The translations under genes and the position numbers were made by a program. A stretch of 64,000 nt of DNA from Tissierellia bacterium (GTDB lineage Bacteria; Bacillota; Clostridia; Tissierellales; Tepidimicrobiaceae): assembly GCA_012735215.1 (NCBI GenBank), contig JAAYHX010000002.1, forward strand, positions 1 through 64,000, in the 5' to 3' direction. Under the pieces are notes generated by a model that saw only the letters and a list, made by a program, of their open reading frames with translations, was not told the DNA's origin and ran no database searches. Below, piece by piece: positions 1 to 64,000 of this stretch. Positions within the stretch are counted from its first letter, which is position 1, and each line of letters opens with the position of its first letter.

Positions 1-126
1 AGAGACGTAGATATGGCCAAGGAAATGATGGAGTTTACAAAACAATCCATCCTACAACAAGCAGCAACAGCAATGTTAGCACAAGCTAACCAAGTACCTC
101 AAACTGTATTACAGTTATTAGGATAA
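1..126 (+). CDS. Flagellin, C-terminal end (partial)
   Basis: The window opens inside a reading frame that gives 41 residues before a TAA stop. They include [20 protein letters not shown] and end in [11 protein letters not shown], the classic C-terminal D0 helix of bacterial flagellin (heptad hydrophobics, AMLAQANQ, closing LL). Flagellin is the filament subunit, exported through the flagellar type III apparatus, and it is the expected acceptor of the Maf glycosyltransferases that follow. The start and central domain lie outside the window, so glycosylation sites cannot be assessed. Confidence 0.93.
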
Positions 127-156
127 TATATTTTATATAATTAATTTTGTAGATCT

Positions 157-195
157 AAAGAATCAGTGGGCTTTCCCCTGATTCTTTTCTTTTAT
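157..195 (+). terminator. Intrinsic terminator after flagellin
   Basis: A 10-bp perfect stem (AAAGAATCAG at 157-166 with CTGATTCTTT at 178-187, 11-nt loop) is followed by a T-rich tail (TCTTTTATAG). It lies 30 nt past the flagellin stop and separates flagellin from the first Maf gene. Confidence 0.85.
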
Positions 196-349
196 AGTAA
201 AATATAACTTAATAAAAGCTTTATTTATCATTTAAAATCCTTTAAAGGTGTTATGATATATAATATAGTTGATAATTATACTCTTGTATAAATTGGAACA
301 AGGAAAACAATGGTAGCATTAGAATTGATGTATACTGGAGGAATTATAG

Positions 350-1726
350 ATGTTTTTTGATGAAAACATAAAATTATTAAAGAAAAATTATTTAAATATC
401 TATAAAGATATGATAAATATTAATCCTAATCAGGATATATATGAGGTAGTAAAAACGAAAACTGATCAATATACACTAAAAATCAATCAAGATAAGAAAA
501 CATCTTTTCTACACAGTAAATATAATCCCTACAGAGAAGCTGTAAACATTGCGGAGGAGAATTATCATAAGTCTGTGAGCAACTATATAGTATTTGGTTT
601 AGGATTTGGATATCATGTGGAACAATTAATAGTAAAAGCACCTAATGCAGATTTTTATATCATCGAAACTAATAAGGAAGTATTTAGATTAGCACTAGAG
701 AATGTAGACTTAAAAAATATTATTAATAATGACAGAGTGCATCTTTGCGTATCAGATGATATAACAGAAATTAGTGAAATTTTAAGCAGTACGTTTCTAT
801 TAAACGATATTAAGATAGTTTTACATAATGCATCTATGAAAATAATGCCTAATAACCTAATAGATATTAAATACTTGCTTGAAGAATATATAATGAAAGA
901 ATCTTCATATAAAAAGCTTGCTACTCAATTAAGAGAGAATTTCAATTCAAATATAGTAAACTATGACGAAAATGTAGACGTATTATTTAACAAGTATAAT
1001 AATATTCCCCTTTATATAGTATCAGCCGGACCGTCATTGGATAGAAATATTAAAGATTTAAAAAAGGCAAAAAGAAGAGGAATAATTCTTTCAGTAGGCA
1101 GAGCAGTTAAACCTTTATTAAAAGAAAACATAAAGCCAGATTTGATAATAATTACAGACCCATCACCCTATCTTTATGTTAATCAACTAAAGGGGTTAGA
1201 TCTAGAAGTACCTATAATAGTATTGTCTACCTGTGATAAAAATGTAATGTTAAAGTACATGGGGAGAAGATTAATCGCATTACAAAGAGGTTATCCAGAA
1301 GCAGAAAAATATGCAAAAGAACATAACCATAAGCTTGTTCAAACTGGTGGTTCAGTTGCAACTACCGCCTTAGATGTAGCTATTAATATGGGCTGTAATC
1401 CTATTATTTTTGTGGGACAGGATTTAGCTTATACAGAGAACAGGACTCATTCTGAGGGCGCCTATTCTAGGGATATAGCGCTGCATAATAATCTAAGAGA
1501 AATAGAAGACGTGTATGGTAATATTGTTTATACTCCTAGAAATTTATATAGCTATCTAAGATGGATACAAAATAGGATAAAAAGAGAAAAAGATATTACA
1601 TTTATAGATGCAACAGAAGGCGGAGCAAAAATTATAGGCACCAAAATTCTGACTCTAAAAGAAACTATTGAAAAATATTCTAATAGGAATATTGAGTTTA
1701 ATATATGTTGTGATTATTTGTTTTAA
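350..1726 (+). CDS. Maf-type flagellin glycosyltransferase (DUF115), first copy
   Basis: A 458-residue protein of the MptE-like/DUF115 family. In flagellated bacteria this family (Maf, motility-associated factor) transfers nonulosonic acids from CMP-sugar to Ser/Thr of flagellin in the cytoplasm before export. Visible family marks are SKYNPYREA (56-64), GLGFGYH (83-89), SAGPS (225-229), TDPSP (269-273), GGSVATTALDVA (333-344) and GQDLAYT (356-362). The ATG at 350 has GGAGG 8 nt upstream. It sits directly after flagellin and before the neuBCA genes that would supply a CMP-sialic acid donor. The family assignment is firm; the exact sugar is inferred from neighbours. Confidence 0.88.
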   Translation: MFFDENIKLLKKNYLNIYKDMININPNQDIYEVVKTKTDQYTLKINQDKKTSFLHSKYNPYREAVNIAEENYHKSVSNYIVFGLGFGYHVEQLIVKAPNADFYIIETNKEVFRLALENVDLKNIINNDRVHLCVSDDITEISEILSSTFLLNDIKIVLHNASMKIMPNNLIDIKYLLEEYIMKESSYKKLATQLRENFNSNIVNYDENVDVLFNKYNNIPLYIVSAGPSLDRNIKDLKKAKRRGIILSVGRAVKPLLKENIKPDLIIITDPSPYLYVNQLKGLDLEVPIIVLSTCDKNVMLKYMGRRLIALQRGYPEAEKYAKEHNHKLVQTGGSVATTALDVAINMGCNPIIFVGQDLAYTENRTHSEGAYSRDIALHNNLREIEDVYGNIVYTPRNLYSYLRWIQNRIKREKDITFIDATEGGAKIIGTKILTLKETIEKYSNRNIEFNICCDYLF

Positions 1727-1738
1727 TGTAAATGTGGG

Positions 1739-1765
1739 TAAAAAAACTTGTAAAATTGTCGATAT
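1739..1765 (+). promoter_or_regulatory. Sigma-D (FliA-type) promoter-like site
   Basis: TAAA (1739-1742), 15 nt, then GTCGATAT (1758-1765). The known sigma-D/sigma-28 consensus is TAAA-N15-GCCGATAT, so only one base of the -10 element differs. It lies about 30 nt before the start at 1798 and would drive the orphan gene and the second Maf gene with the flagellar late class. Confidence 0.65.
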
Positions 1766-1797
1766 AATTACTAGACAAACTTTTGGAGGTTATTATG

Positions 1798-2421
1798 ATG
1801 AAAATATATGTACTTGATAAAACATTGGAATACGAAAACAACATGAAAGCTTATGATGAACTTGTTTCTTATGTTGATGAGATAGTTAATAAGTCCAATC
1901 TAGCTTTTAGTCATCTTATAATAGATGGAGTAGAAATATATGGAGATTTTTACAAGTATTTTTTGGAAAATATAAAGAATATTGAAGAAGTTATAGTAGT
2001 AACAATAACAATAAAAGAAATGTCTAAAGAAATATTATTATCAACGGTAGACTATGTAGAAAGGGCTATACCTGAGATAGATAGGTTATCAGATGAATTC
2101 TACAAAACTCCACATAGGGATTCATGGACGAAACTAACAGACTTAATAGATGGAATAAAATGGATAATGGATACTTTTATGATTATAGATACTAACAAAC
2201 AGTTAAAGGATATTGTAAATAATTATGAAGAATGGAATCTATACGCAAAAGATATTTTTTCATTAAAAGAGTTACTAGTGGATTTTGAAGAGATTCTTGA
2301 AAATAACGACTATGTTTCTATAGCTGATATATTATCCTATGAGTTAATACCTTTATTTAGAGGAATGAAGGAGAAGTTAGAGAAGGTAGCACTAGAAGAG
2401 GTGGAAATAGATAATGCTTAA
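1798..2421 (+). CDS. Unrecognised acidic protein between two Maf genes
   Basis: About 207 residues, rich in Asp, Glu and hydrophobics and apparently mostly helical; no signal peptide or membrane segment is visible. I do not recognise a family. The frame stays open upstream to a TTG at 1783, but GGAGG lies at 1785-1789, so ATG 1798 (8-nt spacing) or ATG 1795 is the real start. Its last 8 nt overlap the start of the second Maf gene, which implies translational coupling. Context suggests a partner, chaperone or specificity factor for flagellin glycosylation, but that is inference only. Confidence 0.75.
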   Translation: MKIYVLDKTLEYENNMKAYDELVSYVDEIVNKSNLAFSHLIIDGVEIYGDFYKYFLENIKNIEEVIVVTITIKEMSKEILLSTVDYVERAIPEIDRLSDEFYKTPHRDSWTKLTDLIDGIKWIMDTFMIIDTNKQLKDIVNNYEEWNLYAKDIFSLKELLVDFEEILENNDYVSIADILSYELIPLFRGMKEKLEKVALEEVEIDNA

Positions 2422-4276
2422 AGAAAATAAGGATATACTAAAAAAAGCCTATCCCGATCTATGGAATAGGCTAAAACATTTAGATAACATTGAAGATAGT
2501 TTTTCAGTCCATATAGAAGAAACAAAAAGAGGACACAAAACTTTGTGGACAGAAAAAGAAGGTAAAAAAGTCTATATTCACAGTAAATACAATCCAATTA
2601 GAGAGGCGGAAGCAATTGTAGAAGGATATGAAAGAATTGATACTGATACTACAGTAATTTTCTATGGAACTGGATTAGGGTATCATATCGACCTATTTTT
2701 AAGAAAATTCCCTAATGTTAACTACTATATTTATGAACCTATACCAGAGATGCTGTATATATATTTATCATATAATTCCTTAGCAAAACTGCAATCATTA
2801 AATTTGAAGGATATCATACTTGCTGATAATGAAGAGAAAATAAGAAGTTTCTTTGCAAATCTAATAGACAAATCAAGTGGTACATTTACCTATATAAGTT
2901 TAAATAGTCATAAAAACATATTTTCTGAAGAATATAATAAATTTGTAGGATTGTTTAAGCAAACTTTAAAAGATGTGAAATCTAGCATAGGTACTAATCT
3001 AGCTTTTCAGGAGAGATGGATATTAAATAGTATGAAGAATTTCAAAGAAGTTCTAAATACTCCAAATATATTATTAGAAAAGAAAGGAGCTTTTCAAAGC
3101 AAACCTGCTTTATTGGTAGCTGCAGGACCTTCATTAAATGAGGAAATAGAGAATGTGAGATATATAAAGGATAATAAACTAGCTTATGTTTTTAGTGTAG
3201 GCTCGTCTATCAATACATTGATTCATAATGATATTTATCCCCATGCTTTATGCACATATGACCCGAAGATAGGTAATCAAACAGTAATTAGAGTTGTTAA
3301 AGATAAGAATATAAAAGATATACCTATGATATTTGGTTCAAGTGTTGGTTATGAAACCTTAATAGGTTATCCTGGAGATAAATACCATATGATAACAACT
3401 CAAGATACTGTTTCTAATTATTATCTAAAAAATGAAGATGGGAGTTCTATTAACTTAGTTCAGGATGCACCATCTATCGCTGTAATTACACTCCAATTGC
3501 TGTATGCCTTAGGCTTTAGTCCAATAATTTTAGTAGGACAAAATTTAGCTTATAGAGGGAAGAAACGACATTCTGATGGAGTTTTCTATAGCAGAGAAGT
3601 TACAGAGGAAGAAGTAGATGAGGGAATATGGGTAAAAGATGTATATGGAAACAATGTGTTAACCAATGAAGGATTTAATAGTATGAGACAGCAGATGGAA
3701 ATGTATATAAAAGCTCTGCCAAATATGAAGGTGATAAACACTACAAGAGATGGTGCCCATATAGAAGGGACAAGCTTTATGGAATTAAATAAGGTTATAG
3801 ATAAATACTTAACAGAACAGGTAGTAGAAGAAAACTGGTTAGAGGGCAATAAAACAATGTACGATAAAGAATATTTAAAAGCTCAGTCAGAAAAGATGGA
3901 TAGGGCTTATAATAGAGCTTTTAAATTGATGGATGAATACTATAATATACTAGATAAAATAGAAAAGCTAATTGAAAAAGAAAACTTTAATAAAGCAGAA
4001 AAAATGTATATAGAATTAGATAAAGCTTTAAGGAAAGTCGAGAAAAATGACTTTTTCACAACATTTATATTACCTATGAAAAGAGTTCAATATAAGCTAT
4101 TGGCTGATAGTATAGATAGCTTAAACGAAGAAAAAAACCTTGCTGAAAAGGGCAGAAGAATTGTAAATAGTTTTAGGAATTTTATGGATTTGTGTAAGAA
4201 GGATATGTTTAATTTAAAGGAAGTTTATGAAGAAGTAAATGAAACCATCAGAAAGTATGTAGATTATATAAATTAG
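2414..4276 (+). CDS. Maf-type flagellin glycosyltransferase (DUF115), second longer copy
   Basis: A 620-residue DUF115/Maf protein. It shares with the first copy HSKYNP (56-61), GTGLGYH (85-91), AAGPSL (236-241), TYDP (281-284) and GQNLAYRG (375-382), then adds a long Lys/Glu-rich helical C-terminal region (about 480-620) absent from the 458-residue copy. The start overlaps the previous gene by 8 nt, with GAGGTGG upstream. Two divergent Maf proteins could recognise different acceptor sites or donors; which one does what cannot be read from the sequence. Confidence 0.87.
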   Translation: MLKENKDILKKAYPDLWNRLKHLDNIEDSFSVHIEETKRGHKTLWTEKEGKKVYIHSKYNPIREAEAIVEGYERIDTDTTVIFYGTGLGYHIDLFLRKFPNVNYYIYEPIPEMLYIYLSYNSLAKLQSLNLKDIILADNEEKIRSFFANLIDKSSGTFTYISLNSHKNIFSEEYNKFVGLFKQTLKDVKSSIGTNLAFQERWILNSMKNFKEVLNTPNILLEKKGAFQSKPALLVAAGPSLNEEIENVRYIKDNKLAYVFSVGSSINTLIHNDIYPHALCTYDPKIGNQTVIRVVKDKNIKDIPMIFGSSVGYETLIGYPGDKYHMITTQDTVSNYYLKNEDGSSINLVQDAPSIAVITLQLLYALGFSPIILVGQNLAYRGKKRHSDGVFYSREVTEEEVDEGIWVKDVYGNNVLTNEGFNSMRQQMEMYIKALPNMKVINTTRDGAHIEGTSFMELNKVIDKYLTEQVVEENWLEGNKTMYDKEYLKAQSEKMDRAYNRAFKLMDEYYNILDKIEKLIEKENFNKAEKMYIELDKALRKVEKNDFFTTFILPMKRVQYKLLADSIDSLNEEKNLAEKGRRIVNSFRNFMDLCKKDMFNLKEVYEEVNETIRKYVDYIN

Positions 4277-4505
4277 TATTAATTTTCAATTTTGTTCAGG
4301 CAGCTTTGTAGAATAATATATAACTATTCAATAATAAGAATAATACTTTAACTTATTTAGAGTTTTATTAGGAATTAAGGGGTTTTTGCAAAGGGATTTT
4401 ATACTTAATAGTATACATTGATGGATAAATTCGACAATACAAACAATCTAACAAAATATAGAAATAACAATTAAAAAATACTTAAGGATAAGAAGGTGAT
4501 AATAA

Positions 4506-5549
4506 ATGAAACCCTATATTGAGATCGCTGGACGAAAAATAGGGGAAGAATATCCACCAATTGTAATAGCTGAAATAGGAATTAATCATGAAGGAAGTTT
4601 ACAAACAGCTTTTGAAATGGTTGATGCTGCTTATGAAGCAGGAGCAGAGATAATTAAACATCAGACTCATATAGTAGAAGATGAGATGACTATAGAAGCT
4701 AAGAAAGTAATACCAGGAAATGCAGACGTTTCTATTTATGATATTATGAAAAGGTGTGCTTTATCAGAAGAGGAAGAAAGGAAACTTAAAGAATATGTTG
4801 AATCAAAGGGAATGATATTTATAAGCACTCCATTTTCAAGGGCTGCTGCTAATAGATTAGAAAATATGGGAGTTGTAGCATATAAGATTGGTTCTGGTGA
4901 GATGAATAACTTTCCATTAATAGAGCATGTAGCTTCATTTGGGAAACCAATGATAGTATCCACTGGGATGAATGATATTGTGAGTGTAAAAAAAGTAGTT
5001 AAGATATTAGAACAAAAAGGTGTACAATATGCTTTGCTTCATACAACAAATATTTATCCTACACCTCCTGAGCTTGTAAGACTTGGTGCGATGCAAGAGC
5101 TTCAAAGAGAATTTCCAAATGCAGTGATAGGTTTATCTGACCATACTTTAAACAACAATGCTTGTTTGGCTGCAACAGCTCTTGGTGCATCCATTTTAGA
5201 AAGGCATTTTACTGATAGAAAAGATAGACCAGGACCTGATATTATATGTTCAATGACGCCTGATGAACTTAGACAACTTATAAGAGGCACTCAAGAAATA
5301 TTTAAAATGAGGGGTGGAGAAAAGAAGGCAGCAAAAGAAGAAAAAGTTACTATGGATTTTGCTTTTGCTACAGTCGTATCTATAAAACCAATTAAAAAAG
5401 GTGAAAAATTTACAAAAGAAAACATATGGGTAAAAAGGCCAGGAATAGGGGAAATATTAGCTCAAGAATATTACAATATTCTTGGAAAAACTGCAAAGAG
5501 AGATATTGAAAACGATAAGCATTTAAGTTGGGATGATATTGATGGATAG
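4506..5549 (+). CDS. neuB: N-acetylneuraminate synthase (NeuB family)
   Basis: A 347-residue protein that condenses phosphoenolpyruvate with N-acetylmannosamine to give N-acetylneuraminic acid. The TIM-barrel catalytic domain shows EIGINHEG (23-30), KHQTH (51-55), [14 protein letters not shown] and ERHFTD. The C-terminal SAF/antifreeze-like domain (about 285-345) contains KRPGIGEI. From memory it matches Campylobacter jejuni NeuB1 (sialic acid) more closely than the legionaminate or pseudaminate synthases, for example in the HIVEDEM and KKVIPGNA segments. AAGGTGAT precedes ATG 4506. neuC overlaps its end. Neu5Ac rather than a related nonulosonate is probable, not proven. Confidence 0.88.
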
Positions 5550-6696
5550 GAAGAAGATTTTGTTTCTGACTGGAACAAGAGCTGATTATGGTAAATTAAA
5601 ACCTCTTATGCATGCAGTTGAAGAACACAAGAATTTTGAATGTTATATTTTTGTGACAGGGATGCATACGTTAAAAGAATTTGGAGATACCAAAATGGAA
5701 ATTTTTAAAGATAAATTTAAGAATATCCATGTTTATATGAATCAGATACTAGAGGAACCAATGGATTTAGTTCTTGCTAATACAATTAATGGGTTTAGTA
5801 GGTATATAAGGGAGTTAAAGCCGGATATGATAGTTGTCCATGGTGATAGAGTTGAAGCATTAGCAGCGGCAATATCAGGAGCTATTAATAATATTTTGGT
5901 TTCTCATATAGAAGGTGGGGAAGTATCTGGAACCATTGATGAATCAATACGACATGCAATATCTAAACTATCCCATATTCATTTCGTATCAAATTACGAG
6001 GCCAAAAACAGATTAATTCAGTTAGGTGAAAACGAGGATTCTATATATGTTATAGGTTCACCAGATATTGATATTATATTACAGAAGCCCACATTAAATA
6101 TAGATGATATTAAAGCAAGATACGAAATAAAATTTGATGAATACGCAGTTCTTATGTACCATCCGGTAACTACGGAAATAGATTATTTGAAGGAAAATGT
6201 AAGTAAATTAGTAGATGCAATATTTATGAGTAAGGATAATTTTGTTGTGATTTATCCTAATAATGATAATGGCCATAAAATAATTCTTCAAGAGTACAAA
6301 AGATTTGACGGGTACAGTCAGGTTAAAAAATTTCCATCGATTAGATTTGAGTTCTTCATTGAAATCTTAAAAAATGCAAAGTATTTAATTGGTAATTCTA
6401 GTGCAGGAATTCATGAAGCCCCTGTGATGGGCCTTCCCAGTATAAATATAGGGACCAGACAAAAGGGTAGATTTAATTATAGGACAATTATTAATTGTGA
6501 TCATGATGTAAATCAAATATTATCTGCAATAAATAAAGCAAAAAAAATGAAAAATATAAAAACTACAAATCACTTTGGAAATGGAAATAGTAGAGAAAAC
6601 TTTATTAAGATTATATCTGAAGAAAAAATATGGAAAACATCTAGGCAGAAAGTTTTTAATAATATACATCTTGGAAGGAATGTCTATAATGTATAA
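5542..6696 (+). CDS. neuC: UDP-N-acetylglucosamine 2-epimerase, hydrolysing (NeuC family)
   Basis: About 384 residues. It converts UDP-GlcNAc to ManNAc plus UDP, the first committed step towards sialic acid. Family marks are [13 protein letters not shown] at the N-terminus, [32 protein letters not shown], a YHPVTTE segment and [21 protein letters not shown] in the UDP-binding half. Two in-frame ATGs exist (5533 and 5542); I prefer 5542 because family members begin a few residues before the KILF strand, but 5533 is possible. The start lies inside the end of neuB. A LegG-type role in legionaminate synthesis is the alternative, but no LegB or LegH partner is seen here. Confidence 0.86.
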
Positions 6697-7396
6697 AAAC
6701 AAAAGCATTTTAGCAGTTATACCAGCCAGAGGTGGATCTAAGGGAATACCTAGAAAGAATATTATAAAAATAAATGGGAAGCCTCTTATTCAATATACTA
6801 TTGATGCAGCTAAAGGTAGTAAATATCTTGATAGAATAATTGTTTCTACTGAAGATGTTGAAATTGCAAACATTGCAGCAGAATGTGGAGCAGAAGTTCC
6901 TTTTTTAAGACCCAAAGAATTGGCTACAGATGAAACCAGAACTATAGATGTATTACTAGATACGATAAAGAAACTGCGATTCTTGGGATATGAATATGAT
7001 TATATAGTATTACTGCAACCTACTCAGCCGTTAAGAGAAAGTTTTCATATAGATGAAGCTATCGAAAAGATTGTCGATGCAAAGGCAGAAAGTTTAATAA
7101 GCGTTTCAGAAGTCAAAGAACATCCTATTTTAATGAAGATAATTGACGAAAACAATGAAACTAAAAGTTTGTTGGGATGTAGTAGCGATGTGAGAAGGCA
7201 AGATTTTCAAAAGGTTTATAAGGTTAATGGAGCTATATATATAAATAAAATAAATAATAATTTTAATGAAAATACAAGTTTAAATGATAATAAGTTAGCA
7301 TACATTATGGATAAAAAATATGATTTAGACATAGATGAACCTGAAGATTTAGAATTGTTTAAGCTAAAGATTATGCAGATAAATAACACTATATAA
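6689..7396 (+). CDS. neuA: CMP-sialic acid synthetase (acylneuraminate cytidylyltransferase)
   Basis: A 235-residue cytidylyltransferase that activates the sialic acid with CTP, giving the CMP-sugar used by Maf-type enzymes. The nucleotide-binding P-loop IPARGGSKGIPRKN is at residues 11-24; LLQPTQPLR and the C-terminal YDLDIDEPEDL segment are also typical. An ATG at 6680 and further upstream codons are open, but GGAAGGA (6673-6679) spaces best with ATG 6689, which also gives the usual family N-terminus. It overlaps the end of neuC by 8 nt, completing a tightly coupled neuB-neuC-neuA unit. Confidence 0.87.
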   Translation: MYKNKSILAVIPARGGSKGIPRKNIIKINGKPLIQYTIDAAKGSKYLDRIIVSTEDVEIANIAAECGAEVPFLRPKELATDETRTIDVLLDTIKKLRFLGYEYDYIVLLQPTQPLRESFHIDEAIEKIVDAKAESLISVSEVKEHPILMKIIDENNETKSLLGCSSDVRRQDFQKVYKVNGAIYINKINNNFNENTSLNDNKLAYIMDKKYDLDIDEPEDLELFKLKIMQINNTI

Positions 7397-7425
7397 TATT
7401 ATGGTTGTAAAAGAGGTGTAAATAA

Positions 7426-8673
7426 TTGAAATTAGAAGAAAAGCTAATTAGGGGTTTTTCAAGAATAATTAATAAAGTTCCCATATTATTTTTGCCAATA
7501 TATTGGTTTTCTTTTTTGATTCCAAGAAATAAAAACATATGGGTATTTGGCAGTAGTTTTGGCAAAAGTTTTACTGGTAATCCTAAATATTTTTATCTAT
7601 ATGTTAATAATAAACAAAGCAGTATTCGACCTATTTGGATTTCTGAAAGAGAAGAAATTGTTTCAAAATTACAGAGTAATGGTTATGAAGCTTATAGCAA
7701 GTATTCTTTCAATGGATTAAAGTACTCCTTATTTGCTGGAATGTATATATTCGATCATTACTCGAAAGATATATGTTTCTGGCTATCAGGCGGAGCTATA
7801 AAAGTCAATTTATGGCATGGAATTCCTCTTAAAAAGGGGCATAGAGATAATAAGTTTGATAAGGTAAGGAATCCTCAAAATATTTATGATAAGGTAAGGT
7901 GGATTTTTAGGAGAATTCAAAATGAAAAACCTAGCCATTTTTATTCAGTTACATCAAATTATATGAAAAATATACATAAACGTGCTTTTAATGCAATAGA
8001 TGAAAGGGTATTTGTATGCGGATACCCTAGAAATGATATTTTTTTTAATAGTGAATATCTTTATCAAAAAGATGAAATTATTGCTAATAGTTACGAATCT
8101 TTTTCTAATATCTATAATGAGAAAAATAAAGGAAAGAACATTATTATATATATGCCGACATTTAGGCAAAGTGAGAGCAAGTTTTTTGAAATAGTTGACT
8201 TGGACAAGTTCAACTCATTTCTAAAAGAGAATGATTTTATACTATTAATAAAAGCTCATCACTTATCAAAGCTTACAAAAGAATTTGATGAAATTGAATA
8301 CTCTAATATTGTTAGTATTAAATCAACAGACGATCCATATCCATTACTAAATATATCAGATATATTAATAACTGATTACTCATCTGTATATTTTGATTTT
8401 TTGCTAACAAATAGACCTATAATATTTTTCCCTTACGATATGGAGATTTATATAAATGAAAGCAGAGAACTTTATTATGATTACAATGAAGTGACACCAG
8501 GCATTAAAGTGGAAACTATGGACGAGCTTATGGAAGCCATCCAATATTATTTAGATGGAAAAGATAACTTTGAAACTAAAAGGCAAGAAATACTTAATAT
8601 GATGTTTGATTATAATGATGGTAAGTCTTCGGAAAGGTTATATCAGAAGTTGGTTAAATTAATCGAGTGTTAA
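7426..8673 (+). CDS. CDP-glycerol glycerophosphotransferase family protein (TagF/TagB-like)
   Basis: A 415-residue member of the CDP-glycerol glycerophosphotransferase family, which adds glycerol phosphate to a glycan or teichoic acid linkage unit at the inner membrane face. Visible marks are NLWHGIP (128-134), KAHH (276-279) and TDYSSVYFDF (316-325), all conserved active-site segments of TagB/TagF enzymes. The start is TTG 7426 with AGAGGTG seven nt upstream. The adjacent cytidylyltransferase supplies CDP-glycerol. Its position inside a flagellar glycan island suggests glycerol phosphate decoration of a glycan rather than a bulk wall teichoic acid pathway; this is inference. Confidence 0.82.
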   Translation: MKLEEKLIRGFSRIINKVPILFLPIYWFSFLIPRNKNIWVFGSSFGKSFTGNPKYFYLYVNNKQSSIRPIWISEREEIVSKLQSNGYEAYSKYSFNGLKYSLFAGMYIFDHYSKDICFWLSGGAIKVNLWHGIPLKKGHRDNKFDKVRNPQNIYDKVRWIFRRIQNEKPSHFYSVTSNYMKNIHKRAFNAIDERVFVCGYPRNDIFFNSEYLYQKDEIIANSYESFSNIYNEKNKGKNIIIYMPTFRQSESKFFEIVDLDKFNSFLKENDFILLIKAHHLSKLTKEFDEIEYSNIVSIKSTDDPYPLLNISDILITDYSSVYFDFLLTNRPIIFFPYDMEIYINESRELYYDYNEVTPGIKVETMDELMEAIQYYLDGKDNFETKRQEILNMMFDYNDGKSSERLYQKLVKLIEC

Positions 8674-8693
8674 TTAGAGATGAAGGTGATTTA

Positions 8694-9095
8694 ATGAAGA
8701 AAGTTATAACATATGGAACATTTGACTTATTACATTATGGCCATATAAACTTATTAAAAAGAGCAAAAGAATTAGGAGATTATTTAATAGTTGGCTTATC
8801 AACAAATGAGTTTAACGAGTTAAAAGGAAAGAAATGTTATTTTTCTTATGAAGAAAGAAAAAAATTAGTTGAATCCATTAGATATGTTGATTTAGTAATA
8901 CCTGAAAATAGTTGGGAACAAAAGATTAATGATATAAAAGAATTTAAGGTAGATATATTTGTAATGGGGGATGATTGGGAAGGTAAGTTTGACTATTTGA
9001 AAGAATACTGTGAAGTAGTTTATTTAAGCAGGACACCCGAAATATCTACTACTAAAATAAAACAAGATTTATGTTATGTGTTAGAGAAAAAATAG
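8694..9095 (+). CDS. tagD: Glycerol-3-phosphate cytidylyltransferase
   Basis: A 133-residue nucleotidyltransferase that makes CDP-glycerol from CTP and glycerol-3-phosphate. It has the GTFDLLHYGH signature (8-17), MGDDWEGKFD and RTPEISTTKI, all standard for TagD/GCT. An upstream in-frame ATG at 8667 lies within the preceding gene; AAGGTGAT before ATG 8694 and family length fix the start. It forms a functional pair with the transferase just upstream. Confidence 0.9.
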   Translation: MKKVITYGTFDLLHYGHINLLKRAKELGDYLIVGLSTNEFNELKGKKCYFSYEERKKLVESIRYVDLVIPENSWEQKINDIKEFKVDIFVMGDDWEGKFDYLKEYCEVVYLSRTPEISTTKIKQDLCYVLEKK

Positions 9096-9296
9096 AAATG
9101 TAGGAAATATAGAATAAACAAAAACCTTTTAGAGACAGTTTGAAAAAGCAAAACGGTTGGCAGGCTATTCAATATACTCTGAGATACTTGTAAGTACAAT
9201 AATTTTAGTTATAGACTAAACCATCTGTTTTCCTGGAGGGTTTAATTTTGATAAGATTTAATTATAATATCTTAATTAACAAAGGGAGAGTTAAAA

Positions 9297-10262
9297 TTGG
9301 AGCAAATAATGGTTAGCATATGCTGTTTAACATATAATCATGAAAATTATATAGAAGATGCGATTAAAGGATTTTTAATGCAAAAAACAACATTTCCTAT
9401 TGAAATCATTATTCATGATGATGCATCTACTGATAGGACGGCAGAAATTATTAGAAGGTATGAAAAAGAATATCCAGATTTAATTAAACCAGTATATCAA
9501 TTGGAAAACCAGCACTCTAAAAAGACAAGAATACTTACAACACATGTTTTCCCAAAATGTAGAGGAAAATATATAGCTCTATGTGATGGAGATGACTATT
9601 GGATTGATCCATATAAACTCCAAAAACAAGTAGATTATATGGAGAATCATCCTGACTGCACATTTTGCTTCCATAATGCGCATGTTGTAAATTTTGATAA
9701 AACTCCTTTAAAAAAACTTCACATTCCTAACTCTAAGTGGAGTCAGGAGTATTATTATGGAAATGCTCATAAATACGATGCAGGGCAATTAGAACTATTA
9801 GAGTTTATACCCAGTTCATCATTTTTGTTCCTTAAAAAACTTATTTTAGATCTGCCACCATTTTATTTCAATTCAATATATGATGATGCTCCATTAAAGT
9901 TATATCTAACATCAAAGGGATATGCTTATTATATAGATGAAGTTATGTCTGCATATAGAACAAATGTAAGGGATTCAGTACTAGATAAACAAAGAAAGTC
10001 AGTTGAAAGAAGAATTAAAGGACATATTAACTATCTTAATATGCTAGATGAATTTGATGTATACACTTGTGGAAAGTATTCTAAAGAGCTAGAGGAGTCA
10101 AAGCTAAAAAGAGAGATAAAAATATTAATGCTAAGAAATAATTTAAAAGAATTAAAACAAGAAAAATATAGACCATATTACAAAACATTAAGATTTGTAA
10201 CTAAAATAAAAATACATTACAGATTTTATCTTGAAAAACTAAAAAAATATTTTGTATCTTAA
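9297..10262 (+). CDS. Family 2 glycosyltransferase
   Basis: A 321-residue GT-A fold glycosyltransferase. The N-terminus SICCLTYNHENYIEDAI, the HDDAST motif (40-45) and the CDGDDYW metal-binding/DXD-like motif (96-102) define GT2. The last ~110 residues are Lys-rich and helical. TTG 9297 is preceded by GGGAGAG with 6-nt spacing; the ATG at 9309 is poorly spaced. It begins a new group after a 201-bp gap. Sugar donor and acceptor are unknown. Confidence 0.85.
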   Translation: MEQIMVSICCLTYNHENYIEDAIKGFLMQKTTFPIEIIIHDDASTDRTAEIIRRYEKEYPDLIKPVYQLENQHSKKTRILTTHVFPKCRGKYIALCDGDDYWIDPYKLQKQVDYMENHPDCTFCFHNAHVVNFDKTPLKKLHIPNSKWSQEYYYGNAHKYDAGQLELLEFIPSSSFLFLKKLILDLPPFYFNSIYDDAPLKLYLTSKGYAYYIDEVMSAYRTNVRDSVLDKQRKSVERRIKGHINYLNMLDEFDVYTCGKYSKELEESKLKREIKILMLRNNLKELKQEKYRPYYKTLRFVTKIKIHYRFYLEKLKKYFVS

Positions 10263-10303
10263 AATATTTTTAAGTTATTTAAGATATAATGAGAGGCGAT
10301 AAA

Positions 10304-11002
10304 ATGAAAGTAGGAATAATGCAACCTTATTTTTTCCCCTATATAGGATATTGGCAGTTGATTAATGCTGTAGATAAATATATTATCTACGATGATGTCA
10401 ATTATATAAAACGAGGGTGGGTTAATAGAAATAGGATTTTGGTTAACGGGCAAGCTAGATTGATAAACTTAAAAATTCATAAAGCAAGTCAAAATATATT
10501 AATAAATGAAACGAAAATATTAATTGATCCTATTTATAATAAAAAGCTATTAAAAACTATTGAACATTCATATAAAAAGGCGCCTTATTATAATGAAATA
10601 TTTCCTATTATTGAAAGAATAATTTTGCAGGAAGATGAAAACTTAGCGAGATACTTAGAATTCTCTATAAAAGAAATTTGTAAGTATTTATGTATAGATA
10701 CTGAAATAATTATTTCATCTTCCTTAAATAAGAACAATCATTTAAAAGGACAAGAAAAAATTATAGAAATATGTAAGATATTAGGAGCAGACGAATATTA
10801 CAATCCAATAGGCGGGAAAGAGTTATATTCTTATGAGGACTTTTTAAATGAAGGTATAAAATTGAACTTTTTACAAACTAGAACAGTTAATTATAAGCAA
10901 TTCGATAATGATTTTGTTCCAAACTTATCTATAATAGATGTAATGATGTTTAATTCAGTGGATGAAATAAAGAAAATGCTACATGATTATGAAATATTGT
11001 AA
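10304..11002 (+). CDS. WbqC-like family protein
   Basis: A 232-residue WbqC-family protein. The N-terminus KVGIMQPYFFPYIGYWQLIN, then YDDVNYIKRGWVNRNRIL and the later YYNPIGGKELY and FVPNLSIIDVMM segments are the family hallmarks. WbqC-like proteins occur in O-antigen and surface glycan clusters, often near aminosugar genes. Their reaction is, to my knowledge, not well established, and an amino- or acyl-sugar transfer role is only suggested by context. ATG 10304 follows GAGAGGCGAT. It lies between the GT2 and an ATP-grasp gene. Confidence 0.82.
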   Translation: MKVGIMQPYFFPYIGYWQLINAVDKYIIYDDVNYIKRGWVNRNRILVNGQARLINLKIHKASQNILINETKILIDPIYNKKLLKTIEHSYKKAPYYNEIFPIIERIILQEDENLARYLEFSIKEICKYLCIDTEIIISSSLNKNNHLKGQEKIIEICKILGADEYYNPIGGKELYSYEDFLNEGIKLNFLQTRTVNYKQFDNDFVPNLSIIDVMMFNSVDEIKKMLHDYEIL

Positions 11003-11146
11003 GATTTAATATTACTTTATGATGAAATCTGACAAAAGCTTATAGCAAGAGAGCTTATAAATGGTGGGCAGTATTGAATGTTAGCACTGTGCTTAATTAA
11101 TACAGATTTTTTTTGAGAATGTGTGAGATAAGAAAGGAAGAAAACC

Positions 11147-12424
11147 GTGGATTTGAAAGATAAAAAAATATTAGTTCTAGGAGGAACTGCTTTATCATGT
11201 GAGATAATTAAGCAAGCAAAAAAACAAAGCGCGTATGTTATAGTCACAGATTACCTGGAAGATTCTCCAGGTAAGAAAATTGCAGATAAGAGTTTTATGA
11301 TTAGTACAATAGATGTAGATGCAGTAGTAGAATTAATAAAAAAGGAAAATATAGATGGTATACTTACTGGATTTATAGATTCGATATTGCCATATTACCA
11401 AATGATTTGTGAAAGAGCTAATGTACCTTGTTATGCCACTAAAGAACAAATAGATATTGCAATAAACAAGCAAAAATTCAAGGCACTTTGTCGCAAATTT
11501 GATATTCCAGTAGTAGAAGAGTATGAAATTAAGCAACCGATATCATTTCAGGATATAGAAAAAATAAAGTACCCAGTTTTAATAAAACCAGTTGATAATA
11601 GTGGGGCAAGGGGGATTCATATTTGTGGAAGTCCTGATGAACTAATTAGTAATTATGAAAAATCCCTTTCATTTTCAGCTAGTAAAAAAGTACTTGTAGA
11701 ACGATATATGAATGCTAATGAAGCGACCATTTTCTATATAATTCAAGATGGTGAAGTATATCTTAGCGCAATGGCCGATAGATATGTTAAGAATGAACGA
11801 AAAGGGATAATTCCATTGCCAGTTGCGTATGTTTTCCCATCTAAGCATCTACACGAGTATCAAGAAACACTCAATAATAAAGTTGTTGAAATGTTCAAGT
11901 CTATTGGCATAAATAATGGCATGATTTTTATTCAAACATTTGTTGAAAATGGAAAGTGTGTATTTTATGAAATGGGATACCGATTGACTGGTTCGATGGA
12001 GTATAAAATTATTTCCAAGCTCAATGGAATTAACCCTTTGGAAATGATGGTAAATTACGCATTGACTGGTAAAGCATACGAATATTCTATCAGACAATTA
12101 GTTAACCCAAACTATAAGGAATGGGGATTTAACTTAACATATTTAGCAAAACCGGGGAAAATAGGGAAAATATCTGGTATAGATGAAGTATGTTCATTAA
12201 AGGGAGTAATTGATGTAGTTTTAACTTATTGTGAAGGAGATTTAATACCACAATCAGCTGTAGGAACATTACAGCAGGTAGTATTAAGAGTATTTGGTAT
12301 TGCCAAAACAAAAGATGAAATGGCTACTCTAATAGATAAAATTCATTCTTTGGTTAGTATATATTCGGTAGAAGGAGAGAGCATGCTTCTTGATGTATTT
12401 GATTCAAAAGAGTTATATAGATAG
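11147..12424 (+). CDS. ATP-grasp ligase (carboxylate-amine ligase type)
   Basis: A 425-residue ATP-grasp protein. An N-terminal Rossmann-like pre-ATP-grasp domain (KKILVLGGTALSCEII) precedes the central YPVLIKPVDNSGARGI motif (ATP-binding Lys and glycine-rich loop near 137-152), VERYMNANEATIF and the C-terminal FYEMGYRLTGSMEYKII Mg-binding strand. Such enzymes activate a carboxylate as acyl phosphate and join it to an amine. GTG start at 11147 with AAAGGAAG upstream. In this cluster it might attach an amino acid or acid to an aminosugar; substrate unknown. Confidence 0.82.
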   Translation: MDLKDKKILVLGGTALSCEIIKQAKKQSAYVIVTDYLEDSPGKKIADKSFMISTIDVDAVVELIKKENIDGILTGFIDSILPYYQMICERANVPCYATKEQIDIAINKQKFKALCRKFDIPVVEEYEIKQPISFQDIEKIKYPVLIKPVDNSGARGIHICGSPDELISNYEKSLSFSASKKVLVERYMNANEATIFYIIQDGEVYLSAMADRYVKNERKGIIPLPVAYVFPSKHLHEYQETLNNKVVEMFKSIGINNGMIFIQTFVENGKCVFYEMGYRLTGSMEYKIISKLNGINPLEMMVNYALTGKAYEYSIRQLVNPNYKEWGFNLTYLAKPGKIGKISGIDEVCSLKGVIDVVLTYCEGDLIPQSAVGTLQQVVLRVFGIAKTKDEMATLIDKIHSLVSIYSVEGESMLLDVFDSKELYR

Positions 12425-12442
12425 GAGGTAATTCATAAAAAT

Positions 12443-13402
12443 ATGGTTTATAATTTAGCTAATAAGAGAAAGTCTGTTTTAGTTACAGGGGCTAGTGGTT
12501 TTTTGGGGAGAGAACTAATTGAACTATTGATTTATAGAGATGATTTTATGGTATTGGCTCTCACATCAAGTAAAGAAAGACTTACATCATTTTTTGGCAA
12601 TACAAGCAGTTTAGAGTGTTTTAATATAAATGAATGGAAAGATAAAAAACTCCCTTGGCATAAAGTAGATATATTAATTCATTGTGCTTTTGCTAGGGGA
12701 TATCGAACGGATAAAGAAATAGCTGAAAGCCTTGATTTTACAAATAAACTATTTCTTGATGCCATTGAGAATGATGTAAAAAATATTATAAATATCTCAT
12801 CACAAGGAGTTTATGGACAAGGGAGCAAGCCTTTCTGGAAAGAAGATAACCCTGTTTGTCCTCAAGATCTTTATAGTTTTGCAAAATATGCTAGTGAATT
12901 ACTAGTAAGTAATATTAGAAAGATTAGTAACAAGAAAGTAAATGTTACTAATTTGAGATTAGCAAGTCTAACTGGTCCAAAGGATAATCTTCATTTAGAA
13001 GTAATATCAAAATTTGTAATCAAGGCATTGAAATCTGAGACTATTAACATAATTGGAGGACATCAGAAATTTTCTTACTTAGATGTACGTGATGCTTCAT
13101 CAGCTATTATTTCCCTTCTATATACTGAACCCGAAAATTGGAAGGAAGTTTATAATTTAGGAAGCAATCAACAACATAATATTATAGAAATTGCAAGTAT
13201 TGTTTCCGAAGTGGCAAAGAAATATACAAGGAAGCCTGTAAAGATAGAAGTATTGAAAAAAGATATAAATTTAGATGTAGGAATGGATTCGAGCTTGTTC
13301 TATGAAGATACTGGGTGGAAACCTCAATACAATATAAAAGATATAATTGTTTCTTTATTTGATTATTTTAGCGATATTATTAAAAATGAAGATGGTGATT
13401 AA
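12443..13402 (+). CDS. NAD-dependent epimerase/dehydratase family protein
   Basis: A 319-residue extended short-chain dehydrogenase. The Rossmann motif GASGFLGR is near the N-terminus, catalytic YSFAK lies near residue 150, and DVRDASSAI is the usual C-terminal sugar-binding region. Likely substrates are nucleotide sugars, most plausibly the dTDP-4-keto or dTDP-amino sugar made by rmlA, rmlB and the aminotransferase downstream, but specificity cannot be read. GGAGG is 15 nt before ATG 12443, an unusually long spacing with no better ATG, GTG or TTG start visible. Confidence 0.82.
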
Positions 13403-13407
13403 TATAT

Positions 13408-14130
13408 ATGAATAATGGCTTTATTTCTCATGACGCTAAATTAGTAGACACTGTGTTAGGGGAAAATATAAAAATTTATAAAGAAGCTGAGATACAGCAT
13501 AGCAGATTGGAAGATTATACGTCTGTAGGAGATCAATCAATCATTTTGCATAGCCGTATAGAAAGCAATTCAGCAATAAATCGTAGAAATTATATTTTAA
13601 GATCAAAAATAGGAAATTATACTTATACCGGTATAGGAACAATGATTCTATCAGCAATTATTGGTAAATTTTGTTCTATAAGTTGGAATGTATCTATTGG
13701 TGGGGAAAACCATGATTATAATAAAGTAACAACACATCCGTTATGGAGATTTCATGCAATGGATACAGGTTGTCTGAATTATAGTATTAACTATGACAAT
13801 CAGGAAGAGTGTGTTATTGGAAATGATGTGTGGATAGCATCTAACGCTATTATATTAAGAGGGTTAAAAGTTGGAGATGGGGCTGTTATTGGCGCTGGGG
13901 CTGTTGTAACAAAAGATGTTGACCCATATTCGATTGTAGCAGGTGTTCCGGCGAAGATGATTGGTATGAGATTTGATGAAGATACTATATCAATGCTTCA
14001 AAAAATACAGTGGTGGAACTGGCCTAAAGAAGTTATTAGACAAAATGTAGATTTAATATACTGTTCTGATGTTAATGATGAAGTTATAAGTAAATTATAT
14101 GAAATATCTAAAAGTCTAGAACTAATATAA
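13408..14130 (+). CDS. Left-handed beta-helix (hexapeptide) acyltransferase, CatB-related
   Basis: A 240-residue protein with isoleucine-patch hexapeptide repeats ([48 protein letters not shown]) and the GVPAKMIG tail typical of acetyl-CoA-dependent xenobiotic/sugar acetyltransferases. The catalytic His is probably in [14 protein letters not shown] precedes ATG 13408. The gene is five nt from the epimerase and just ahead of an aminotransferase, so N-acylation of a 4-amino-4,6-dideoxy sugar is a reasonable but unproven role. Confidence 0.82.
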
Positions 14131-14151
14131 TATTTGAAAGGTGTTATGATT

Positions 14152-15240
14152 ATGTCTATTCAAGTAACTCGACCTTCAATACCTGCCTTAGAAGAATATG
14201 TAGAAGAAATTAAAGATTTGTGGGACAGCCGATGGCTTACCAATATGGGTGCAAAACATAAACAATTAGAAGCAGAATTAATAAAATATTTAGATACTCC
14301 AAACATTGCTCTTTTTGCTAATGGCCATCTTGCGTTGGAATATGCTATTGCAGCATTTAATCTTACAGGAGAAGTTATAACGACCCCATTTACTTTTGCA
14401 TCTACAACTCATGCAATAGTGAGGAGTGGATTAACTCCAGTTTTTTGTGATATCAATACAGATGATTACACCATAGATGTGAATAAGATAGAGAGTTTAA
14501 TAACTAAAAAAACATCTGCAATCATACCAGTTCATGTATATGGAAATGTATGCAATGTAAAAGAAATTGAAAGAATAGCCAAAAAGTATAATTTAAAAGT
14601 TATATATGATGCAGCACATGCCTTTGGCGTAACTTTGAATGGAGTAGGTATTGGAAATTTTGGAGATGCTTCTATGTTTAGTTTCCATGCAACAAAGGTA
14701 TTTAATACTATTGAAGGTGGAGCAGTAACATATAAGGATAAAAATTTATCTCAGGTATTTGATGCAATGAAAAATTTTGGAACTACAAGTGAAGGAACTA
14801 TAGAATATGTAGGTGGAAATGCTAAAATGAATGAATTTCAAGCTGCTATGGGCATTTGCAATCTTAGACATGTAGATAAGGAAATAGAAAAAAGGAAATT
14901 AGTAGTAGATAGATATCTTGAAAGATTAAGCAATGTTAAAGGAATTAAGTTATGCAACCCACAACAAGGAATAAAATCCAATTATGCATATTTTCCAGTA
15001 GTATTTGATGGATATAAATTAACTATAGATGAAGTATTTGAGAAGCTAAAAAAGGAAAATATTTTTGCAAGGAAGTATTTTTATCCGCTAACAAGTCAAT
15101 TTAAATGTTATAGGGGAAGATTTGATTCAAATAAGACACCAGTTGCTAAATATATATCAGAAAGAGTTTTATGTTTACCCCTATATGCAGATTTAGTATT
15201 AGAAGATATAGATATGATTTGTAATATTATTCTAAAATAG
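14152..15240 (+). CDS. DegT/DnrJ/EryC1 sugar aminotransferase (VioA-like)
   Basis: A 362-residue PLP-dependent aminotransferase. Marks are WLTNMG near the N-terminus, TPFTFASTTHAI, YDAAHAFG (PLP contact Asp), FSFHATKVFNTIEGG with the Schiff-base Lys, and GGNAKMNEFQAA. The N-terminal TRPSIPALEEY..EI..LWDSRWLTN pattern resembles VioA, which makes dTDP-4-amino-4,6-dideoxyglucose from the rmlA/rmlB product. AAAGGTG with 8-nt spacing selects ATG 14152 over 14146 and a farther TTG. A different C3/C4 regiospecificity remains possible. Confidence 0.86.
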   Translation: MSIQVTRPSIPALEEYVEEIKDLWDSRWLTNMGAKHKQLEAELIKYLDTPNIALFANGHLALEYAIAAFNLTGEVITTPFTFASTTHAIVRSGLTPVFCDINTDDYTIDVNKIESLITKKTSAIIPVHVYGNVCNVKEIERIAKKYNLKVIYDAAHAFGVTLNGVGIGNFGDASMFSFHATKVFNTIEGGAVTYKDKNLSQVFDAMKNFGTTSEGTIEYVGGNAKMNEFQAAMGICNLRHVDKEIEKRKLVVDRYLERLSNVKGIKLCNPQQGIKSNYAYFPVVFDGYKLTIDEVFEKLKKENIFARKYFYPLTSQFKCYRGRFDSNKTPVAKYISERVLCLPLYADLVLEDIDMICNIILK

Positions 15241-15276
15241 ATTATATTGAATGTGTCAATAATTATGGAGGTAACT

Positions 15277-16359
15277 ATGTATACGTATCTAATAACTGGT
15301 GGAGCTGGTTTTATAGGCTCTAATTTTATACATTATATTTTGAATAAACATAAGGATATTTTTGTAATTAATTTGGACAAGTTAACCTACGCAGGCAATT
15401 TAGATAACTTAAAATCCATCGAAGGATATAAGAATTATAAGTTTATAAAGGGAGATATATGTGATGAAAAGCTGCTAGAAGAGATATTTTCTTCATATGA
15501 TGTAGACTATGTCGTTAATTTTGCAGCAGAATCTCATGTAGACAGAAGTATTAAGGACTCTACAATATTTGTAAAAACTAATGTATTAGGAACTCAGACA
15601 TTACTAAATGTTGCTAAAGAATATTGGCAGGAACCAGATGGCGGTTATAATAAGAAAAAGAAATTTTTACAGGTATCAACAGATGAAGTGTATGGTTCTT
15701 TAGGCAAAGAAGGATATTTTAGAGAAACAACTCCTTTGGATCCTAGAAATCCATATTCAGCTAGTAAAGCTTCTGCTGATTTAATTGTTAAATCATATTG
15801 CGATACATATGGTTTTCCAGCAAGTATTACTAGATGTTCAAATAACTATGGACCTTATCAGTTTCCGGAGAAGTTGATACCCCTAGTAATTAATAATTGC
15901 TTAAGTGGTAAGAAAATCCCAGTTTATGGAGATGGATTAAATATTAGAGATTGGCTGTATGTAGAGGATCACTGCAAGGCCATTGATATAGTATTAAGGA
16001 AAGGAAAAATGGGAGATGTTTATAATATTGGTGGAAACAATGAAGTAAAAAATATAGATATGGTGAAAATATTAATTAAAATAGTGAAAGAACTATTGAA
16101 TGAAAATGATGAAAGAAAAGATCTTATAAGTGAGGAATTAATTAAATTTGTAGAAGATAGGAAAGGTCATGACAGAAGATATGCCATTGATGCAAATAAA
16201 ATAAAAAAGAAATTAGGATGGGTACCAGAAACTACATTTGAGGAAGGAATTAGGAATACCGTGAAATGGTATCTTAACAATGGGGAATGGCTTAAGAATG
16301 TAACTTCTGGTGAGTATTTAAAATATTATGAAGAGATGTATAAAGAAAGGTTGGATTAG
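15277..16359 (+). CDS. rmlB: dTDP-glucose 4,6-dehydratase
   Basis: A 360-residue extended SDR that turns dTDP-glucose into dTDP-4-keto-6-deoxyglucose. The NAD motif [10 protein letters not shown], the VSTDEVYG segment, catalytic YSASKASAD and [17 protein letters not shown] are diagnostic. GGAGG lies 5 nt before ATG 15277; upstream TTG 15247 has no ribosome site. It is followed by rmlA with the same orientation. No rmlC or rmlD is present here, so the product is more likely aminated by the DegT enzyme than made into rhamnose, unless those genes lie elsewhere. Confidence 0.93.
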
Positions 16360-16360
16360 A

Positions 16361-17230
16361 ATGAAAGGTATTGTACTTGCAGGAGGAAATGGGACAAGAT
16401 TATATCCTAGTACTAAGGCAATAAGCAAACAGATAATACCAGTTTATGATAAACCAATGATTTATTATCCATTATCTGTGCTGATGTTAGCTGGAATCAG
16501 AGAAATACTTATTATATCTACAGAACGCGATTTACCTATGTATAAGGAACTTTTAGGGGACGGTAGTGAATTAGGATTAAGCTTTTCATATAAGGTTCAA
16601 AAAGAACCGAAAGGAATTGCACAGGCTTTTATAATTGGTGAAGATTTTATTGATAATGATAGTTGTTGCTTAATATTGGGAGACAATATTTTTTATGGTC
16701 AAGGTTTTTCTCCTGTATTACAACAAGTATCTAATGTGAAAGATGGAGCGTATATATTTGCCTATTGGGTGGACAATCCTGAAGCTTATGGAATTGTAGA
16801 AATTGATAGTAATGGTAATATTATATCTCTTGAAGAAAAGCCTAAAAACCCAAGGTCAAACTATGCTATTCCGGGGTTGTATTTTTATGATAATCTAGTC
16901 GTAGATATTGCCAAAAGCATAGAACCTTCAGATAGAGGGGAACTAGAGATAACTGATATCAATAAAGTATATTTTGAAAATAATAAATTGAACGTTAAAG
17001 TTTTGGGTAGAGGTTTTGCTTGGTTAGATGCAGGAACTCATGATTCTTTATTAGAAGCAAGTAATTTTGTTAGGACTATTCAAAAGAGGGAAGGATTATA
17101 TATAGCATGCCTTGAAGAGATAGCTTATAGAAAGGGTTACATAGATGTGGAACAGTTAAAGAAGTTATCAGAGTTACATGGAAGCAGTCATTATGGTAAG
17201 TATTTAAAGCGATTACTGGTTGAAAACTAA
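16361..17230 (+). CDS. rmlA: Glucose-1-phosphate thymidylyltransferase
   Basis: A 289-residue nucleotidyltransferase that makes dTDP-glucose from dTTP and glucose-1-phosphate. The N-terminal signature [18 protein letters not shown], then [44 protein letters not shown] and [15 protein letters not shown] are canonical and the length is normal. ATG 16361 directly follows the rmlB stop; AAAGG is about 10 nt upstream. It is the last intact gene of the island. Confidence 0.94.
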
Positions 17231-17801
17231 TAAATGTGTTAGGCAATATGAAAATACAATTCTTGGCCACCAAAATATAATTTGCCAGTACAATCTTTTT
17301 TATTTAATAAATTGGCCATACGATAATTTCTACCAAAAAAATTAACATATGCTACTGATGATTAAGTTGATATACTATGGCAGACTTCAACATTTCATCA
17401 GATAAAAGAATTCTCCAACAGCTTGAAATAATATTAAATATAAGTCTTGCTAACTCTTGATGAAAGGGAAGCTATTTTCATTCATCAAGAGTTAGTAAAT
17501 CTGCTTATTTAATTTTCTTGTAAACTGCTGATACTTTCTTTCCCAGGAGATCTTATCTTCATGATCTTTTAAGAATTTGTGGTAATACTTCTTTGCTAAT
17601 TACTCTTTCACATAATGCTTTAAGCATTTCATGTTTGGATGATTTAATAGTTGCTAAAGTATCATCTCCCTACAGTTTTAAAGTTGACAAAGCGTTTTGT
17701 TTACTTTAAAAGTGCTTTGTAAGGATATTATCTCATGTCGTGCAACATTTTTATATCCACGTGATTATTGTGATTATTGTACGCTTGTTTTATTAAGAAG
17801 G
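17231..17801. other. Gene-free stretch with decayed-looking minus-strand reading frames
   Basis: No intact gene is seen. A 15-bp inverted repeat (17450-17464 with 17481-17495, 16-nt spacer) has no T-tail. On the minus strand, short protein-like stretches in different frames (one ending at the stop at 17239-17241, others around 17515-17690) are broken by stops. This is what a degraded gene or mobile element would look like, but no family is recognisable. Confidence 0.3.
17450..17495. repeat. 15-bp inverted repeat
   Basis: CTAACTCTTGATGAA at 17450-17464 and its exact complement at 17481-17495 enclose 16 nt. No T-run follows on either strand, so it does not look like an ordinary terminator. It could be a remnant end of an element or an RNA hairpin. 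Confidence 0.6.
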
Positions 17802-17837
17802 TTAAAAAAACACCCTTTTGATGCTTGTTCAAAAGGG
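17802..17837 (-). terminator. Terminator of the PerR-family gene
   Basis: A 9-bp stem (CCCTTTTGA 17813-17821 with TCAAAAGGG 17829-17837) is followed on the minus strand by TGTTTTTTTAA. It lies just past the stop of the PerR-family gene. Confidence 0.85.
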
Positions 17838-17854
17838 CTGGTGAGGCGATTAAT

Positions 17855-18268
17855 TTAATTATTACATTTTTTACAGGTCCCGTAGAAAAACACATCCTTG
17901 TTGCTGATCTCAAAACCCTCCAGTTGCTCCTTATTAGGGAAATCTATTATAATTGGAAAGTCGTATATAAACCCGCACTTTTCACATTTAAAATGTCCAT
18001 GAAAGCTAGTGTTTATATCATATCTTAACTCCTTTTCATCTACGGTTATCCCTGTAACAATCTTTTTTTCTAGAAATAGATTTAAAGTATTATACACACT
18101 AGTTTTGGAAAGGGTAGGTATTTCATCAATTAAACCCTTGTAAATATCATCCACGGTAGGATGGCTTCTGTTCATTAACAGAAACTTTAATACTTTAATC
18201 CGGATGTTGGATGGTCTAACATCATATTTTTTTAAGTATTGGATAAGCTGTTCATTAGTATAGTCCAT
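17855..18268 (-). CDS. perR: Fur-family regulator, PerR type
   Basis: A 137-residue metal-dependent repressor. The N-terminal winged helix (to about 80) includes TSVYNTLN. The C-terminal domain holds two CxxC zinc motifs (C95/C98 and C132/C135). Predicted sensing ligands H36, D84, H90, H92 and D103 correspond one-for-one, shifted by one, with B. subtilis PerR H37, D85, H91, H93 and D104; the Asp rather than Glu at the last position favours peroxide-sensing PerR over Fur. It is 20 nt behind a small winged-helix gene and shares the promoter whose operator matches a Per box, so autoregulation is likely. Confidence 0.85.
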   Translation of the reverse strand: MDYTNEQLIQYLKKYDVRPSNIRIKVLKFLLMNRSHPTVDDIYKGLIDEIPTLSKTSVYNTLNLFLEKKIVTGITVDEKELRYDINTSFHGHFKCEKCGFIYDFPIIIDFPNKEQLEGFEISNKDVFFYGTCKKCNN

Positions 18269-18288
18269 ATGTGTTCATTCCCTAAATG

Positions 18289-18465
18289 TTATTTTGCTGA
18301 GTAATAACATCTCTTTGGTGACTCGATTAATTCCTCTTTCTTTAATTGCTTAATAGCCTTGTCTACTTCCTTTTTATCTATATTAGCCTTTTCTGCTATT
18401 TCTGCTGATTTTAATGGTTCTCCTGATTCCTTCAACACCTTAAGTACTAGATCCTTTGTATCCAT
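18289..18465 (-). CDS. Small winged-helix DNA-binding protein, 58 residues
   Basis: A short frame of 58 codons plus stop, starting MDTKDLVLKVLKESGEPLKS and ending KRCYYSAK. The SAEIAEKANIDKKEVDKAIKQL helix-turn-helix and the following KKEELIESPK wing form a minimal winged helix resembling small MarR-like regulators of clostridia. A perfect GGAGG ribosome site sits seven to eight nt before the ATG. It is the first gene of the perR operon. Its target is unknown; the palindrome inside the promoter spacer at 18530-18545 is a candidate. Confidence 0.8.
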   Translation of the reverse strand: MDTKDLVLKVLKESGEPLKSAEIAEKANIDKKEVDKAIKQLKKEELIESPKRCYYSAK

Positions 18466-18500
18466 ATTAAGTCCTCCTTTTTGCGTATTGTAATAAACAC

Positions 18501-18523
18501 AAAATTGTAATCATTACAATTTT
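18501..18523. promoter_or_regulatory. Per/Fur-box palindrome
   Basis: A perfect 11-1-11 inverted repeat whose core is TTGTAATCATTACAA (18505-18519). The known PerR box is TTATAATNATTATAA, so each half differs by one base. It abuts the -10 element on its transcribed side and would cover the transcription start, as expected for repression. Confidence 0.8.
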
Positions 18524-18552
18524 ATTATAGCCAAGATGACTTGGCTTGTCAA
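18524..18552 (-). promoter_or_regulatory. Perfect sigma-A promoter of the winged-helix/perR operon
   Basis: Read on the minus strand: TTGACA (18552-18547), 17-nt spacer, TATAAT (18529-18524). Within the spacer lies a second palindrome GCCAAG-atga-CTTGGC (18530-18545). A consensus promoter held down by an adjacent operator is typical of derepressible autoregulated loci. Confidence 0.88.
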
Positions 18553-18624
18553 CATATATTTCCAGAAGGCATAAATAATTGGAAATATGTGTGGTATTAT
18601 ATATAAATAATAGGAGGTGGTTTT

Positions 18625-18924
18625 ATGTTTAAAGCTTATGATTATGCGTATCAAATAGAAGTAACACTAAAGTCTCTATTTAAAAGAAACAGGTTTGAAA
18701 TAGGGGGCATAGTAGACGCTAACTTCATAGAAAGGAATCCCTTTATAGCCATAGCATTTGCACTAGGCAACTTCTACAACAAGGTGGATACCAGCTTTAA
18801 GTACAGGATAGATGAGTTTTTTGAAGTAAATTATTCAGAAATGGGAAAGAGCATGGCTGAGATAGGGGAGGAGAAGGTTAAGAGGATAGTTGAGGATTTC
18901 AAGGAAATTGTAGCTACTATTTAA
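18625..18924 (+). CDS. Conserved-looking small protein of unknown function
   Basis: A 99-residue protein, ATG 18625 with GGAGGTGG upstream. It is probably helical with a hydrophobic segment (PFIAIAFALGNFYN) too short and polar-flanked to be a clear membrane span. I do not recognise the family. It is divergent from the perR operon with the Per box between them, so shared peroxide or metal control is possible. Confidence 0.72.
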   Translation: MFKAYDYAYQIEVTLKSLFKRNRFEIGGIVDANFIERNPFIAIAFALGNFYNKVDTSFKYRIDEFFEVNYSEMGKSMAEIGEEKVKRIVEDFKEIVATI

Positions 18925-18937
18925 TTGGACTTCCTTT

Positions 18938-18992
18938 GCCAAGGCTAGTATATCATCTGTTTTTATAGGACTGGCTTTGGCTATTATTTTTT
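18938..18992 (+). terminator. Probable terminator after the 99-residue gene
   Basis: An 11-bp stem with two G-U pairs (18938-18948 with 18971-18981) encloses a 22-nt loop and is followed by TATTATTTTTTG. The rest of 18993-19243 shows nothing that I can assign except the ribosome site of the next gene. Confidence 0.55.
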
Positions 18993-19243
18993 GAGAATAG
19001 AAAGTTACTACATATGAATACTAATGATATGGGAGTTTTAACATGGATCTTACTAGTGCTTTTCAGATGGTACAATGAGACTATGAATCCTATAGATTGT
19101 TACTAATATATGCATAAAAATTATCAATAATAATTTAATAAAAACATGTTTAAAACACTCACAAAAAGGGTTTAAACATAATAATACTATGTAATTTCAA
19201 CAGGTCTACAAGAGAATAGCATTACATGGAGGAGGGAGTTTGA

Positions 19244-20623
19244 TTGGAAAAAACCAAGGTTTTAAAATATATAGATAACTTAGGCAAAGAGATATCAGAT
19301 CTATGCTTAGACATATGGAGTCATCCAGAGACCTCTGGTAATGAAAAGGAATCAGCCAATAAGTTTAGGGAAGTGTTAAGGTCTCATGGGTTTACAATAA
19401 AGGAAATTCCAGGCCTTGAACATGCTTTTATAGGAGAATATGGCAGTGGCTCACCAGTTATTGCAGTGCTGGGAGAATATGATGCCTTGCCAGGCTTGTC
19501 CCAAAAGGTGGATATTAAATATAGTCCCGTAGAAGAGAATGGACCAGGCCATGGCTGTGGCCACAATCTGCTGGGTTCTGCAGCTTTAGGCTCTGCCCTT
19601 GCTATAAAAGGATACCTAGAGGAAAGCAAAAAACCAGGGACCATTAGGTTCTACGGCTGCCCTGAAGAGGAAACTCTAATAGGTAAGGTGAAGATGATCA
19701 AGAGAGGAGCCTTTGAAGGCTGTGATATAGCCCTTAGCTGGCACCCAATGAATGCCAATACAGCCCTTAGGAAGGCTTTCCTTGCAAACAACTCCATCAA
19801 GTTCAGATTTTACGGTATTTCTGCCCATGCAGCCCAATCACCAGAGTCTGGCAGGTCAGCATTAGATGCTGTGGAGCTAATGAATGTAGGCGCCAATTAT
19901 TTAAGAGAGCATGTAATAGATGAAGCTAGGATTCATTACACCATTACCAATGCTGGAGGAGCTCCAAATATTGTTCCCAAAGAGGCAGAGTCCTGGTACT
20001 ATGTTAGAGCACCCCATAGAAAGGATGTTGAGGAAATAACTGAAAGGCTTATTAAGATAGCAGAGGGAGCAGCCTTGATGACTGAAACCACCATGGAATA
20101 TGAAATAATAGGTGGGACCTATGAGTTGCTGCCAAATGATATCTTATTCGAACTAACCTATAAGAATATGGTTGAAGTGGATCAGCCTGAATACACTGAG
20201 GAGGAATTGGAGTTTGCAAAAGCCCTGCAGGAGACCCTAGACCCTAATATGGTAGAAGCTGAGATCAAAAAATTTGTCTCCTTAGAAGGAGATGAAAAAC
20301 CCTACATTCATCAGGGTATAGTAGATAAGGATAAAGCTGATACAGTTATCTTGGCAGGTTCTTCAGATAGTGGAGATGTATCTTGGATAATGCCTATGAA
20401 CCTTTTCCTAACTGCCACCTGGCCATTAGGAGTGCCAGCCCATACATGGCAAGCTACTGCAGCTTCTGGATCATCCTTAGGGTTAAAGGGGATGCTGTAT
20501 GCAGCTAAAGTATTTACAGGCATGGCATACGATCTAATAAATGATCCACAGCTAGTAGAAGCAGCAAGGGAAGAGTTTTTAAAGAGAACTGAAAAAAGAA
20601 AATATGTAAGCCCCCTTAAATAG
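19244..20623 (+). CDS. M20-family metal amidohydrolase (AbgB-like)
   Basis: A 459-residue M20D peptidase/amidohydrolase, resembling the aminobenzoyl-glutamate hydrolase B subunit. Metal and catalytic motifs visible are GEYDALPG (77-84), GHGCGHN (102-108), GCPEEE (138-143) and ISAHAA in the dimerisation lid domain. Family members cleave the amide of N-acyl amino acids or dipeptides in the cytoplasm. TTG 19244 follows GGAGGGAG. The gene stands alone with a stem-loop after it. The substrate is unknown; peptide or acyl-amino-acid salvage would fit an amino-acid fermenter. Confidence 0.87.
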   Translation: MEKTKVLKYIDNLGKEISDLCLDIWSHPETSGNEKESANKFREVLRSHGFTIKEIPGLEHAFIGEYGSGSPVIAVLGEYDALPGLSQKVDIKYSPVEENGPGHGCGHNLLGSAALGSALAIKGYLEESKKPGTIRFYGCPEEETLIGKVKMIKRGAFEGCDIALSWHPMNANTALRKAFLANNSIKFRFYGISAHAAQSPESGRSALDAVELMNVGANYLREHVIDEARIHYTITNAGGAPNIVPKEAESWYYVRAPHRKDVEEITERLIKIAEGAALMTETTMEYEIIGGTYELLPNDILFELTYKNMVEVDQPEYTEEELEFAKALQETLDPNMVEAEIKKFVSLEGDEKPYIHQGIVDKDKADTVILAGSSDSGDVSWIMPMNLFLTATWPLGVPAHTWQATAASGSSLGLKGMLYAAKVFTGMAYDLINDPQLVEAAREEFLKRTEKRKYVSPLK

Positions 20624-20628
20624 ATCCA

Positions 20629-20664
20629 ATGGAGATTACCTGTAAGATTACAGATAATCTCCAT
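20629..20664. terminator. Long hairpin between convergent genes
   Basis: ATGGAGATTA (20629-20638) pairs with TAATCTCCAT (20655-20664), and the inside CTGTAA/TTACAG pairs further around a 2-nt loop. It overlaps the last codons of the cupin gene and lies just after the M20 stop. T-tails are weak on both sides, so termination is probable but not certain. Confidence 0.5.
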
Positions 20665-21139
20665 CTTCCATTTCAGCCTCTTCCTTGGTTCGGTGGACTG
20701 TTCCATGAGGATGCTCTGGAGGTGCATATATGGAATAGAGCTTTATGGGCACATTCCCTATATTTATTAGATTATGCCAACTTCCAGCTGGGATGAATAT
20801 TACATCTCCCTTTCCTACCCTCCGTCTAAAGGGTAAGCAATCTTTTCTATGTCCCATCATGACCATTCCTTGTCCTTGCTCAATTCGGATAAATTGATCC
20901 ACATCAGGGTGGACTTCTAGGCCTATATCACTGCCAACATCAATACTCATCAAGGTTAGCTGATAATAGGTTCCTGTCCATAGAGCAAGACGGAAGTACT
21001 TGTTTTGTTTTGCAGCTTCCTCTATATTGATAACAAAGGGATTTGGACCATAGTCCCTTAAATGCATATGACATTCCCAATCAGGATAGTCATGCCAACC
21101 ATAATCAGGATATGGTCTGTATCTATAATTATGATACAT
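20648..21139 (-). CDS. Cupin-domain protein
   Basis: A 163-residue protein with an N-terminal Tyr/His/Pro-rich stretch (YRYRPYPDYGWHDYPDW) and one cupin barrel. The conserved cupin motif 1 is seen around EVHPDVDQFIRIEQGQG (metal His and Glu) and motif 2 around GDVIFIPAGSWHNLINIG. Such single-domain cupins in Firmicutes are often of unknown substrate; mannose-6-phosphate isomerase-like folds are related. GGAG precedes ATG 21139. It converges on the M20 gene. Confidence 0.82.
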   Translation of the reverse strand: MYHNYRYRPYPDYGWHDYPDWECHMHLRDYGPNPFVINIEEAAKQNKYFRLALWTGTYYQLTLMSIDVGSDIGLEVHPDVDQFIRIEQGQGMVMMGHRKDCLPFRRRVGKGDVIFIPAGSWHNLINIGNVPIKLYSIYAPPEHPHGTVHRTKEEAEMEDGDYL

Positions 21140-21272
21140 AGTCTTAACTCCTTTCCTTAATTCTAATGTATTATATGTCCAATTTTCATTTTTTGTGATT
21201 ATTTGATAAAATTAAGTCAAGATTATTAATTTAAATAGGGTAAAATATAACAAAACATATAGGGGTGATGGT

Positions 21273-21719
21273 ATGTATAAGAAGCCAAGTGAGGAAGAAA
21301 TAAAGAAGATGTTAACGCCTATTCAATATAGAGTAACTCAGGAAAATGGAACTGAAATGCCCTTTGAAAATGAATACTGGGACCAGGAAGAAGAGGGTAT
21401 ATATGTGGATGTAGTTACTGGGGAACCACTTTTTTGTTCTAAGGACAAGTACGATGCTGGCTGTGGCTGGCCCAGCTTTACCAGGCCAATAGACATGGAT
21501 TTCATAAAGGAAAACTTAGATTTGAGTTATGACATGGTAAGAACAGAAGTAAGAAGCAAATATGGGGATTCCCATCTAGGCCATGTATTTACTGATGGAC
21601 CAAAGAGTGAAGGAGGCCTAAGATACTGTATCAACAGTGCAGCCCTAAGATTTATCAAAAAGGAGGATATGGAAAAGGAAGGCTATGGGCAGTATTTGAA
21701 GCTGTTTGAAGAGGATTAA
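21273..21719 (+). CDS. msrB: Peptide-methionine (R)-S-oxide reductase
   Basis: A 148-residue MsrB that reduces methionine-R-sulfoxide in proteins. The catalytic Cys is C119 in [11 protein letters not shown], the resolving Cys is C64 in GCGWPSF, and SHLGHVF and DGP are also conserved. The structural zinc CxxC pairs present in many MsrB proteins are not seen, as in the zinc-free subgroup. GGGGTGAT precedes ATG 21273. Oxidative-damage repair fits the nearby PerR locus. Confidence 0.94.
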
Positions 21720-21736
21720 GCTTAGTTTATAATAAC

Positions 21737-21767
21737 AACAGCCATTATCTCTAGGATAATGGCTGTT
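21737..21767. terminator. Bidirectional terminator-like hairpin
   Basis: A 13-bp perfect stem (AACAGCCATTATC 21737-21749 with 21755-21767, 5-nt loop) lies between the convergent msrB and glycosyltransferase genes. Flanking sequence is AT-rich with short T runs on both strands. Confidence 0.7.
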
Positions 21768-21785
21768 ATTCTAATAAGATAATAT

Positions 21786-22862
21786 TTACAGTTCATCCAT
21801 TATTACATCTATATATCTTCTAACTATATCCTCTCTAACATACTTTTTCGACTCTTCAAAGGCCCCATCAGAATACTTCTTAAAGGTTTCTTCATCCTTT
21901 AGTATCTCTTCTATGGCCTGGATGACTCCCTCTAGATCTCCATAGGGGATTAATTTTCCTGCATTAGGGGTTACTATGGATTTAGCAGCAGGGTAGGAGT
22001 CATAGACTATAACTGGCATGCCTACTGAGTAGGCTTCTACTATTACATTGCCAAAGCCTTCATAGTTGGAAAGCAGTAGCAAGATGCTGTTTTGATCAGC
22101 AACTTCACTGATATCGCTTATATATCCTCCTACATTTACCTTGGATAGTTCCAAAAGTATTTTGCTTATGCCATCCCCATAGGCATTTACCTTATATTTT
22201 GGATATATCCTATCTGCTAGTTTTACGTACTCTTTAATATTTTTCTGCAATATATCAAATCTGCCCATGTACATGACATTGTTTGTATACTTACATATTT
22301 GGTTTCTTGGCGTTTTTGATGGGTTAGGTACTATATAGGATTTGAACTTGTATTCTACTCCTGAGTTATTAAGTATCTTCAGTATTTCTCTCTTGTCCTC
22401 CTCCGTATAGAAGAGGAACTTATCTATGTATTTGATCTTCTCTTCCAGTAAGAAGGGAACCTTTTCCCCGTCTAGGGCACCAAAGGTAATATCAGGTCTA
22501 TTGGACTGGAATATTATTACTTCATTTCTTGCTAGGTCCTTTTTTGACAGCAGGGCTAATTTTTGTACTCCAAATACTACTATTTTAGAATCTGGTTGTA
22601 TTGCTACCTTATTTAATTCATCCTTTTGTTCAAATATATTAATATACTGCTTGATTTTTTCGCTCTTATTTAGTGCCAGGCTGTATACTTCAGCATTAGG
22701 TAGCTTATCCAGCTTAATATCCTTCTTGTTATAGACCAAGGGCATTTCAATAAATTTCTGATCTGGCAATGCTTCTTCTATTAGCCTTATGATGGTCTGC
22801 ACTCCTCCCAGGGTTTGGGAGCATCTATTGCTTATGAAATATACCAAGTTATTCTCTGACAC
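21786..22862 (-). CDS. Family 4 (GT-B) glycosyltransferase
   Basis: A 358-residue GT4-type enzyme. The acceptor side has GGVQTIIRL near the N-terminus. The C-terminal donor half has MYMGRFD, AYGDG and SNYEGFGNVIVEAYSVGMPVI, where the E-x7-E pair binds the nucleotide sugar. The start is GTG 22862 with AAAGGA just upstream. It is the last gene of a minus-strand set behind the BrkB-type protein (91-nt gap). Acceptor and sugar are unknown. Confidence 0.83.
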   Translation of the reverse strand: MSENNLVYFISNRCSQTLGGVQTIIRLIEEALPDQKFIEMPLVYNKKDIKLDKLPNAEVYSLALNKSEKIKQYINIFEQKDELNKVAIQPDSKIVVFGVQKLALLSKKDLARNEVIIFQSNRPDITFGALDGEKVPFLLEEKIKYIDKFLFYTEEDKREILKILNNSGVEYKFKSYIVPNPSKTPRNQICKYTNNVMYMGRFDILQKNIKEYVKLADRIYPKYKVNAYGDGISKILLELSKVNVGGYISDISEVADQNSILLLLSNYEGFGNVIVEAYSVGMPVIVYDSYPAAKSIVTPNAGKLIPYGDLEGVIQAIEEILKDEETFKKYSDGAFEESKKYVREDIVRRYIDVIMDEL

Positions 22863-22953
22863 CTGTCCTTTGCTTTTTCTATAATATTTAGTCTGTTTTT
22901 CTCTATTTAATGAGAGTACGATTTTATGACCCTCCTTTCTAGCTTACTTAAAT

Positions 22954-23853
22954 CTATTTTAGCATAGTGTTTTGGTCCCTTCCATATATGAACATGGAGG
23001 CAAGGGTTCCATTTATTTCTCCCCCTAAGATTATCATGATGCTGGTTATATAGAGCCATACTAGAAGGACTATAGCTCCACCTAGACTGCCGTAGGTCTT
23101 AGAATAGTTGCCAAAGTTGTTTACATAGTAGGAGAATAGGTTAGAGGCAGCTATCCAGCCCACTGTTGTAAATACAGCCCCTGGTAGGGTATGTACTAGT
23201 TTGATCTTCTTTCTCCCATTAGGCAGGACACTGTATTTATAAAAGAGTGCAAATATGATGATCATGGAAATCAAGGGAATAACCTTCCTTAAGAATTCCC
23301 ATATCTCATAGAAGACATAGGTAGCCCCAATATATGAAAAAAAGGCATTGCCTATCATCTCACCAAATACCAGTGTCAGTAGTACTACTATGATCAATAC
23401 TGCTAATACAATGGCGAATATAATGGATACAATTTTTTGTCTAAAATAGTTTCTTCTTTGATTTATGTTATAGGCCTTATTTATAGCCCTGATCATGGCA
23501 GATATGCCCAAGGACCCTGACCAGAGGGATAGGAAGATACTGAAGGATAGCAGGGTATCTGAACTACCCCTGGTTATTTCGTATACAATGCTGTTTAAGA
23601 GAATCTGGGTCTGGGTCGGAAGAATAAACAGAATATCATCGATGAATGCAGTGTTTACAATGGATATATGTCCTAGTATGTTTAGTAAAAAGATTAAAAA
23701 TGGGAATATGGATAGTATCAGATAATAGGTAAGTTGGGCACCTATAGCCGTTACTTCATCTTCACGGATATTTTTTATTAGCCTGTATAAAAATATGAAC
23801 CATTTGTCGTCCTTGTATTTGATTAACAATCTGTTTATCATATTCAAATCCAT
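22954..23853 (-). CDS. YihY/BrkB-family inner-membrane protein
   Basis: A 299-residue polytopic membrane protein of the YihY/BrkB (formerly misnamed RNase BN) family. About six hydrophobic segments are visible, with the family pattern AIGAQLTYYLILSIFPFLIFL near residue 37-57 and LPGAVFTTVGW, YGSLGGAIVLLVWLY later. The role of the family is unclear, with transport proposed. ATG 23853 is only one nt from AAGGTG; a TTG two codons in has better spacing, so the true start may be there. It lies 17 nt behind the S9 peptidase. Confidence 0.85.
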   Translation of the reverse strand: MDLNMINRLLIKYKDDKWFIFLYRLIKNIREDEVTAIGAQLTYYLILSIFPFLIFLLNILGHISIVNTAFIDDILFILPTQTQILLNSIVYEITRGSSDTLLSFSIFLSLWSGSLGISAMIRAINKAYNINQRRNYFRQKIVSIIFAIVLAVLIIVVLLTLVFGEMIGNAFFSYIGATYVFYEIWEFLRKVIPLISMIIIFALFYKYSVLPNGRKKIKLVHTLPGAVFTTVGWIAASNLFSYYVNNFGNYSKTYGSLGGAIVLLVWLYITSIMIILGGEINGTLASMFIYGRDQNTMLK

Positions 23854-23870
23854 ACACCTTCACTGAACAT

Positions 23871-25868
23871 CTATTTTAGGTACTTATCAAACCATCCAAT
23901 TATCTCTTTAAGCCTTCTTATCCTATGCTTTGGTTTACCGGAGCGGCTTAGTTCATGGTTTTCACCTTTGAAAAGGCAGAGCCTTGCCTCTACTCCATGA
24001 TATTTTAAGGCGGTGAACATCTGGAAGCCTTCAGGAGTCCAGCAGCGATAGTCTTCCTCTGAGTGAATGAATAGGGTAGGGGTTTTCACCCTGTCTGCAT
24101 ATTTCATAGGGGAGTGGAACCACAGCTTTTCCACATCAGTCCAAGGGGTTGCAGCCTGCTGATCTTCCACAAAATAGTAGCCAATGTCTGTGGTGCCAAA
24201 CTTGGATATCCAGTTGGATATACTTCTTTGGCTTACTGCTGCCTTAAATCTGTTAGTATGGCCTATTATCCAGTTGGTCATAAATCCACCATAGGAGCCC
24301 CCTGTTACTCCAATCCTTTCCTTGTCAATGAAAGGGTACCTTTCCAACACCACATCTGTAAAGGCCATAATATCTTCATAGTCAATGGTGCCATACTTAC
24401 CTCTGATATCTGCAAACTCATCTCCTCTTCCATCGCTGCCCCTTGGATTACAGAAGAATACTGCATAGCCTTCCTGAGCCCAGTACTGCATTTCGTGGAA
24501 GAAGATATCTCCATAGACTGTTTTGGGTCCACCATGGATGTTTAGGATTGCAGGATACTTATTTCCTTCTTCATAATCTACTGGTTTTATGACCCATCCT
24601 TCAATGGTTATACCCTCTTTGGTTTGGAAGGTTAATCTTTCAGGAGGGGATAGTTTCTTATTTTTGTTTACCCAACCATTAAAGTCTGTTATTTGGATTT
24701 CTTTACCTCTTTCCAAACTATAGAGTTCCTGTAGTTTAAGATCTCTAAAGCCAACAAAGATGATTCTTCCATTGCATATATCAAATCCATCTACTGATCC
24801 CTTCTTGTTAGTTAGTCTTTCTATATTTCCTTCTAAGTCCATTCTATTCAAATAGGCGTTTCCATATTCAGTGGTAATGAAATATAGGTAATCCTGATCT
24901 ACTTTTACCTGGGTTGTTGATCCATATCTGCAGTCTGATCCCACTGAGTTGCCTACGCTTAAATCGAAATTATCAGGGGATATCTCCCTTACCTTTCTAT
25001 CCTTATCCATCAGGTAAATTTTGGGATTTTGGTTGACTCCATATTTAGCCATATCACTACCTATGAATATTATATTATCACCTAGGAAGTCGGCAAAGCT
25101 GTAGGAAAAACAGTCACAGTGGGATATCTTTTCTAGGGAATCCTTTTCTATATCATATAGGTATAGGTCATCCTTTATCTGCATCTTATCTATGTAAGAA
25201 TTGGTTATTATCAATGCCTTTGATTTGTTTTCATTAAGCTTGAAAGCATATGCGTTAGTAAAGGCATCTGTTATTGGCTTGAGCTTTTTATCCTTAAGAT
25301 TATAGATATATACTCTAGATCTTATCTTGTTTGTAAAACCCTTTCCGTTGTACCAGAAGGGTATTTCATCTATTACCTGATAGTCCTTTTCCTCTTCTAG
25401 CTCCTTTAGGGCCTTTTCCTTTTCTTCCTCGGATAGCTTTTCCAGCCTAGGCTTTCTGTGATCGTATTCACCAATGAGCAGGAATCTATCCTTATCTATT
25501 ATTTCTATCTTTGATGCCTTTAAAGGGATTTCGAAGGCTTTTATAGCTTCACCACCCTGTAAGGATATCTCATAATAGCTGGTAAAATCTTCTCCTTTTT
25601 TTTCTCTTTCCCTATCCTTTTCCTCTCTCCTGTCTGCAAAGTATAGGTTGTTTTCGTCCTTGAATATAAAGCTTTTTACACTGTTGCTGGACGTAAGCTG
25701 TATAAGCTTTTCCTTATCCAAATCATAGATGTGGATATTTGACAGGTACTTGTTTTCTTCCACATCCATTTGGTGCAGCATGAAGGCTAGTTTCTTCCCC
25801 TTGGGAGAGAATTTTAGCCCTGATATAAACTTGTACATAGTAAAGTCCTCAAGATTTAGCTTTTCCAC
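23871..25868 (-). CDS. S9-family prolyl oligopeptidase / acylaminoacyl peptidase
   Basis: A 665-residue serine peptidase. An N-terminal beta-propeller (WD40/TolB-like blades, about 1-400) is followed by an alpha/beta hydrolase. Catalytic Ser525 is in GGSYGG, Asp606 in SEEDYR and His638 in GENHELS; HGGPKTVYG forms the oxyanion region. It would release N-blocked or small peptides in the cytoplasm. GTG 25868 is chosen because GGAGGGGG is about 6 nt before it. First gene of a likely operon with the BrkB-type and GT4 genes. Confidence 0.9.
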   Translation of the reverse strand: MEKLNLEDFTMYKFISGLKFSPKGKKLAFMLHQMDVEENKYLSNIHIYDLDKEKLIQLTSSNSVKSFIFKDENNLYFADRREEKDREREKKGEDFTSYYEISLQGGEAIKAFEIPLKASKIEIIDKDRFLLIGEYDHRKPRLEKLSEEEKEKALKELEEEKDYQVIDEIPFWYNGKGFTNKIRSRVYIYNLKDKKLKPITDAFTNAYAFKLNENKSKALIITNSYIDKMQIKDDLYLYDIEKDSLEKISHCDCFSYSFADFLGDNIIFIGSDMAKYGVNQNPKIYLMDKDRKVREISPDNFDLSVGNSVGSDCRYGSTTQVKVDQDYLYFITTEYGNAYLNRMDLEGNIERLTNKKGSVDGFDICNGRIIFVGFRDLKLQELYSLERGKEIQITDFNGWVNKNKKLSPPERLTFQTKEGITIEGWVIKPVDYEEGNKYPAILNIHGGPKTVYGDIFFHEMQYWAQEGYAVFFCNPRGSDGRGDEFADIRGKYGTIDYEDIMAFTDVVLERYPFIDKERIGVTGGSYGGFMTNWIIGHTNRFKAAVSQRSISNWISKFGTTDIGYYFVEDQQAATPWTDVEKLWFHSPMKYADRVKTPTLFIHSEEDYRCWTPEGFQMFTALKYHGVEARLCLFKGENHELSRSGKPKHRIRRLKEIIGWFDKYLK

Positions 25869-25954
25869 ATTTACCCCCTCCTTAGCTTGGTAACCTAATT
25901 ACTATTATACACTAAATATCCAAATATTTACTCCGTAGGGTTAAAATTTTAATA

Positions 25955-25995
25955 AGCTAAAATAAAGCTGCTTCCCGTGATGAAGCAGCTTTATT
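25955..25995 (-). terminator. Terminator of the 571-residue gene
   Basis: A 14-bp perfect stem (AATAAAGCTGCTTC 25961-25974 with 25982-25995, 7-nt loop) overlaps the stop codon of the upstream minus-strand gene and is followed by TTTTAGC on that strand. Confidence 0.8.
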
Positions 25996-27706
25996 GATGT
26001 AGATATATTATTTTTCCACTATCCTGATATTTTTTATTCTTATCCTGTAGGATGCTGAATACTATTTTCCCTAGGTGGGTGATGGTGAAGCTTAAGGGGT
26101 AGTAGCTGTATTCAATAAGTCCCATGAACTTCATATATTTCAAGTAGGTAAATATATATCTGATTGAACCTAGGCTGTTGAAGTCAAATTCATTGTAATT
26201 GTAGTATATGCCTTCCTTTAGGTTATATAAAAGGTTAAACAGGTTGCTTCTGGTGGAGTTGGCCAGCTTGTTGTTATCTGCGTCAGCTACAATGCAGTCA
26301 ATGATATCATTGCTTAACAGATATTGGACGAACATAGTAAACTTTTCTTCATCTAGAAGTCTCAAGAAGGTATGGCCTCTTTTGGTTATCAGCAGTTTGC
26401 AGTTTTGTATTCTTGTTAATCTATTTGCCAGGGAGAAGTTATAAAATAAATTTATTAAGGGAAAGTCCCTTTGGTTTGGGGCTTTCTTTGTAATGTTTTC
26501 TCTTAACTCCATTATATTGTTCAATTCCAGCAGGGTCTTTCTGTTGATATACTTCTTCTTCCTAGTCAAATCTAAGGGATTGCTAATCAAAAATAATAAG
26601 AACTTCTCATAATCCATTATGAAGTCAAAGGAGGTATCGCTTATGGCATCGGATATATTACAGCTTATATTCCTGTTTATATTAAAATCCAGATTGATCT
26701 TATAGGTATCGTAGATGTATAAAAATCTGTCCCTGCTTATCTTAAGTATTTTCCTATAGGCCTCCTTGTAAGCTGGATTTACAGTTTTCATATACTTAAA
26801 ATACTTCTTCAGGGTAGATACATAGGAGCTGAACTCCTGCTGGGATGAAATGAGACCATCTTCTATGGCTTTTTTAAATAGATGCTCCAAGTCCATATCT
26901 ACCAGGTCCTTTAAGGATCCCCCACATTCCAAAATATAGTGTTCAAATAGGTTTATCAAGTTGACAATATGGGTCTTCATTTCGGATTTGGATACTTGAC
27001 TTTCCAAGTATATTTCAAAGTTATCCAGCTCATCATATAGGGCAGAGGTGGCATCGCTATCGCTGTCCAATTCCTTATCAATGGCATCGTAAATGGACTC
27101 AGTGTAAATCTTGTATACATTTATGCTGAAGAGCTTTAGATACCTGTCTATGGTTAGATCGGGGTATTTAAACCTGCTTCTGTTATAATCTACAAATACT
27201 TTCTCAAGGAACTCGTCCTTTATGGAAGAAGGCAAAAAGTTTATGTTGCCAATGAACCCTTTGTATTCTATTATCTTACCCACCCTTCCAAAGATCAGAT
27301 CTTTAGGATTTAGCATTCCTGATATGTTGGGTTCTAGCAGGGAATGCCTTGTTCCTGTTAGCAGATCCTTTGCATATATGTATTCTCCATCAATTCTTTC
27401 TATCTCATATAAGGAGATGAAGGACCTATTTCTTTCTATTAATATGCTTTTTTCTAGACTGGTCAGCTGATGGGATTTTTCATCCAACATAAGTTCAATA
27501 AAGCTCTTGCCAGAGCTAGTCCTATAATCGGTGCTAATCCATACGTTAAAGGCCAGTCTGGTTTTATTTTCATCAAAATCAGGGTAGTAGAACTCTATTG
27601 AGTCTAAGGACCTGTCTTCCTTGAGGTTTTCGTTTATATATTTAATCAACTTTTTAATTGTTTTTTCCTGTATAGATTGAATCTCCTCATAATCTAACTT
27701 ACTCAT
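25991..27706 (-). CDS. Large protein of unknown function (571 residues)
   Basis: No family recognised. The first ~165 residues end in a beta-rich stretch (YEIERIDGEYIYAKDLLTG...LIFGRVGKI). A helical segment near 235-325 (HIVNLINLFEHYIL ... FSSYVSTLKKYFKYM) resembles the SAM-like core-binding fold of phage integrases, but no catalytic recombinase domain follows. The last ~50 residues look like a winged helix (YLKYMKFMGLIEYS...FTITHLGK). No signal peptide or membrane span. A GTG at 27718 is in frame, but GGAGG lies inside its first codons, so ATG 27706 is the start. It is monocistronic with its own terminator. Confidence 0.75.
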   Translation of the reverse strand: MSKLDYEEIQSIQEKTIKKLIKYINENLKEDRSLDSIEFYYPDFDENKTRLAFNVWISTDYRTSSGKSFIELMLDEKSHQLTSLEKSILIERNRSFISLYEIERIDGEYIYAKDLLTGTRHSLLEPNISGMLNPKDLIFGRVGKIIEYKGFIGNINFLPSSIKDEFLEKVFVDYNRSRFKYPDLTIDRYLKLFSINVYKIYTESIYDAIDKELDSDSDATSALYDELDNFEIYLESQVSKSEMKTHIVNLINLFEHYILECGGSLKDLVDMDLEHLFKKAIEDGLISSQQEFSSYVSTLKKYFKYMKTVNPAYKEAYRKILKISRDRFLYIYDTYKINLDFNINRNISCNISDAISDTSFDFIMDYEKFLLFLISNPLDLTRKKKYINRKTLLELNNIMELRENITKKAPNQRDFPLINLFYNFSLANRLTRIQNCKLLITKRGHTFLRLLDEEKFTMFVQYLLSNDIIDCIVADADNNKLANSTRSNLFNLLYNLKEGIYYNYNEFDFNSLGSIRYIFTYLKYMKFMGLIEYSYYPLSFTITHLGKIVFSILQDKNKKYQDSGKIIYLHQ

Positions 27707-27806
27707 AATATCCTCCACAAAAGTTGCTAATTGTTACTTTATTATATATTATATACTAACATACTATATAATGCATTTAATATTATTTCACTTTCAAAAA
27801 TATAGA

Positions 27807-27838
27807 AGGGACTTAACTACTATTTTAGTTAAGTCCCT
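27807..27838 (-). terminator. Terminator of the DUF3798 ABC transporter operon
   Basis: A 13-bp stem (AGGGACTTAACTA 27807-27819 with 27826-27838, 6-nt loop) ends the operon; on the minus strand it is followed by TTCTATATTTTTG. Confidence 0.82.
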
Positions 27839-27842
27839 GTAC

Positions 27843-28874
27843 TTATTCCTTAATTTCTCTTAACCTAGTTCTGGCCTTATTCTTTTCCCAAGCATGGAGC
27901 ACTAGGGAAAGTCCTATTACCCCGTAGGCTACGAATACACGGAAGTATTCTCCTATCTGGGCGTTTCCTAAAAGGTTTTGACCTGCCAGCGGTGATATTA
28001 CGAACAATAGGTGGAAGAGGAAGGTGCCTATTAAGGCTTCTTTCCAGGAAGCCCTTTCTACTGTAGCACCACCAACTAGAAGGGAGGCTACGGCAAATAG
28101 GCCTACCTGCTCGTGGCTTCCATAGGTATTTATGGTTCCGATATTTTGTAGGAAAATGATCTGTCCCCAAGCAGCTAAAACTGTAGATATGATTACAGAT
28201 ATTATCCTAGTTTTATCCACGTTTATCCCTGATACCCTGGCTATTTCCATATCATGACCAACAGCCCTCATGTCCTGGCCCAGCTTGGTTTTTAGGAAGA
28301 AGTGGAGGAATAAAAATACCAAGAGGGATACCAAGAGGGTAGCTATAGGGTATTTTGTGACTGGGATCAGCCTATCCAAGGCATACTTTATATTGGCCAA
28401 GTCTATAGTGTTTATTATTCCAACTCCATTGGAGAGGAGTAAGCTTTCATTCTTAACTGGGATTAGGGTACCGCATAGGAGCAGGAATACAAACTGATAT
28501 ATTCCGTTGGCAAAGAAGCCTAATACCATACTGGTAATCATCTCTTTTCCTTTAGCCTTGTTAAGTACTCTACCGACCAGATAGCCAAATAGTATGGCGA
28601 AGGGGGTGGAGATTAAAATACTTAGGAAGAAGCCTGTAGTTCCACCGATGGAATAGTTGGTTATGATAATAAGTGCAATTTGACCTGCCATGGCTCCTAA
28701 GGTGATGGCAAAGTTAAGCCCTAATCCAGTTATAACGGGAAGGATCAAGGATGTAACTAATATCAGGTTTCTAGCAAGCCTTATTACCATTTCATCAAAC
28801 AGGAAGCTAAAGGGCAGTCCTGTAAAGAAGGATCCTGCAATACATATTATTAGGAATATAATTGGTACTATCAT
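27843..28874 (-). CDS. ABC transporter permease (RbsC/branched-chain type), second
   Basis: A 343-residue integral membrane permease with about nine hydrophobic segments and the LVGGATVERASWKEALIGTFLFH motif typical of the RbsC/BPD_transp_2 family. Its ATG overlaps the stop of the first permease by 4 nt (ATGA), so the two are coupled and probably heterodimerise. Last gene of the operon. Confidence 0.88.
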   Translation of the reverse strand: MIVPIIFLIICIAGSFFTGLPFSFLFDEMVIRLARNLILVTSLILPVITGLGLNFAITLGAMAGQIALIIITNYSIGGTTGFFLSILISTPFAILFGYLVGRVLNKAKGKEMITSMVLGFFANGIYQFVFLLLCGTLIPVKNESLLLSNGVGIINTIDLANIKYALDRLIPVTKYPIATLLVSLLVFLFLHFFLKTKLGQDMRAVGHDMEIARVSGINVDKTRIISVIISTVLAAWGQIIFLQNIGTINTYGSHEQVGLFAVASLLVGGATVERASWKEALIGTFLFHLLFVISPLAGQNLLGNAQIGEYFRVFVAYGVIGLSLVLHAWEKNKARTRLREIKE

Positions 28875-29902
28875 GCTGCACTACCTCCTTCCCTAGTAAG
28901 GGCATAAAGGATTATTCCGTTACTTACAATAACCCTGATTACCTCAGACATGGTGCCTTCGGCAATGACGTTTATTACTGGTAGGGCTACAACCAGCAAG
29001 GATTGAAACAGAATGGTACCGATAAGTACATGGACTATGGTAGCCCTTTTGAGGCTTGCTCCTCCTATTAGTATGGCAGCAGCAGCTGGCATGGCAGAAT
29101 AGAGGGGAGCATTGTATAACTGCAAGAATCCAAAGGATTGGCTATATACTATAATCCCTATGGCTGCGAGCACAGTAGAAAAGACAGTTCCTTTAATTCT
29201 CTGCTTATCCACATCGATACCATTGGATAGAGCAAACTTTGCATTGCTTCCAGCTACAATCATGGAAAGGCCCTTGTTTGATTGGCTGTATATCCATACC
29301 AAAAATGCAAATATAGCAAAGAAGAGTAAAAGTCCTGTAGGTACGGTTACTTTTCCTATCTTGAAGGCAAGAAAGTTGTTAAGCACGTGGGAAGTGGATG
29401 ATTCCAGGGAAACCGTAACCCTAAGACCATTTCCTCCATAGGCCCATATTAATTCTGGGCTCTTAAAGGGAGCTAGAAGCCAGAAGATACACATGAAGGA
29501 TACTATAGAATATCCCACATAGTTTCCAACGGTCATCTCTTGGCCCTTTACGCTATTTAACATCTTACCGTACAGGTATCCACCTATGGCAGCCAATGGT
29601 AGGGCAATTAGGATGGATACAAATAGGCCTGTAAATCCACTTAGTTTAAACTCAATGCTTATTAAGGCACCGATTAAACCGCATATGATACCTAAGGGCA
29701 AGTTGAAGTTCATGCCTATTCCTGCCTGTATACCTGGTACCATAGCTAGTACTAAAATTGCATTCATTCCAAACCTAACCAGTATATCCGTTATAACATC
29801 CGATAAGGGTATATTAAGGTAAATTGCTAAGGCCATTAGGAATATCAAGAAGATAATGATTATAAATCTTGGAAGTCCTATTCTGTTTATAAAGTCCTTC
29901 AT
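28871..29902 (-). CDS. ABC transporter permease (RbsC/branched-chain type), first
   Basis: A 343-residue permease homologous to its neighbour, with GMNFNLPLGIICGLIGALIS, several further membrane spans and the ILIGGASLKRATIVHVLIG family motif. Its ATG follows the ATPase stop with no gap. Paired different permeases are usual for the nucleoside- and BMP-type uptake systems of Firmicutes. Confidence 0.88.
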   Translation of the reverse strand: MKDFINRIGLPRFIIIIFLIFLMALAIYLNIPLSDVITDILVRFGMNAILVLAMVPGIQAGIGMNFNLPLGIICGLIGALISIEFKLSGFTGLFVSILIALPLAAIGGYLYGKMLNSVKGQEMTVGNYVGYSIVSFMCIFWLLAPFKSPELIWAYGGNGLRVTVSLESSTSHVLNNFLAFKIGKVTVPTGLLLFFAIFAFLVWIYSQSNKGLSMIVAGSNAKFALSNGIDVDKQRIKGTVFSTVLAAIGIIVYSQSFGFLQLYNAPLYSAMPAAAAILIGGASLKRATIVHVLIGTILFQSLLVVALPVINVIAEGTMSEVIRVIVSNGIILYALTREGGSAA

Positions 29903-31486
29903 CTAGTTCACCACCTTTTTTAAATCTTCACCAGCCATAAGGAGTCCGAATTCCTCGTCAGAAGCATCTGGTGGAAGTATTCCGGCAACTTTACCGTCAT
30001 AGATGATGGCAATCCTATCGGATACCTGTCTTAGCTCACCTAATTCACTTGAGGTGATGATGACGGTTACCCCTCGTTCTCTATTTAATTTAACCAAAGT
30101 ATCTAGCACTAACTTCTTAGCCCCGATATCTATTCCTCGGGTAGGTTCAGAGACCAATAATAGATCAGGATTCAATGATAGGGCACGAGCTATACATACC
30201 TTTTGTTGATTTCCTCCACTTAAGGCTCTTGCCCGCTGTTTTGGTCCAGTACATCTGATGTCTAGTTCCTCAATCATCCTGTTAGCATGTTCTCTGACCT
30301 TTTTCTTATCTATTAGTTTTAAAGGACCAACTTGCTTTAAGAAGTTATCCTGTATTTCTAAGCTGGAAAAGGCTATATTGAATTCTATAGAATCATCTAA
30401 CAATAGGCCAACCCCTCTCCTGTCCTCAGATAGGAAGGCAATAGATGATTTTAAAGCTTCCCTTGGATTGTTTAAGTGTAGTTCTTTGCCATCTTTAACA
30501 ATACTGCCGCTGGTTTCATAAAGGCCCATAATTCCATTGGCTATGCCTAGCTTTCCTTGACCTGCCAATCCTCCAATACCTAAGATCTCTCCCTTTTTCA
30601 CCGTAAGGCTTAAGCCCTTAACTTCTTCTCCAGGCATATTAACTCTCAAATCCTTGATCTCCAATATGTTTTCATCTTTTATTCCTCTATCCTCATCTTC
30701 TTTTTTAGATAGTTCAACCTTTCTCCCCACCATTAGGCGGGCTATTTCCTTCACATCTATTTCATCAGTTTTCACATTGGCTACAACCTCGCCATCCCTA
30801 AGGACTGTTATAGAGTCAGTAATCTGTTTTATTTCATCTAGTCTATGGGATATGAATAGAATGGCTATGCCCATTTGGGATAATTTCTTTATTACCTCTA
30901 AGAACTTATCGGCTTCTGACTCTGTCAAAACGGCTGTAGGCTCATCTAGTATAAGTAGTCTTAGTTTACTCTTATCTATTTCTCTGGCTATTTCTATAAA
31001 CTGCATATGGCCTACTGGTAAACCAGCAACAGGCACATACTCATCTATGTCCATATCCAATTTTTTTAAGGCTTCCCTTGCATCCTTAGCCATGGCCTCC
31101 GTATCCAACTTTTCTAACCTATTTCCAAATATCTTGCTAAGGAAGGTGGGAAGGGTTTTTTCCCTGTTCAATTTAATGTTTTCAGTAATGGTAAATCCAG
31201 GAATGAGCATAAACTCCTGATGGACCATTCCAATTCCTGCAGCCATAGCATCTTCAGGAGTAGTGGGCTTATAGGGCTTCCCATCTATTAGCATTTCTCC
31301 TTCATAACCTCCAGTAGAGTGGATAACTGGCATTCCAAAAAGTATATTCATCAAAGTTGATTTACCGGCTCCATTTTCTCCCACTAGGCCATGAATTTCT
31401 CCTTCCTTGATGGAAAGGGAAACATTTTTTAGGACTCTATTTTCCTCATAGCTTTTGCTGATATCCTTTATTTGAAGTAGATCCAT
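29903..31486 (-). CDS. ABC transporter ATPase with two fused nucleotide-binding domains
   Basis: A 527-residue double ATPase of the sugar/nucleoside (RbsA/YufO-like) class. Domain 1 has Walker A GENGAGKST (36-44) and Walker B LLILDEPTAVLT, but the signature region reads PVGHMQFIEIAR. Domain 2 has a degenerate Walker A (GGLAGQGKLG), an intact LSGGNQQKV signature and LLLVSEPTRGIDIGA. One catalytic and one degenerate site is normal for this class. ATG 31486 has GGAGG upstream. It energises import through the two permeases that follow. Confidence 0.9.
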   Translation of the reverse strand: MDLLQIKDISKSYEENRVLKNVSLSIKEGEIHGLVGENGAGKSTLMNILFGMPVIHSTGGYEGEMLIDGKPYKPTTPEDAMAAGIGMVHQEFMLIPGFTITENIKLNREKTLPTFLSKIFGNRLEKLDTEAMAKDAREALKKLDMDIDEYVPVAGLPVGHMQFIEIAREIDKSKLRLLILDEPTAVLTESEADKFLEVIKKLSQMGIAILFISHRLDEIKQITDSITVLRDGEVVANVKTDEIDVKEIARLMVGRKVELSKKEDEDRGIKDENILEIKDLRVNMPGEEVKGLSLTVKKGEILGIGGLAGQGKLGIANGIMGLYETSGSIVKDGKELHLNNPREALKSSIAFLSEDRRGVGLLLDDSIEFNIAFSSLEIQDNFLKQVGPLKLIDKKKVREHANRMIEELDIRCTGPKQRARALSGGNQQKVCIARALSLNPDLLLVSEPTRGIDIGAKKLVLDTLVKLNRERGVTVIITSSELGELRQVSDRIAIIYDGKVAGILPPDASDEEFGLLMAGEDLKKVVN

Positions 31487-31502
31487 TTACTTACCTCCTT
31501 GA

Positions 31503-31544
31503 TTTAAGTAGAAGGAGGTCGTATAAACGACCTCTCTACTTAAA
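31503..31544 (-). other. Stem-loop between binding-protein and ATPase genes
   Basis: TTTAAGTAGA (31503-31512) pairs with TCTACTTAAA (31535-31544), and GAGGTCGT pairs with ACGACCTC inside. It overlaps the lipoprotein stop and lacks a T-run. Such hairpins commonly stabilise the upstream message so that the binding protein is made in excess. Confidence 0.6.
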
Positions 31545-32691
31545 ATATTTCTGAACTTGCTACAAATAATAGGAAGTTTGGATGATCTTCTAGCTCACTT
31601 ACTGCTATGTTGTCATCTCCAGTTACTTCTTTTAGCAGATTAACAAAATGATCTTTATCAAATTTTTCAACTTCACCCTTGCCATAATCTATTGCATATT
31701 CAACAGCTGTTTCTAGCATTGCCATGTTAGCAGATACCTTCCAAGTAGCAAATCTTCCACTTGTGCCTTTTTCATCTATTTTTGCATGGATTTGTTCTAG
31801 CATGAAGCTTACATCTCCAGCCTTATCTGAAGGAATCTCAATACCTAAAGCTCCTGGATATGCATGGTATGGACTTGGGCAGCATTGTTCTGGATATATG
31901 GCACCAGTTTCTAGGACGGACTTGATAAGTGGCTCTTGCATACCGCAGTTGGTGTTGAAGAAGGCTGTGTTCTTACCATATTTATCAACTTGTCTTGGCA
32001 CGTCTTCAATCATGAATTGTTGAGCTCCTGGTATACCGGCATCACCAGTTGGATCTGGAGCGTCTAACTCAACGAAATTAACACCTAGCTCTGCAGCTTT
32101 TTGCTTCATAATGTCTCTTCTTCTGGATAGTAGTTCCATGGACATATGTCTTGGGAATGAGTAGTGGATGAAGGTTTCAGCTCCCATTTCAGCTGCTAAT
32201 TCTACTATGGTTTCACCACGTTTTAAGTTGTCAGTTTCAATGATTATATCAGCACGGGCTGATATGGTTTCTGGGTCTTCGTGCGGTACTCCAGCTATAA
32301 ACAAGATGTCGTCTCTGGTTTCCTTGATCTTGTCAATTGCTGCAGCAGTACCTGGTACAGCTTGACAGATTACAATTGCCTTTATTTCAGGGTCAGATGC
32401 AAGTCCTGTAATTTGAGCAATTGTTGTTTCTTGTTCCTGAGCAAACTTGTCAGGATAAGTAACGTGTTTAATCTTATCTGCTCCGTATTTTGCAATCATG
32501 TTTTCTGCAGCTCTAAACTCTTCCTCACCTTGGGATACAGTACCAGTTACAATACCGATTTTAAAGGCTAATTCTTCGCCGCCTTCGTTTTCGCCAGTTG
32601 CTGGAGTATCTTCCCCTCCTTGATTTCCACATGCAACCATGGTTAAGGCGATAATAAGTACTAATGCTAGTGATAATAGTCTTCTTTTCAA
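31540..32691 (-). CDS. DUF3798 lipoprotein, probable ABC solute-binding protein
   Basis: A 383-residue secreted lipoprotein. The signal peptide ends in the lipobox LTMVAC, with Cys21 the lipid-modified residue, followed by an acidic Gly/Glu linker. The mature part (FKIGIVTGTVSQGEEEFRAAE..., IKAIVICQAVPGTAAAIDKI) looks like a periplasmic-binding fold and fits the DUF3798 family. It is first in an operon with an RbsA-like ATPase and two permeases, so it should deliver an unknown ligand. TTG 32691 follows AAGGGGGG. Cys-rich NTNCGMQ...EQCCPSPYHAYP near 250-280 may be a ligand or structural element. Confidence 0.82.
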   Translation of the reverse strand: MKRRLLSLALVLIIALTMVACGNQGGEDTPATGENEGGEELAFKIGIVTGTVSQGEEEFRAAENMIAKYGADKIKHVTYPDKFAQEQETTIAQITGLASDPEIKAIVICQAVPGTAAAIDKIKETRDDILFIAGVPHEDPETISARADIIIETDNLKRGETIVELAAEMGAETFIHYSFPRHMSMELLSRRRDIMKQKAAELGVNFVELDAPDPTGDAGIPGAQQFMIEDVPRQVDKYGKNTAFFNTNCGMQEPLIKSVLETGAIYPEQCCPSPYHAYPGALGIEIPSDKAGDVSFMLEQIHAKIDEKGTSGRFATWKVSANMAMLETAVEYAIDYGKGEVEKFDKDHFVNLLKEVTGDDNIAVSELEDHPNFLLFVASSEIF

Positions 32692-32891
32692 GATAAACCC
32701 CCCTTAAAATTATTGATATATAACCCTCAAAAAAATTGAGGAATTAGAAACCAGGAAGTCAAATAATTGAAAATAATGAATATTGAGCATATTTAAGCAG
32801 ATAAAAAATAATAATCTAGTAGGGCAGGTTAGACCAAGTACATTTCAGATAAGAATATGTAAATTTCGACAAAGTGCAATACTATATAATT
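32692..32891 (-). promoter_or_regulatory. Long (~200 nt) untranslated leader of the DUF3798 operon
   Basis: Between the predicted start of transcription (about 32891) and the TTG start lie about 200 nt with no reading frame. A short CCTCAA/TTGAGG hairpin at about 32726-32742 is visible but I recognise no riboswitch class. The leader length suggests regulation at RNA level. Confidence 0.4.
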
Positions 32892-32897
32892 TTGTAT

Positions 32898-32926
32898 ATT
32901 ATAAAACGGTTTTAGCAGTATGTCAA
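32898..32926 (-). promoter_or_regulatory. Perfect sigma-A promoter for the DUF3798 operon
   Basis: On the minus strand TTGACA (32926-32921), 17 nt, TATAAT (32903-32898). Consensus at all twelve positions with ideal spacing. Confidence 0.85.
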
Positions 32927-33051
32927 CAAAAATATTGAAGTGTAACAATACGGAATATTCAAACACTTAAATTAGTATATAATATTCAAGTCAGTTGTTA
33001 AATATAATGTGAATTATTATGAATTAATTCAAAATTATAATAGCCACAAAA

Positions 33052-33077
33052 AATAGGTTGCCTATAAGCAACCTATT
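33052..33077 (-). terminator. Terminator of the FUSC-type gene
   Basis: A 10-bp stem (AATAGGTTGC 33052-33061 with 33068-33077) is followed on the minus strand by TTTTTGTGG, 16 nt past the stop of the upstream gene. Confidence 0.85.
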
Positions 33078-33092
33078 ACAACAAGTATTAAT

Positions 33093-34001
33093 TTATTCCT
33101 CTTTATTGGATCCGATTATGCGATCCAGGGTCTTTAATTCCTCTATTATATTCTTTACATGGAAATTATATATTACATACTGGCTATTATCTTTTACTTC
33201 TCCATAAGGCAGCTCCTTCTTAAAGAGCTTCTCCAGTGAGCTTCTGTTGTCTTCATCTAGTGCAGGAATACTGTCCAGGTGGAAGATGATGGACAGGTTA
33301 ATATAGATATTCTCAATTGAGTTTATGGTTTTATTTAGATTAGTTTTGAAGTTGCCAATGCTGTCTGATTTACCAATCTTCAGTTTAATATCCTCATTTA
33401 AAGTCTTATAGTCTTCCCTTGTAGTAGTCAAAAAATCCTTCAGTTTTTCTAGAGAAACTTTTTCATGATTCCAGAAGAAGTCCTCCATATCCTTTTTTAT
33501 TTGGTAGTACATGTGTCTTATGGAATCCTTTAACAGCCTCTCATAGTAATTTTCAGGGGGGACTAAAACATAGTTTATAATAGTCCCTATAACAAGGCCT
33601 ATTAAGGTGTCTACAGTTCTATAAAGGGCATAGCTTAGCATATTGCCTTCTTCATAGTTTAGCATTATGTTTAAGAATACTATGGAGGAAATCTGTACTG
33701 CATTTTTCCATCCCAGCATATTACATACATAGATGATGACTATTATACCAATGGCTATGGATAGAATATTTCGCGGGGCTATGTAGGCAAATATAATGGC
33801 TACTATTGCACCAAATATGGTCCCTAGGGTTCTAGATTTACCTGCCGTTAGGGATTCGGATACAGAAGATTTCATGGATATTATGGCAGCTATACCCACG
33901 AAGAAGGGGCTTTTTAATTTAAAAACTTGGGATACAAAAATGGCTAAAGATACAGCCAAGGCTGTTTTTATGGTACGCATACCAATTTTCTTTAGTTTCA
34001 C
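33093..34001 (-). CDS. Aromatic acid exporter (FUSC/DUF939) family membrane protein
   Basis: A 302-residue protein of the YqjA-like ArAE family. The N-terminal half has about six membrane segments, starting with RTIKTALAVSLAIFVSQ and the SVSESLTAGKSRTLGTIFGA motif; the C-terminal half from about 165 is a cytoplasmic helical domain. Related proteins are implicated in export of aromatic or other toxic acids; the substrate here is unknown. GTG 34001 follows AAAGGTGAT. Single-gene unit with its own terminator. Confidence 0.86.
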   Translation of the reverse strand: MKLKKIGMRTIKTALAVSLAIFVSQVFKLKSPFFVGIAAIISMKSSVSESLTAGKSRTLGTIFGAIVAIIFAYIAPRNILSIAIGIIVIIYVCNMLGWKNAVQISSIVFLNIMLNYEEGNMLSYALYRTVDTLIGLVIGTIINYVLVPPENYYERLLKDSIRHMYYQIKKDMEDFFWNHEKVSLEKLKDFLTTTREDYKTLNEDIKLKIGKSDSIGNFKTNLNKTINSIENIYINLSIIFHLDSIPALDEDNRSSLEKLFKKELPYGEVKDNSQYVIYNFHVKNIIEELKTLDRIIGSNKEE

Positions 34002-34131
34002 AGTATCACCTTTCCGTAAGTATAGACACTACATTTATTATACTGAAATATTAGTAGACTAACAAGCTTGTTGATTAGTCAAGCTGCCTAAAATTGATTA
34101 TAATAATACTAGATGGCTGTGAGGTGAAAGA

Positions 34132-34812
34132 ATGCATAAGAATAATAGGTATTTTAAAATATTTATTATTATAGCCTTTCTCTTGATATTTACATACTTA
34201 ATCATAAAACTTAATATTTTTAATAAAGAGCAAGTACTAAAGCTAATTTCGGAGGGGAAAGACAGCACCCATTTTAAACTATACTTTATTGCCCTTGTAA
34301 CTATACTGCTTATATTCTTTGTACCCATTTCTTGGCTTTCCCTAGCAGCAACTATTTTTTTTGGCATGAAGGGATCCATATTCATAACCATAGCAGGAAT
34401 GTTAAGTGGACTTATATCCTTCTGTATAGCTAGGGTCTTTAAGGAAGATGTCTCCCAACTGGTGGATAAAATATACTACAGGAAGGAAAGAAAGATTAGC
34501 CTAGAGGAGATATATGCTAAAGTGAAGGAATATGGCTTTGGTTATGTGCTTTTCATAAGAAGCATGCCCTTTATTCCCTTTAGTATTGCCAACTACATGT
34601 TTGGCATTAGCTTTGTATCCCTCCCATATTTTGCCCTAGCAACCTTACTGGCTGTATTTGTAGGCCAGAGCATAAATATATATTTATTCCAAAAGGCTCT
34701 AAATATTGGTCAAAGTCCCTTAGACACAATAATAGCAGCAGGCCTTAAAGGACTATATTTTTTGCTCATTATACTGTGGCAGAAAAAAAGCAAATATGTA
34801 GCTAAAGAATAA
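34132..34812 (+). CDS. TVP38/TMEM64 (DedA-like, VTT domain) membrane protein
   Basis: A 226-residue polytopic membrane protein. The VTT/SNARE-associated domain shows the re-entrant motif FFGMKGSIFITIAG...FCIARVF and the conserved FIRSMPFIPFSIANYMFGIS (Arg-Pro-Pro-Asn pattern). DedA-superfamily members include lipid scramblases and transporters for undecaprenyl phosphate. GAGGTGA precedes ATG 34132. It sits just before the flagellar cap operon but is not obviously part of it. Confidence 0.85.
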   Translation: MHKNNRYFKIFIIIAFLLIFTYLIIKLNIFNKEQVLKLISEGKDSTHFKLYFIALVTILLIFFVPISWLSLAATIFFGMKGSIFITIAGMLSGLISFCIARVFKEDVSQLVDKIYYRKERKISLEEIYAKVKEYGFGYVLFIRSMPFIPFSIANYMFGISFVSLPYFALATLLAVFVGQSINIYLFQKALNIGQSPLDTIIAAGLKGLYFLLIILWQKKSKYVAKE

Positions 34813-34830
34813 CTTTCAATTAGTCGATAT
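34803..34830 (+). promoter_or_regulatory. Sigma-D (FliA-type) promoter-like site before flaG
   Basis: TAAA (34803-34806), 16 nt, GTCGATAT (34823-34830), the same -10 octamer as at 1758-1765. It ends 29 nt before the flaG start and would place the filament-cap operon in the late flagellar class. Confidence 0.65.
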
Positions 34831-34859
34831 AGTATGTAGAACTAGTAGGGGGGAATAAT

Positions 34860-35228
34860 ATGGGAGTTAAAGGAATAGTAAATAGGGTTGATGCTATAAA
34901 CTTTAACAATAAATATACCGATAATATCAATCTAACTAGAGAAAACAGCAAAGTGAGTCCGACTCAGGAGGGTAGAACTGAAAGAAATAATGATAATGCC
35001 TATTCGGAAGAGGAATTGATAAAAACCATAGAAGAAGCTAACAAGGAAGTTATTCTTTATGGTAGACGGTTTGAGTTTTCCATACATCAGGAAACAAAAC
35101 ATATAATGGTAAAGGTTATAGATGCAGCTACAGACGAAGTTATTAGGGAAATACCTCCTGAAAAGATACTAGACTTAGTAGCAGCCTTGTGGAAAATATC
35201 AGGGCTTATTGTAGATGAACGAGTGTAG
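34860..35228 (+). CDS. flaG: Flagellar protein FlaG
   Basis: A 122-residue protein with a variable polar N-terminus and the conserved FlaG domain: RRFEFSIHQETKHIMVKVIDAATDEVIREIPPEKILDLVAALW. FlaG influences filament length. GTAGGGGGG precedes ATG 34860. Followed by fliD (the fliD start at 35239 is 10 nt after the stop). Confidence 0.9.
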   Translation: MGVKGIVNRVDAINFNNKYTDNINLTRENSKVSPTQEGRTERNNDNAYSEEELIKTIEEANKEVILYGRRFEFSIHQETKHIMVKVIDAATDEVIREIPPEKILDLVAALWKISGLIVDERV

Positions 35229-35238
35229 GGGTGATTTT

Positions 35239-36915
35239 ATGACTAGCACAATGAGAGTTACAGGTTTGTCTGGATTTGATACAGACACTATGATAGAAAA
35301 ATTGATGGAAGCTGAAAAGGTTAAGGTTACAAAGGTTGAGAAGGAAAAGCAGCTACTCCTTTGGCGTCAGGAGATGTACAATGATTTAAACAAGGATTTT
35401 GCAAATTTCATCGTTAATACAAGGAAAGCCTTAGGCCTAACCACAGTAAGCTATACAGGAGCCTTATTGCCTAATACCTATAAGAATTTAAGCTGGGTTA
35501 ATAAGGCCGTATCATCTGATACATCAATAGCAACAGCCTCAGCCTCATCTGGTGCCCTTGCTGGTAACTATAGGGTTAGAGTGAACCAGTTGGCTGAAGG
35601 GGTTAATCTTGCCAGTGCCAGTGAGATAGCTAATATCGGTGAAGATGGTAGGCTATTAAATGAAAATGGGGAGAAGATTACTAGCCTTAAGTTTACCATC
35701 TATGATGGACAAGTTGATAAAAATGGTGACTTGGTTGCCTTTGAAGTAGAAGTTGCTAACAATGACAATGGCATTACTATGCAGGATGTGGTTAGGGCAA
35801 TAAATAATGCAAAAGCAGGAGAAAAGGGTGAGTATTCAATAAAGATAAAGGCCACTTATGATGCAGCAAATAAGAGGTTGTTCTTGCAAACCAAGGATAC
35901 TGGAGAAAAGGCCCTATTGAGAATAGATGTTGATTCAGATAATGAAGACTCTAACTACTTTATAAATCAACTAAATCTATCTGCTGGAGAAAAGGATGAA
36001 TTTGGTAATCCGATAACCTACCAAGCTGATAGACTTAGTCAAGGTTTTCGTGGCCAAGATGCTGTTGTTGATTTTAATGGAGCACTGGGCATTAGGTCAT
36101 CAACAAATACCATAACCATCAACGGCATTACTATGAATCTTGCAGCAACAGGAGACTTTACTATTACAGTAAATACCGATGTGGATGGAATCTATGAAAA
36201 GATTAAGAATTTCGTAGATGAATACAACAAGCTGGTGGACAAGACCAGTGAGCTACTCAGCCAAAAGAAGTATTATGATTATGAGCCTCTTACTGATGAG
36301 CAGAAGAAGGAAATGTCAGATAAGGACATTGAGCTATGGGAAGAGAAGGCAAAATCAGGTCTATTAAGAAATGATAGCATAGTATCAAGAACTATGCAAA
36401 ATATCAGATCATCCTTATATGAATCCTTTGATGGAGCCTATAGCCTGATTACTCAAATCGGCATTAGCACAGAAAAATACTCCACTGGTGGTGGAGGCAA
36501 GTTGGTAATAGATGAGGAGAAGTTGAAACAGGCTATAGCAGAAAACCCTGAAGGAGTATTAGAAATGCTCTTTAAGGATGGCTCAGAAAAAAGCCAAAAG
36601 GGTATTGTAACCAGGGTTTACGATGAGCTAATAGGTGGTATGGAGGAAATAATAGAAAAGGCAGGAACAGGCAACAATGCCAGCCTATATAGGCAGGTTA
36701 AATCTAATATATTAATAGATTTTGTAACCAACTTGGGAAGCAGAAGCTATCTTGATAGGGATATTCAAGATTTTAATAAGAGAATAGATGAGTTGAATGA
36801 AAAGCTTGCTGAGAGGGAAACTTACTACTACAAACAGTTTTCTGCCTTAGAAACCTATATTAACCAGATGAATTCTCAGAGCATGTGGTTATCACAGCAG
36901 TTTGGAGGCTATTAA
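35239..36915 (+). CDS. fliD: Flagellar hook-associated protein 2 (filament cap)
   Basis: A 558-residue FliD. It forms the cap at the filament tip and guides flagellin folding. The N-terminal MRVTGLSGFDTDTMIEKLMEAE and the C-terminal coiled-coil region (about 500-558, IQDFNKRIDELNEKLAERE...MNSQSMWLSQQFGGY) are typical of FliD. An upstream in-frame ATG at 35215 lies inside flaG; GGGGTGAT before ATG 35239 fixes the start. It is exported without a signal peptide. Confidence 0.93.
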   Translation: MTSTMRVTGLSGFDTDTMIEKLMEAEKVKVTKVEKEKQLLLWRQEMYNDLNKDFANFIVNTRKALGLTTVSYTGALLPNTYKNLSWVNKAVSSDTSIATASASSGALAGNYRVRVNQLAEGVNLASASEIANIGEDGRLLNENGEKITSLKFTIYDGQVDKNGDLVAFEVEVANNDNGITMQDVVRAINNAKAGEKGEYSIKIKATYDAANKRLFLQTKDTGEKALLRIDVDSDNEDSNYFINQLNLSAGEKDEFGNPITYQADRLSQGFRGQDAVVDFNGALGIRSSTNTITINGITMNLAATGDFTITVNTDVDGIYEKIKNFVDEYNKLVDKTSELLSQKKYYDYEPLTDEQKKEMSDKDIELWEEKAKSGLLRNDSIVSRTMQNIRSSLYESFDGAYSLITQIGISTEKYSTGGGGKLVIDEEKLKQAIAENPEGVLEMLFKDGSEKSQKGIVTRVYDELIGGMEEIIEKAGTGNNASLYRQVKSNILIDFVTNLGSRSYLDRDIQDFNKRIDELNEKLAERETYYYKQFSALETYINQMNSQSMWLSQQFGGY

Positions 36916-36939
36916 TGGATTTAGAGAGGATGGGGGAAG

Positions 36940-37326
36940 ATGAATAACGCCTTAAATCAATATAAGCAAAATGCAGTATTTACAGCTACGCCAGAAGAAT
37001 TGACCTTGATGCTTTACGATGGCTGCATTAAGTTCATGAATATGGCAAAATATCATATAGAAAATGGGAACATACAAAAATCCCATGAATCTCTTATTAG
37101 AGCGCAAAATATAATATATGAGTTAATAGGAACCTTAGATTATAAGTATGAAATAGCTTCTAATTTTAGAAAGCTCTATGATTTCGTATTGAGCAGGCTA
37201 ATAGATGCAAACCTAAGGAAGGAAGTAAAACCTATAGAAGAAGCACTGGAGATAGTAACAGAACTTAGAAACACATGGAAGGAAGCTATGAGTAGTGTAA
37301 AGAAGACTGTCTATAAAAGTAGGTAG
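36940..37326 (+). CDS. fliS: Flagellin export chaperone FliS
   Basis: A 128-residue four-helix protein that binds the C-terminal helix of flagellin before export. The N-terminus (NALNQYKQNAVFTATPEELTLMLYDG) with LYDGCIKFM is the family signature. ATG 36940 follows GGGGGAAG. Located in the usual fliD-fliS order. Confidence 0.93.
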   Translation: MNNALNQYKQNAVFTATPEELTLMLYDGCIKFMNMAKYHIENGNIQKSHESLIRAQNIIYELIGTLDYKYEIASNFRKLYDFVLSRLIDANLRKEVKPIEEALEIVTELRNTWKEAMSSVKKTVYKSR

Positions 37327-37334
37327 GTGCTAAT

Positions 37335-37805
37335 ATGACTTATGAAAAAATAGATAGATTGATAGAGATTACTAGAGAAAAGAATAGGCTCCTTAAGTCT
37401 ATGCTTACCTTTACTGAAAGGCAAAAAGAGGAGATTGTAAAGGACGCCTACGACAATTTAGGAATCAGTCTATCTGAAAAGGACAAGATAATAGAAGAGA
37501 TAGATAAGTTGGACAGAGCATTTTTGAAGATATTTACGGATATTAAAGCAAAGCATTCAATAGAGAATATTGATCAGCTGGATGCAGAGCAGTATCCTAA
37601 TCTTAAGGAGCTTAAGCAGGCGGTGGAAGAGGTGTCATCAACACTCTTAGCCATATCCCTTCTGGATAAGGAAAACACCAAAGCCATGAAGGAGAAGCTG
37701 GAAAAGGCCAAGATGGAGATAAGTAGGCTGAAGAGTGGAAGAAAAGCCTATAAGGGATATAATTATAAATATTCAGAGAGCATGTTAATTGATGAGAAGA
37801 AGTAG
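37335..37805 (+). CDS. FlgN/FliT-like flagellar chaperone
   Basis: A 156-residue, highly charged, all-helical protein with three long coiled-coil-prone helices and a C-terminal KGYNYKYSESMLIDEKK tail like that seen in FlgN-type chaperones for hook-associated proteins. It is 8 nt after fliS, where fliT or flgN genes usually sit. Function by position and fold; FlgN versus FliT cannot be decided. Confidence 0.72.
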   Translation: MTYEKIDRLIEITREKNRLLKSMLTFTERQKEEIVKDAYDNLGISLSEKDKIIEEIDKLDRAFLKIFTDIKAKHSIENIDQLDAEQYPNLKELKQAVEEVSSTLLAISLLDKENTKAMKEKLEKAKMEISRLKSGRKAYKGYNYKYSESMLIDEKK

Positions 37806-37838
37806 CCAGGGTTTTTTATGCCTTTGGCTACTTTTTTC
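37801..37838 (+). terminator. Terminator of the flaG-fliD-fliS-flgN operon
   Basis: AGTAGCCA (37801-37808) pairs with TGGCTACT (37825-37832), followed by six T residues. The stem overlaps the stop codon of the last gene. Confidence 0.85.
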
Positions 37839-37927
37839 AACAAAATATACAGCTGCTTTTTCTTTATATACAGAAATCGATAGCAAAAAAACTCTAATAA
37901 CAAATTATACAGATATTATTAAGAAAT

Positions 37928-38036
37928 TTGTCCACAGGCTAAAAGTGGTAAAATTAGTTATTCACAAAACAATCCACATTATCCACAACCAATAGATATA
38001 TTTGTCCACAATATTATTCAGGTTTTTTGTGAATAA
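37928..38036. promoter_or_regulatory. DnaA-box cluster A
   Basis: Three exact TTATNCACA boxes: 37958-37966 (+), 37979-37987 (+) and 38028-38036 (-). Two TTGTCCACA boxes lie at 37928-37936 and 38002-38010, and CAATCCACA at 37970-37978 abuts the next box head to tail. Six boxes in 109 bp of gene-free DNA is far above the scattered single copies seen in coding sequence. No dnaA gene is in the window, so this is more likely a DnaA titration or control site than oriC itself. Confidence 0.7.
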
Positions 38037-38165
38037 ACTAGCATAAGATCTTGAAATATTCAAATAAATATTTCAATTGTTGTTTACAAAACTATGGTTT
38101 GAGGGTAATATTATAATAATATAAATAAGCATAAGCCTAGTGCTTATACGAAAGGAGTTGGGTTT

Positions 38166-38693
38166 ATGAAACTTGCTTTTACAGGGAAGAATGTCGAGGT
38201 AACCGAAGCTCTAAAGGACGTAACAGAAAAAAAATTATCAAGATTAGACAAATATTTCGACAAAGATGTAGTAGGTAATGTAGTCTTCAGTGTAGAAAGG
38301 AACTGGAAAGTTCTCGAAATAACCATAAACCTGCCTGGAACTATACTGAGAGTTGAAGAATCTAGTGATGATATGTATACTTCTATTGACAAAGCTGTAG
38401 ATGTATTGGAGCGTCAAATAAGAAAGTATAAGACTAGACTTCAAAAGAGATATCAAAGCGGAGAGACTATAAGGTTTGAGAATGTAATGCCTCTAGAAGA
38501 GGAAGGAGAAAGACCCAGGGTCGTTAGAACAAAGAGATTTGGAATGAAGCCTATGAGTGTAGAAGAAGCTATATTGCAAATGGAATTGTTAAGACACAAC
38601 TTTTTCGTATTCATGAATGCCGAAACTGATGAGGTAAGTGTTATCTATAAGAGAAAAGATGGCAATTATGGCTTGATAGAACCAGAATTTTAA
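38166..38693 (+). CDS. hpf: Ribosome hibernation-promoting factor, long form
   Basis: A 175-residue long HPF. The N-terminal S30AE/RaiA domain (1 to about 100, MKLAFTGKNVEVTEALKDVTEKKLSRLDKYFD) binds the 30S decoding region. The C-terminal dimerisation domain (about 118-175, VVRTKRFGMKPMSVEEAILQMELLRHNFFVFMNAETDEVSVIYKRKDGNYGLIEP) forms 100S ribosomes. ATG 38166 follows GAAAGGAGTTGG. The promoter region upstream contains the DnaA-box cluster. Confidence 0.95.
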   Translation: MKLAFTGKNVEVTEALKDVTEKKLSRLDKYFDKDVVGNVVFSVERNWKVLEITINLPGTILRVEESSDDMYTSIDKAVDVLERQIRKYKTRLQKRYQSGETIRFENVMPLEEEGERPRVVRTKRFGMKPMSVEEAILQMELLRHNFFVFMNAETDEVSVIYKRKDGNYGLIEPEF

Positions 38694-38721
38694 TTGTATA
38701 ATTGATATAGATGATTATTTA

Positions 38722-38760
38722 TTAATGCAGGATATAATATATCCTGCATTAATTTGTATT
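38722..38760 (+). terminator. Terminator after hpf
   Basis: A 14-bp stem (38722-38735 with 38739-38752, 3-nt loop) followed by TTTGTATT, 28 nt past the hpf stop. Confidence 0.7.
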
Positions 38761-38787
38761 ATAGGAAATGGTAAAGGAGATGATTAG

Positions 38788-39303
38788 GTGTTTATAGAAG
38801 CCATAGTAATATCATTAATTATAGGATTTATTAGAGGTGGCAAGCTAAGAGGATTTAGAAGACTAAACAAGGTTACCACTCTTCTCTTTATTTTGGGAGC
38901 AGTTGTCCAGTATCTAATATCTTCTATAGGACAGTTTGCAGATGCCAGTAGTGTGGAGTTGATTTTAAGGTACATAAAACCTATCCAAATACTTTCTTAT
39001 CTTTTAATACTAGTAGGACTACTTACTAATTACAGGGTAAGATCCATATGGCCTGTATTGGTAGGATACATATTAAATTTCATATCCCTTGTATCCAATG
39101 GATGGCTAATGCCAGATCTTGTAGCTAATGAAGTGGAAAATGTAAAACTAGCCTTCTTAGGGAAGACAATACAGTTTTTTGAGCCCTATCCCCTTCCTAA
39201 ACTAATTAGCCTAGGGGATCTAATCATTGCCTTTGGTATATTTTCGTTGATACAGGAAATGATGCTTTCAGATGATGGATATAGAACTAGCTATAGATTC
39301 TAG
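38788..39303 (+). CDS. DUF5317 membrane protein
   Basis: A 171-residue protein with about five hydrophobic segments, the first starting FIEAIVISLIIGFIRGGKL. The RGGKLRGFRRL loop and NGWLMPDL segment fit the DUF5317 family of small clostridial membrane proteins, whose function is unknown. GTG 38788 has AAAGGAGA seven nt upstream. It precedes secA, but no functional tie is known. Confidence 0.75.
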   Translation: MFIEAIVISLIIGFIRGGKLRGFRRLNKVTTLLFILGAVVQYLISSIGQFADASSVELILRYIKPIQILSYLLILVGLLTNYRVRSIWPVLVGYILNFISLVSNGWLMPDLVANEVENVKLAFLGKTIQFFEPYPLPKLISLGDLIIAFGIFSLIQEMMLSDDGYRTSYRF

Positions 39304-39374
39304 CAAACTTGTATTCAAAATCTTGAAGTGATAAAATAATATGATGAAATTTATCTGAAAGGCGGTCATTTAAA

Positions 39375-42098
39375 ATGAACATATTTAAGAAAGTATTTGG
39401 ATCAAGTAATGATAGAACCTTAAAGCGACTATATCCCCTTGTGGATAATATAGAATCCTATGAGGAAGTATTTAGTAAATTGTCTGATGAAGAACTGAGA
39501 GGTAAAACTGTAGAGTTTAAGGAAAGATTAAAAAAGGGTGAGACTCTAGATGACCTTCTTCCAGAAGCCTATGCAGTAGTAAGGGAGGCTTCTAAAAGGG
39601 TCTTAAACATGAAGCACTTTAGAGTTCAACTCTTAGGTGGAATTGTACTACACCAGGGCAGAATAGCTGAGATGAAAACAGGGGAAGGTAAAACTTTAGT
39701 GGCAACCTTGCCTGCCTATTTAAATGCCCTAACAGGTGAAGGTGTGCATATAGTTACTGTTAACGATTATCTAGCTAACAGGGATAGACTATGGATGGGT
39801 AAGATCTACGAGTTTTTAGGCCTATCCGTTGGGTGTATTGTTCATGGCATGACTAGTGCTGAGAGAAAGGAAGCATATAACTGTGATATTACCTATGGAA
39901 CTAACAATGAGTTTGGATTTGACTATCTAAGGGACAATATGGTCATATATAAGGAAGAGATGGTTCAAAGGAAACTAAACTATGCCATAGTTGACGAGGT
40001 AGACAGCATATTGATAGACGAAGCTAGGACCCCCCTAATTATTTCAGGAGAAGGAGAAAAGTCTACAGACCTATATAAAACTGCTAATAGTTTCGTCAGC
40101 ACCTTAAAGGGGAGAATTGTGGATCCTAACGAGGATAAAAAGGATCCTTTTGCCAGAGAATACAAGGAGGAAACAGTAGATTTCCTAATTAACGAAAAAG
40201 CAAGAAGCTGTGTACTAACTGAAAGGGGAACCCAAAAGGCTGAACAGTATTTTGGTCTTGAAAACCTGGCAGATCCAGATAACATGGAGATAGCCCACCA
40301 TATAAATCAGGCTCTCAAAGCTAAATATATAATGAAGAGGGATATTGATTATGTGGTAAAGGATGGTCAGGTAATCATAGTAGATGAGTTTACTGGAAGG
40401 CTAATGTACGGAAGAAGATACAGCGATGGTCTCCATCAGGCAATTGAAGCCAAGGAAGGCCTTAACATAAGAAGTGAATCCAAGACCTTAGCTACTATTA
40501 CTTTCCAAAACTACTTCAGAATGTATGAAAAGCTAGCAGGTATGACTGGTACCGCTAAAACAGAAGAAGATGAATTTAAAGAAATCTATGGTATGGATGT
40601 AGTGGAAATACCCACTAATAAGCCTGTAATAAGAAAGGATTATCCAGATGTAGTATATAAGACTGAAAGTGCTAAGTACAGGGCAATCGTAGAGGAGATC
40701 AAGGAAAAGAACAAAATTGGTCAACCAGTCTTAGTAGGTACCATCTCCATAGAGAACTCTGAAAAATTGAGTAAGATGTTGAAAAAAGAAGGCATTAAGC
40801 ATAATGTATTAAATGCCAAGTATCATGAAATGGAAGCGGAAATTGTAGCACAGGCAGGAAGGTTTGGAGCAGTTACCATAGCTACCAACATGGCTGGTAG
40901 GGGTACTGACATAGTACTAGGTGGAAATCCAGAGTACATGGCAAAACTGGAGCTAAAAAAACAAGGATATGATGAAGAAATAATAGCCCTTGTGGACAGC
41001 TTTATGGAAACCGATGATGAAGAGGTCTTGGAAGCTAGGGAAAGATACAAGGAGCTATATGATAAGTTTTTGGAGGAAACTAGAGATGAGGCCAAGAAGG
41101 TAATAGAGGTAGGCGGCCTTCATATAATTGGAACAGAAAGGCATGAAGCCAGAAGAATTGACAACCAGCTTCGTGGCCGATCAGGAAGGCAGGGAGACCC
41201 TGGATCCTCCAGATTCTATATATCCTTAGAGGATGATCTGATGAGGCTCTTTGGTGGAGAAAGGGTAAAGGCTTTAGTGGATAGCCTCAATATGGATGAA
41301 GACGAACCCCTAGAACACAATCTGCTTTCCAAATCCATTGAAAGTGCCCAGAGGAAGATCGAAAGCAACAACTTCTCCATAAGAAAGCATGTGCTCCAGT
41401 ATGATAACGTAATGAACAAGCAGAGAGAGGTAATATATGGAGAAAGAAGAAAGGTACTGGAGGAGAAGAACCTAAGGGACGATATACTTTCAATGGCAAA
41501 AAATGTAATTGAACATGCAGTGGATATATATACTAGGCAGAGTGAAGATGCCAACGAATGGGATATGGAAGGCCTCATTAACTATTTGGAAAGGATATTC
41601 CTGCCAAAAGAAGCCTTAAATGTAGATGAGGCAAAAATCATGACCAAGGAAGAGTTAGTGGATAGGCTCTATGAAATAGCTGTAGAAAGGTATAGGATGA
41701 AGGAAGAGGAGATAGGTCCTGACACCTTCAGGGAAATAGAAAGGATATTGCTACTACAGGTAGTTGATAAAAAGTGGATGGACCACATAGATGCCATGGA
41801 TCAGCTAAGGCAGGGTATAGGTTTGAGAGCTTATGGTCAGGAAGATCCGGTAAGGGCTTATCAAAATGAAGGCTTTGACATGTTTGAAGAGATGATTCAC
41901 AGCATTCAAGAGGAGACAGTAAAATATCTATATCATGTTAGAAAACCTGAAAAGATGGAAAGAAAGAGGGTAGCCAATCCCCAGGATACATCAGATAAGC
42001 AGCAGCCTGTAGTTAAAAAGAAGAAGATAGGGAGAAATGAACCCTGTCCTTGTGGAAGTGGTAAAAAGTACAAGAAATGCTGTGGCAGAAATGCCTAA
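39375..42098 (+). CDS. secA: Preprotein translocase ATPase SecA
   Basis: A 907-residue SecA motor that drives precursor proteins through SecYEG. Walker A GEGKT is at 103-107 and the [15 protein letters not shown] motif at 207-221. The C-terminal zinc-binding tail ([19 protein letters not shown]) is intact. ATG 39375 follows AAAGGCGG. prfB follows 36 nt downstream, the classic Firmicute order hpf-secA-prfB. Confidence 0.97.
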
Positions 42099-42134
42099 CC
42101 AGGACATTCATTGGGAAGAGGAAAGGAGCATTCT

Positions 42135-43242
42135 ATGGAAGATTTATATCTGTATAGGGAGAAGACTGAGGAAATAAAGCAAATGGTAAGAGAACTGGGT
42201 GTTTCCCTTTGAAATAGACAAGTTGAAAGAGGAAGCAAAAAAGCTGGAGGAAGAAACCTATAAAGAGGATTTCTGGAGTGATTCAGAAAAGGCTCAAAAG
42301 ATAGTTAAGAATTTAAGTGATATTAAGAACCAAATAGAGGAATATGAACATTTAGTAAGTGCCATAGAGGATTTAGAGGTCCTCCTAGACCTTGTTGGTG
42401 AAGAGGAAGGCTATGAACTGTACAAGGATTTGAAAGTGCAGTTTGACAAGGTATCTAAGCAGGCAGAGGAGTTTAAGATATCAACCTTATTAAAGGGAGA
42501 GTATGACAAAAACAACGTGATCCTGTCCATCCATTCAGGAGCAGGAGGCCTTGAGGCTCAGGATTGGGCTGAAATGCTCTTTAGAATGTATAAGAGATGG
42601 GCTGAGAGGAAGAACTACAAGGTTGAAATTTTGGATATCCTGCCAGACAAAGAGGGTGGGATAAAGTCTGTGACCATGCTTGTTAAAGGACCCAATGCCT
42701 ATGGATATCTAAAGTCGGAGAAGGGAGTTCACAGGCTCATCAGGATTTCTCCCTTTGATACATCCAATAGAAGGCATACCTCTTTTGCCAGCATAGACGT
42801 GTATCCTGAATTGGATGATGATACAAACATTGAGATCAATGAGTCTGATCTGAAGATGGACACCTACAGAGCTAGTGGGGCAGGAGGTCAATATGTAAAC
42901 ACCACTGATTCTGCTGTAAGAATAACCCACCTGCCTACAGGCATAGTAGTTCAGTGTCAAAGCGAGCGTTCTCAACATAACAACAGAGAAGCAGCTTTAA
43001 AAATGCTAAAAGCGAAGCTGATTCAGCTAAAGGAAGAAGAGAAAAAAGAAAAGATTGAGGATTTGCAGGGAAAATATACCCAGATTGCTTGGGGATCCCA
43101 GATTAGGTCATATATTTTTCACCCCTATAATTTGGTAAAGGACCACAGAACCGATACGGAAGTAGGGGATGTGGCAGGAGTTTTAGATGGGAATATAGAC
43201 CTATTTATAATGGAATACTTGAAAAATTTGCCTTCTAAGTAA
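42135..43242 (+). CDS. prfB: Peptide chain release factor 2, with programmed +1 frameshift
   Basis: Translation starts at ATG 42135 (GGAAAGGAG upstream), runs 25 codons to CTT TGA (42207-42212), and continues in the +1 frame from GAA 42211, joining 42135-42209 to 42211-43242. The slippery CTTTGA is the conserved autoregulatory site: low RF2 makes the ribosome slip instead of stopping at UGA. GGGTG lies just upstream as a Shine-Dalgarno-like stimulator. The product (about 369 residues) has the stop-codon recognition SPF (ISPFDTSNRR) and catalytic GGQ (SGAGGQYVNTTDSAV) motifs. A start at 42199 in the second frame would be spurious. Confidence 0.95.
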
Positions 43243-43262
43243 TATAGAAGGCAAATTTTTTC
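43222..43262 (+). terminator. Terminator after prfB
   Basis: A 16-bp stem (43222-43237 with 43245-43260, 7-nt loop) that spans the prfB stop codon; the 3' arm itself ends in a T-run (AAATTTTTTC). Confidence 0.88.
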
Positions 43263-43344
43263 AACCTTAGGTAGGAATTTTATTTTGAATGTCGAATATA
43301 TAAGTGGTTGATAAATCAGTTTACTTATAATAAAGGAGATAATT

Positions 43345-45444
43345 ATGGATATAGTTAAGATTTTGATGGAAGAATTTAATTTACAAATATACCAGGTCAA
43401 AAATACCATAAAACTGTTGGAAGAAGGAAATACCATACCTTTTATTGCTAGGTATAGAAAGGAACAAACGGGAGACTTAAAGGATACGGTTTTAAGGAAA
43501 TTTTATGATAGATACAGTTATTTGATTAATTTGCAAGAAAGACAGCAGGAAGTAATAAGGCTTATTGACGCCCAGGGCAAGCTGACGGAAAGCTTGAAAG
43601 AAGACATACTCAAGTCAGAAACAATCCAAAGATTAGAGGATTTGTATAGACCCTTTAGGCCAAAGAGGAGAACTAGGGCTTCAATAGCTAGGGAAAAAGG
43701 TTTAGAGGGACTTGCTAAGTTAATATTTTCCCAAGATGTTGTTGATCACAAGCTGAAAGAAGAAGCTTTTAATTATATAGATGAAGAAAAGGGTATTGCT
43801 ACTGAAGAAGAGGCCATAAGTGGTGCCATGGACATCATTGCCGAAGACATATCGGACAACCCCCATTATAGAGATATGATAAAAAAGATTGCCTATGAAA
43901 AGGGAACAATAAAATCAGAGGCTATAGATTCAGAAGTAGAATCCCCCTATAGGGTTTACTATGACTTTAAAGAAGCAGTAAGGTCCATACCAAACCACAG
44001 AATCCTTGCCATAAATAGAGGAGAAAATGAAAAGATACTTAAGGTCAGCCTTGTATTGCCTGATGAGGAGATTACTTCTAAGATCAAGGCTCAGGTGATC
44101 AAGGACAAGACCACAGATGCAGGAAAGTATTTGGATAGTGCCATTGAAGACAGCTATAAGAGGCTGATACTACCATCCATAGAAAGAGAAATTAGATCCA
44201 CCCTTACCGAAAGGGCAGAAGAAGAGGCTATTGATGTATTTGCCCTGAATTTAAGATCCTTGCTTATGCAGCCACCAACAAAGGATGTAGTTATCATGGG
44301 AATTGATCCAGCCTACAGAACTGGATGCAAGGTTGCCATAATAGATGAAACTGGAAAACTACTTAACTACACTACCGTATATCCTACAGAGCCCCAGAAT
44401 AAAATTGAAGAAGCAAAAGAAGTATTAAAGGGCTTCATTGATGAATATAATGTGAATATAGTTGCCATAGGAAATGGTACCGGCTCTAGAGAAACAGAAT
44501 TGGTTATAGCAGAGCTGATAGATGAGTTAGGGGGCAATATAAGCTACACTATTGTAAATGAGGCTGGAGCTTCCGTATACTCTGCATCAGAGGTGGGACA
44601 AGCTGAATTTCCAGACTTAGATGTATCCATAAGAGGAGCCATATCTATAGCAAGAAGGTTGCAGGATCCCCTTGCCGAGCTGGTAAAGATAGACCCTAAG
44701 CATATTGGCGTAGGCCAATACCAGCATGATTTAAACCAGAAGAGGCTAGAGGAAGCCTTAAGGGGAGTAGTAGAGGACTGTGTAAATACTGTAGGAGTAG
44801 ATTTAAATACGGCTAGTCCTTCCCTGTTAAAATATGTAGCGGGGATATCATATAAGCTAGCATTAAGTATTGTTCAATTTAGGGAGAAAGGAGGTAAATT
44901 TAGGAATAGGGAGGAATTGTTAAAGGTAAAGGGTTTAGGGCCTAAGACCTTTACCCAGTGTGCAGGCTTTTTGAGGATTGATGATGGGGATAATCCACTA
45001 GACAATACAGCCGTTCATCCAGAATCCTATGAAATTGCCCAATGTCTAATTGGCAGGGATCTGGAAAAGGTAGATTTGAAGGAAATTTCCAAAGAGCTTG
45101 GTGTAGGGATGTTGACTTTACAGGATATTGTAGAAGAGCTTAAAAGGCCTGGAAGGGATCCAAGGGATGAGTTGCCAAAGCCAATTTTTAGAAAGGATGT
45201 TCTAAAAATTGAAGACTTAAGGCCAAATATGGTGTTAACTGGTACTGTAAGGAATGTGGTGGATTTTGGTGTTTTTGTAGATATAGGTGTGAAACAGGAC
45301 GGGCTTATCCACATCTCAGAGCTATCCAAGGAGTATATCAAGCACCCAAAGGAGGTGCTTAAAGTGGGGGATATTGTCAATGTAAAGATATTAAATGTTG
45401 ATGCAGCTAGGAAAAGGATTTCCCTTAGTATGAAAGATCTGTAA
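43345..45444 (+). CDS. tex: Tex-family RNA-binding protein (S1 domain)
   Basis: A 699-residue transcription accessory protein. The Tex N-terminal helical region, the YqgF/RNase-H-like domain (VVIMGIDPAYRTGCKVAIID near 312-335), the helix-hairpin-helix region (VDLNTASPSLLKYVAGI...LLKVKGLGPKTF) and the C-terminal S1 domain (VLTGTVRNVVDFGVFVDIGVKQDGLIH) are all present and in order. ATG 43345 has AAAGGAG upstream. Tex proteins bind RNA and influence transcription and RNA decay. Confidence 0.94.
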   Translation: MDIVKILMEEFNLQIYQVKNTIKLLEEGNTIPFIARYRKEQTGDLKDTVLRKFYDRYSYLINLQERQQEVIRLIDAQGKLTESLKEDILKSETIQRLEDLYRPFRPKRRTRASIAREKGLEGLAKLIFSQDVVDHKLKEEAFNYIDEEKGIATEEEAISGAMDIIAEDISDNPHYRDMIKKIAYEKGTIKSEAIDSEVESPYRVYYDFKEAVRSIPNHRILAINRGENEKILKVSLVLPDEEITSKIKAQVIKDKTTDAGKYLDSAIEDSYKRLILPSIEREIRSTLTERAEEEAIDVFALNLRSLLMQPPTKDVVIMGIDPAYRTGCKVAIIDETGKLLNYTTVYPTEPQNKIEEAKEVLKGFIDEYNVNIVAIGNGTGSRETELVIAELIDELGGNISYTIVNEAGASVYSASEVGQAEFPDLDVSIRGAISIARRLQDPLAELVKIDPKHIGVGQYQHDLNQKRLEEALRGVVEDCVNTVGVDLNTASPSLLKYVAGISYKLALSIVQFREKGGKFRNREELLKVKGLGPKTFTQCAGFLRIDDGDNPLDNTAVHPESYEIAQCLIGRDLEKVDLKEISKELGVGMLTLQDIVEELKRPGRDPRDELPKPIFRKDVLKIEDLRPNMVLTGTVRNVVDFGVFVDIGVKQDGLIHISELSKEYIKHPKEVLKVGDIVNVKILNVDAARKRISLSMKDL

Positions 45445-45459
45445 TAATGGGGGGTTTTT

Positions 45460-46845
45460 ATGTGGGATCTAGACGACATATTGGAGGATAATAAGAATTT
45501 TGTTGGGGTAATAAGCTCATCTTATACCAAGGATGAAATGGACATGTTTAAGGAATACATGAGGAATCAGTTTATCCGAAGTGGTGGTTTAATATATGTG
45601 TGTTCAAGGTATATAAAAGATAGGTGTTTATCCTTTATAGAAAAGGAACTAGAAGATGATTTAAAGAAATACATGGATATGAACAAGTTAGTACTATTGG
45701 ACAGAGAAGAATATTTAAAAGATTGGGGGATTGACTTTAATCCCCTGCTGAGGAAAGTAGAAAAGGCAATAGCTAAATTGGAGGGCGTAGATCCAAATAA
45801 AAAGATTAGCATTTTTATTACTGTAGATGGGTACTGGAATAAGGTAAATAAATCCCTGTTTGATAGGCTAAATGACTTACAAAAGGAAAAAAATATTAGG
45901 TTTATATTTAGGTATTATATGGAAGAAATTGATAAAAGGATAACCTATTATATATTTAAAGAACATGATTTAATCATATTGGATGGAGTAGATAAATTTG
46001 AAGTTATTGAACCGGAAGACTTGTTCTATGGGGCTCTGCTTAGTCTATGCCAGAATAAAGTTATAGATTATAGGTATAATAAGGCTGTTATGAGAAATGA
46101 GTTTTTTGGTAATATAGAAGAGTTAGTGGGAGGTATAGTACACGATATAAACAATCTGCTGGTGTCCATAATAGGCTATGCCCAGTATTCAATGGAGATA
46201 GAGGATGTAGATGAGATTAGAAAGTGCCTAAACCAAATTAACAAATTAGCTTTTGATGGTAAGAAGTTTACAGAAAAGGTAAAGTGTGAAATAAGAGGAG
46301 ACAAAAGGAATTCAAAGGATATCTACAGGTTTGACTATATTGTCAAAAACAGTATAGATATGGTTAAGCATAAATTTAACTCTTATTCAAATTCAGCTAG
46401 TGTCAACAATCTGGAATTGGTAGTTGATCTAAACTCCAACAAGCATATATATGCTGATGAATACGAACTCAGGCATTCCATTATAAATATAATACTAAAT
46501 GGTATAGATGCCATGGAAGATGGTGGTATTATGACTATAAGGACCTACGATGAAGGGGATATGGTAGTGTTAGAGATATCCGATACAGGAAAGGGCATGG
46601 ATGAGGATATGCTGGATAAGATATTTAACCCCTATTTCTCCACCAAAGGTTCCAAAGGAACAGGCTTGGGCTTGAGCATTGCTAAAAGGTGTTTTGAGGG
46701 ACACAAAGGTATAATTAAGGTGGAGAGCCAAGTAGGTGAGGGAACCAAATTCACTATCATCTTACCCTCTGCTGACTCAATTGATGACTTTGAACATTAT
46801 GAAGAAGATAATTGCAAGCTAATGGATGAAGTGGTACATGGTTGA
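45460..46845 (+). CDS. Cytoplasmic sensor histidine kinase with MEDS-like input domain
   Basis: A 461-residue kinase without membrane spans. Residues 10-195 resemble the MEDS sensory domain (GVISSSYTKDEMDMFKEYMRNQF, then ITVDGYWNK). The phospho-acceptor is probably H228 in GGIVHDINNLL. The ATPase domain has N347 (ILNGIDAMEDGG), DTGKGM (375-380), FNPYFSTK and GTGLGL (400-405). No response regulator is next to it. ATG 45460 follows GGGGGG, 15 nt after tex, so co-transcription is likely. Signal and partner unknown. Confidence 0.83.
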   Translation: MWDLDDILEDNKNFVGVISSSYTKDEMDMFKEYMRNQFIRSGGLIYVCSRYIKDRCLSFIEKELEDDLKKYMDMNKLVLLDREEYLKDWGIDFNPLLRKVEKAIAKLEGVDPNKKISIFITVDGYWNKVNKSLFDRLNDLQKEKNIRFIFRYYMEEIDKRITYYIFKEHDLIILDGVDKFEVIEPEDLFYGALLSLCQNKVIDYRYNKAVMRNEFFGNIEELVGGIVHDINNLLVSIIGYAQYSMEIEDVDEIRKCLNQINKLAFDGKKFTEKVKCEIRGDKRNSKDIYRFDYIVKNSIDMVKHKFNSYSNSASVNNLELVVDLNSNKHIYADEYELRHSIINIILNGIDAMEDGGIMTIRTYDEGDMVVLEISDTGKGMDEDMLDKIFNPYFSTKGSKGTGLGLSIAKRCFEGHKGIIKVESQVGEGTKFTIILPSADSIDDFEHYEEDNCKLMDEVVHG

Positions 46846-46873
46846 AAAGACTTAATATAGAAGAGGTGATCTT

Positions 46874-47986
46874 TTGAAACTTGGATTTATAATAAACCCT
46901 ATTGCTGGCATGGGTGGCAAAGTGGGGCTGAAGGGTACTGATGGAGAGGAAGTATTAAAGAAGGCCATAGAGCTTGGAGCAAAGCCTGAATCTCCCATAA
47001 AGGGCAAAAAGGCTTTAGAACTTTTGCTGCCTATTAGAGACAGTATAAGGGTAGTCACCTGTCCTGGTGAAATGGGGGAGGATGTGGCCAGAGAACTAGG
47101 ATTTAATGTGGAGGTCCTTGAGGATATAAAGGGATTAAAGGGACCAGAGGCTACGGAAAAGGCTGCTGAAGAAATGATAAATAGGAAGGTAGACCTTTTG
47201 CTCTTTGCTGGAGGGGATGGGACTGCCAGAAATGTATACAATGCTGTTGGTGATAGATTAACAGTCTTAGGCATACCAGCAGGGGTAAAGATCCATTCAG
47301 GAGTATTCGCCAATCATCCAAGAAGCGCTGGGGAAATAACCCTAAAATATTTCCAAGGTAATGAACTGGATATAAAAGAGATGGAAGTAATGGACATAGA
47401 TGAGGAGGCTTTTAGACAGGGAAGTGTAGTAGCTAAACTATATGGATATATGAAGGTGCCCTTTGAACCAGACCTTGTTCAAGATCAGAAGTTTGGAGGC
47501 ATGCAGGGAGAAGAGTCAGCCCTATGCGGTATAGCTGAAAAGATAGTAGAGACTATGGAACTTGATACCGTATATATAATTGGTTCCGGAACCACAACCA
47601 GATACATTATGGATGAACTAGGGCTTGATAATACCCTACTGGGCATCGATTTGGTTAAGGATAAAAAGCTCATAAAAGCCGATGCAAATGAAAGGGATAT
47701 ATTGGATATTATTGAAGGCCAGAAGGCCAAGATTATAGTAACGGTTATTGGAGGACAGGGTTACATATTTGGTAGGGGCAATCAGCAGATCAGCGGAGAA
47801 GTGATAAAGAGGGTAGGTAAGGAACATATACAAGTGATTGCAACTAAGCAGAAGCTGATGTCCTTGAAGGATAAACCTCTATTAGTAGATACTGGAGATG
47901 ATGAGGTAAATAGCATGTTTAATGGCTATATAAGGGTTAGGACTAACTATGATGAAGAAGTAATCCACAAGGTAAAAGGCCTTTAA
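46874..47986 (+). CDS. ATP-NAD kinase family protein
   Basis: A 370-residue protein of the ATP-NAD/AcoX kinase family. FIINPIAGMGGKVGLKGTDG at the N-terminus and LLLFAGGDGTARNVYNAV (GGDGT motif near 117-121) define the fold shared with NAD kinases. The C-terminus has GSGTTTRYIM and GGQGYIFGRGNQQIS. TTG 46874 follows AGAGGTGAT. This subgroup is distinct from housekeeping NAD kinase and its in vivo substrate is uncertain. Confidence 0.82.
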   Translation: MKLGFIINPIAGMGGKVGLKGTDGEEVLKKAIELGAKPESPIKGKKALELLLPIRDSIRVVTCPGEMGEDVARELGFNVEVLEDIKGLKGPEATEKAAEEMINRKVDLLLFAGGDGTARNVYNAVGDRLTVLGIPAGVKIHSGVFANHPRSAGEITLKYFQGNELDIKEMEVMDIDEEAFRQGSVVAKLYGYMKVPFEPDLVQDQKFGGMQGEESALCGIAEKIVETMELDTVYIIGSGTTTRYIMDELGLDNTLLGIDLVKDKKLIKADANERDILDIIEGQKAKIIVTVIGGQGYIFGRGNQQISGEVIKRVGKEHIQVIATKQKLMSLKDKPLLVDTGDDEVNSMFNGYIRVRTNYDEEVIHKVKGL

Positions 47987-48073
47987 TTTGCAATTATTGC
48001 AAGTGTATACCCAATTTTGAAAAGTTGAATAGGTTTGACAAATTTTTGATTTGGTATTATAATTTAATTGATG

Positions 48074-48190
48074 AAAATCTTCAGGGCGAGGTGGAAGTCC
48101 TCACCGGCGGTATAGCCCGCGAGCCGATCTATCGGTTGACTTGGTGAAATTCCAAGGCCGACAGTTAAAGTCTGGATGGAAGAAGATTTT
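48074..48190 (+). ncRNA. FMN riboswitch (RFN element)
   Basis: All hallmark parts are visible: closing stem P1 AAAATCTTC/GAAGATTTT (48074-48082 with 48182-48190), AGGGCGAGGTGGAA, CCTCACCGGCGGTA, AGCCCGCGAGCC, GGTGAAATTCCAAGGCCGAC and GTTAAAGTCTGGATGG. It binds FMN and here controls the ribU riboflavin transporter. The expression platform is the terminator 43 nt downstream, so FMN should shut off transcription. Confidence 0.97.
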
Positions 48191-48232
48191 ACGCAGGTGT
48201 ATATGTGCACACAAATATTTGCCTGTTATATC

Positions 48233-48266
48233 GCCCCGAAGATATCTTCGGGGCTTTCCTATTCTT
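48233..48266 (+). terminator. Riboswitch-controlled terminator
   Basis: A perfect 11-bp inverted repeat (GCCCCGAAGAT/ATCTTCGGGGC, 48233-48254) followed by TTTCCTATTCTT lies between the FMN aptamer and ribU. It is the expected regulated attenuator. Confidence 0.88.
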
Positions 48267-48310
48267 CCATGCTGCCCTAAAGAAATATAAGAAAATGGAG
48301 GCGCATGCTA

Positions 48311-48916
48311 ATGGATACCATCAAAAAGGAATACCTTAACACAAGAACACTGGTAAAGGTGTCAATCTTAGGTGCAATTTCCTTCCTGCTAATGTTCTTA
48401 GAATTCCCGCTATGGTTTGCACCAGCATTTTTGGAATTTGACTTTTCAGATGTGCCTGCACTGATAGGTTCCTTTGCTTTAGGACCTTTTGCAGGGGTAC
48501 TAGTTCAGCTGGTAAAAAATCTACTAAACTTATTAATAGAGGGGACAGATACGGCTGCAGTAGGAGAATTTGCTAATTTTGTTGTAGGCAGCATCTTTGT
48601 ATTTACTGCTGGTTGGGTCTATCATAAGAATAAAAGCTTTAAGACTGCAATAATTGGTATGATTATAGGAACTTTGGCAATGACTCTTGCTATGTCTTTG
48701 GCTAATTATTTTGTCATGATCCCCTTATATGCTAAATTGTTTGGTTGGCCAATTTCAGACATTGTAGCCTTAGGCCGGGCAGTAAATAGATTTGTAGTAG
48801 ACTTTAAGACACTGATATTATTTGCAGTTGTACCTTTCAATTTGGTTAAGGGAATTATTGTTACCTTGGTAACAACTTTACTGTATAAAAAGGTATCGCC
48901 AATATTGAAGAGATAA
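48311..48916 (+). CDS. ribU: ECF transporter riboflavin S component
   Basis: About 201 residues, the membrane-embedded substrate-capture subunit of an energy-coupling-factor riboflavin importer. It has the family pattern VSILGAISFLLMFLEFPLWFAPAFLEFDFSDVPALIGSFALGP, six hydrophobic segments and VQLVKNLLN. GGAGG (48297-48301) sits 9 nt before ATG 48311 but only 3 nt before ATG 48305, so 48311 is preferred. The EcfA/EcfT module must lie elsewhere. Riboflavin specificity follows from the FMN riboswitch. Confidence 0.93.
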   Translation: MDTIKKEYLNTRTLVKVSILGAISFLLMFLEFPLWFAPAFLEFDFSDVPALIGSFALGPFAGVLVQLVKNLLNLLIEGTDTAAVGEFANFVVGSIFVFTAGWVYHKNKSFKTAIIGMIIGTLAMTLAMSLANYFVMIPLYAKLFGWPISDIVALGRAVNRFVVDFKTLILFAVVPFNLVKGIIVTLVTTLLYKKVSPILKR

Positions 48917-48922
48917 ATTATT

Positions 48923-48955
48923 AACCACAGGGATATGCCCTGTGGTTTGTTATTG
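48923..48955 (+). terminator. Terminator after ribU
   Basis: AACCACAGGG (48923-48932) pairs with CCCTGTGGTT (48938-48947), 5-nt loop, then TTGTTATTG. Confidence 0.8.
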
Positions 48956-49023
48956 TGTTATTATTGATATGCACGAATCTATAAGGCTTAAATCTAATCT
49001 TTGAAAATTAGATATTTACATCT

Positions 49024-49200
49024 AAGGGCATACTAGCAAAGTTCGATTCTCCGGTCTCCAAGATTTGTGAAGTATCACGGCTTACAAAACCGATTTGCGT
49101 AACCGCTACCGCTTAGGACGCAAATCTTATGGTTTTGCTTCGCCTGATACTTCAATCAAATCTTTCCGAAGTCGGCTCTCATCTGTGCTAGTATGCTTTT
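49024..49200. repeat. Nested 177-bp imperfect palindrome (MITE/REP-like or structured RNA)
   Basis: Four nested complementary blocks fold the whole segment on itself: GCATACTAGCA (49028-49038) with 49186-49196, AAGATTTG (49060-49067) with 49157-49164, GAAGTATCA (49069-49077) with 49145-49153, and CAAAACC...GATTTGCGT (49085-49100) with ACGCAAATC (49118-49126) and GGTTTTG (49131-49137). It is more GC-rich than its surroundings and lacks a reading frame. The loop carries ACCGCT twice in tandem. The rest of the 48956-49430 gap shows nothing I can assign. Confidence 0.75.
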
Positions 49201-49431
49201 GATTCTATACCTCAAGCTTACGAAACAGAAAGCAGGGCTTTACAGATTATAGCTAGACATATATGCATATTGGGTATAGTTCTACAAAGGAGCCTATGTT
49301 TCTAAGGTTCAAAGACAATCAGATGAAATAATGATCTTTTTCAATATAAACATTTATATTATACTTGCTATCCTGCATTTTTATGCTCTAAGTAAGTGTA
49401 TATAGCTTAATTGTGTTAGATTAACTGTTAA

Positions 49432-49460
49432 TTGTGAATTGACAAAACTAGTGGTATAAT
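49432..49460 (+). promoter_or_regulatory. Probable promoter of the tsaE operon
   Basis: TTGTGA (49432-49437), 17 nt, TATAAT (49455-49460), with a TG one base before the -10 (extended -10). It lies 33 nt before the tsaE start. Confidence 0.6.
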
Positions 49461-49492
49461 TATATTTAGTTCAGTATAGGAAGGTTGATGAA

Positions 49493-49954
49493 ATGGTTAA
49501 AATAATACTAAAGAATCCTAAGGAAAGCCAGGACTTTGGAGAAAAATTAGGCCGCATCCTAAAGGGGGGAGATGTTATATCCCTAACAGGTGACCTAGGA
49601 GCAGGTAAGACAACTATCACCAAGGCTATTGGCAAGGGCCTGGAAGTAGAAGAGTATATAACCAGTCCTACTTTTGCCCTGATTAACCAGTATGAAGGAA
49701 GAGTTAGAGTATATCATTTTGATGTATATAGATTGGAAGGGGTAGAGGATTTGTATGATTTAGGATTTGAAGATTATTTCTACTCTGACGGGGTTACCAT
49801 TGTGGAGTGGGGAGATAAGATTCATGGACTTCTACCTGAACATACAATCCACATACAAATTGAGAAGGGAAAGGAATTGAATGAAAGGATAGTTACCATT
49901 TCAGGCCAGGGAGAAAGATATAGTGAAATAGTTGAGGAGTTGAGGAAAAGTTGA
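49493..49954 (+). CDS. tsaE: tRNA threonylcarbamoyladenosine (t6A) biosynthesis ATPase TsaE
   Basis: A 153-residue P-loop ATPase (GDLGAGKTT, 33-41) that acts with TsaB and TsaD to place threonylcarbamoyl on A37 of ANN-decoding tRNAs. SPTFALINQYEGR and YHFDVYRL are family segments. ATG 49493 follows AGGAAGG. First gene of the tsaE-tsaB-rimI-tsaD operon. Confidence 0.94.
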   Translation: MVKIILKNPKESQDFGEKLGRILKGGDVISLTGDLGAGKTTITKAIGKGLEVEEYITSPTFALINQYEGRVRVYHFDVYRLEGVEDLYDLGFEDYFYSDGVTIVEWGDKIHGLLPEHTIHIQIEKGKELNERIVTISGQGERYSEIVEELRKS

Positions 49955-50655
49955 AAATATTAGCTATAGACACATCTACAGTAATGGCTACTTGTGCTGT
50001 TTTAGATGAAGACAACCTATTGGGAGAATTCTCATTGAACCAAAATTTCGGGCATTCAGAAAATCTAGTGCCTATGGTGAAGACCCTTTTGGATAATTTG
50101 AGCTTAAAGGTATCTGACATAGATTTATACGGAGTTGCTGTAGGCCCCGGTTCCTTTACAGGCCTGAGGATTGGTATTGCCACTGTAAAGGCTTTTGCTC
50201 ATGTATACAATAAGCCTATAGTTGGCATATCCACTTTAGAAGGGCTGGCCTTTAATCTAAGCCATAGGGGCATTATTGTTCCCATGATAGATGCAAGAAG
50301 AAATAGGGTATATACAGGTATATATAAATGGGAAAATGGCTATCTTAATAATATAGAAGAAGATACTGTAATGGAAATAGATCAGCTATTGGAACACTTA
50401 GGTGAAAACTATAATAATATAATGGTAAATGGGAATGGGATAAATATTCACAGGGAGAAGATAAAGGACAAACTAGGAGATAAGGTAGAGTTTGCGCCAA
50501 ATATACATAATACCTGCCGGGCTGCAAGCATTGGAGAATTGGCACTGCTTAAAAAGGATCATGGGAAGCTTAGCAATTATTTTACCTTGGTCCCTGAATA
50601 CCTACGGGAATCCCAAGCCCAAAGGGATTATAAAAAGAAGGAAAGGGATAACTGA
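49951..50655 (+). CDS. tsaB: t6A biosynthesis protein TsaB
   Basis: A 234-residue ASKHA-fold protein (ILAIDTSTVMATCAVLD at the start, GVAVGPGSFTGLRIGIATVKAF) that forms the scaffold dimer with TsaD. It begins at TTG 49951, overlapping the tsaE stop by 4 nt. It lacks the metal-binding HxEGH motif of TsaD, as expected. Confidence 0.94.
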   Translation: MKILAIDTSTVMATCAVLDEDNLLGEFSLNQNFGHSENLVPMVKTLLDNLSLKVSDIDLYGVAVGPGSFTGLRIGIATVKAFAHVYNKPIVGISTLEGLAFNLSHRGIIVPMIDARRNRVYTGIYKWENGYLNNIEEDTVMEIDQLLEHLGENYNNIMVNGNGINIHREKIKDKLGDKVEFAPNIHNTCRAASIGELALLKKDHGKLSNYFTLVPEYLRESQAQRDYKKKERDN

Positions 50656-51098
50656 TGGATTTGATTATCCGAGACATGAAAGAATCTGACCTAGATAGAA
50701 TTATGGAAATAGAAGAGAAAACTTTTAACCCTCCTTGGTCTAGGGAGGCCTTTTTGTTAGAATTGACTAAGAATCTTTTGGCCAAATATATAGTCGCAGA
50801 AGTAGACGGGCTTGTAGTTGGATATGGAGGTATATGGCTTATAATAGACGAAGGCCACGTTACCAATATAGCTGTAGATGAAAAATACAGAGGTAAGGGC
50901 ATTGGAAGCAAGATCTTAGAAGGTCTAATACAGCTATGTGCAGATAGAAATATGATAGCCATGACCTTGGAAGTTAGAAAGTCCAATGAGGTTGCACAAG
51001 CCCTTTATAGAAAATACGGCTTTAAGGAATATGGTATTAGAAAGGGATACTATCAAGACAACAATGAAGATGCAATTATTATGTGGAAGGATATTTAA
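50655..51098 (+). CDS. rimI: Ribosomal protein S18 alanine N-acetyltransferase (GNAT)
   Basis: A 147-residue GNAT acetyltransferase. VTNIAVDEKYRGKGIGSKIL is the acetyl-CoA-binding motif A, LEVRKSNEVAQALYRKYGF motif B. The ATG shares one base with the tsaB stop. RimI is commonly encoded between tsaB and tsaD. Confidence 0.92.
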   Translation: MDLIIRDMKESDLDRIMEIEEKTFNPPWSREAFLLELTKNLLAKYIVAEVDGLVVGYGGIWLIIDEGHVTNIAVDEKYRGKGIGSKILEGLIQLCADRNMIAMTLEVRKSNEVAQALYRKYGFKEYGIRKGYYQDNNEDAIIMWKDI

Positions 51099-51116
51099 CT
51101 TAAAGAGGTGGAAACA

Positions 51117-52133
51117 ATGGATAAGGATATTGTAACGTTAGCAATAGAAACATCATGTGATGAAACTTCCTGTGCCATACTAAGGAATGGAAGGGAAGTT
51201 TTGTCCAATATAATATCTTCTCAAATAGATATTCACAGGAAGTTTGGTGGAGTAGTCCCAGAGGTGGCCTCAAGAAAGCATATTGAGAACATGAATTTGA
51301 TAATCCAGGAAGCCTTGGATGAAGCAAAAATGACCTTTGACGATATAGATATAATAGGTGTAACTAGGGGGCCGGGCCTTGTAGGTGCCTTGCTTGTAGG
51401 GATCTCTAGTGCTAAGGCTATTGCTTATGCCTTGGATAAGCCCTTAATTGGTGTAAACCACATAGAAGGTCATATTTGTGCAAACTATATTGAGCATAAG
51501 GACTTAGAACCTCCTTTTACCTGCCTAGTAGTGTCTGGAGGTCATACCTACCTTATATATGTAAAGGACTATACAGAATATGAAATGGTGGGCAGAACAA
51601 GGGATGATGCAGCAGGGGAAGCCTTTGACAAGGTAGCAAGAACCTTGGGCTTATCCTACCCAGGAGGACCTGTAATCGATAAGCTCTCAAAGGAAGGCAA
51701 TCCTGATGCTATCCCCTTCCCAAGGGTCTATCTGGAAAATGACAGCTATGATTTTAGCTTTAGTGGACTTAAAACTGCCGTGCTAAACTATATAAACCAA
51801 GCTAGGCAAAAGGGTGAAGAGATAGTAGTCAAGGATGTGGCTGCCAGCTTCCAGCAAGCTGTAATAGATGTGCTTGTGGATAAGTCCATAAGGCTTGCCA
51901 AGGAGAGAAAAACAGATAAAATAGTAATAGCTGGAGGAGTAGCAGCAAACCAAGGCTTAAGGGAATTGATGGCCCAAAGGGGCCAAGAGGAGAATATCAA
52001 GATTCTCTATCCATCAAACAAGTTATGCACAGACAATGCAGCTATGATAGGCTCAGCTGCCTACTTTAACTATATGAAGAATAAGGTCTCAGACCTTTAT
52101 TTAAGTGTTGCTCCAAATTTAGAGCTTATATGA
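51117..52133 (+). CDS. tsaD: t6A transferase TsaD (Gcp/Kae1 family)
   Basis: A 338-residue ASKHA-fold enzyme that transfers threonylcarbamoyl to tRNA A37. Metal-ligand HIEGH is at 115-119; [27 protein letters not shown] and [10 protein letters not shown] are canonical. GAGGTG precedes ATG 51117; the GTG at 51108 is inside that ribosome site. Immediately downstream lies the second DnaA-box cluster. Confidence 0.97.
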
Positions 52134-52158
52134 TAATTATCAACAAAATCCCCAGAGT

Positions 52159-52287
52159 ATTTCCACATGCTCATATATAACCACATGTAAATTATTGTGG
52201 ATAATGTGGGAAAACAACTTTATTTCCAATAAAATCCCCAGTAATAGGACAAGTTACTGGGGATAATTTTGTGGATAATGTGCATAA
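52159..52287. promoter_or_regulatory. DnaA-box cluster B, next to tsaD/gcp
   Basis: Three exact TTATNCACA boxes on the minus strand at 52196-52204, 52270-52278 and 52279-52287, the last two abutting head to tail. Weaker matches lie at 52159-52167, 52177-52185 and 52205-52213. They fill the gap between the convergent tsaD and ABC-F genes, together with an 11-bp hairpin (52234-52244 with 52254-52264). B. subtilis also has a DnaA-box cluster at gcp (tsaD). Confidence 0.7.
52234..52264. terminator. Hairpin between convergent tsaD and ABC-F genes
   Basis: ATCCCCAGTAA (52234-52244) pairs exactly with TTACTGGGGAT (52254-52264) around a 9-nt loop. AT-rich flanks but only a short T-run on the plus strand; possibly a shared terminator. 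Confidence 0.5.
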
Positions 52288-52308
52288 ATATTGAAAAAAT
52301 AGGGAAAA

Positions 52309-54219
52309 CTATAACTCTGTTAATTCTATCCATTTTTCATATAATTCATCTAGCTTCTTTTGTAAGTATTCCCTTTCCTTAGACAATTCAGCAATCCTCT
52401 TTGGATTATCATATAGCTGTGGATCGCACAGCTGCTGATCCAAGTTGGCTATCTCTGTTTCCCTTTCTTCAATGGATTTTTCTAGATCCTTTATTTCCTG
52501 CCTTTTCTTTTTCTCTTGAATTAGCTTCTCTTTTTCCTTTTTCTTATCCTTTATTATCTGAGTTTTAGTCTTATGCTCTTCCTCTTCTTCAACTATTAGC
52601 TCATTTTTTTTCTCAATATAGTAATTATAATTTCCTAGGTATTCCTTTATTCCCTCTGTTGATAATTCCAATATCTTATCACATACCTTATTTAAGAAAT
52701 ACCTGTCGTGGGAGATCACAAGAAGAGTGCCGCTATAGTCAATAAGGGCATCCTCCAATACTTCCTTTGAATCTATGTCAAGATGGTTTGTAGGCTCGTC
52801 CATAAGGAGGAAATTTGCCTTGGACATCATTAACTTAAGAAGGGACAATCTACTTCTTTCACCACCGCTCAGTTCGCTGATCTCCTTAAAAATATCATCA
52901 CCAATAAATAGAAACCTGCTAAGGAGACTTCTAATGGTGAAATGGTCTAGGTTTGGATTTTCATCCCATATCTCATCAATAACTGTATTGTCCAAGTTCA
53001 GATTGGCTTGTTCCTGATCAAAATGTGCCACATTTACACCATGGCCTAGTATTATATCCCCTTCATCGGCAGGAATTTCCTTTAGTATTATTTTAAACAA
53101 GGTAGTCTTTCCAACACCATTAGGTCCTATAAGTCCAACCTTTTCTCCCCTATATATGTTAAAGTTTATATCATATAACAGCCTCTTTTTGTCAAAACTC
53201 TTTGTTATATTATTAACACTTAAGACCTGTTTTCCACTTGTGGTCTTAGGCTCAAAGCTAATCTTTACCCTTTTATTATCAATAGGAAGATCCTTTACCA
53301 GCTTCATCTTGTCCAAGAGCTTCTGTCGGCTTTGGGCTTGTTTTATATACCTGGCACCACCATAGTTAGAGAAGCGTTTTATGATCTCTTCCTGCCTTTT
53401 TATTTCCCTTTGCTGGTTTTCATATTGCTTTTTTAGTATTTCCAGTTCCTTTTTCCTCTGCTTCATAAACCCTGAATAGTTGGCATCATATACCCTTATT
53501 TTTTTGTCTTCTAGGTGGAATATTTTAGATACCACATTATCCAAGAAATACCTATCATGGGAGATGATAATAGCTGCTCCCTTGTAGTCTTTAATATAGG
53601 CTTCCAACCATTCAGTGGCTTCAATATCCAAATGGTTTGTAGGCTCATCCAGAAGTATCAAGTCTGGTTTAGTTAACAATAGCTTTGCTAGGGAAACCCT
53701 AGCCTTCTGGCCACCGCTTAATATGTCTATGCTCTTGTCCATATCCTCATCAGTAAAACCCAGTCCCTTTAATACTCCCTTGATTTCGCTTTTATAGCCA
53801 TATCCATTTAGATTATTGAACTGCTCCAACATATGGGCATATTCTTTCATCAGGTTGTCCAGCTTGCTGGATTGGCCATTTTGACCTTCTTCACTAATCC
53901 TCTTTTCCAAGTCCCTCAGATCCTTTTCCATCTGGACTAGGGGTTCAAATACCTCAAGGCACTCATTGAATATGGTCTTTTGGCTGGATATGTTAGTATG
54001 CTGCTTTAAATATCCTATTTTTAGACCCTTTCTAATATACATATCTCCCCCATCTCTGGACAGTTCATCAGTCAGTATATTGAAAAGGGTGGTCTTGCCA
54101 GAGCCATTTAGGCCTATAAGACCAATTTTGTCCTTGTCTTCCACTGCAAAACTTATATTTTCTAGTACCTGATTTACTCCATAGTATTTTGATATATTGC
54201 TTAAAGATAGTACTATCAT
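52309..54219 (-). CDS. ABC-F family ATPase (YdiF-like)
   Basis: A 636-residue soluble protein with two ATPase domains and no membrane spans. The first Walker A is GLNGSGKTT (36-44), the second GPNGVGKTT; both LSGG signatures (ILSGGQKAR, LSGGERSR) and DEPTNHLDI Walker B motifs are intact. The linker between them carries the ABC-F interdomain helix, and the C-terminal ~90 residues form a charged coiled coil. ABC-F proteins act on the ribosomal E site. ATG 54219 follows GGAGCGAG. Position beside tsaD and rex matches B. subtilis ydiF. Confidence 0.92.
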   Translation of the reverse strand: MIVLSLSNISKYYGVNQVLENISFAVEDKDKIGLIGLNGSGKTTLFNILTDELSRDGGDMYIRKGLKIGYLKQHTNISSQKTIFNECLEVFEPLVQMEKDLRDLEKRISEEGQNGQSSKLDNLMKEYAHMLEQFNNLNGYGYKSEIKGVLKGLGFTDEDMDKSIDILSGGQKARVSLAKLLLTKPDLILLDEPTNHLDIEATEWLEAYIKDYKGAAIIISHDRYFLDNVVSKIFHLEDKKIRVYDANYSGFMKQRKKELEILKKQYENQQREIKRQEEIIKRFSNYGGARYIKQAQSRQKLLDKMKLVKDLPIDNKRVKISFEPKTTSGKQVLSVNNITKSFDKKRLLYDINFNIYRGEKVGLIGPNGVGKTTLFKIILKEIPADEGDIILGHGVNVAHFDQEQANLNLDNTVIDEIWDENPNLDHFTIRSLLSRFLFIGDDIFKEISELSGGERSRLSLLKLMMSKANFLLMDEPTNHLDIDSKEVLEDALIDYSGTLLVISHDRYFLNKVCDKILELSTEGIKEYLGNYNYYIEKKNELIVEEEEEHKTKTQIIKDKKKEKEKLIQEKKKRQEIKDLEKSIEERETEIANLDQQLCDPQLYDNPKRIAELSKEREYLQKKLDELYEKWIELTEL

Positions 54220-54294
54220 AATTTCTCGCTCCTATTTATTGTATTAATATATATTGTAGCAAAAAAAATGACCCTTTAAAAGTAAAGGGCTAAC

Positions 54295-54504
54295 TTAGGA
54301 TTTTAAATCATTTTCCATGGCAAGGCTGCTTAATACTTTGTCAATTAGATCTAGTTCACACCTTCCTTCTTTTGTAAAATGCTTGCAGTTCTCACAGCTT
54401 TCAAATTTTCCAGCATTAGATTTAAGTCTTAATCTATTCTCTTCTACTGGGGCATATGAATCACAATAAATAGCTATTTTCCTTAACTGTTCTTTACTAG
54501 CCAT
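54295..54504 (-). CDS. Small Cys-rich protein of unknown function
   Basis: A 69-residue protein with a CENCKHF...GRC cluster (three cysteines, CxxC plus one) that could bind a metal, between a basic N-terminal helix and a leucine-rich C-terminal helix. AGGAGG precedes ATG 54504. It is divergent from rex. No family recognised. Confidence 0.72.
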   Translation of the reverse strand: MASKEQLRKIAIYCDSYAPVEENRLRLKSNAGKFESCENCKHFTKEGRCELDLIDKVLSSLAMENDLKS

Positions 54505-54590
54505 AAAAAATCCTCCTGAAGGTTTTTATAATACTATTATGGGTAATAATATAAATACTATGCATATTATTTAATTAACAAATTACTAAA

Positions 54591-54619
54591 TTGACCAATT
54601 TAAAGCCCAATGATATAAT
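54591..54619 (+). promoter_or_regulatory. Sigma-A promoter of rex
   Basis: TTGACC (54591-54596), 17 nt, TATAAT (54614-54619). Just downstream, ATTGT-N6-ACAAT (54623-54638) covers the start site; it is shorter than a standard Rex operator, so autoregulation is only possible. Confidence 0.7.
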
Positions 54620-54679
54620 AAAATTGTCTCATAACAATATCAAAAATTTAACAATAAACAAACAACAGGGGGTGCGATA

Positions 54680-55330
54680 ATGGAAAAAGAAAACAGGGTA
54701 TCGATAACGGTCATAAGAAGATTACCTAAATACTATAGGTATTTAAATGATCTATTAAACAAAGGAATAAACAGGATATCGTCTCAGGAATTGAGTAAGA
54801 TGACCGGTTTTACTGCTTCTCAAATTAGGCAGGACTTGAACAACTTTGGTGGGTTCGGACAACAAGGTTATGGCTATAATGTAGAAGATCTACACAGCCA
54901 GCTAGGTAAAATACTAGGCCTTGATAAGGTATACAAGTCTGTAATTGCTGGAGCGGGTAATTTAGGGCAAGCTATTGCAAATTATAGAGGATTTCAGGAT
55001 GCAGGTTTTGAGGTTTTATCCTTGTTCGATAAGAATCCAAAGCTTATAGGTATTAAAATTAGAGACATAGAAATCCGTGATGTGGATGAAATGGAATCCT
55101 TTATAAAGGAAAATGGCATCGAGATCGGTATAATAACTACGCCTAAAGAAAGCGCTCAGATGATTGCTGAAATCTTTGAAAGAAGCGGAATAAAAGGCAT
55201 TTGGAATTTTGCGCCTGCAGACATAAAGGTCAAGGAAGACATAATAGTTGAAAATGTCTATTTAAACGAATCCCTATTCGCATTGTCATATTTTATGAAC
55301 AATAAAAAGGACTATGTAAGAAGAGATTAG
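54680..55330 (+). CDS. rex: Redox-sensing transcriptional repressor Rex
   Basis: A 216-residue repressor that senses the NADH/NAD ratio. The N-terminal winged helix (1-80) contains SSQELSKMTGFTASQIRQDL. The Rossmann domain begins with GAGNLG (91-96), and the final ~20 residues form the domain-swapped helix. GGGGGTG precedes ATG 54680. In fermentative Clostridia Rex controls genes for NADH-consuming pathways. Confidence 0.96.
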   Translation: MEKENRVSITVIRRLPKYYRYLNDLLNKGINRISSQELSKMTGFTASQIRQDLNNFGGFGQQGYGYNVEDLHSQLGKILGLDKVYKSVIAGAGNLGQAIANYRGFQDAGFEVLSLFDKNPKLIGIKIRDIEIRDVDEMESFIKENGIEIGIITTPKESAQMIAEIFERSGIKGIWNFAPADIKVKEDIIVENVYLNESLFALSYFMNNKKDYVRRD

Positions 55331-55350
55331 CCGTGGATTTTAGGCAATAG

Positions 55351-55396
55351 CAGGTGACTTGAAGAAGGGTGATTTGCTTTAGGTCATCTGTTTTTT
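55351..55396 (+). terminator. Weak terminator after rex
   Basis: AGGTGAC (55351-55357) can pair with GTCATCT (about 55383-55389) across a long loop and is followed by GTTTTTTG. The remainder of 55397-55559 is AT-rich with no feature that I can assign. Confidence 0.4.
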
Positions 55397-55559
55397 GCCC
55401 TAATAAAGACAAAAAATTAACGAAGAATAACAAAATTTTCACAATCATACCTAGGTAAAATTTTTGGGAAGACTAATAGTATTTTTAAAGGGGACTTGGG
55501 ATTTATTTTATAAATAGTTTTAAAAGTAGGATAACAGCAAATATTAGGACAATTGAGAA

Positions 55560-55588
55560 TTGAACTTACATTATTAAAATGATAGAAT
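55560..55588 (+). promoter_or_regulatory. Promoter of the sigma-54 activator gene
   Basis: TTGAAC (55560-55565), 17 nt, TAGAAT (55583-55588). The same two hexamers and spacing occur before the glutamate dehydrogenase gene at 63677-63705. Confidence 0.6.
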
Positions 55589-55616
55589 AAAAGCACTAAG
55601 GTGCTTTTATTTTTTT
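55586..55616 (+). terminator. Intrinsic terminator just before the activator's ribosome site
   Basis: AATAAAAGCAC (55586-55596) pairs with GTGCTTTTATT (55601-55611), 4-nt loop, and a run of T to 55616. It would stop upstream readthrough; the local promoter would start inside it, so its own transcript would escape. Confidence 0.8.
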
Positions 55617-55630
55617 GAAAGGAGTATTAC

Positions 55631-57697
55631 ATGAAAAAAACCTTGACCATCGTCAGCTATAGCGTAGAATCGGTTAACAACTATTATGCTCAGATAAGAA
55701 GTCTCTTTTCCGATGCCATCCACATAAAAAAAGTATATCTAGATAGCTATGGAGCCATAGAGGAAATTGACTCCGATGTAGTCCTTATTCCTTCTTATGA
55801 TATGTTTGAGAGGATAAGAAAATACATAAGAGGGGATGCGGACTTAATCTTTGCCAATAGGACCATCTCAAAAATGGCCTTGGAAAAGCTTCTAGAAATT
55901 GAGGAAGGCACAGAAGTAGTAATGGTAGATGAAAGTCCTGAGATGACAGTCCAGATGATGTCTGTAGTATATCAGCTTATAGGAAAAAGGCTCAACATAA
56001 AATCCTATTGGGAGATGGACAAGGATCAGTTAGAGGATAAGATTGTTATTATATTAGGCCAGTCGGACTACCTGCCCAAAACTGCTAAGAAGATAATCAA
56101 TATTGGAAATAGCCTGTTGGATTTTAACACCATTATAGACATAGGTATGAAGTTTAACTTAATGTCTTTACTGGACAATCAGGATATTGGAAGCAGCTAT
56201 AAGGAAGTGAAAACTGCCAACTTTGGATTAGCTGAAGTATTCAGTTTGACCAACATCAGGGAAAGCCAGCTGGACTTTTTACTACATACTATAGATGCAG
56301 GGGTAATAGGTATAGATGAGCAGGGGAATATATTTGTATACAATGACAATGCAAAACAGATAACGGGTTTAGATAGGAATAAGGTTATAAATCAAAATGG
56401 AATAAAGCTTTTCCCTCAGCTTTCCTTTAAGCGGGTTTTGGAAAAGCTAGAGCCAGTGGAAGAGAAGATTGTAAAGATGAACGGCTATCCAGTAGTTGTA
56501 TCTGTATCTCCTTTAATTCACTCGGAAAAGCTATATGGTGCTATTGCCCTCATAAGGAAATATAGTGATATTGAGAGAAAACAGCATATGCTTAAGGAAA
56601 AGCTAATTGGCAAAGGATATAAGGCAAAATACTATTTTGATGATATCATGGGAAACAGCGAGGCAATAAAAAGGTGTAAGGCTATAGCTAAGAGGATGGC
56701 AAGATCCAATTCTTCTATTTTGATTACTGGAGAAACTGGTACCGGCAAGGAGCTATTTGCTCAAGCCATACACAATTATTCTCCAAGAAGGGACAATCCC
56801 TTTGTAGCCATCAACTGTGGTGCTATACCCGAATCCCTTTTAGAAAGCGAACTATTTGGCTATGAAGAAGGGGCCTTTACTGGTGCCAAAAAAGGGGGCA
56901 AACCTGGCTTATTTGAGATTGCAGACAGGGGTACCCTCTTCTTAGATGAAATTACAGAAATGCCCATGAGCCTCCAAGTAAAGCTACTTAGGGTATTGCA
57001 GGAAAGGGAAGTAGTAAGAATCGGCGGTGATAGGATTATAAATGTAGATGTAAGGATAATTGCAGCTACCAATGGTAATATAAAGGAAAGGGTGGATATG
57101 GGGGAATTTAGAAAGGATTTATACTATAGGCTCAATGTACTTCCTCTATACATACCTCCTTTGAGGGAAAGAAAAGAGGACATACTGTTTCTAACAGATA
57201 AGATAAAAAAGGAATTTAACAGCGATTTCGTCTTAACTGATACAGCAGAAGAGTATTTAAAGAACTACAATTGGGATGGAAATGTAAGAGAGCTTAGAAA
57301 CTGTGTAGAGTACTTGATAAATCTTGACAAGAAGGTAATTGAAGCTGAAGATCTGCCCTTTTATGAAGAAAATAGGGATGATAATATATCTGGCAAGATG
57401 GACAAGGGGAGCTTGCTTCTATTTATAGAGAGTGCAGGTAAGGATATAAAAAAATACATGTTTGTCTTGGAAGAGTTAAATAGGGCATATATGAATCGCA
57501 CTAGGGTAGGAAGAAGGAGTCTTTGCAAAATAGCTGAATCCAAGGGCATATATATTGGAGAGCAGGAAATAAGAAGGATATTTTCTGAACTGGAGAGGTT
57601 TTCCTTAGTAACAATAAATAGGGGAAGAAGTGGTACTGTTATTACAGCCGAGGGTAGGCAGATGTTAGATTATTTAAGGGTAAAGAAAATGGGCTAA
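55631..57697 (+). CDS. Sigma-54-dependent transcriptional activator with PAS domain
   Basis: A 688-residue enhancer-binding protein. Residues 1-205 form a PrpR-N-like sensory region, 210-315 a PAS domain, about 335-565 the AAA+ domain with Walker A GETGTGKE (367-374), the sigma-54-contacting GAFTGA loop (414-419), Walker B TLFLDEI and arginine fingers at 494-502. The C-terminus is not the usual Fis helix: residues 618-680 look like a winged helix (GRRSLCKIAESKGIYIGEQEIRRIF...GTVITAEGR). It most likely drives the -24/-12 promoter of iorA just downstream. Confidence 0.92.
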   Translation: MKKTLTIVSYSVESVNNYYAQIRSLFSDAIHIKKVYLDSYGAIEEIDSDVVLIPSYDMFERIRKYIRGDADLIFANRTISKMALEKLLEIEEGTEVVMVDESPEMTVQMMSVVYQLIGKRLNIKSYWEMDKDQLEDKIVIILGQSDYLPKTAKKIINIGNSLLDFNTIIDIGMKFNLMSLLDNQDIGSSYKEVKTANFGLAEVFSLTNIRESQLDFLLHTIDAGVIGIDEQGNIFVYNDNAKQITGLDRNKVINQNGIKLFPQLSFKRVLEKLEPVEEKIVKMNGYPVVVSVSPLIHSEKLYGAIALIRKYSDIERKQHMLKEKLIGKGYKAKYYFDDIMGNSEAIKRCKAIAKRMARSNSSILITGETGTGKELFAQAIHNYSPRRDNPFVAINCGAIPESLLESELFGYEEGAFTGAKKGGKPGLFEIADRGTLFLDEITEMPMSLQVKLLRVLQEREVVRIGGDRIINVDVRIIAATNGNIKERVDMGEFRKDLYYRLNVLPLYIPPLRERKEDILFLTDKIKKEFNSDFVLTDTAEEYLKNYNWDGNVRELRNCVEYLINLDKKVIEAEDLPFYEENRDDNISGKMDKGSLLLFIESAGKDIKKYMFVLEELNRAYMNRTRVGRRSLCKIAESKGIYIGEQEIRRIFSELERFSLVTINRGRSGTVITAEGRQMLDYLRVKKMG

Positions 57698-57731
57698 AAG
57701 GGCCCGATATCTATCCCTTTTAACCCATTTT
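57686..57731 (+). terminator. Terminator after the activator gene
   Basis: A 17-bp stem with one mismatch (57686-57702 with 57715-57731) overlaps the stop codon; the 3' arm ends ATTTT and is followed by CTGTTCT. Confidence 0.8.
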
Positions 57732-57764
57732 CTGTTCTACAGGAGCTGTAAGAAAATCTATTGG

Positions 57765-57788
57765 GAATGAGTATCTATCAGCTCATTC
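57765..57788. promoter_or_regulatory. Candidate upstream activator site
   Basis: GAATGAG (57765-57771) and CTCATTC (57782-57788) form an inverted repeat about 115 bp upstream of the -24 element, the distance typical for sigma-54 enhancer sites. Binding by the adjacent activator is inferred. Confidence 0.45.
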
Positions 57789-57902
57789 ATTATATACCCA
57801 GATATTTATATTAGTAACAAAAAAATATAAATTTATTGTTGTCATATAAAATGTAGGGATATCCATTAAATAAACAGAATATTTAAAAATTTCACAATTA
57901 AG

Positions 57903-57918
57903 TGGCACGATATTTGCA
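57903..57918 (+). promoter_or_regulatory. Sigma-54 (-24/-12) promoter of the iorA operon
   Basis: TGGCACGATATTTGCA matches the consensus TGGCACG-N4-TTGCA exactly, with the invariant GG and GC exactly 10 nt apart. It lies 78 nt before the iorA start and directly downstream of the activator gene. Confidence 0.92.
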
Positions 57919-57995
57919 TTAACTATCTATGGACAGAATCCCTCTTTTCTTTGCTATCATTATTTAAATACAAATATCATAAAGGAGGACTGCGG

Positions 57996-59777
57996 ATGAA
58001 AAAGTTATTAACAGGGAATGAAGCAGTTGCCCTTGGGGCTTATGAGGCGGGCATTCATTTCGCTTCTGCTTATCCAGGTACACCCAGCACCGAAATATTA
58101 GAAAATATTGCCGCTAATTACAAGGATGATATTATTTCTGAATGGGCGCCCAATGAGAAGGTTGCAGTAGAAGCTGCTCTAGGTGCCTCTATTGCAGGTG
58201 CAAGAAGTCTTGCTGCTATGAAGCATGTGGGACTAAATGTTGCTGCTGATCCATTTTTCACTATAGGATATACAGGAGTTAATGGTGGAATGATCTTGGT
58301 CGCAGCAGATGACCCAGGTCTTCACTCATCCCAAAACGAACAGGACAATAGGTACTATGCAAGACATGCAAAGGTGGCTATGATTGAACCAAGTAATAGC
58401 CAGGAAGCTAAGGATATGGTTATCAAGGCCATGGAAATAAGTGAAGAATTTGATACCCTAGTCTTGATGAGAATGACTACAAGAATTTGTCACAGCAAGT
58501 CTCTAGTGGAAGTAGGGGAAAGAAAGGAAGTTCCCATTAAGCCATATAAGAAGGATTTACAAAAATACTATGTAGCTCCAGCTGTGGCCAAGCAGCTACA
58601 TGTGAAGGTAGAAGAAAGGCTTAAGAGACTTGAGGAGTTTTCCAATGAAACTGACCTAAACTATGTTGTATGGAATACGGATAAGATAGGAGTTATATCT
58701 TCTGGTGTTGCCTATGAATATGCCAAGGAAGTGTTTGGGGATAAGGCTTCCTATTTGAAACTGGGCTTTACCCATCCCCTACCCATGAAGAAGATCAAGG
58801 AATTCGCTGAAAAAGTAGAAACCCTGTATGTGGTAGAAGAACTAGAACCATATATAGAAGATCAAGTTAAGGCTCATGGCATTAAGTGTATAGGTAAGGA
58901 TAAGATACCTAATATATGGGAGCTAAACCCAGAAATAGTAGCAGCTACCTTGCTTGATGATCAGGCCCATATTATAGACTATGACAAGTCTAAGGTTGTT
59001 AACAGGCCACCAACCCTTTGTGCAGGCTGTCCTCATAGGGGCTTCTTCTATGGTCTAAGCAAGAGGAAGAATGTGATGATAACTGGTGATATAGGCTGCT
59101 ATACCCTTGGAGGAGCACCACCGCTAAACGCCATGGATACAACCATCTGCATGGGTGCAAGTATAAGCTTAGGCCATGGAGCTAACAAGATATTTGAAAA
59201 GTTCAATAAGGACATGAAGGTAGTAAGTGTAATTGGAGATTCCACCTTCTTCCATACAGGTATAAATAGCTTAATGGATGTGGTATACAATAGGAGCAAC
59301 ATAATAACCTGTATATTGGATAACAGGGTAACCAGCATGACTGGACAGCAGGACAATCCAGGTACTGGATACACCATACATGGAGAAGGTACCAATGTGG
59401 TTGAAATTGAAGATCTAGTTAAGGCAGTAGGCATAAAACATGTAAGGACCGTCAATCCACTTAAGCTTGATGAGTTGAAGGCTGCCTTTGATTGGGCTTT
59501 TGGTCTTGACGAACCATCTGTAATAATATCAAGATGGCCATGTGTATTAAAGAAACTTTCAGAAATTGATAAAAAGGAATTTGAGCCCTTAGCAGGAAAA
59601 TGCTATGTGGAAGTAGAAAAATGTATAGGATGTAAAATGTGCGTAAATACTGGCTGCCCAGCAATACATTTTGATAAGGAAAACAAAAAATCTGCAATTG
59701 ATCAAGTCCAGTGTGTTGGATGTGAACTTTGTATGCAAGTTTGTCCTACAAAAGCAATTATCAAGGTGGGTGAGTAA
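57996..59777 (+). CDS. iorA: Indolepyruvate:ferredoxin oxidoreductase, alpha subunit
   Basis: A 593-residue TPP-dependent subunit that oxidatively decarboxylates aryl pyruvates to aryl-acetyl-CoA with reduction of ferredoxin. The N-terminus (GNEAVALGAYEAGIHFASAYPGTPSTEI) is the pyrimidine-binding domain; GDIGCYTLG and GDSTFFHTGINSLMD carry the TPP-Mg site. The C-terminal ferredoxin domain has CIGCKMCVNTGCP and CVGCELCMQVCP for two [4Fe-4S] clusters. ATG 57996 has AAAGGAGG seven nt upstream; an upstream in-frame ATG at 57951 has no ribosome site. Confidence 0.93.
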   Translation: MKKLLTGNEAVALGAYEAGIHFASAYPGTPSTEILENIAANYKDDIISEWAPNEKVAVEAALGASIAGARSLAAMKHVGLNVAADPFFTIGYTGVNGGMILVAADDPGLHSSQNEQDNRYYARHAKVAMIEPSNSQEAKDMVIKAMEISEEFDTLVLMRMTTRICHSKSLVEVGERKEVPIKPYKKDLQKYYVAPAVAKQLHVKVEERLKRLEEFSNETDLNYVVWNTDKIGVISSGVAYEYAKEVFGDKASYLKLGFTHPLPMKKIKEFAEKVETLYVVEELEPYIEDQVKAHGIKCIGKDKIPNIWELNPEIVAATLLDDQAHIIDYDKSKVVNRPPTLCAGCPHRGFFYGLSKRKNVMITGDIGCYTLGGAPPLNAMDTTICMGASISLGHGANKIFEKFNKDMKVVSVIGDSTFFHTGINSLMDVVYNRSNIITCILDNRVTSMTGQQDNPGTGYTIHGEGTNVVEIEDLVKAVGIKHVRTVNPLKLDELKAAFDWAFGLDEPSVIISRWPCVLKKLSEIDKKEFEPLAGKCYVEVEKCIGCKMCVNTGCPAIHFDKENKKSAIDQVQCVGCELCMQVCPTKAIIKVGE

Positions 59778-59778
59778 T

Positions 59779-60369
59779 ATGGCAGATACAAGAAGTATAT
59801 TGTTAGTAGGAGTTGGTGGACAGGGAACCATATTAGCTAGTAAAATATTATCAACAGGGCTGGTTGAGGCAGGATATGATGTGAAGATGTCAGAGATCCA
59901 TGGTATGGCTCAGAGGGGTGGAAGCGTTTCCACTCAGGTAAGATTTGGAAAAGAAGTCCATTCCCCCATAATAGGAAGAGGAGCAGCTGATATCTTAGTT
60001 TCCTTTGAAGCCATGGAAGCCCTAAGATGGCTAGAGTACCTAAAACCTGATGGTAAGGTCATAGTAAACGATTATAAGATTCCTTCTGTTCCTATATTGA
60101 TGGGCAAGGTAGACTATCCTGAAGGGATAATTGAGGACATAAAGGAAAAGGCAGACACATGGGTTGTAGATGCAGCTAAAATAGCCATGGAACTAGGCAA
60201 TGCAAAGGTTATGAATATTGTTCTACTGGGAGCCTTGGTGAAAGCCATGGATTTAACTGATATTGACTGGGAGCAGGTTATTAGGAACAATGTGAAGGAA
60301 AAGTTCATTGATATAAATATTCAAGCTTTCCGAAAAGGAATGGAGGCAGTAGAATTAGCTAAGGCCTAG
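59779..60369 (+). CDS. iorB: Indolepyruvate:ferredoxin oxidoreductase, beta subunit
   Basis: A 196-residue gamma/beta-type subunit. LLVGVGGQGTILASKIL at the start, EIHGMAQRGGSVSTQVRFG and SFEAMEALRWL are characteristic. It begins two nt after iorA (ATG 59779, AAGGTGGGTG upstream); longer frames upstream lie within iorA. Together with iorA it forms the heterodimeric oxidoreductase. Confidence 0.93.
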   Translation: MADTRSILLVGVGGQGTILASKILSTGLVEAGYDVKMSEIHGMAQRGGSVSTQVRFGKEVHSPIIGRGAADILVSFEAMEALRWLEYLKPDGKVIVNDYKIPSVPILMGKVDYPEGIIEDIKEKADTWVVDAAKIAMELGNAKVMNIVLLGALVKAMDLTDIDWEQVIRNNVKEKFIDINIQAFRKGMEAVELAKA

Positions 60370-60372
60370 AAA

Positions 60373-60413
60373 GAATTTGTTCAGTAAGAATCTTATTCTT
60401 ACTGAACAAATTC
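60373..60413 (+). terminator. Very strong stem-loop after iorB
   Basis: A 19-bp perfect stem (60373-60391 with 60395-60413) with a 3-nt loop. No T-run follows, so it may be a partial terminator or mRNA-processing hairpin that separates iorAB from the downstream genes. Confidence 0.55.
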
Positions 60414-60464
60414 ATTTACAACATATAATTTACTACTAAAAATAAGGGATAAGGAGAGTGTTCT

Positions 60465-61373
60465 ATGACAATCAAAAATTTTCAACAGCTAATAGAAAGG
60501 GTTTCAAACTTTGAGGAAAAGAAGAAGGTAATAGTAGTGGCAGCCCATGACGAGCATACTCTAGAGGCAGTATTTAAGGCTAAAGGGGATAATTTAGTTG
60601 AACCAGTATTGATAGGGGATAAGGAAAAGATTGAGGAAATACTTAAAAAACACGGCTTTACTTTAGGGGAAGAATCCATAATACATATTCCCGATGAAAG
60701 GGAAGCTGCCTATAAAACTGTGGAACTTATAAATGAGAAAAAGGCCGATTTCATAATGAAGGGCAAAATTCAAACAGCTGATCTGTTAAAGGCAGTAGTA
60801 GATAAGGAAAAGGGGATAAGAACTGGAAGGCTTATGACCCACTTTGCCATATTAGAGGTGCCTGCCTATCATAAGCTATTGGTAATTACAGATGGGGGCA
60901 TGGTCATGTACCCAACCCTTGAGCAGAAGAAGGGCATTATACAAAATGCTGTTGATGTCTTGTTATCCCTAGGTTATGAAAAGCCAAAGGTAGGAGTATT
61001 AGCAGCTGTAGAAACTGCAAATCCTAAGATGCCAGAAGCTGTAGACGGGGCTGAACTGAAGAAGATGGCAGAAAGAGGAGAAATAGAAAACTGTATTGTA
61101 GAAGGACCTATTTCTTACGATCTATCCATGAGCAAGGAGTCAGCTGAGATAAAAGGCTATGATAGCCCAGTTGTAGGAGATGTGGACGTGCTAATAGCTC
61201 CAAATATTGCTACAGGCAACGTTTTAGCTAAATCCCTAATATATTCAGGAAATGCTAAAATGGCTGGTTTTATAGTAGGAGCCAAGGTGCCTGTAATTTT
61301 GACATCAAGAGGCTCTACTTCAGAGGAAAAATATCTATCAATTGTGCTGGCTGCAGCTGTTAATATGCAATAA
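60465..61373 (+). CDS. ptb: Phosphate butyryltransferase family enzyme
   Basis: A 302-residue phosphate acyltransferase (Ptb). It exchanges CoA for phosphate on an acyl-CoA to give an acyl phosphate. VVAAHDEHTLEAVFKA, MKGKIQTADLLKAV, VITDGGMVMYPTLEQK and LAAVETANPKMPE are family segments. ATG 60465 is about 95 nt after iorB. With buk it would conserve the thioester energy of aryl- or branched-acyl-CoA as ATP; which chain is used is inferred from context. Confidence 0.9.
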   Translation: MTIKNFQQLIERVSNFEEKKKVIVVAAHDEHTLEAVFKAKGDNLVEPVLIGDKEKIEEILKKHGFTLGEESIIHIPDEREAAYKTVELINEKKADFIMKGKIQTADLLKAVVDKEKGIRTGRLMTHFAILEVPAYHKLLVITDGGMVMYPTLEQKKGIIQNAVDVLLSLGYEKPKVGVLAAVETANPKMPEAVDGAELKKMAERGEIENCIVEGPISYDLSMSKESAEIKGYDSPVVGDVDVLIAPNIATGNVLAKSLIYSGNAKMAGFIVGAKVPVILTSRGSTSEEKYLSIVLAAAVNMQ

Positions 61374-61396
61374 GAATTTATTGAGGAGGGTGAGAT

Positions 61397-62506
61397 ATGG
61401 GAAAGAATTTGTTTAGGAGGGAACTGGCTAATTTGATGCCTTATGTTCCCGGTAAACCCATAGAAGAAGTTCAGAAAGAATACGGTATTGAAGAAGTCAT
61501 TAAGTTAGCTTCCAATGAAAACCAGCTAGGGCCCTCGCCAAAAGCAGTAGAAGCTGTTAAAAGGGAAGCAGAAAATATAAACATGTATCCAGATCCAGGT
61601 TCTATGGAGTTAAGACAAGCAATAGCTAAAAAGCTTGGGATAGAAGTAGAAAATATAGTTGTTGGAAACGGTGGAGAGCAAATACTGCAAATAATAGCCC
61701 AGACCTTCATCAACGAAGGAGATGAAATCATAGCAGCTGATACTACCTTTACTATTTTAGGCATAGCTGTAGACCATATGGGTGGGAAATGTGTAAGCAT
61801 ACCTATGGATGGTTATAAGCAAAACTTCAAAGGCTTTATTGAAAACATAAATGAAAAAACTAAACTAATATATGTATGCAACCCAAATAACCCATTGGGG
61901 AATATAGCCACCAAGGAAGAAATTGATTACTTAATAAAGAATGTTCCTGATGATGTAGTTGTAGTTATAGACGAAGCCTATTATGATTTTGCTAAGGTTA
62001 ACCCAGATTACCCAGAAACAGTAAGCTACTTGAAGGAAAAATCAAACATCATCATCTTAAGAACCTTCTCCAAGGTAACAGGCATTGCAGGTGTACGTAT
62101 TGGATATGCAATAACCTCCAAGGAAATTGCAACTGAAATGAGCAAGGTTAAGGGTACCTTTAATGTTAACAGGCTAGCACAGGCGGCAGCCTTAGGAGCC
62201 TTAGAAGATGAGGAACACATTAAGAAGACTGTTGAATTAAACTATAAATCCTTAGGCATGATGGAAGAGGCCTTTGAAGAACTAGGACTAGAGTATGTGA
62301 AGTCCAACGCCAATTTTGTATTTGTAAATGTAGGAAAGGACTCTAGAACAGTTGCTCAAGAATTACTAAAGAGAGGTATAGTAATTAAAGCAGGAGATAT
62401 ATGGGGCTGGAATACTTGGCTTAGAGTTAGTACAGGGACCCTTGAGCAAACTGAAAAGTTCTTAGCCGCCTTGAAGGAAGTATTGAAGGAACTAGTGTCA
62501 GCTTAA
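61397..62506 (+). CDS. HisC-like class I/II aminotransferase (probably aromatic)
   Basis: A 369-residue PLP-dependent aminotransferase of the histidinol-phosphate type. Visible are [20 protein letters not shown] (161-168), DEAYYDF (192-198), the Schiff-base K226 in [15 protein letters not shown] and the carboxylate-binding arginine near the C-terminus. No other his genes are nearby. Lying between ptb and buk in an indolepyruvate-oxidoreductase operon, it is more likely an aromatic amino-acid transaminase that supplies aryl pyruvates. GGAGGGTG precedes ATG 61397. Confidence 0.83.
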
Positions 62507-62570
62507 TAGCTAGTTTATAAATATGAAAATTAACATAATCTATTACATTTGACTTGAAAGGAGAGATTTA

Positions 62571-63638
62571 ATGAGTCACTATATACTTGCCATCAATCCA
62601 GGTTCAACTTCTACTAAAATAGCCTTATATGAGGATGAAAAGGAGGTCTTCACTAAGACCTTAAATCATCCAGTTGAGGAGCTTGAAAAATTCGATACCA
62701 CCATGGACCAATATGAGATGAGAAAAGAGGCTGTACTGTCCTTCTTAGAGGCAAACAATTTTGATGTAAAGAAGCTTTCAGCAGTTGTAGGTAGGGGTGG
62801 AATGCTTCCAAAAGTCCAATCAGGAGCATATCTGGTAAATGATCTTATGCTGGATACTTTAAGGAATAGACCTGTAATGGAGCATGCCTCAAACTTGGCA
62901 GCCATTATTGCCCATGAGATTGCAGTGGATGTTGGAGTTAATGCCTATATCTACGACTGTGCCAGAACTGATGAGTTGATAGATATAGCACGTATATCAG
63001 GAATGCCTGACATACCAAGAACAAGCACCAGCCATGTATTAAATACTAGGGCTATGGCCATGAAGGTAGCTAAAAAGTATGGTAAAAGATATGATGAAAT
63101 GAATATTGTTGTTGCCCACCTAGGTGGAGGAATTTCAGTAAATGTACATGAAAAGGGAAGAATTGTAGACATCATCTCTGATGATGAAGGTCCATTCTCT
63201 CCAGAAAGAGCAGGAAGAGTGCCCTGTAGAGATCTTATAGAGCTATGCTATTCAGGAAAGTATGACAAGAGAACAATGCACAGGAAGCTAAGAGGAAATG
63301 GAGGATTGAAGGCATATCTGGGAACCACCGATGCTAGAGATGTGGAGAAGATGATTGAAGAAGGAGATGAATATGCCAAGTTAGTATATGAGGCTATGGC
63401 TTACCAGGTTGCTAAAGGCATAGGAGAGTTGGCTACAGTAGTAAACGGAAATGTAGATGTTATAATTTTGACAGGCGGTATAGCCTACTCAGATATCTTT
63501 ACCTCCTGGATTAAGAAGAGGGTAGAATTCATTGCACCTGTTGAAATAATGGCAGGAGAAAATGAAATGGAATCTTTAGCCTATGGTATATTGAGAGTAT
63601 TAAGAGGAGAAGAAAAAGCTAGAGAATACACCGAATAA
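62571..63638 (+). CDS. buk: Butyrate kinase family enzyme
   Basis: A 355-residue acyl kinase of the acetate/butyrate kinase ASKHA fold. It uses acyl phosphate to make ATP. INPGSTSTK near the N-terminus, PVVGRGGMLPKVQSGAY-like segment (VVGRGGMLP), VAHLGGGISV and LTGGIAYS are typical. AAAGGAGAG precedes ATG 62571. Completes the ptb-buk substrate-level phosphorylation pair with an unknown preferred acid (butyrate, isovalerate or arylacetate). Confidence 0.9.
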   Translation: MSHYILAINPGSTSTKIALYEDEKEVFTKTLNHPVEELEKFDTTMDQYEMRKEAVLSFLEANNFDVKKLSAVVGRGGMLPKVQSGAYLVNDLMLDTLRNRPVMEHASNLAAIIAHEIAVDVGVNAYIYDCARTDELIDIARISGMPDIPRTSTSHVLNTRAMAMKVAKKYGKRYDEMNIVVAHLGGGISVNVHEKGRIVDIISDDEGPFSPERAGRVPCRDLIELCYSGKYDKRTMHRKLRGNGGLKAYLGTTDARDVEKMIEEGDEYAKLVYEAMAYQVAKGIGELATVVNGNVDVIILTGGIAYSDIFTSWIKKRVEFIAPVEIMAGENEMESLAYGILRVLRGEEKAREYTE

Positions 63639-63676
63639 ACCAGAAAATTGAGAATATTTTTTATCATTGTAAATAC

Positions 63677-63705
63677 TTGAACAAAAATGTTTACAGTGAT
63701 AGAAT
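63677..63705 (+). promoter_or_regulatory. Promoter of the glutamate dehydrogenase gene
   Basis: TTGAAC (63677-63682), 17 nt, TAGAAT (63700-63705). A TGTAAA...TTTACA inverted repeat overlaps it (63669-63674 with 63690-63695), a possible operator. A hairpin at 63743-63764 lies in the leader. Confidence 0.6.
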
Positions 63706-63787
63706 AGTCTTAGCTATATTGTCAAACACTTAGCACTTATTGTATGGGAAAAGGTTTTTCCATAATATAATATTAGGAGGTATAGCG

Positions 63788-64000
63788 ATGTCAAAGGACA
63801 AATTAAACCCATTAGAAAATGCTCAGTTGCAAGTTAAGATTGCTTGCGACAAACTAGGACTAGATCCAGCCGTTTACGAAATCTTAAAAGAGCCACAAAG
63901 AGTTATTGAAGTTAACATTCCAGTAAGAATGGATGACGGAAGCATTAAGTCCTTCAAAGGCTACAGAGCACAACACAATGACGCTATTGGACCAACAAAA
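63788..64000 (+). CDS. Glu/Leu/Phe/Val dehydrogenase, N-terminal part (partial)
   Basis: 71 residues run off the window end. The start is ATG 63788 with AGGAGG 7 nt upstream. NPLENAQLQVKIACDKLGL, EPQRVIEVNIPVRMDDGS and FKGYRAQHNDAIGPTK are the conserved N-terminus of NAD(P)-dependent glutamate dehydrogenases and related enzymes. It would oxidise glutamate or a related amino acid, fitting the transaminase and ferredoxin oxidoreductase upstream. Catalytic Lys and cofactor domain are outside the window. Confidence 0.93.
   Translation, partial: MSKDKLNPLENAQLQVKIACDKLGLDPAVYEILKEPQRVIEVNIPVRMDDGSIKSFKGYRAQHNDAIGPTK

Follow-up and report, generated by a model that had tools for sequence, protein, structure and literature searches.

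The window analysed here, a 64,000-nucleotide stretch of a Tissierellia bacterium genome, carries an ordered cluster of DnaA boxes in the gap where tsaD and an ABC-F gene converge. We consider it likely that this cluster is the orthologue of the B. subtilis gcp–ydiF cluster and serves as a cooperative ATP-DnaA platform that restrains initiation. The homology is well supported by sequence comparison. As to function in this organism, we infer that its own DnaA would bind the cluster, with a preference for the ATP form, and that initiation would be delayed. Both the kind of site and its position at the same junction are already known from B. subtilis; the new part is the fixed geometry of the array. 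Found across much of the phylum next to tsaD at nearly constant spacing, the array probably acts as an ancient brake on replication of the chromosome. In the open-licence literature we found no account of phylum-wide conservation or fixed geometry of the tsaD cluster, though this is weak evidence.

As tsaD ends at 52133 on the plus strand and the ABC-F gene ends at 52309 on the minus strand, the cluster occupies a convergent intergenic region of 175 bp (52134–52308), which contains it entirely. Five minus-strand boxes form two groups, A/B (52196, 52205) and C/D/E (52258, 52270, 52279). The features of the junction are as follows.

51108–52133, plus strand: tsaD (gcp), TIGR03723
52134–52308, no strand: convergent tsaD/ABC-F intergenic region, from the sequence and relatives
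52137–52145, plus strand: weaker box in opposite orientation, TTATCAACA, common to many family relatives
52159–52167, plus strand: weaker box in opposite orientation, ATTTCCACA, common to most of the family
52177, plus strand: weaker box, ATAACCACA, from the sequence
52196–52204, minus strand: DnaA box A, TTATCCACA, kept in relatives
52205–52213, minus strand: DnaA box B, TTTCCCACA, abutting A; many relatives read TTTTCCACA
52234–52264, plus strand: terminator-like hairpin between B and D, with 12 pairs; box C overlaps the right arm
52258–52266, minus strand: DnaA box C, TTATCCCCA, 53 bp from B
52270–52278, minus strand: DnaA box D, TTATCCACA, 12 bp from C, from the sequence and alignment
52279–52287, minus strand: DnaA box E, TTATGCACA, abutting D and fitting the B. 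subtilis consensus TTATNCACA
52309–54219, minus strand: ABC-F ATPase in the position of B. subtilis ydiF, NF000355

The initial annotation had counted three exact boxes here, two of them abutting, plus weaker ones. Three boxes do match TTATNCACA, while only the two minus-strand boxes A and D are exactly TTATCCACA within 52159–52287; the weaker boxes it noted beside tsaD are present at 52258, 52205, 52137, 52159 and 52177. An exact DnaA box also occurs at 51875–51883, within the tsaD coding sequence and outside the conserved array. Gene order in the window is tsaB-rimI-tsaD-><-ABC-F-rex (rimI by position only), which we take to be the order of B. subtilis as well (ydiC-D-E-F and ydiH/rex). The assembly comprises 25 contigs; the tsaD cluster lies on contig C13 and oriC on contig C25, upstream of dnaA, which places the cluster outside oriC, and neither dnaA nor dnaN is adjacent to the tsaD site.

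The cluster, with several DnaA boxes within about 200 bp, exceeds chance. The 64-kb window holds 14 copies of TTATNCACA, where shuffled versions average 3.5 and have at most 8, and the three copies per 129 bp reached in the window were reached by none of 100 dinucleotide shuffles, a single one of which gave two. It is very improbable that the boxes are by-products of a terminator and of AT-rich intergenic DNA, with no role for DnaA. The hairpin that overlaps box C in the window does speak for such an origin, and most of box C lies within 52234–52264, so that box and terminator use common sequence. Against it, hairpins in the spacer are not general (mean z −0.41; 9/80 fall below −2, compared with 14/218 control stretches), boxes are conserved and stems are not, and composition-matched shuffles give no such cluster. 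The hairpin is thus no conserved part of the element, and we rejected the by-product reading.

To assess conservation, we read the sequence that follows tsaD at about 270 loci, taking at least three boxes within 150 nt as the criterion for a cluster. The initial annotation had predicted a cluster conserved beside tsaD in relatives, and hence ancient; such a cluster was found at 69/90 loci of the window's order and 41/89 loci of the phylum sample, being missing beside tsaD at the other 48 of these 89. These counts cannot be read as independent trials, since the best tsaD matches are over-represented among the loci and many of the genomes are related to one another. In Planococcaceae, a sample reached via a named Paenisporosarcina contig, clusters stood at 28/30 loci, with 17/17 in their order and 21/30 in their class. 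Under the same criterion the controls gave 2/256 inside tsaD coding sequences and 0/256 in shuffled downstream DNA; box density was 6.7 per kb downstream of tsaD and 0.65 per kb within it. Named carriers include Anaerosolibacter carboniphilus (L034) and Paenisporosarcina (L041). Position and geometry are continuous through intermediate lineages toward B. subtilis, and the cluster is kept downstream of tsaD even where no ABC-F gene is in reach. The site thus survived a search among relatives for loss of the boxes beside tsaD, and the prediction holds beyond expectation, since box spacing is kept in addition to presence. Loci of one family (f19, e.g. L003, L015, L018) carry a rearranged cluster at the tsaD/ABC-F junction, shorter and of mixed orientation, with boxes near +22, −33, +72 and −95.

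Read along the boxes on the strand opposite tsaD, the core geometry is E at 0, D at 9, C at 21, B at 64 and A at 73 bp. A matrix scan for this geometry returned scores of up to 79.9, against at most 11.1 for shuffles and 10.9 within tsaD, and 60/90 loci of the order, 41/89 of the phylum sample and 28/30 of Planococcaceae scored above every shuffle and every tsaD-coding control. In an alignment of 48 sequences the boxes are near-invariant and the spacers between them unconserved. The strand opposite tsaD holds 679 of the 835 boxes, and spacings peak at 9, 12, 21, 43, 52, 64 and 74. Same-strand distances, drawn from 106 distinct spacing signatures, are phased near 10.5–10.7 bp, with R at 10.5 of 0.51 over all pairs and 0.47 over those more than 25 bp apart; the Rayleigh figure for this phasing ignores relatedness. 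The window itself has a B–C spacing of 53 bp where its relatives have 41–45 bp; in the family alignment the longer spacing shows up as about 10 inserted base pairs, close to one turn of the helix. This is a single case and no test of phasing.

We also considered whether this geometry is general to DnaA sites. The oriC of relatives uses the same boxes as the tsaD site. In 30 genomes from the order and phylum, the oriC loci lacked a 9-bp peak, and none of their geometries dominated; given the missing 9-bp peak, we rejected general DnaA spacing as the source of the array. In E. coli, DnaA prefers double boxes with a fixed short distance between the partners, namely 2–3 bp between boxes or 11–12 bp start to start (PMC11317965). 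The main pair of the tsaD cluster differs in that its boxes abut (9 bp start to start), with a 12-bp step in addition.

A sequence-only model of the element (R1) was run on 48 genomes, in 47 of which the positions of tsaD and dnaA are known, and matches were classed for the 39 complete genomes with a listed match (about 25 bits or more). Among the matches listed, the best genome-wide match lay beside tsaD in 20 genomes, at oriC in 4, less than 40 kb from tsaD in 2 and elsewhere in 13. Eleven of the 20 tsaD-side matches were in genomes outside the training set, some of which have relatives in the training alignment; a 5-kb target would give about 0.07. In the two intermediate cases, the best match lay as far from tsaD as hpf does in relatives (G078) or in an intergenic site (G162). 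Most of the 'elsewhere' sites that we read were beside hpf or after comFC-like genes, the gene names being assigned from translations by eye.

The initial annotation had tied the control site to the tsa locus. The tie is more exactly to the tsaD/ABC-F junction. In two of the genomes with an 'elsewhere' match (G081, G101) there are no boxes downstream of tsaD, and the ABC-F gene, 49–54% identical to that of the window, has the cluster at its 3′ end; ABC-F-end clusters where tsaD is apart were read at 1999–2070 of locus L288 and 2072–2090 of locus L291. Because the cluster stays at the ABC-F end in two genomes with separated genes, it was most likely the ancestral tsaD/ABC-F junction to which the element belonged, and either gene can retain it.

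Distance from the origin was also considered. In the 47 genomes that are complete or nearly so, tsaD and dnaA are separated by 6–47% of the genome (median 19.7%), a distance without tight conservation. Cluster-bearing loci are on average nearer to oriC (17.4% vs 26.9%), a difference that is suggestive genome by genome (p 0.015) and lost once the loci are collapsed by family (p 0.18), for which reason we claim no distance rule.

The same genome carries two further conserved clusters, both upstream of genes.

37928–38036, plus strand: second conserved DnaA-box cluster, upstream of hpf (38166–38693), with its own geometry
contig C19, 2960–3120 of locus L002 (G000:C19:66959-67120): third cluster, upstream of gcvT, with abutting boxes

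In the 500 nt preceding hpf, 27/30 loci of the order carry three boxes or more, in a fixed geometry distinct from that at tsaD (about 0, 30, 42, 51, 74), and the gcvT-upstream cluster recurs in about 15/19 family loci read. These upstream positions, together with the role of DnaA as a transcription factor elsewhere (sda, in B. subtilis), would fit a site where bound DnaA controls an antisense transcript or either of the converging genes, tsaD and ABC-F, or forms a roadblock between the two. We regard such transcriptional control as unlikely, since the tsaD cluster sits at the 3′ ends of both genes. Promoter-like matches there are at chance level only, and the cluster persists both where ABC-F is out of reach and beside ABC-F where tsaD is elsewhere.

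The nearest known counterpart is the gcp/ydiF cluster of B. subtilis, which is reportedly among the six that Okumura et al. 2012 deleted. Like the cluster in the window, it is flanked by the 3′ ends of tsaD and of the ABC-F gene, has multiple boxes and is not oriC; it differs in having 10 reported sites, where the core in the window has five and fewer strong boxes, and the organism of the window is a distant relative. For the box-by-box comparison of geometry, Planococcaceae were used in place of B. subtilis. The DnaA-box cluster at gcp that the initial annotation mentioned is indeed described for B. subtilis, as DnaA region 4, 'downstream of gcp; downstream of ydiF' (Smith and Grossman 2015, PMC4447404). 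B. subtilis DnaA binds it strongly in vitro, with an apparent Kd of 0.15 uM for ATP-DnaA and 0.33 uM for ADP-DnaA, and at 55 nM 16-fold more of its DNA was recovered with ATP-DnaA than with ADP-DnaA, making it one of the two regions with the strongest preference for ATP-DnaA (PMC4447404). The limit on initiation, likewise mentioned, agrees with two reviews, according to which B. subtilis without six non-oriC clusters initiates early, strongly so only when all six are gone (PMC5295017, PMC13220808).

Under the reading that we favour, DnaA would assemble cooperatively on helically phased boxes at the non-coding tsaD/ABC-F site, the phased platform being formed by boxes that abut in pairs (9 bp), a step of 12 bp and a spacer of about 43 bp, which is 53 bp long in the window. 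The cluster would hold ATP-DnaA away from oriC, and its copy number would double after fork passage; held ATP-DnaA and a doubled cluster would together restrain re-initiation. The non-oriC clusters of B. subtilis have mostly been discussed as a sink for free DnaA. In much of the phylum the spacing at one junction is fixed and phased, which points to selection on a specific nucleoprotein structure. The reason for the strong ATP-DnaA preference of some DnaA sites could not be defined from the too few regions known (PMC4447404), and the array supplies concrete spacing rules to test that bear on this preference.

Spacing this strict suggests that a defined complex forms, and an action like that of datA or DARS is conceivable. 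In E. coli, datA, DARS1 and DARS2 resemble the tsaD cluster in being non-oriC sites with ordered boxes, and they control initiation; they differ in their use of IHF (datA) and in their positions. A DnaA oligomer built by the array geometry might thus alter the nucleotide state of DnaA, through ATP hydrolysis or ADP release, beyond merely holding it. The phylum-wide strict spacing and phasing, which exceed the needs of a plain sponge, and the preference of the B. subtilis locus for ATP-DnaA both favour this, as does the mode of action of datA, in which DnaA forms an ordered complex and a bending protein takes part (PMC5295017). Whether regulators of this kind exist in B. subtilis is described as an unsettled question (PMC13220808). 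On the other side, the sequence of the B–C spacer is unconserved, and B. subtilis is without IHF and no nucleotide-switching site has been shown there (PMC13220808). According to the same review, B. subtilis has neither datA nor DARS (PMC13220808). On balance such an activity at the tsaD site is possible but rather doubtful. We are just as tentative about extending it to the tsaD, hpf and gcvT clusters together, as old, geometrically coded platforms altering the nucleotide state of DnaA; if true, this would provide a functional counterpart of datA and DARS in bacteria thought to be without them.

The presence of two clusters 14 kb apart, which had also been singled out from the window, is borne out by the cluster upstream of hpf, and it arises because tsaD and hpf mark two separately conserved sites. 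In several relatives as well, the tsaD and hpf clusters are 11–30 kb apart. hpf encodes a ribosome hibernation factor, and the level of DnaA and the expression of hpf may be linked.
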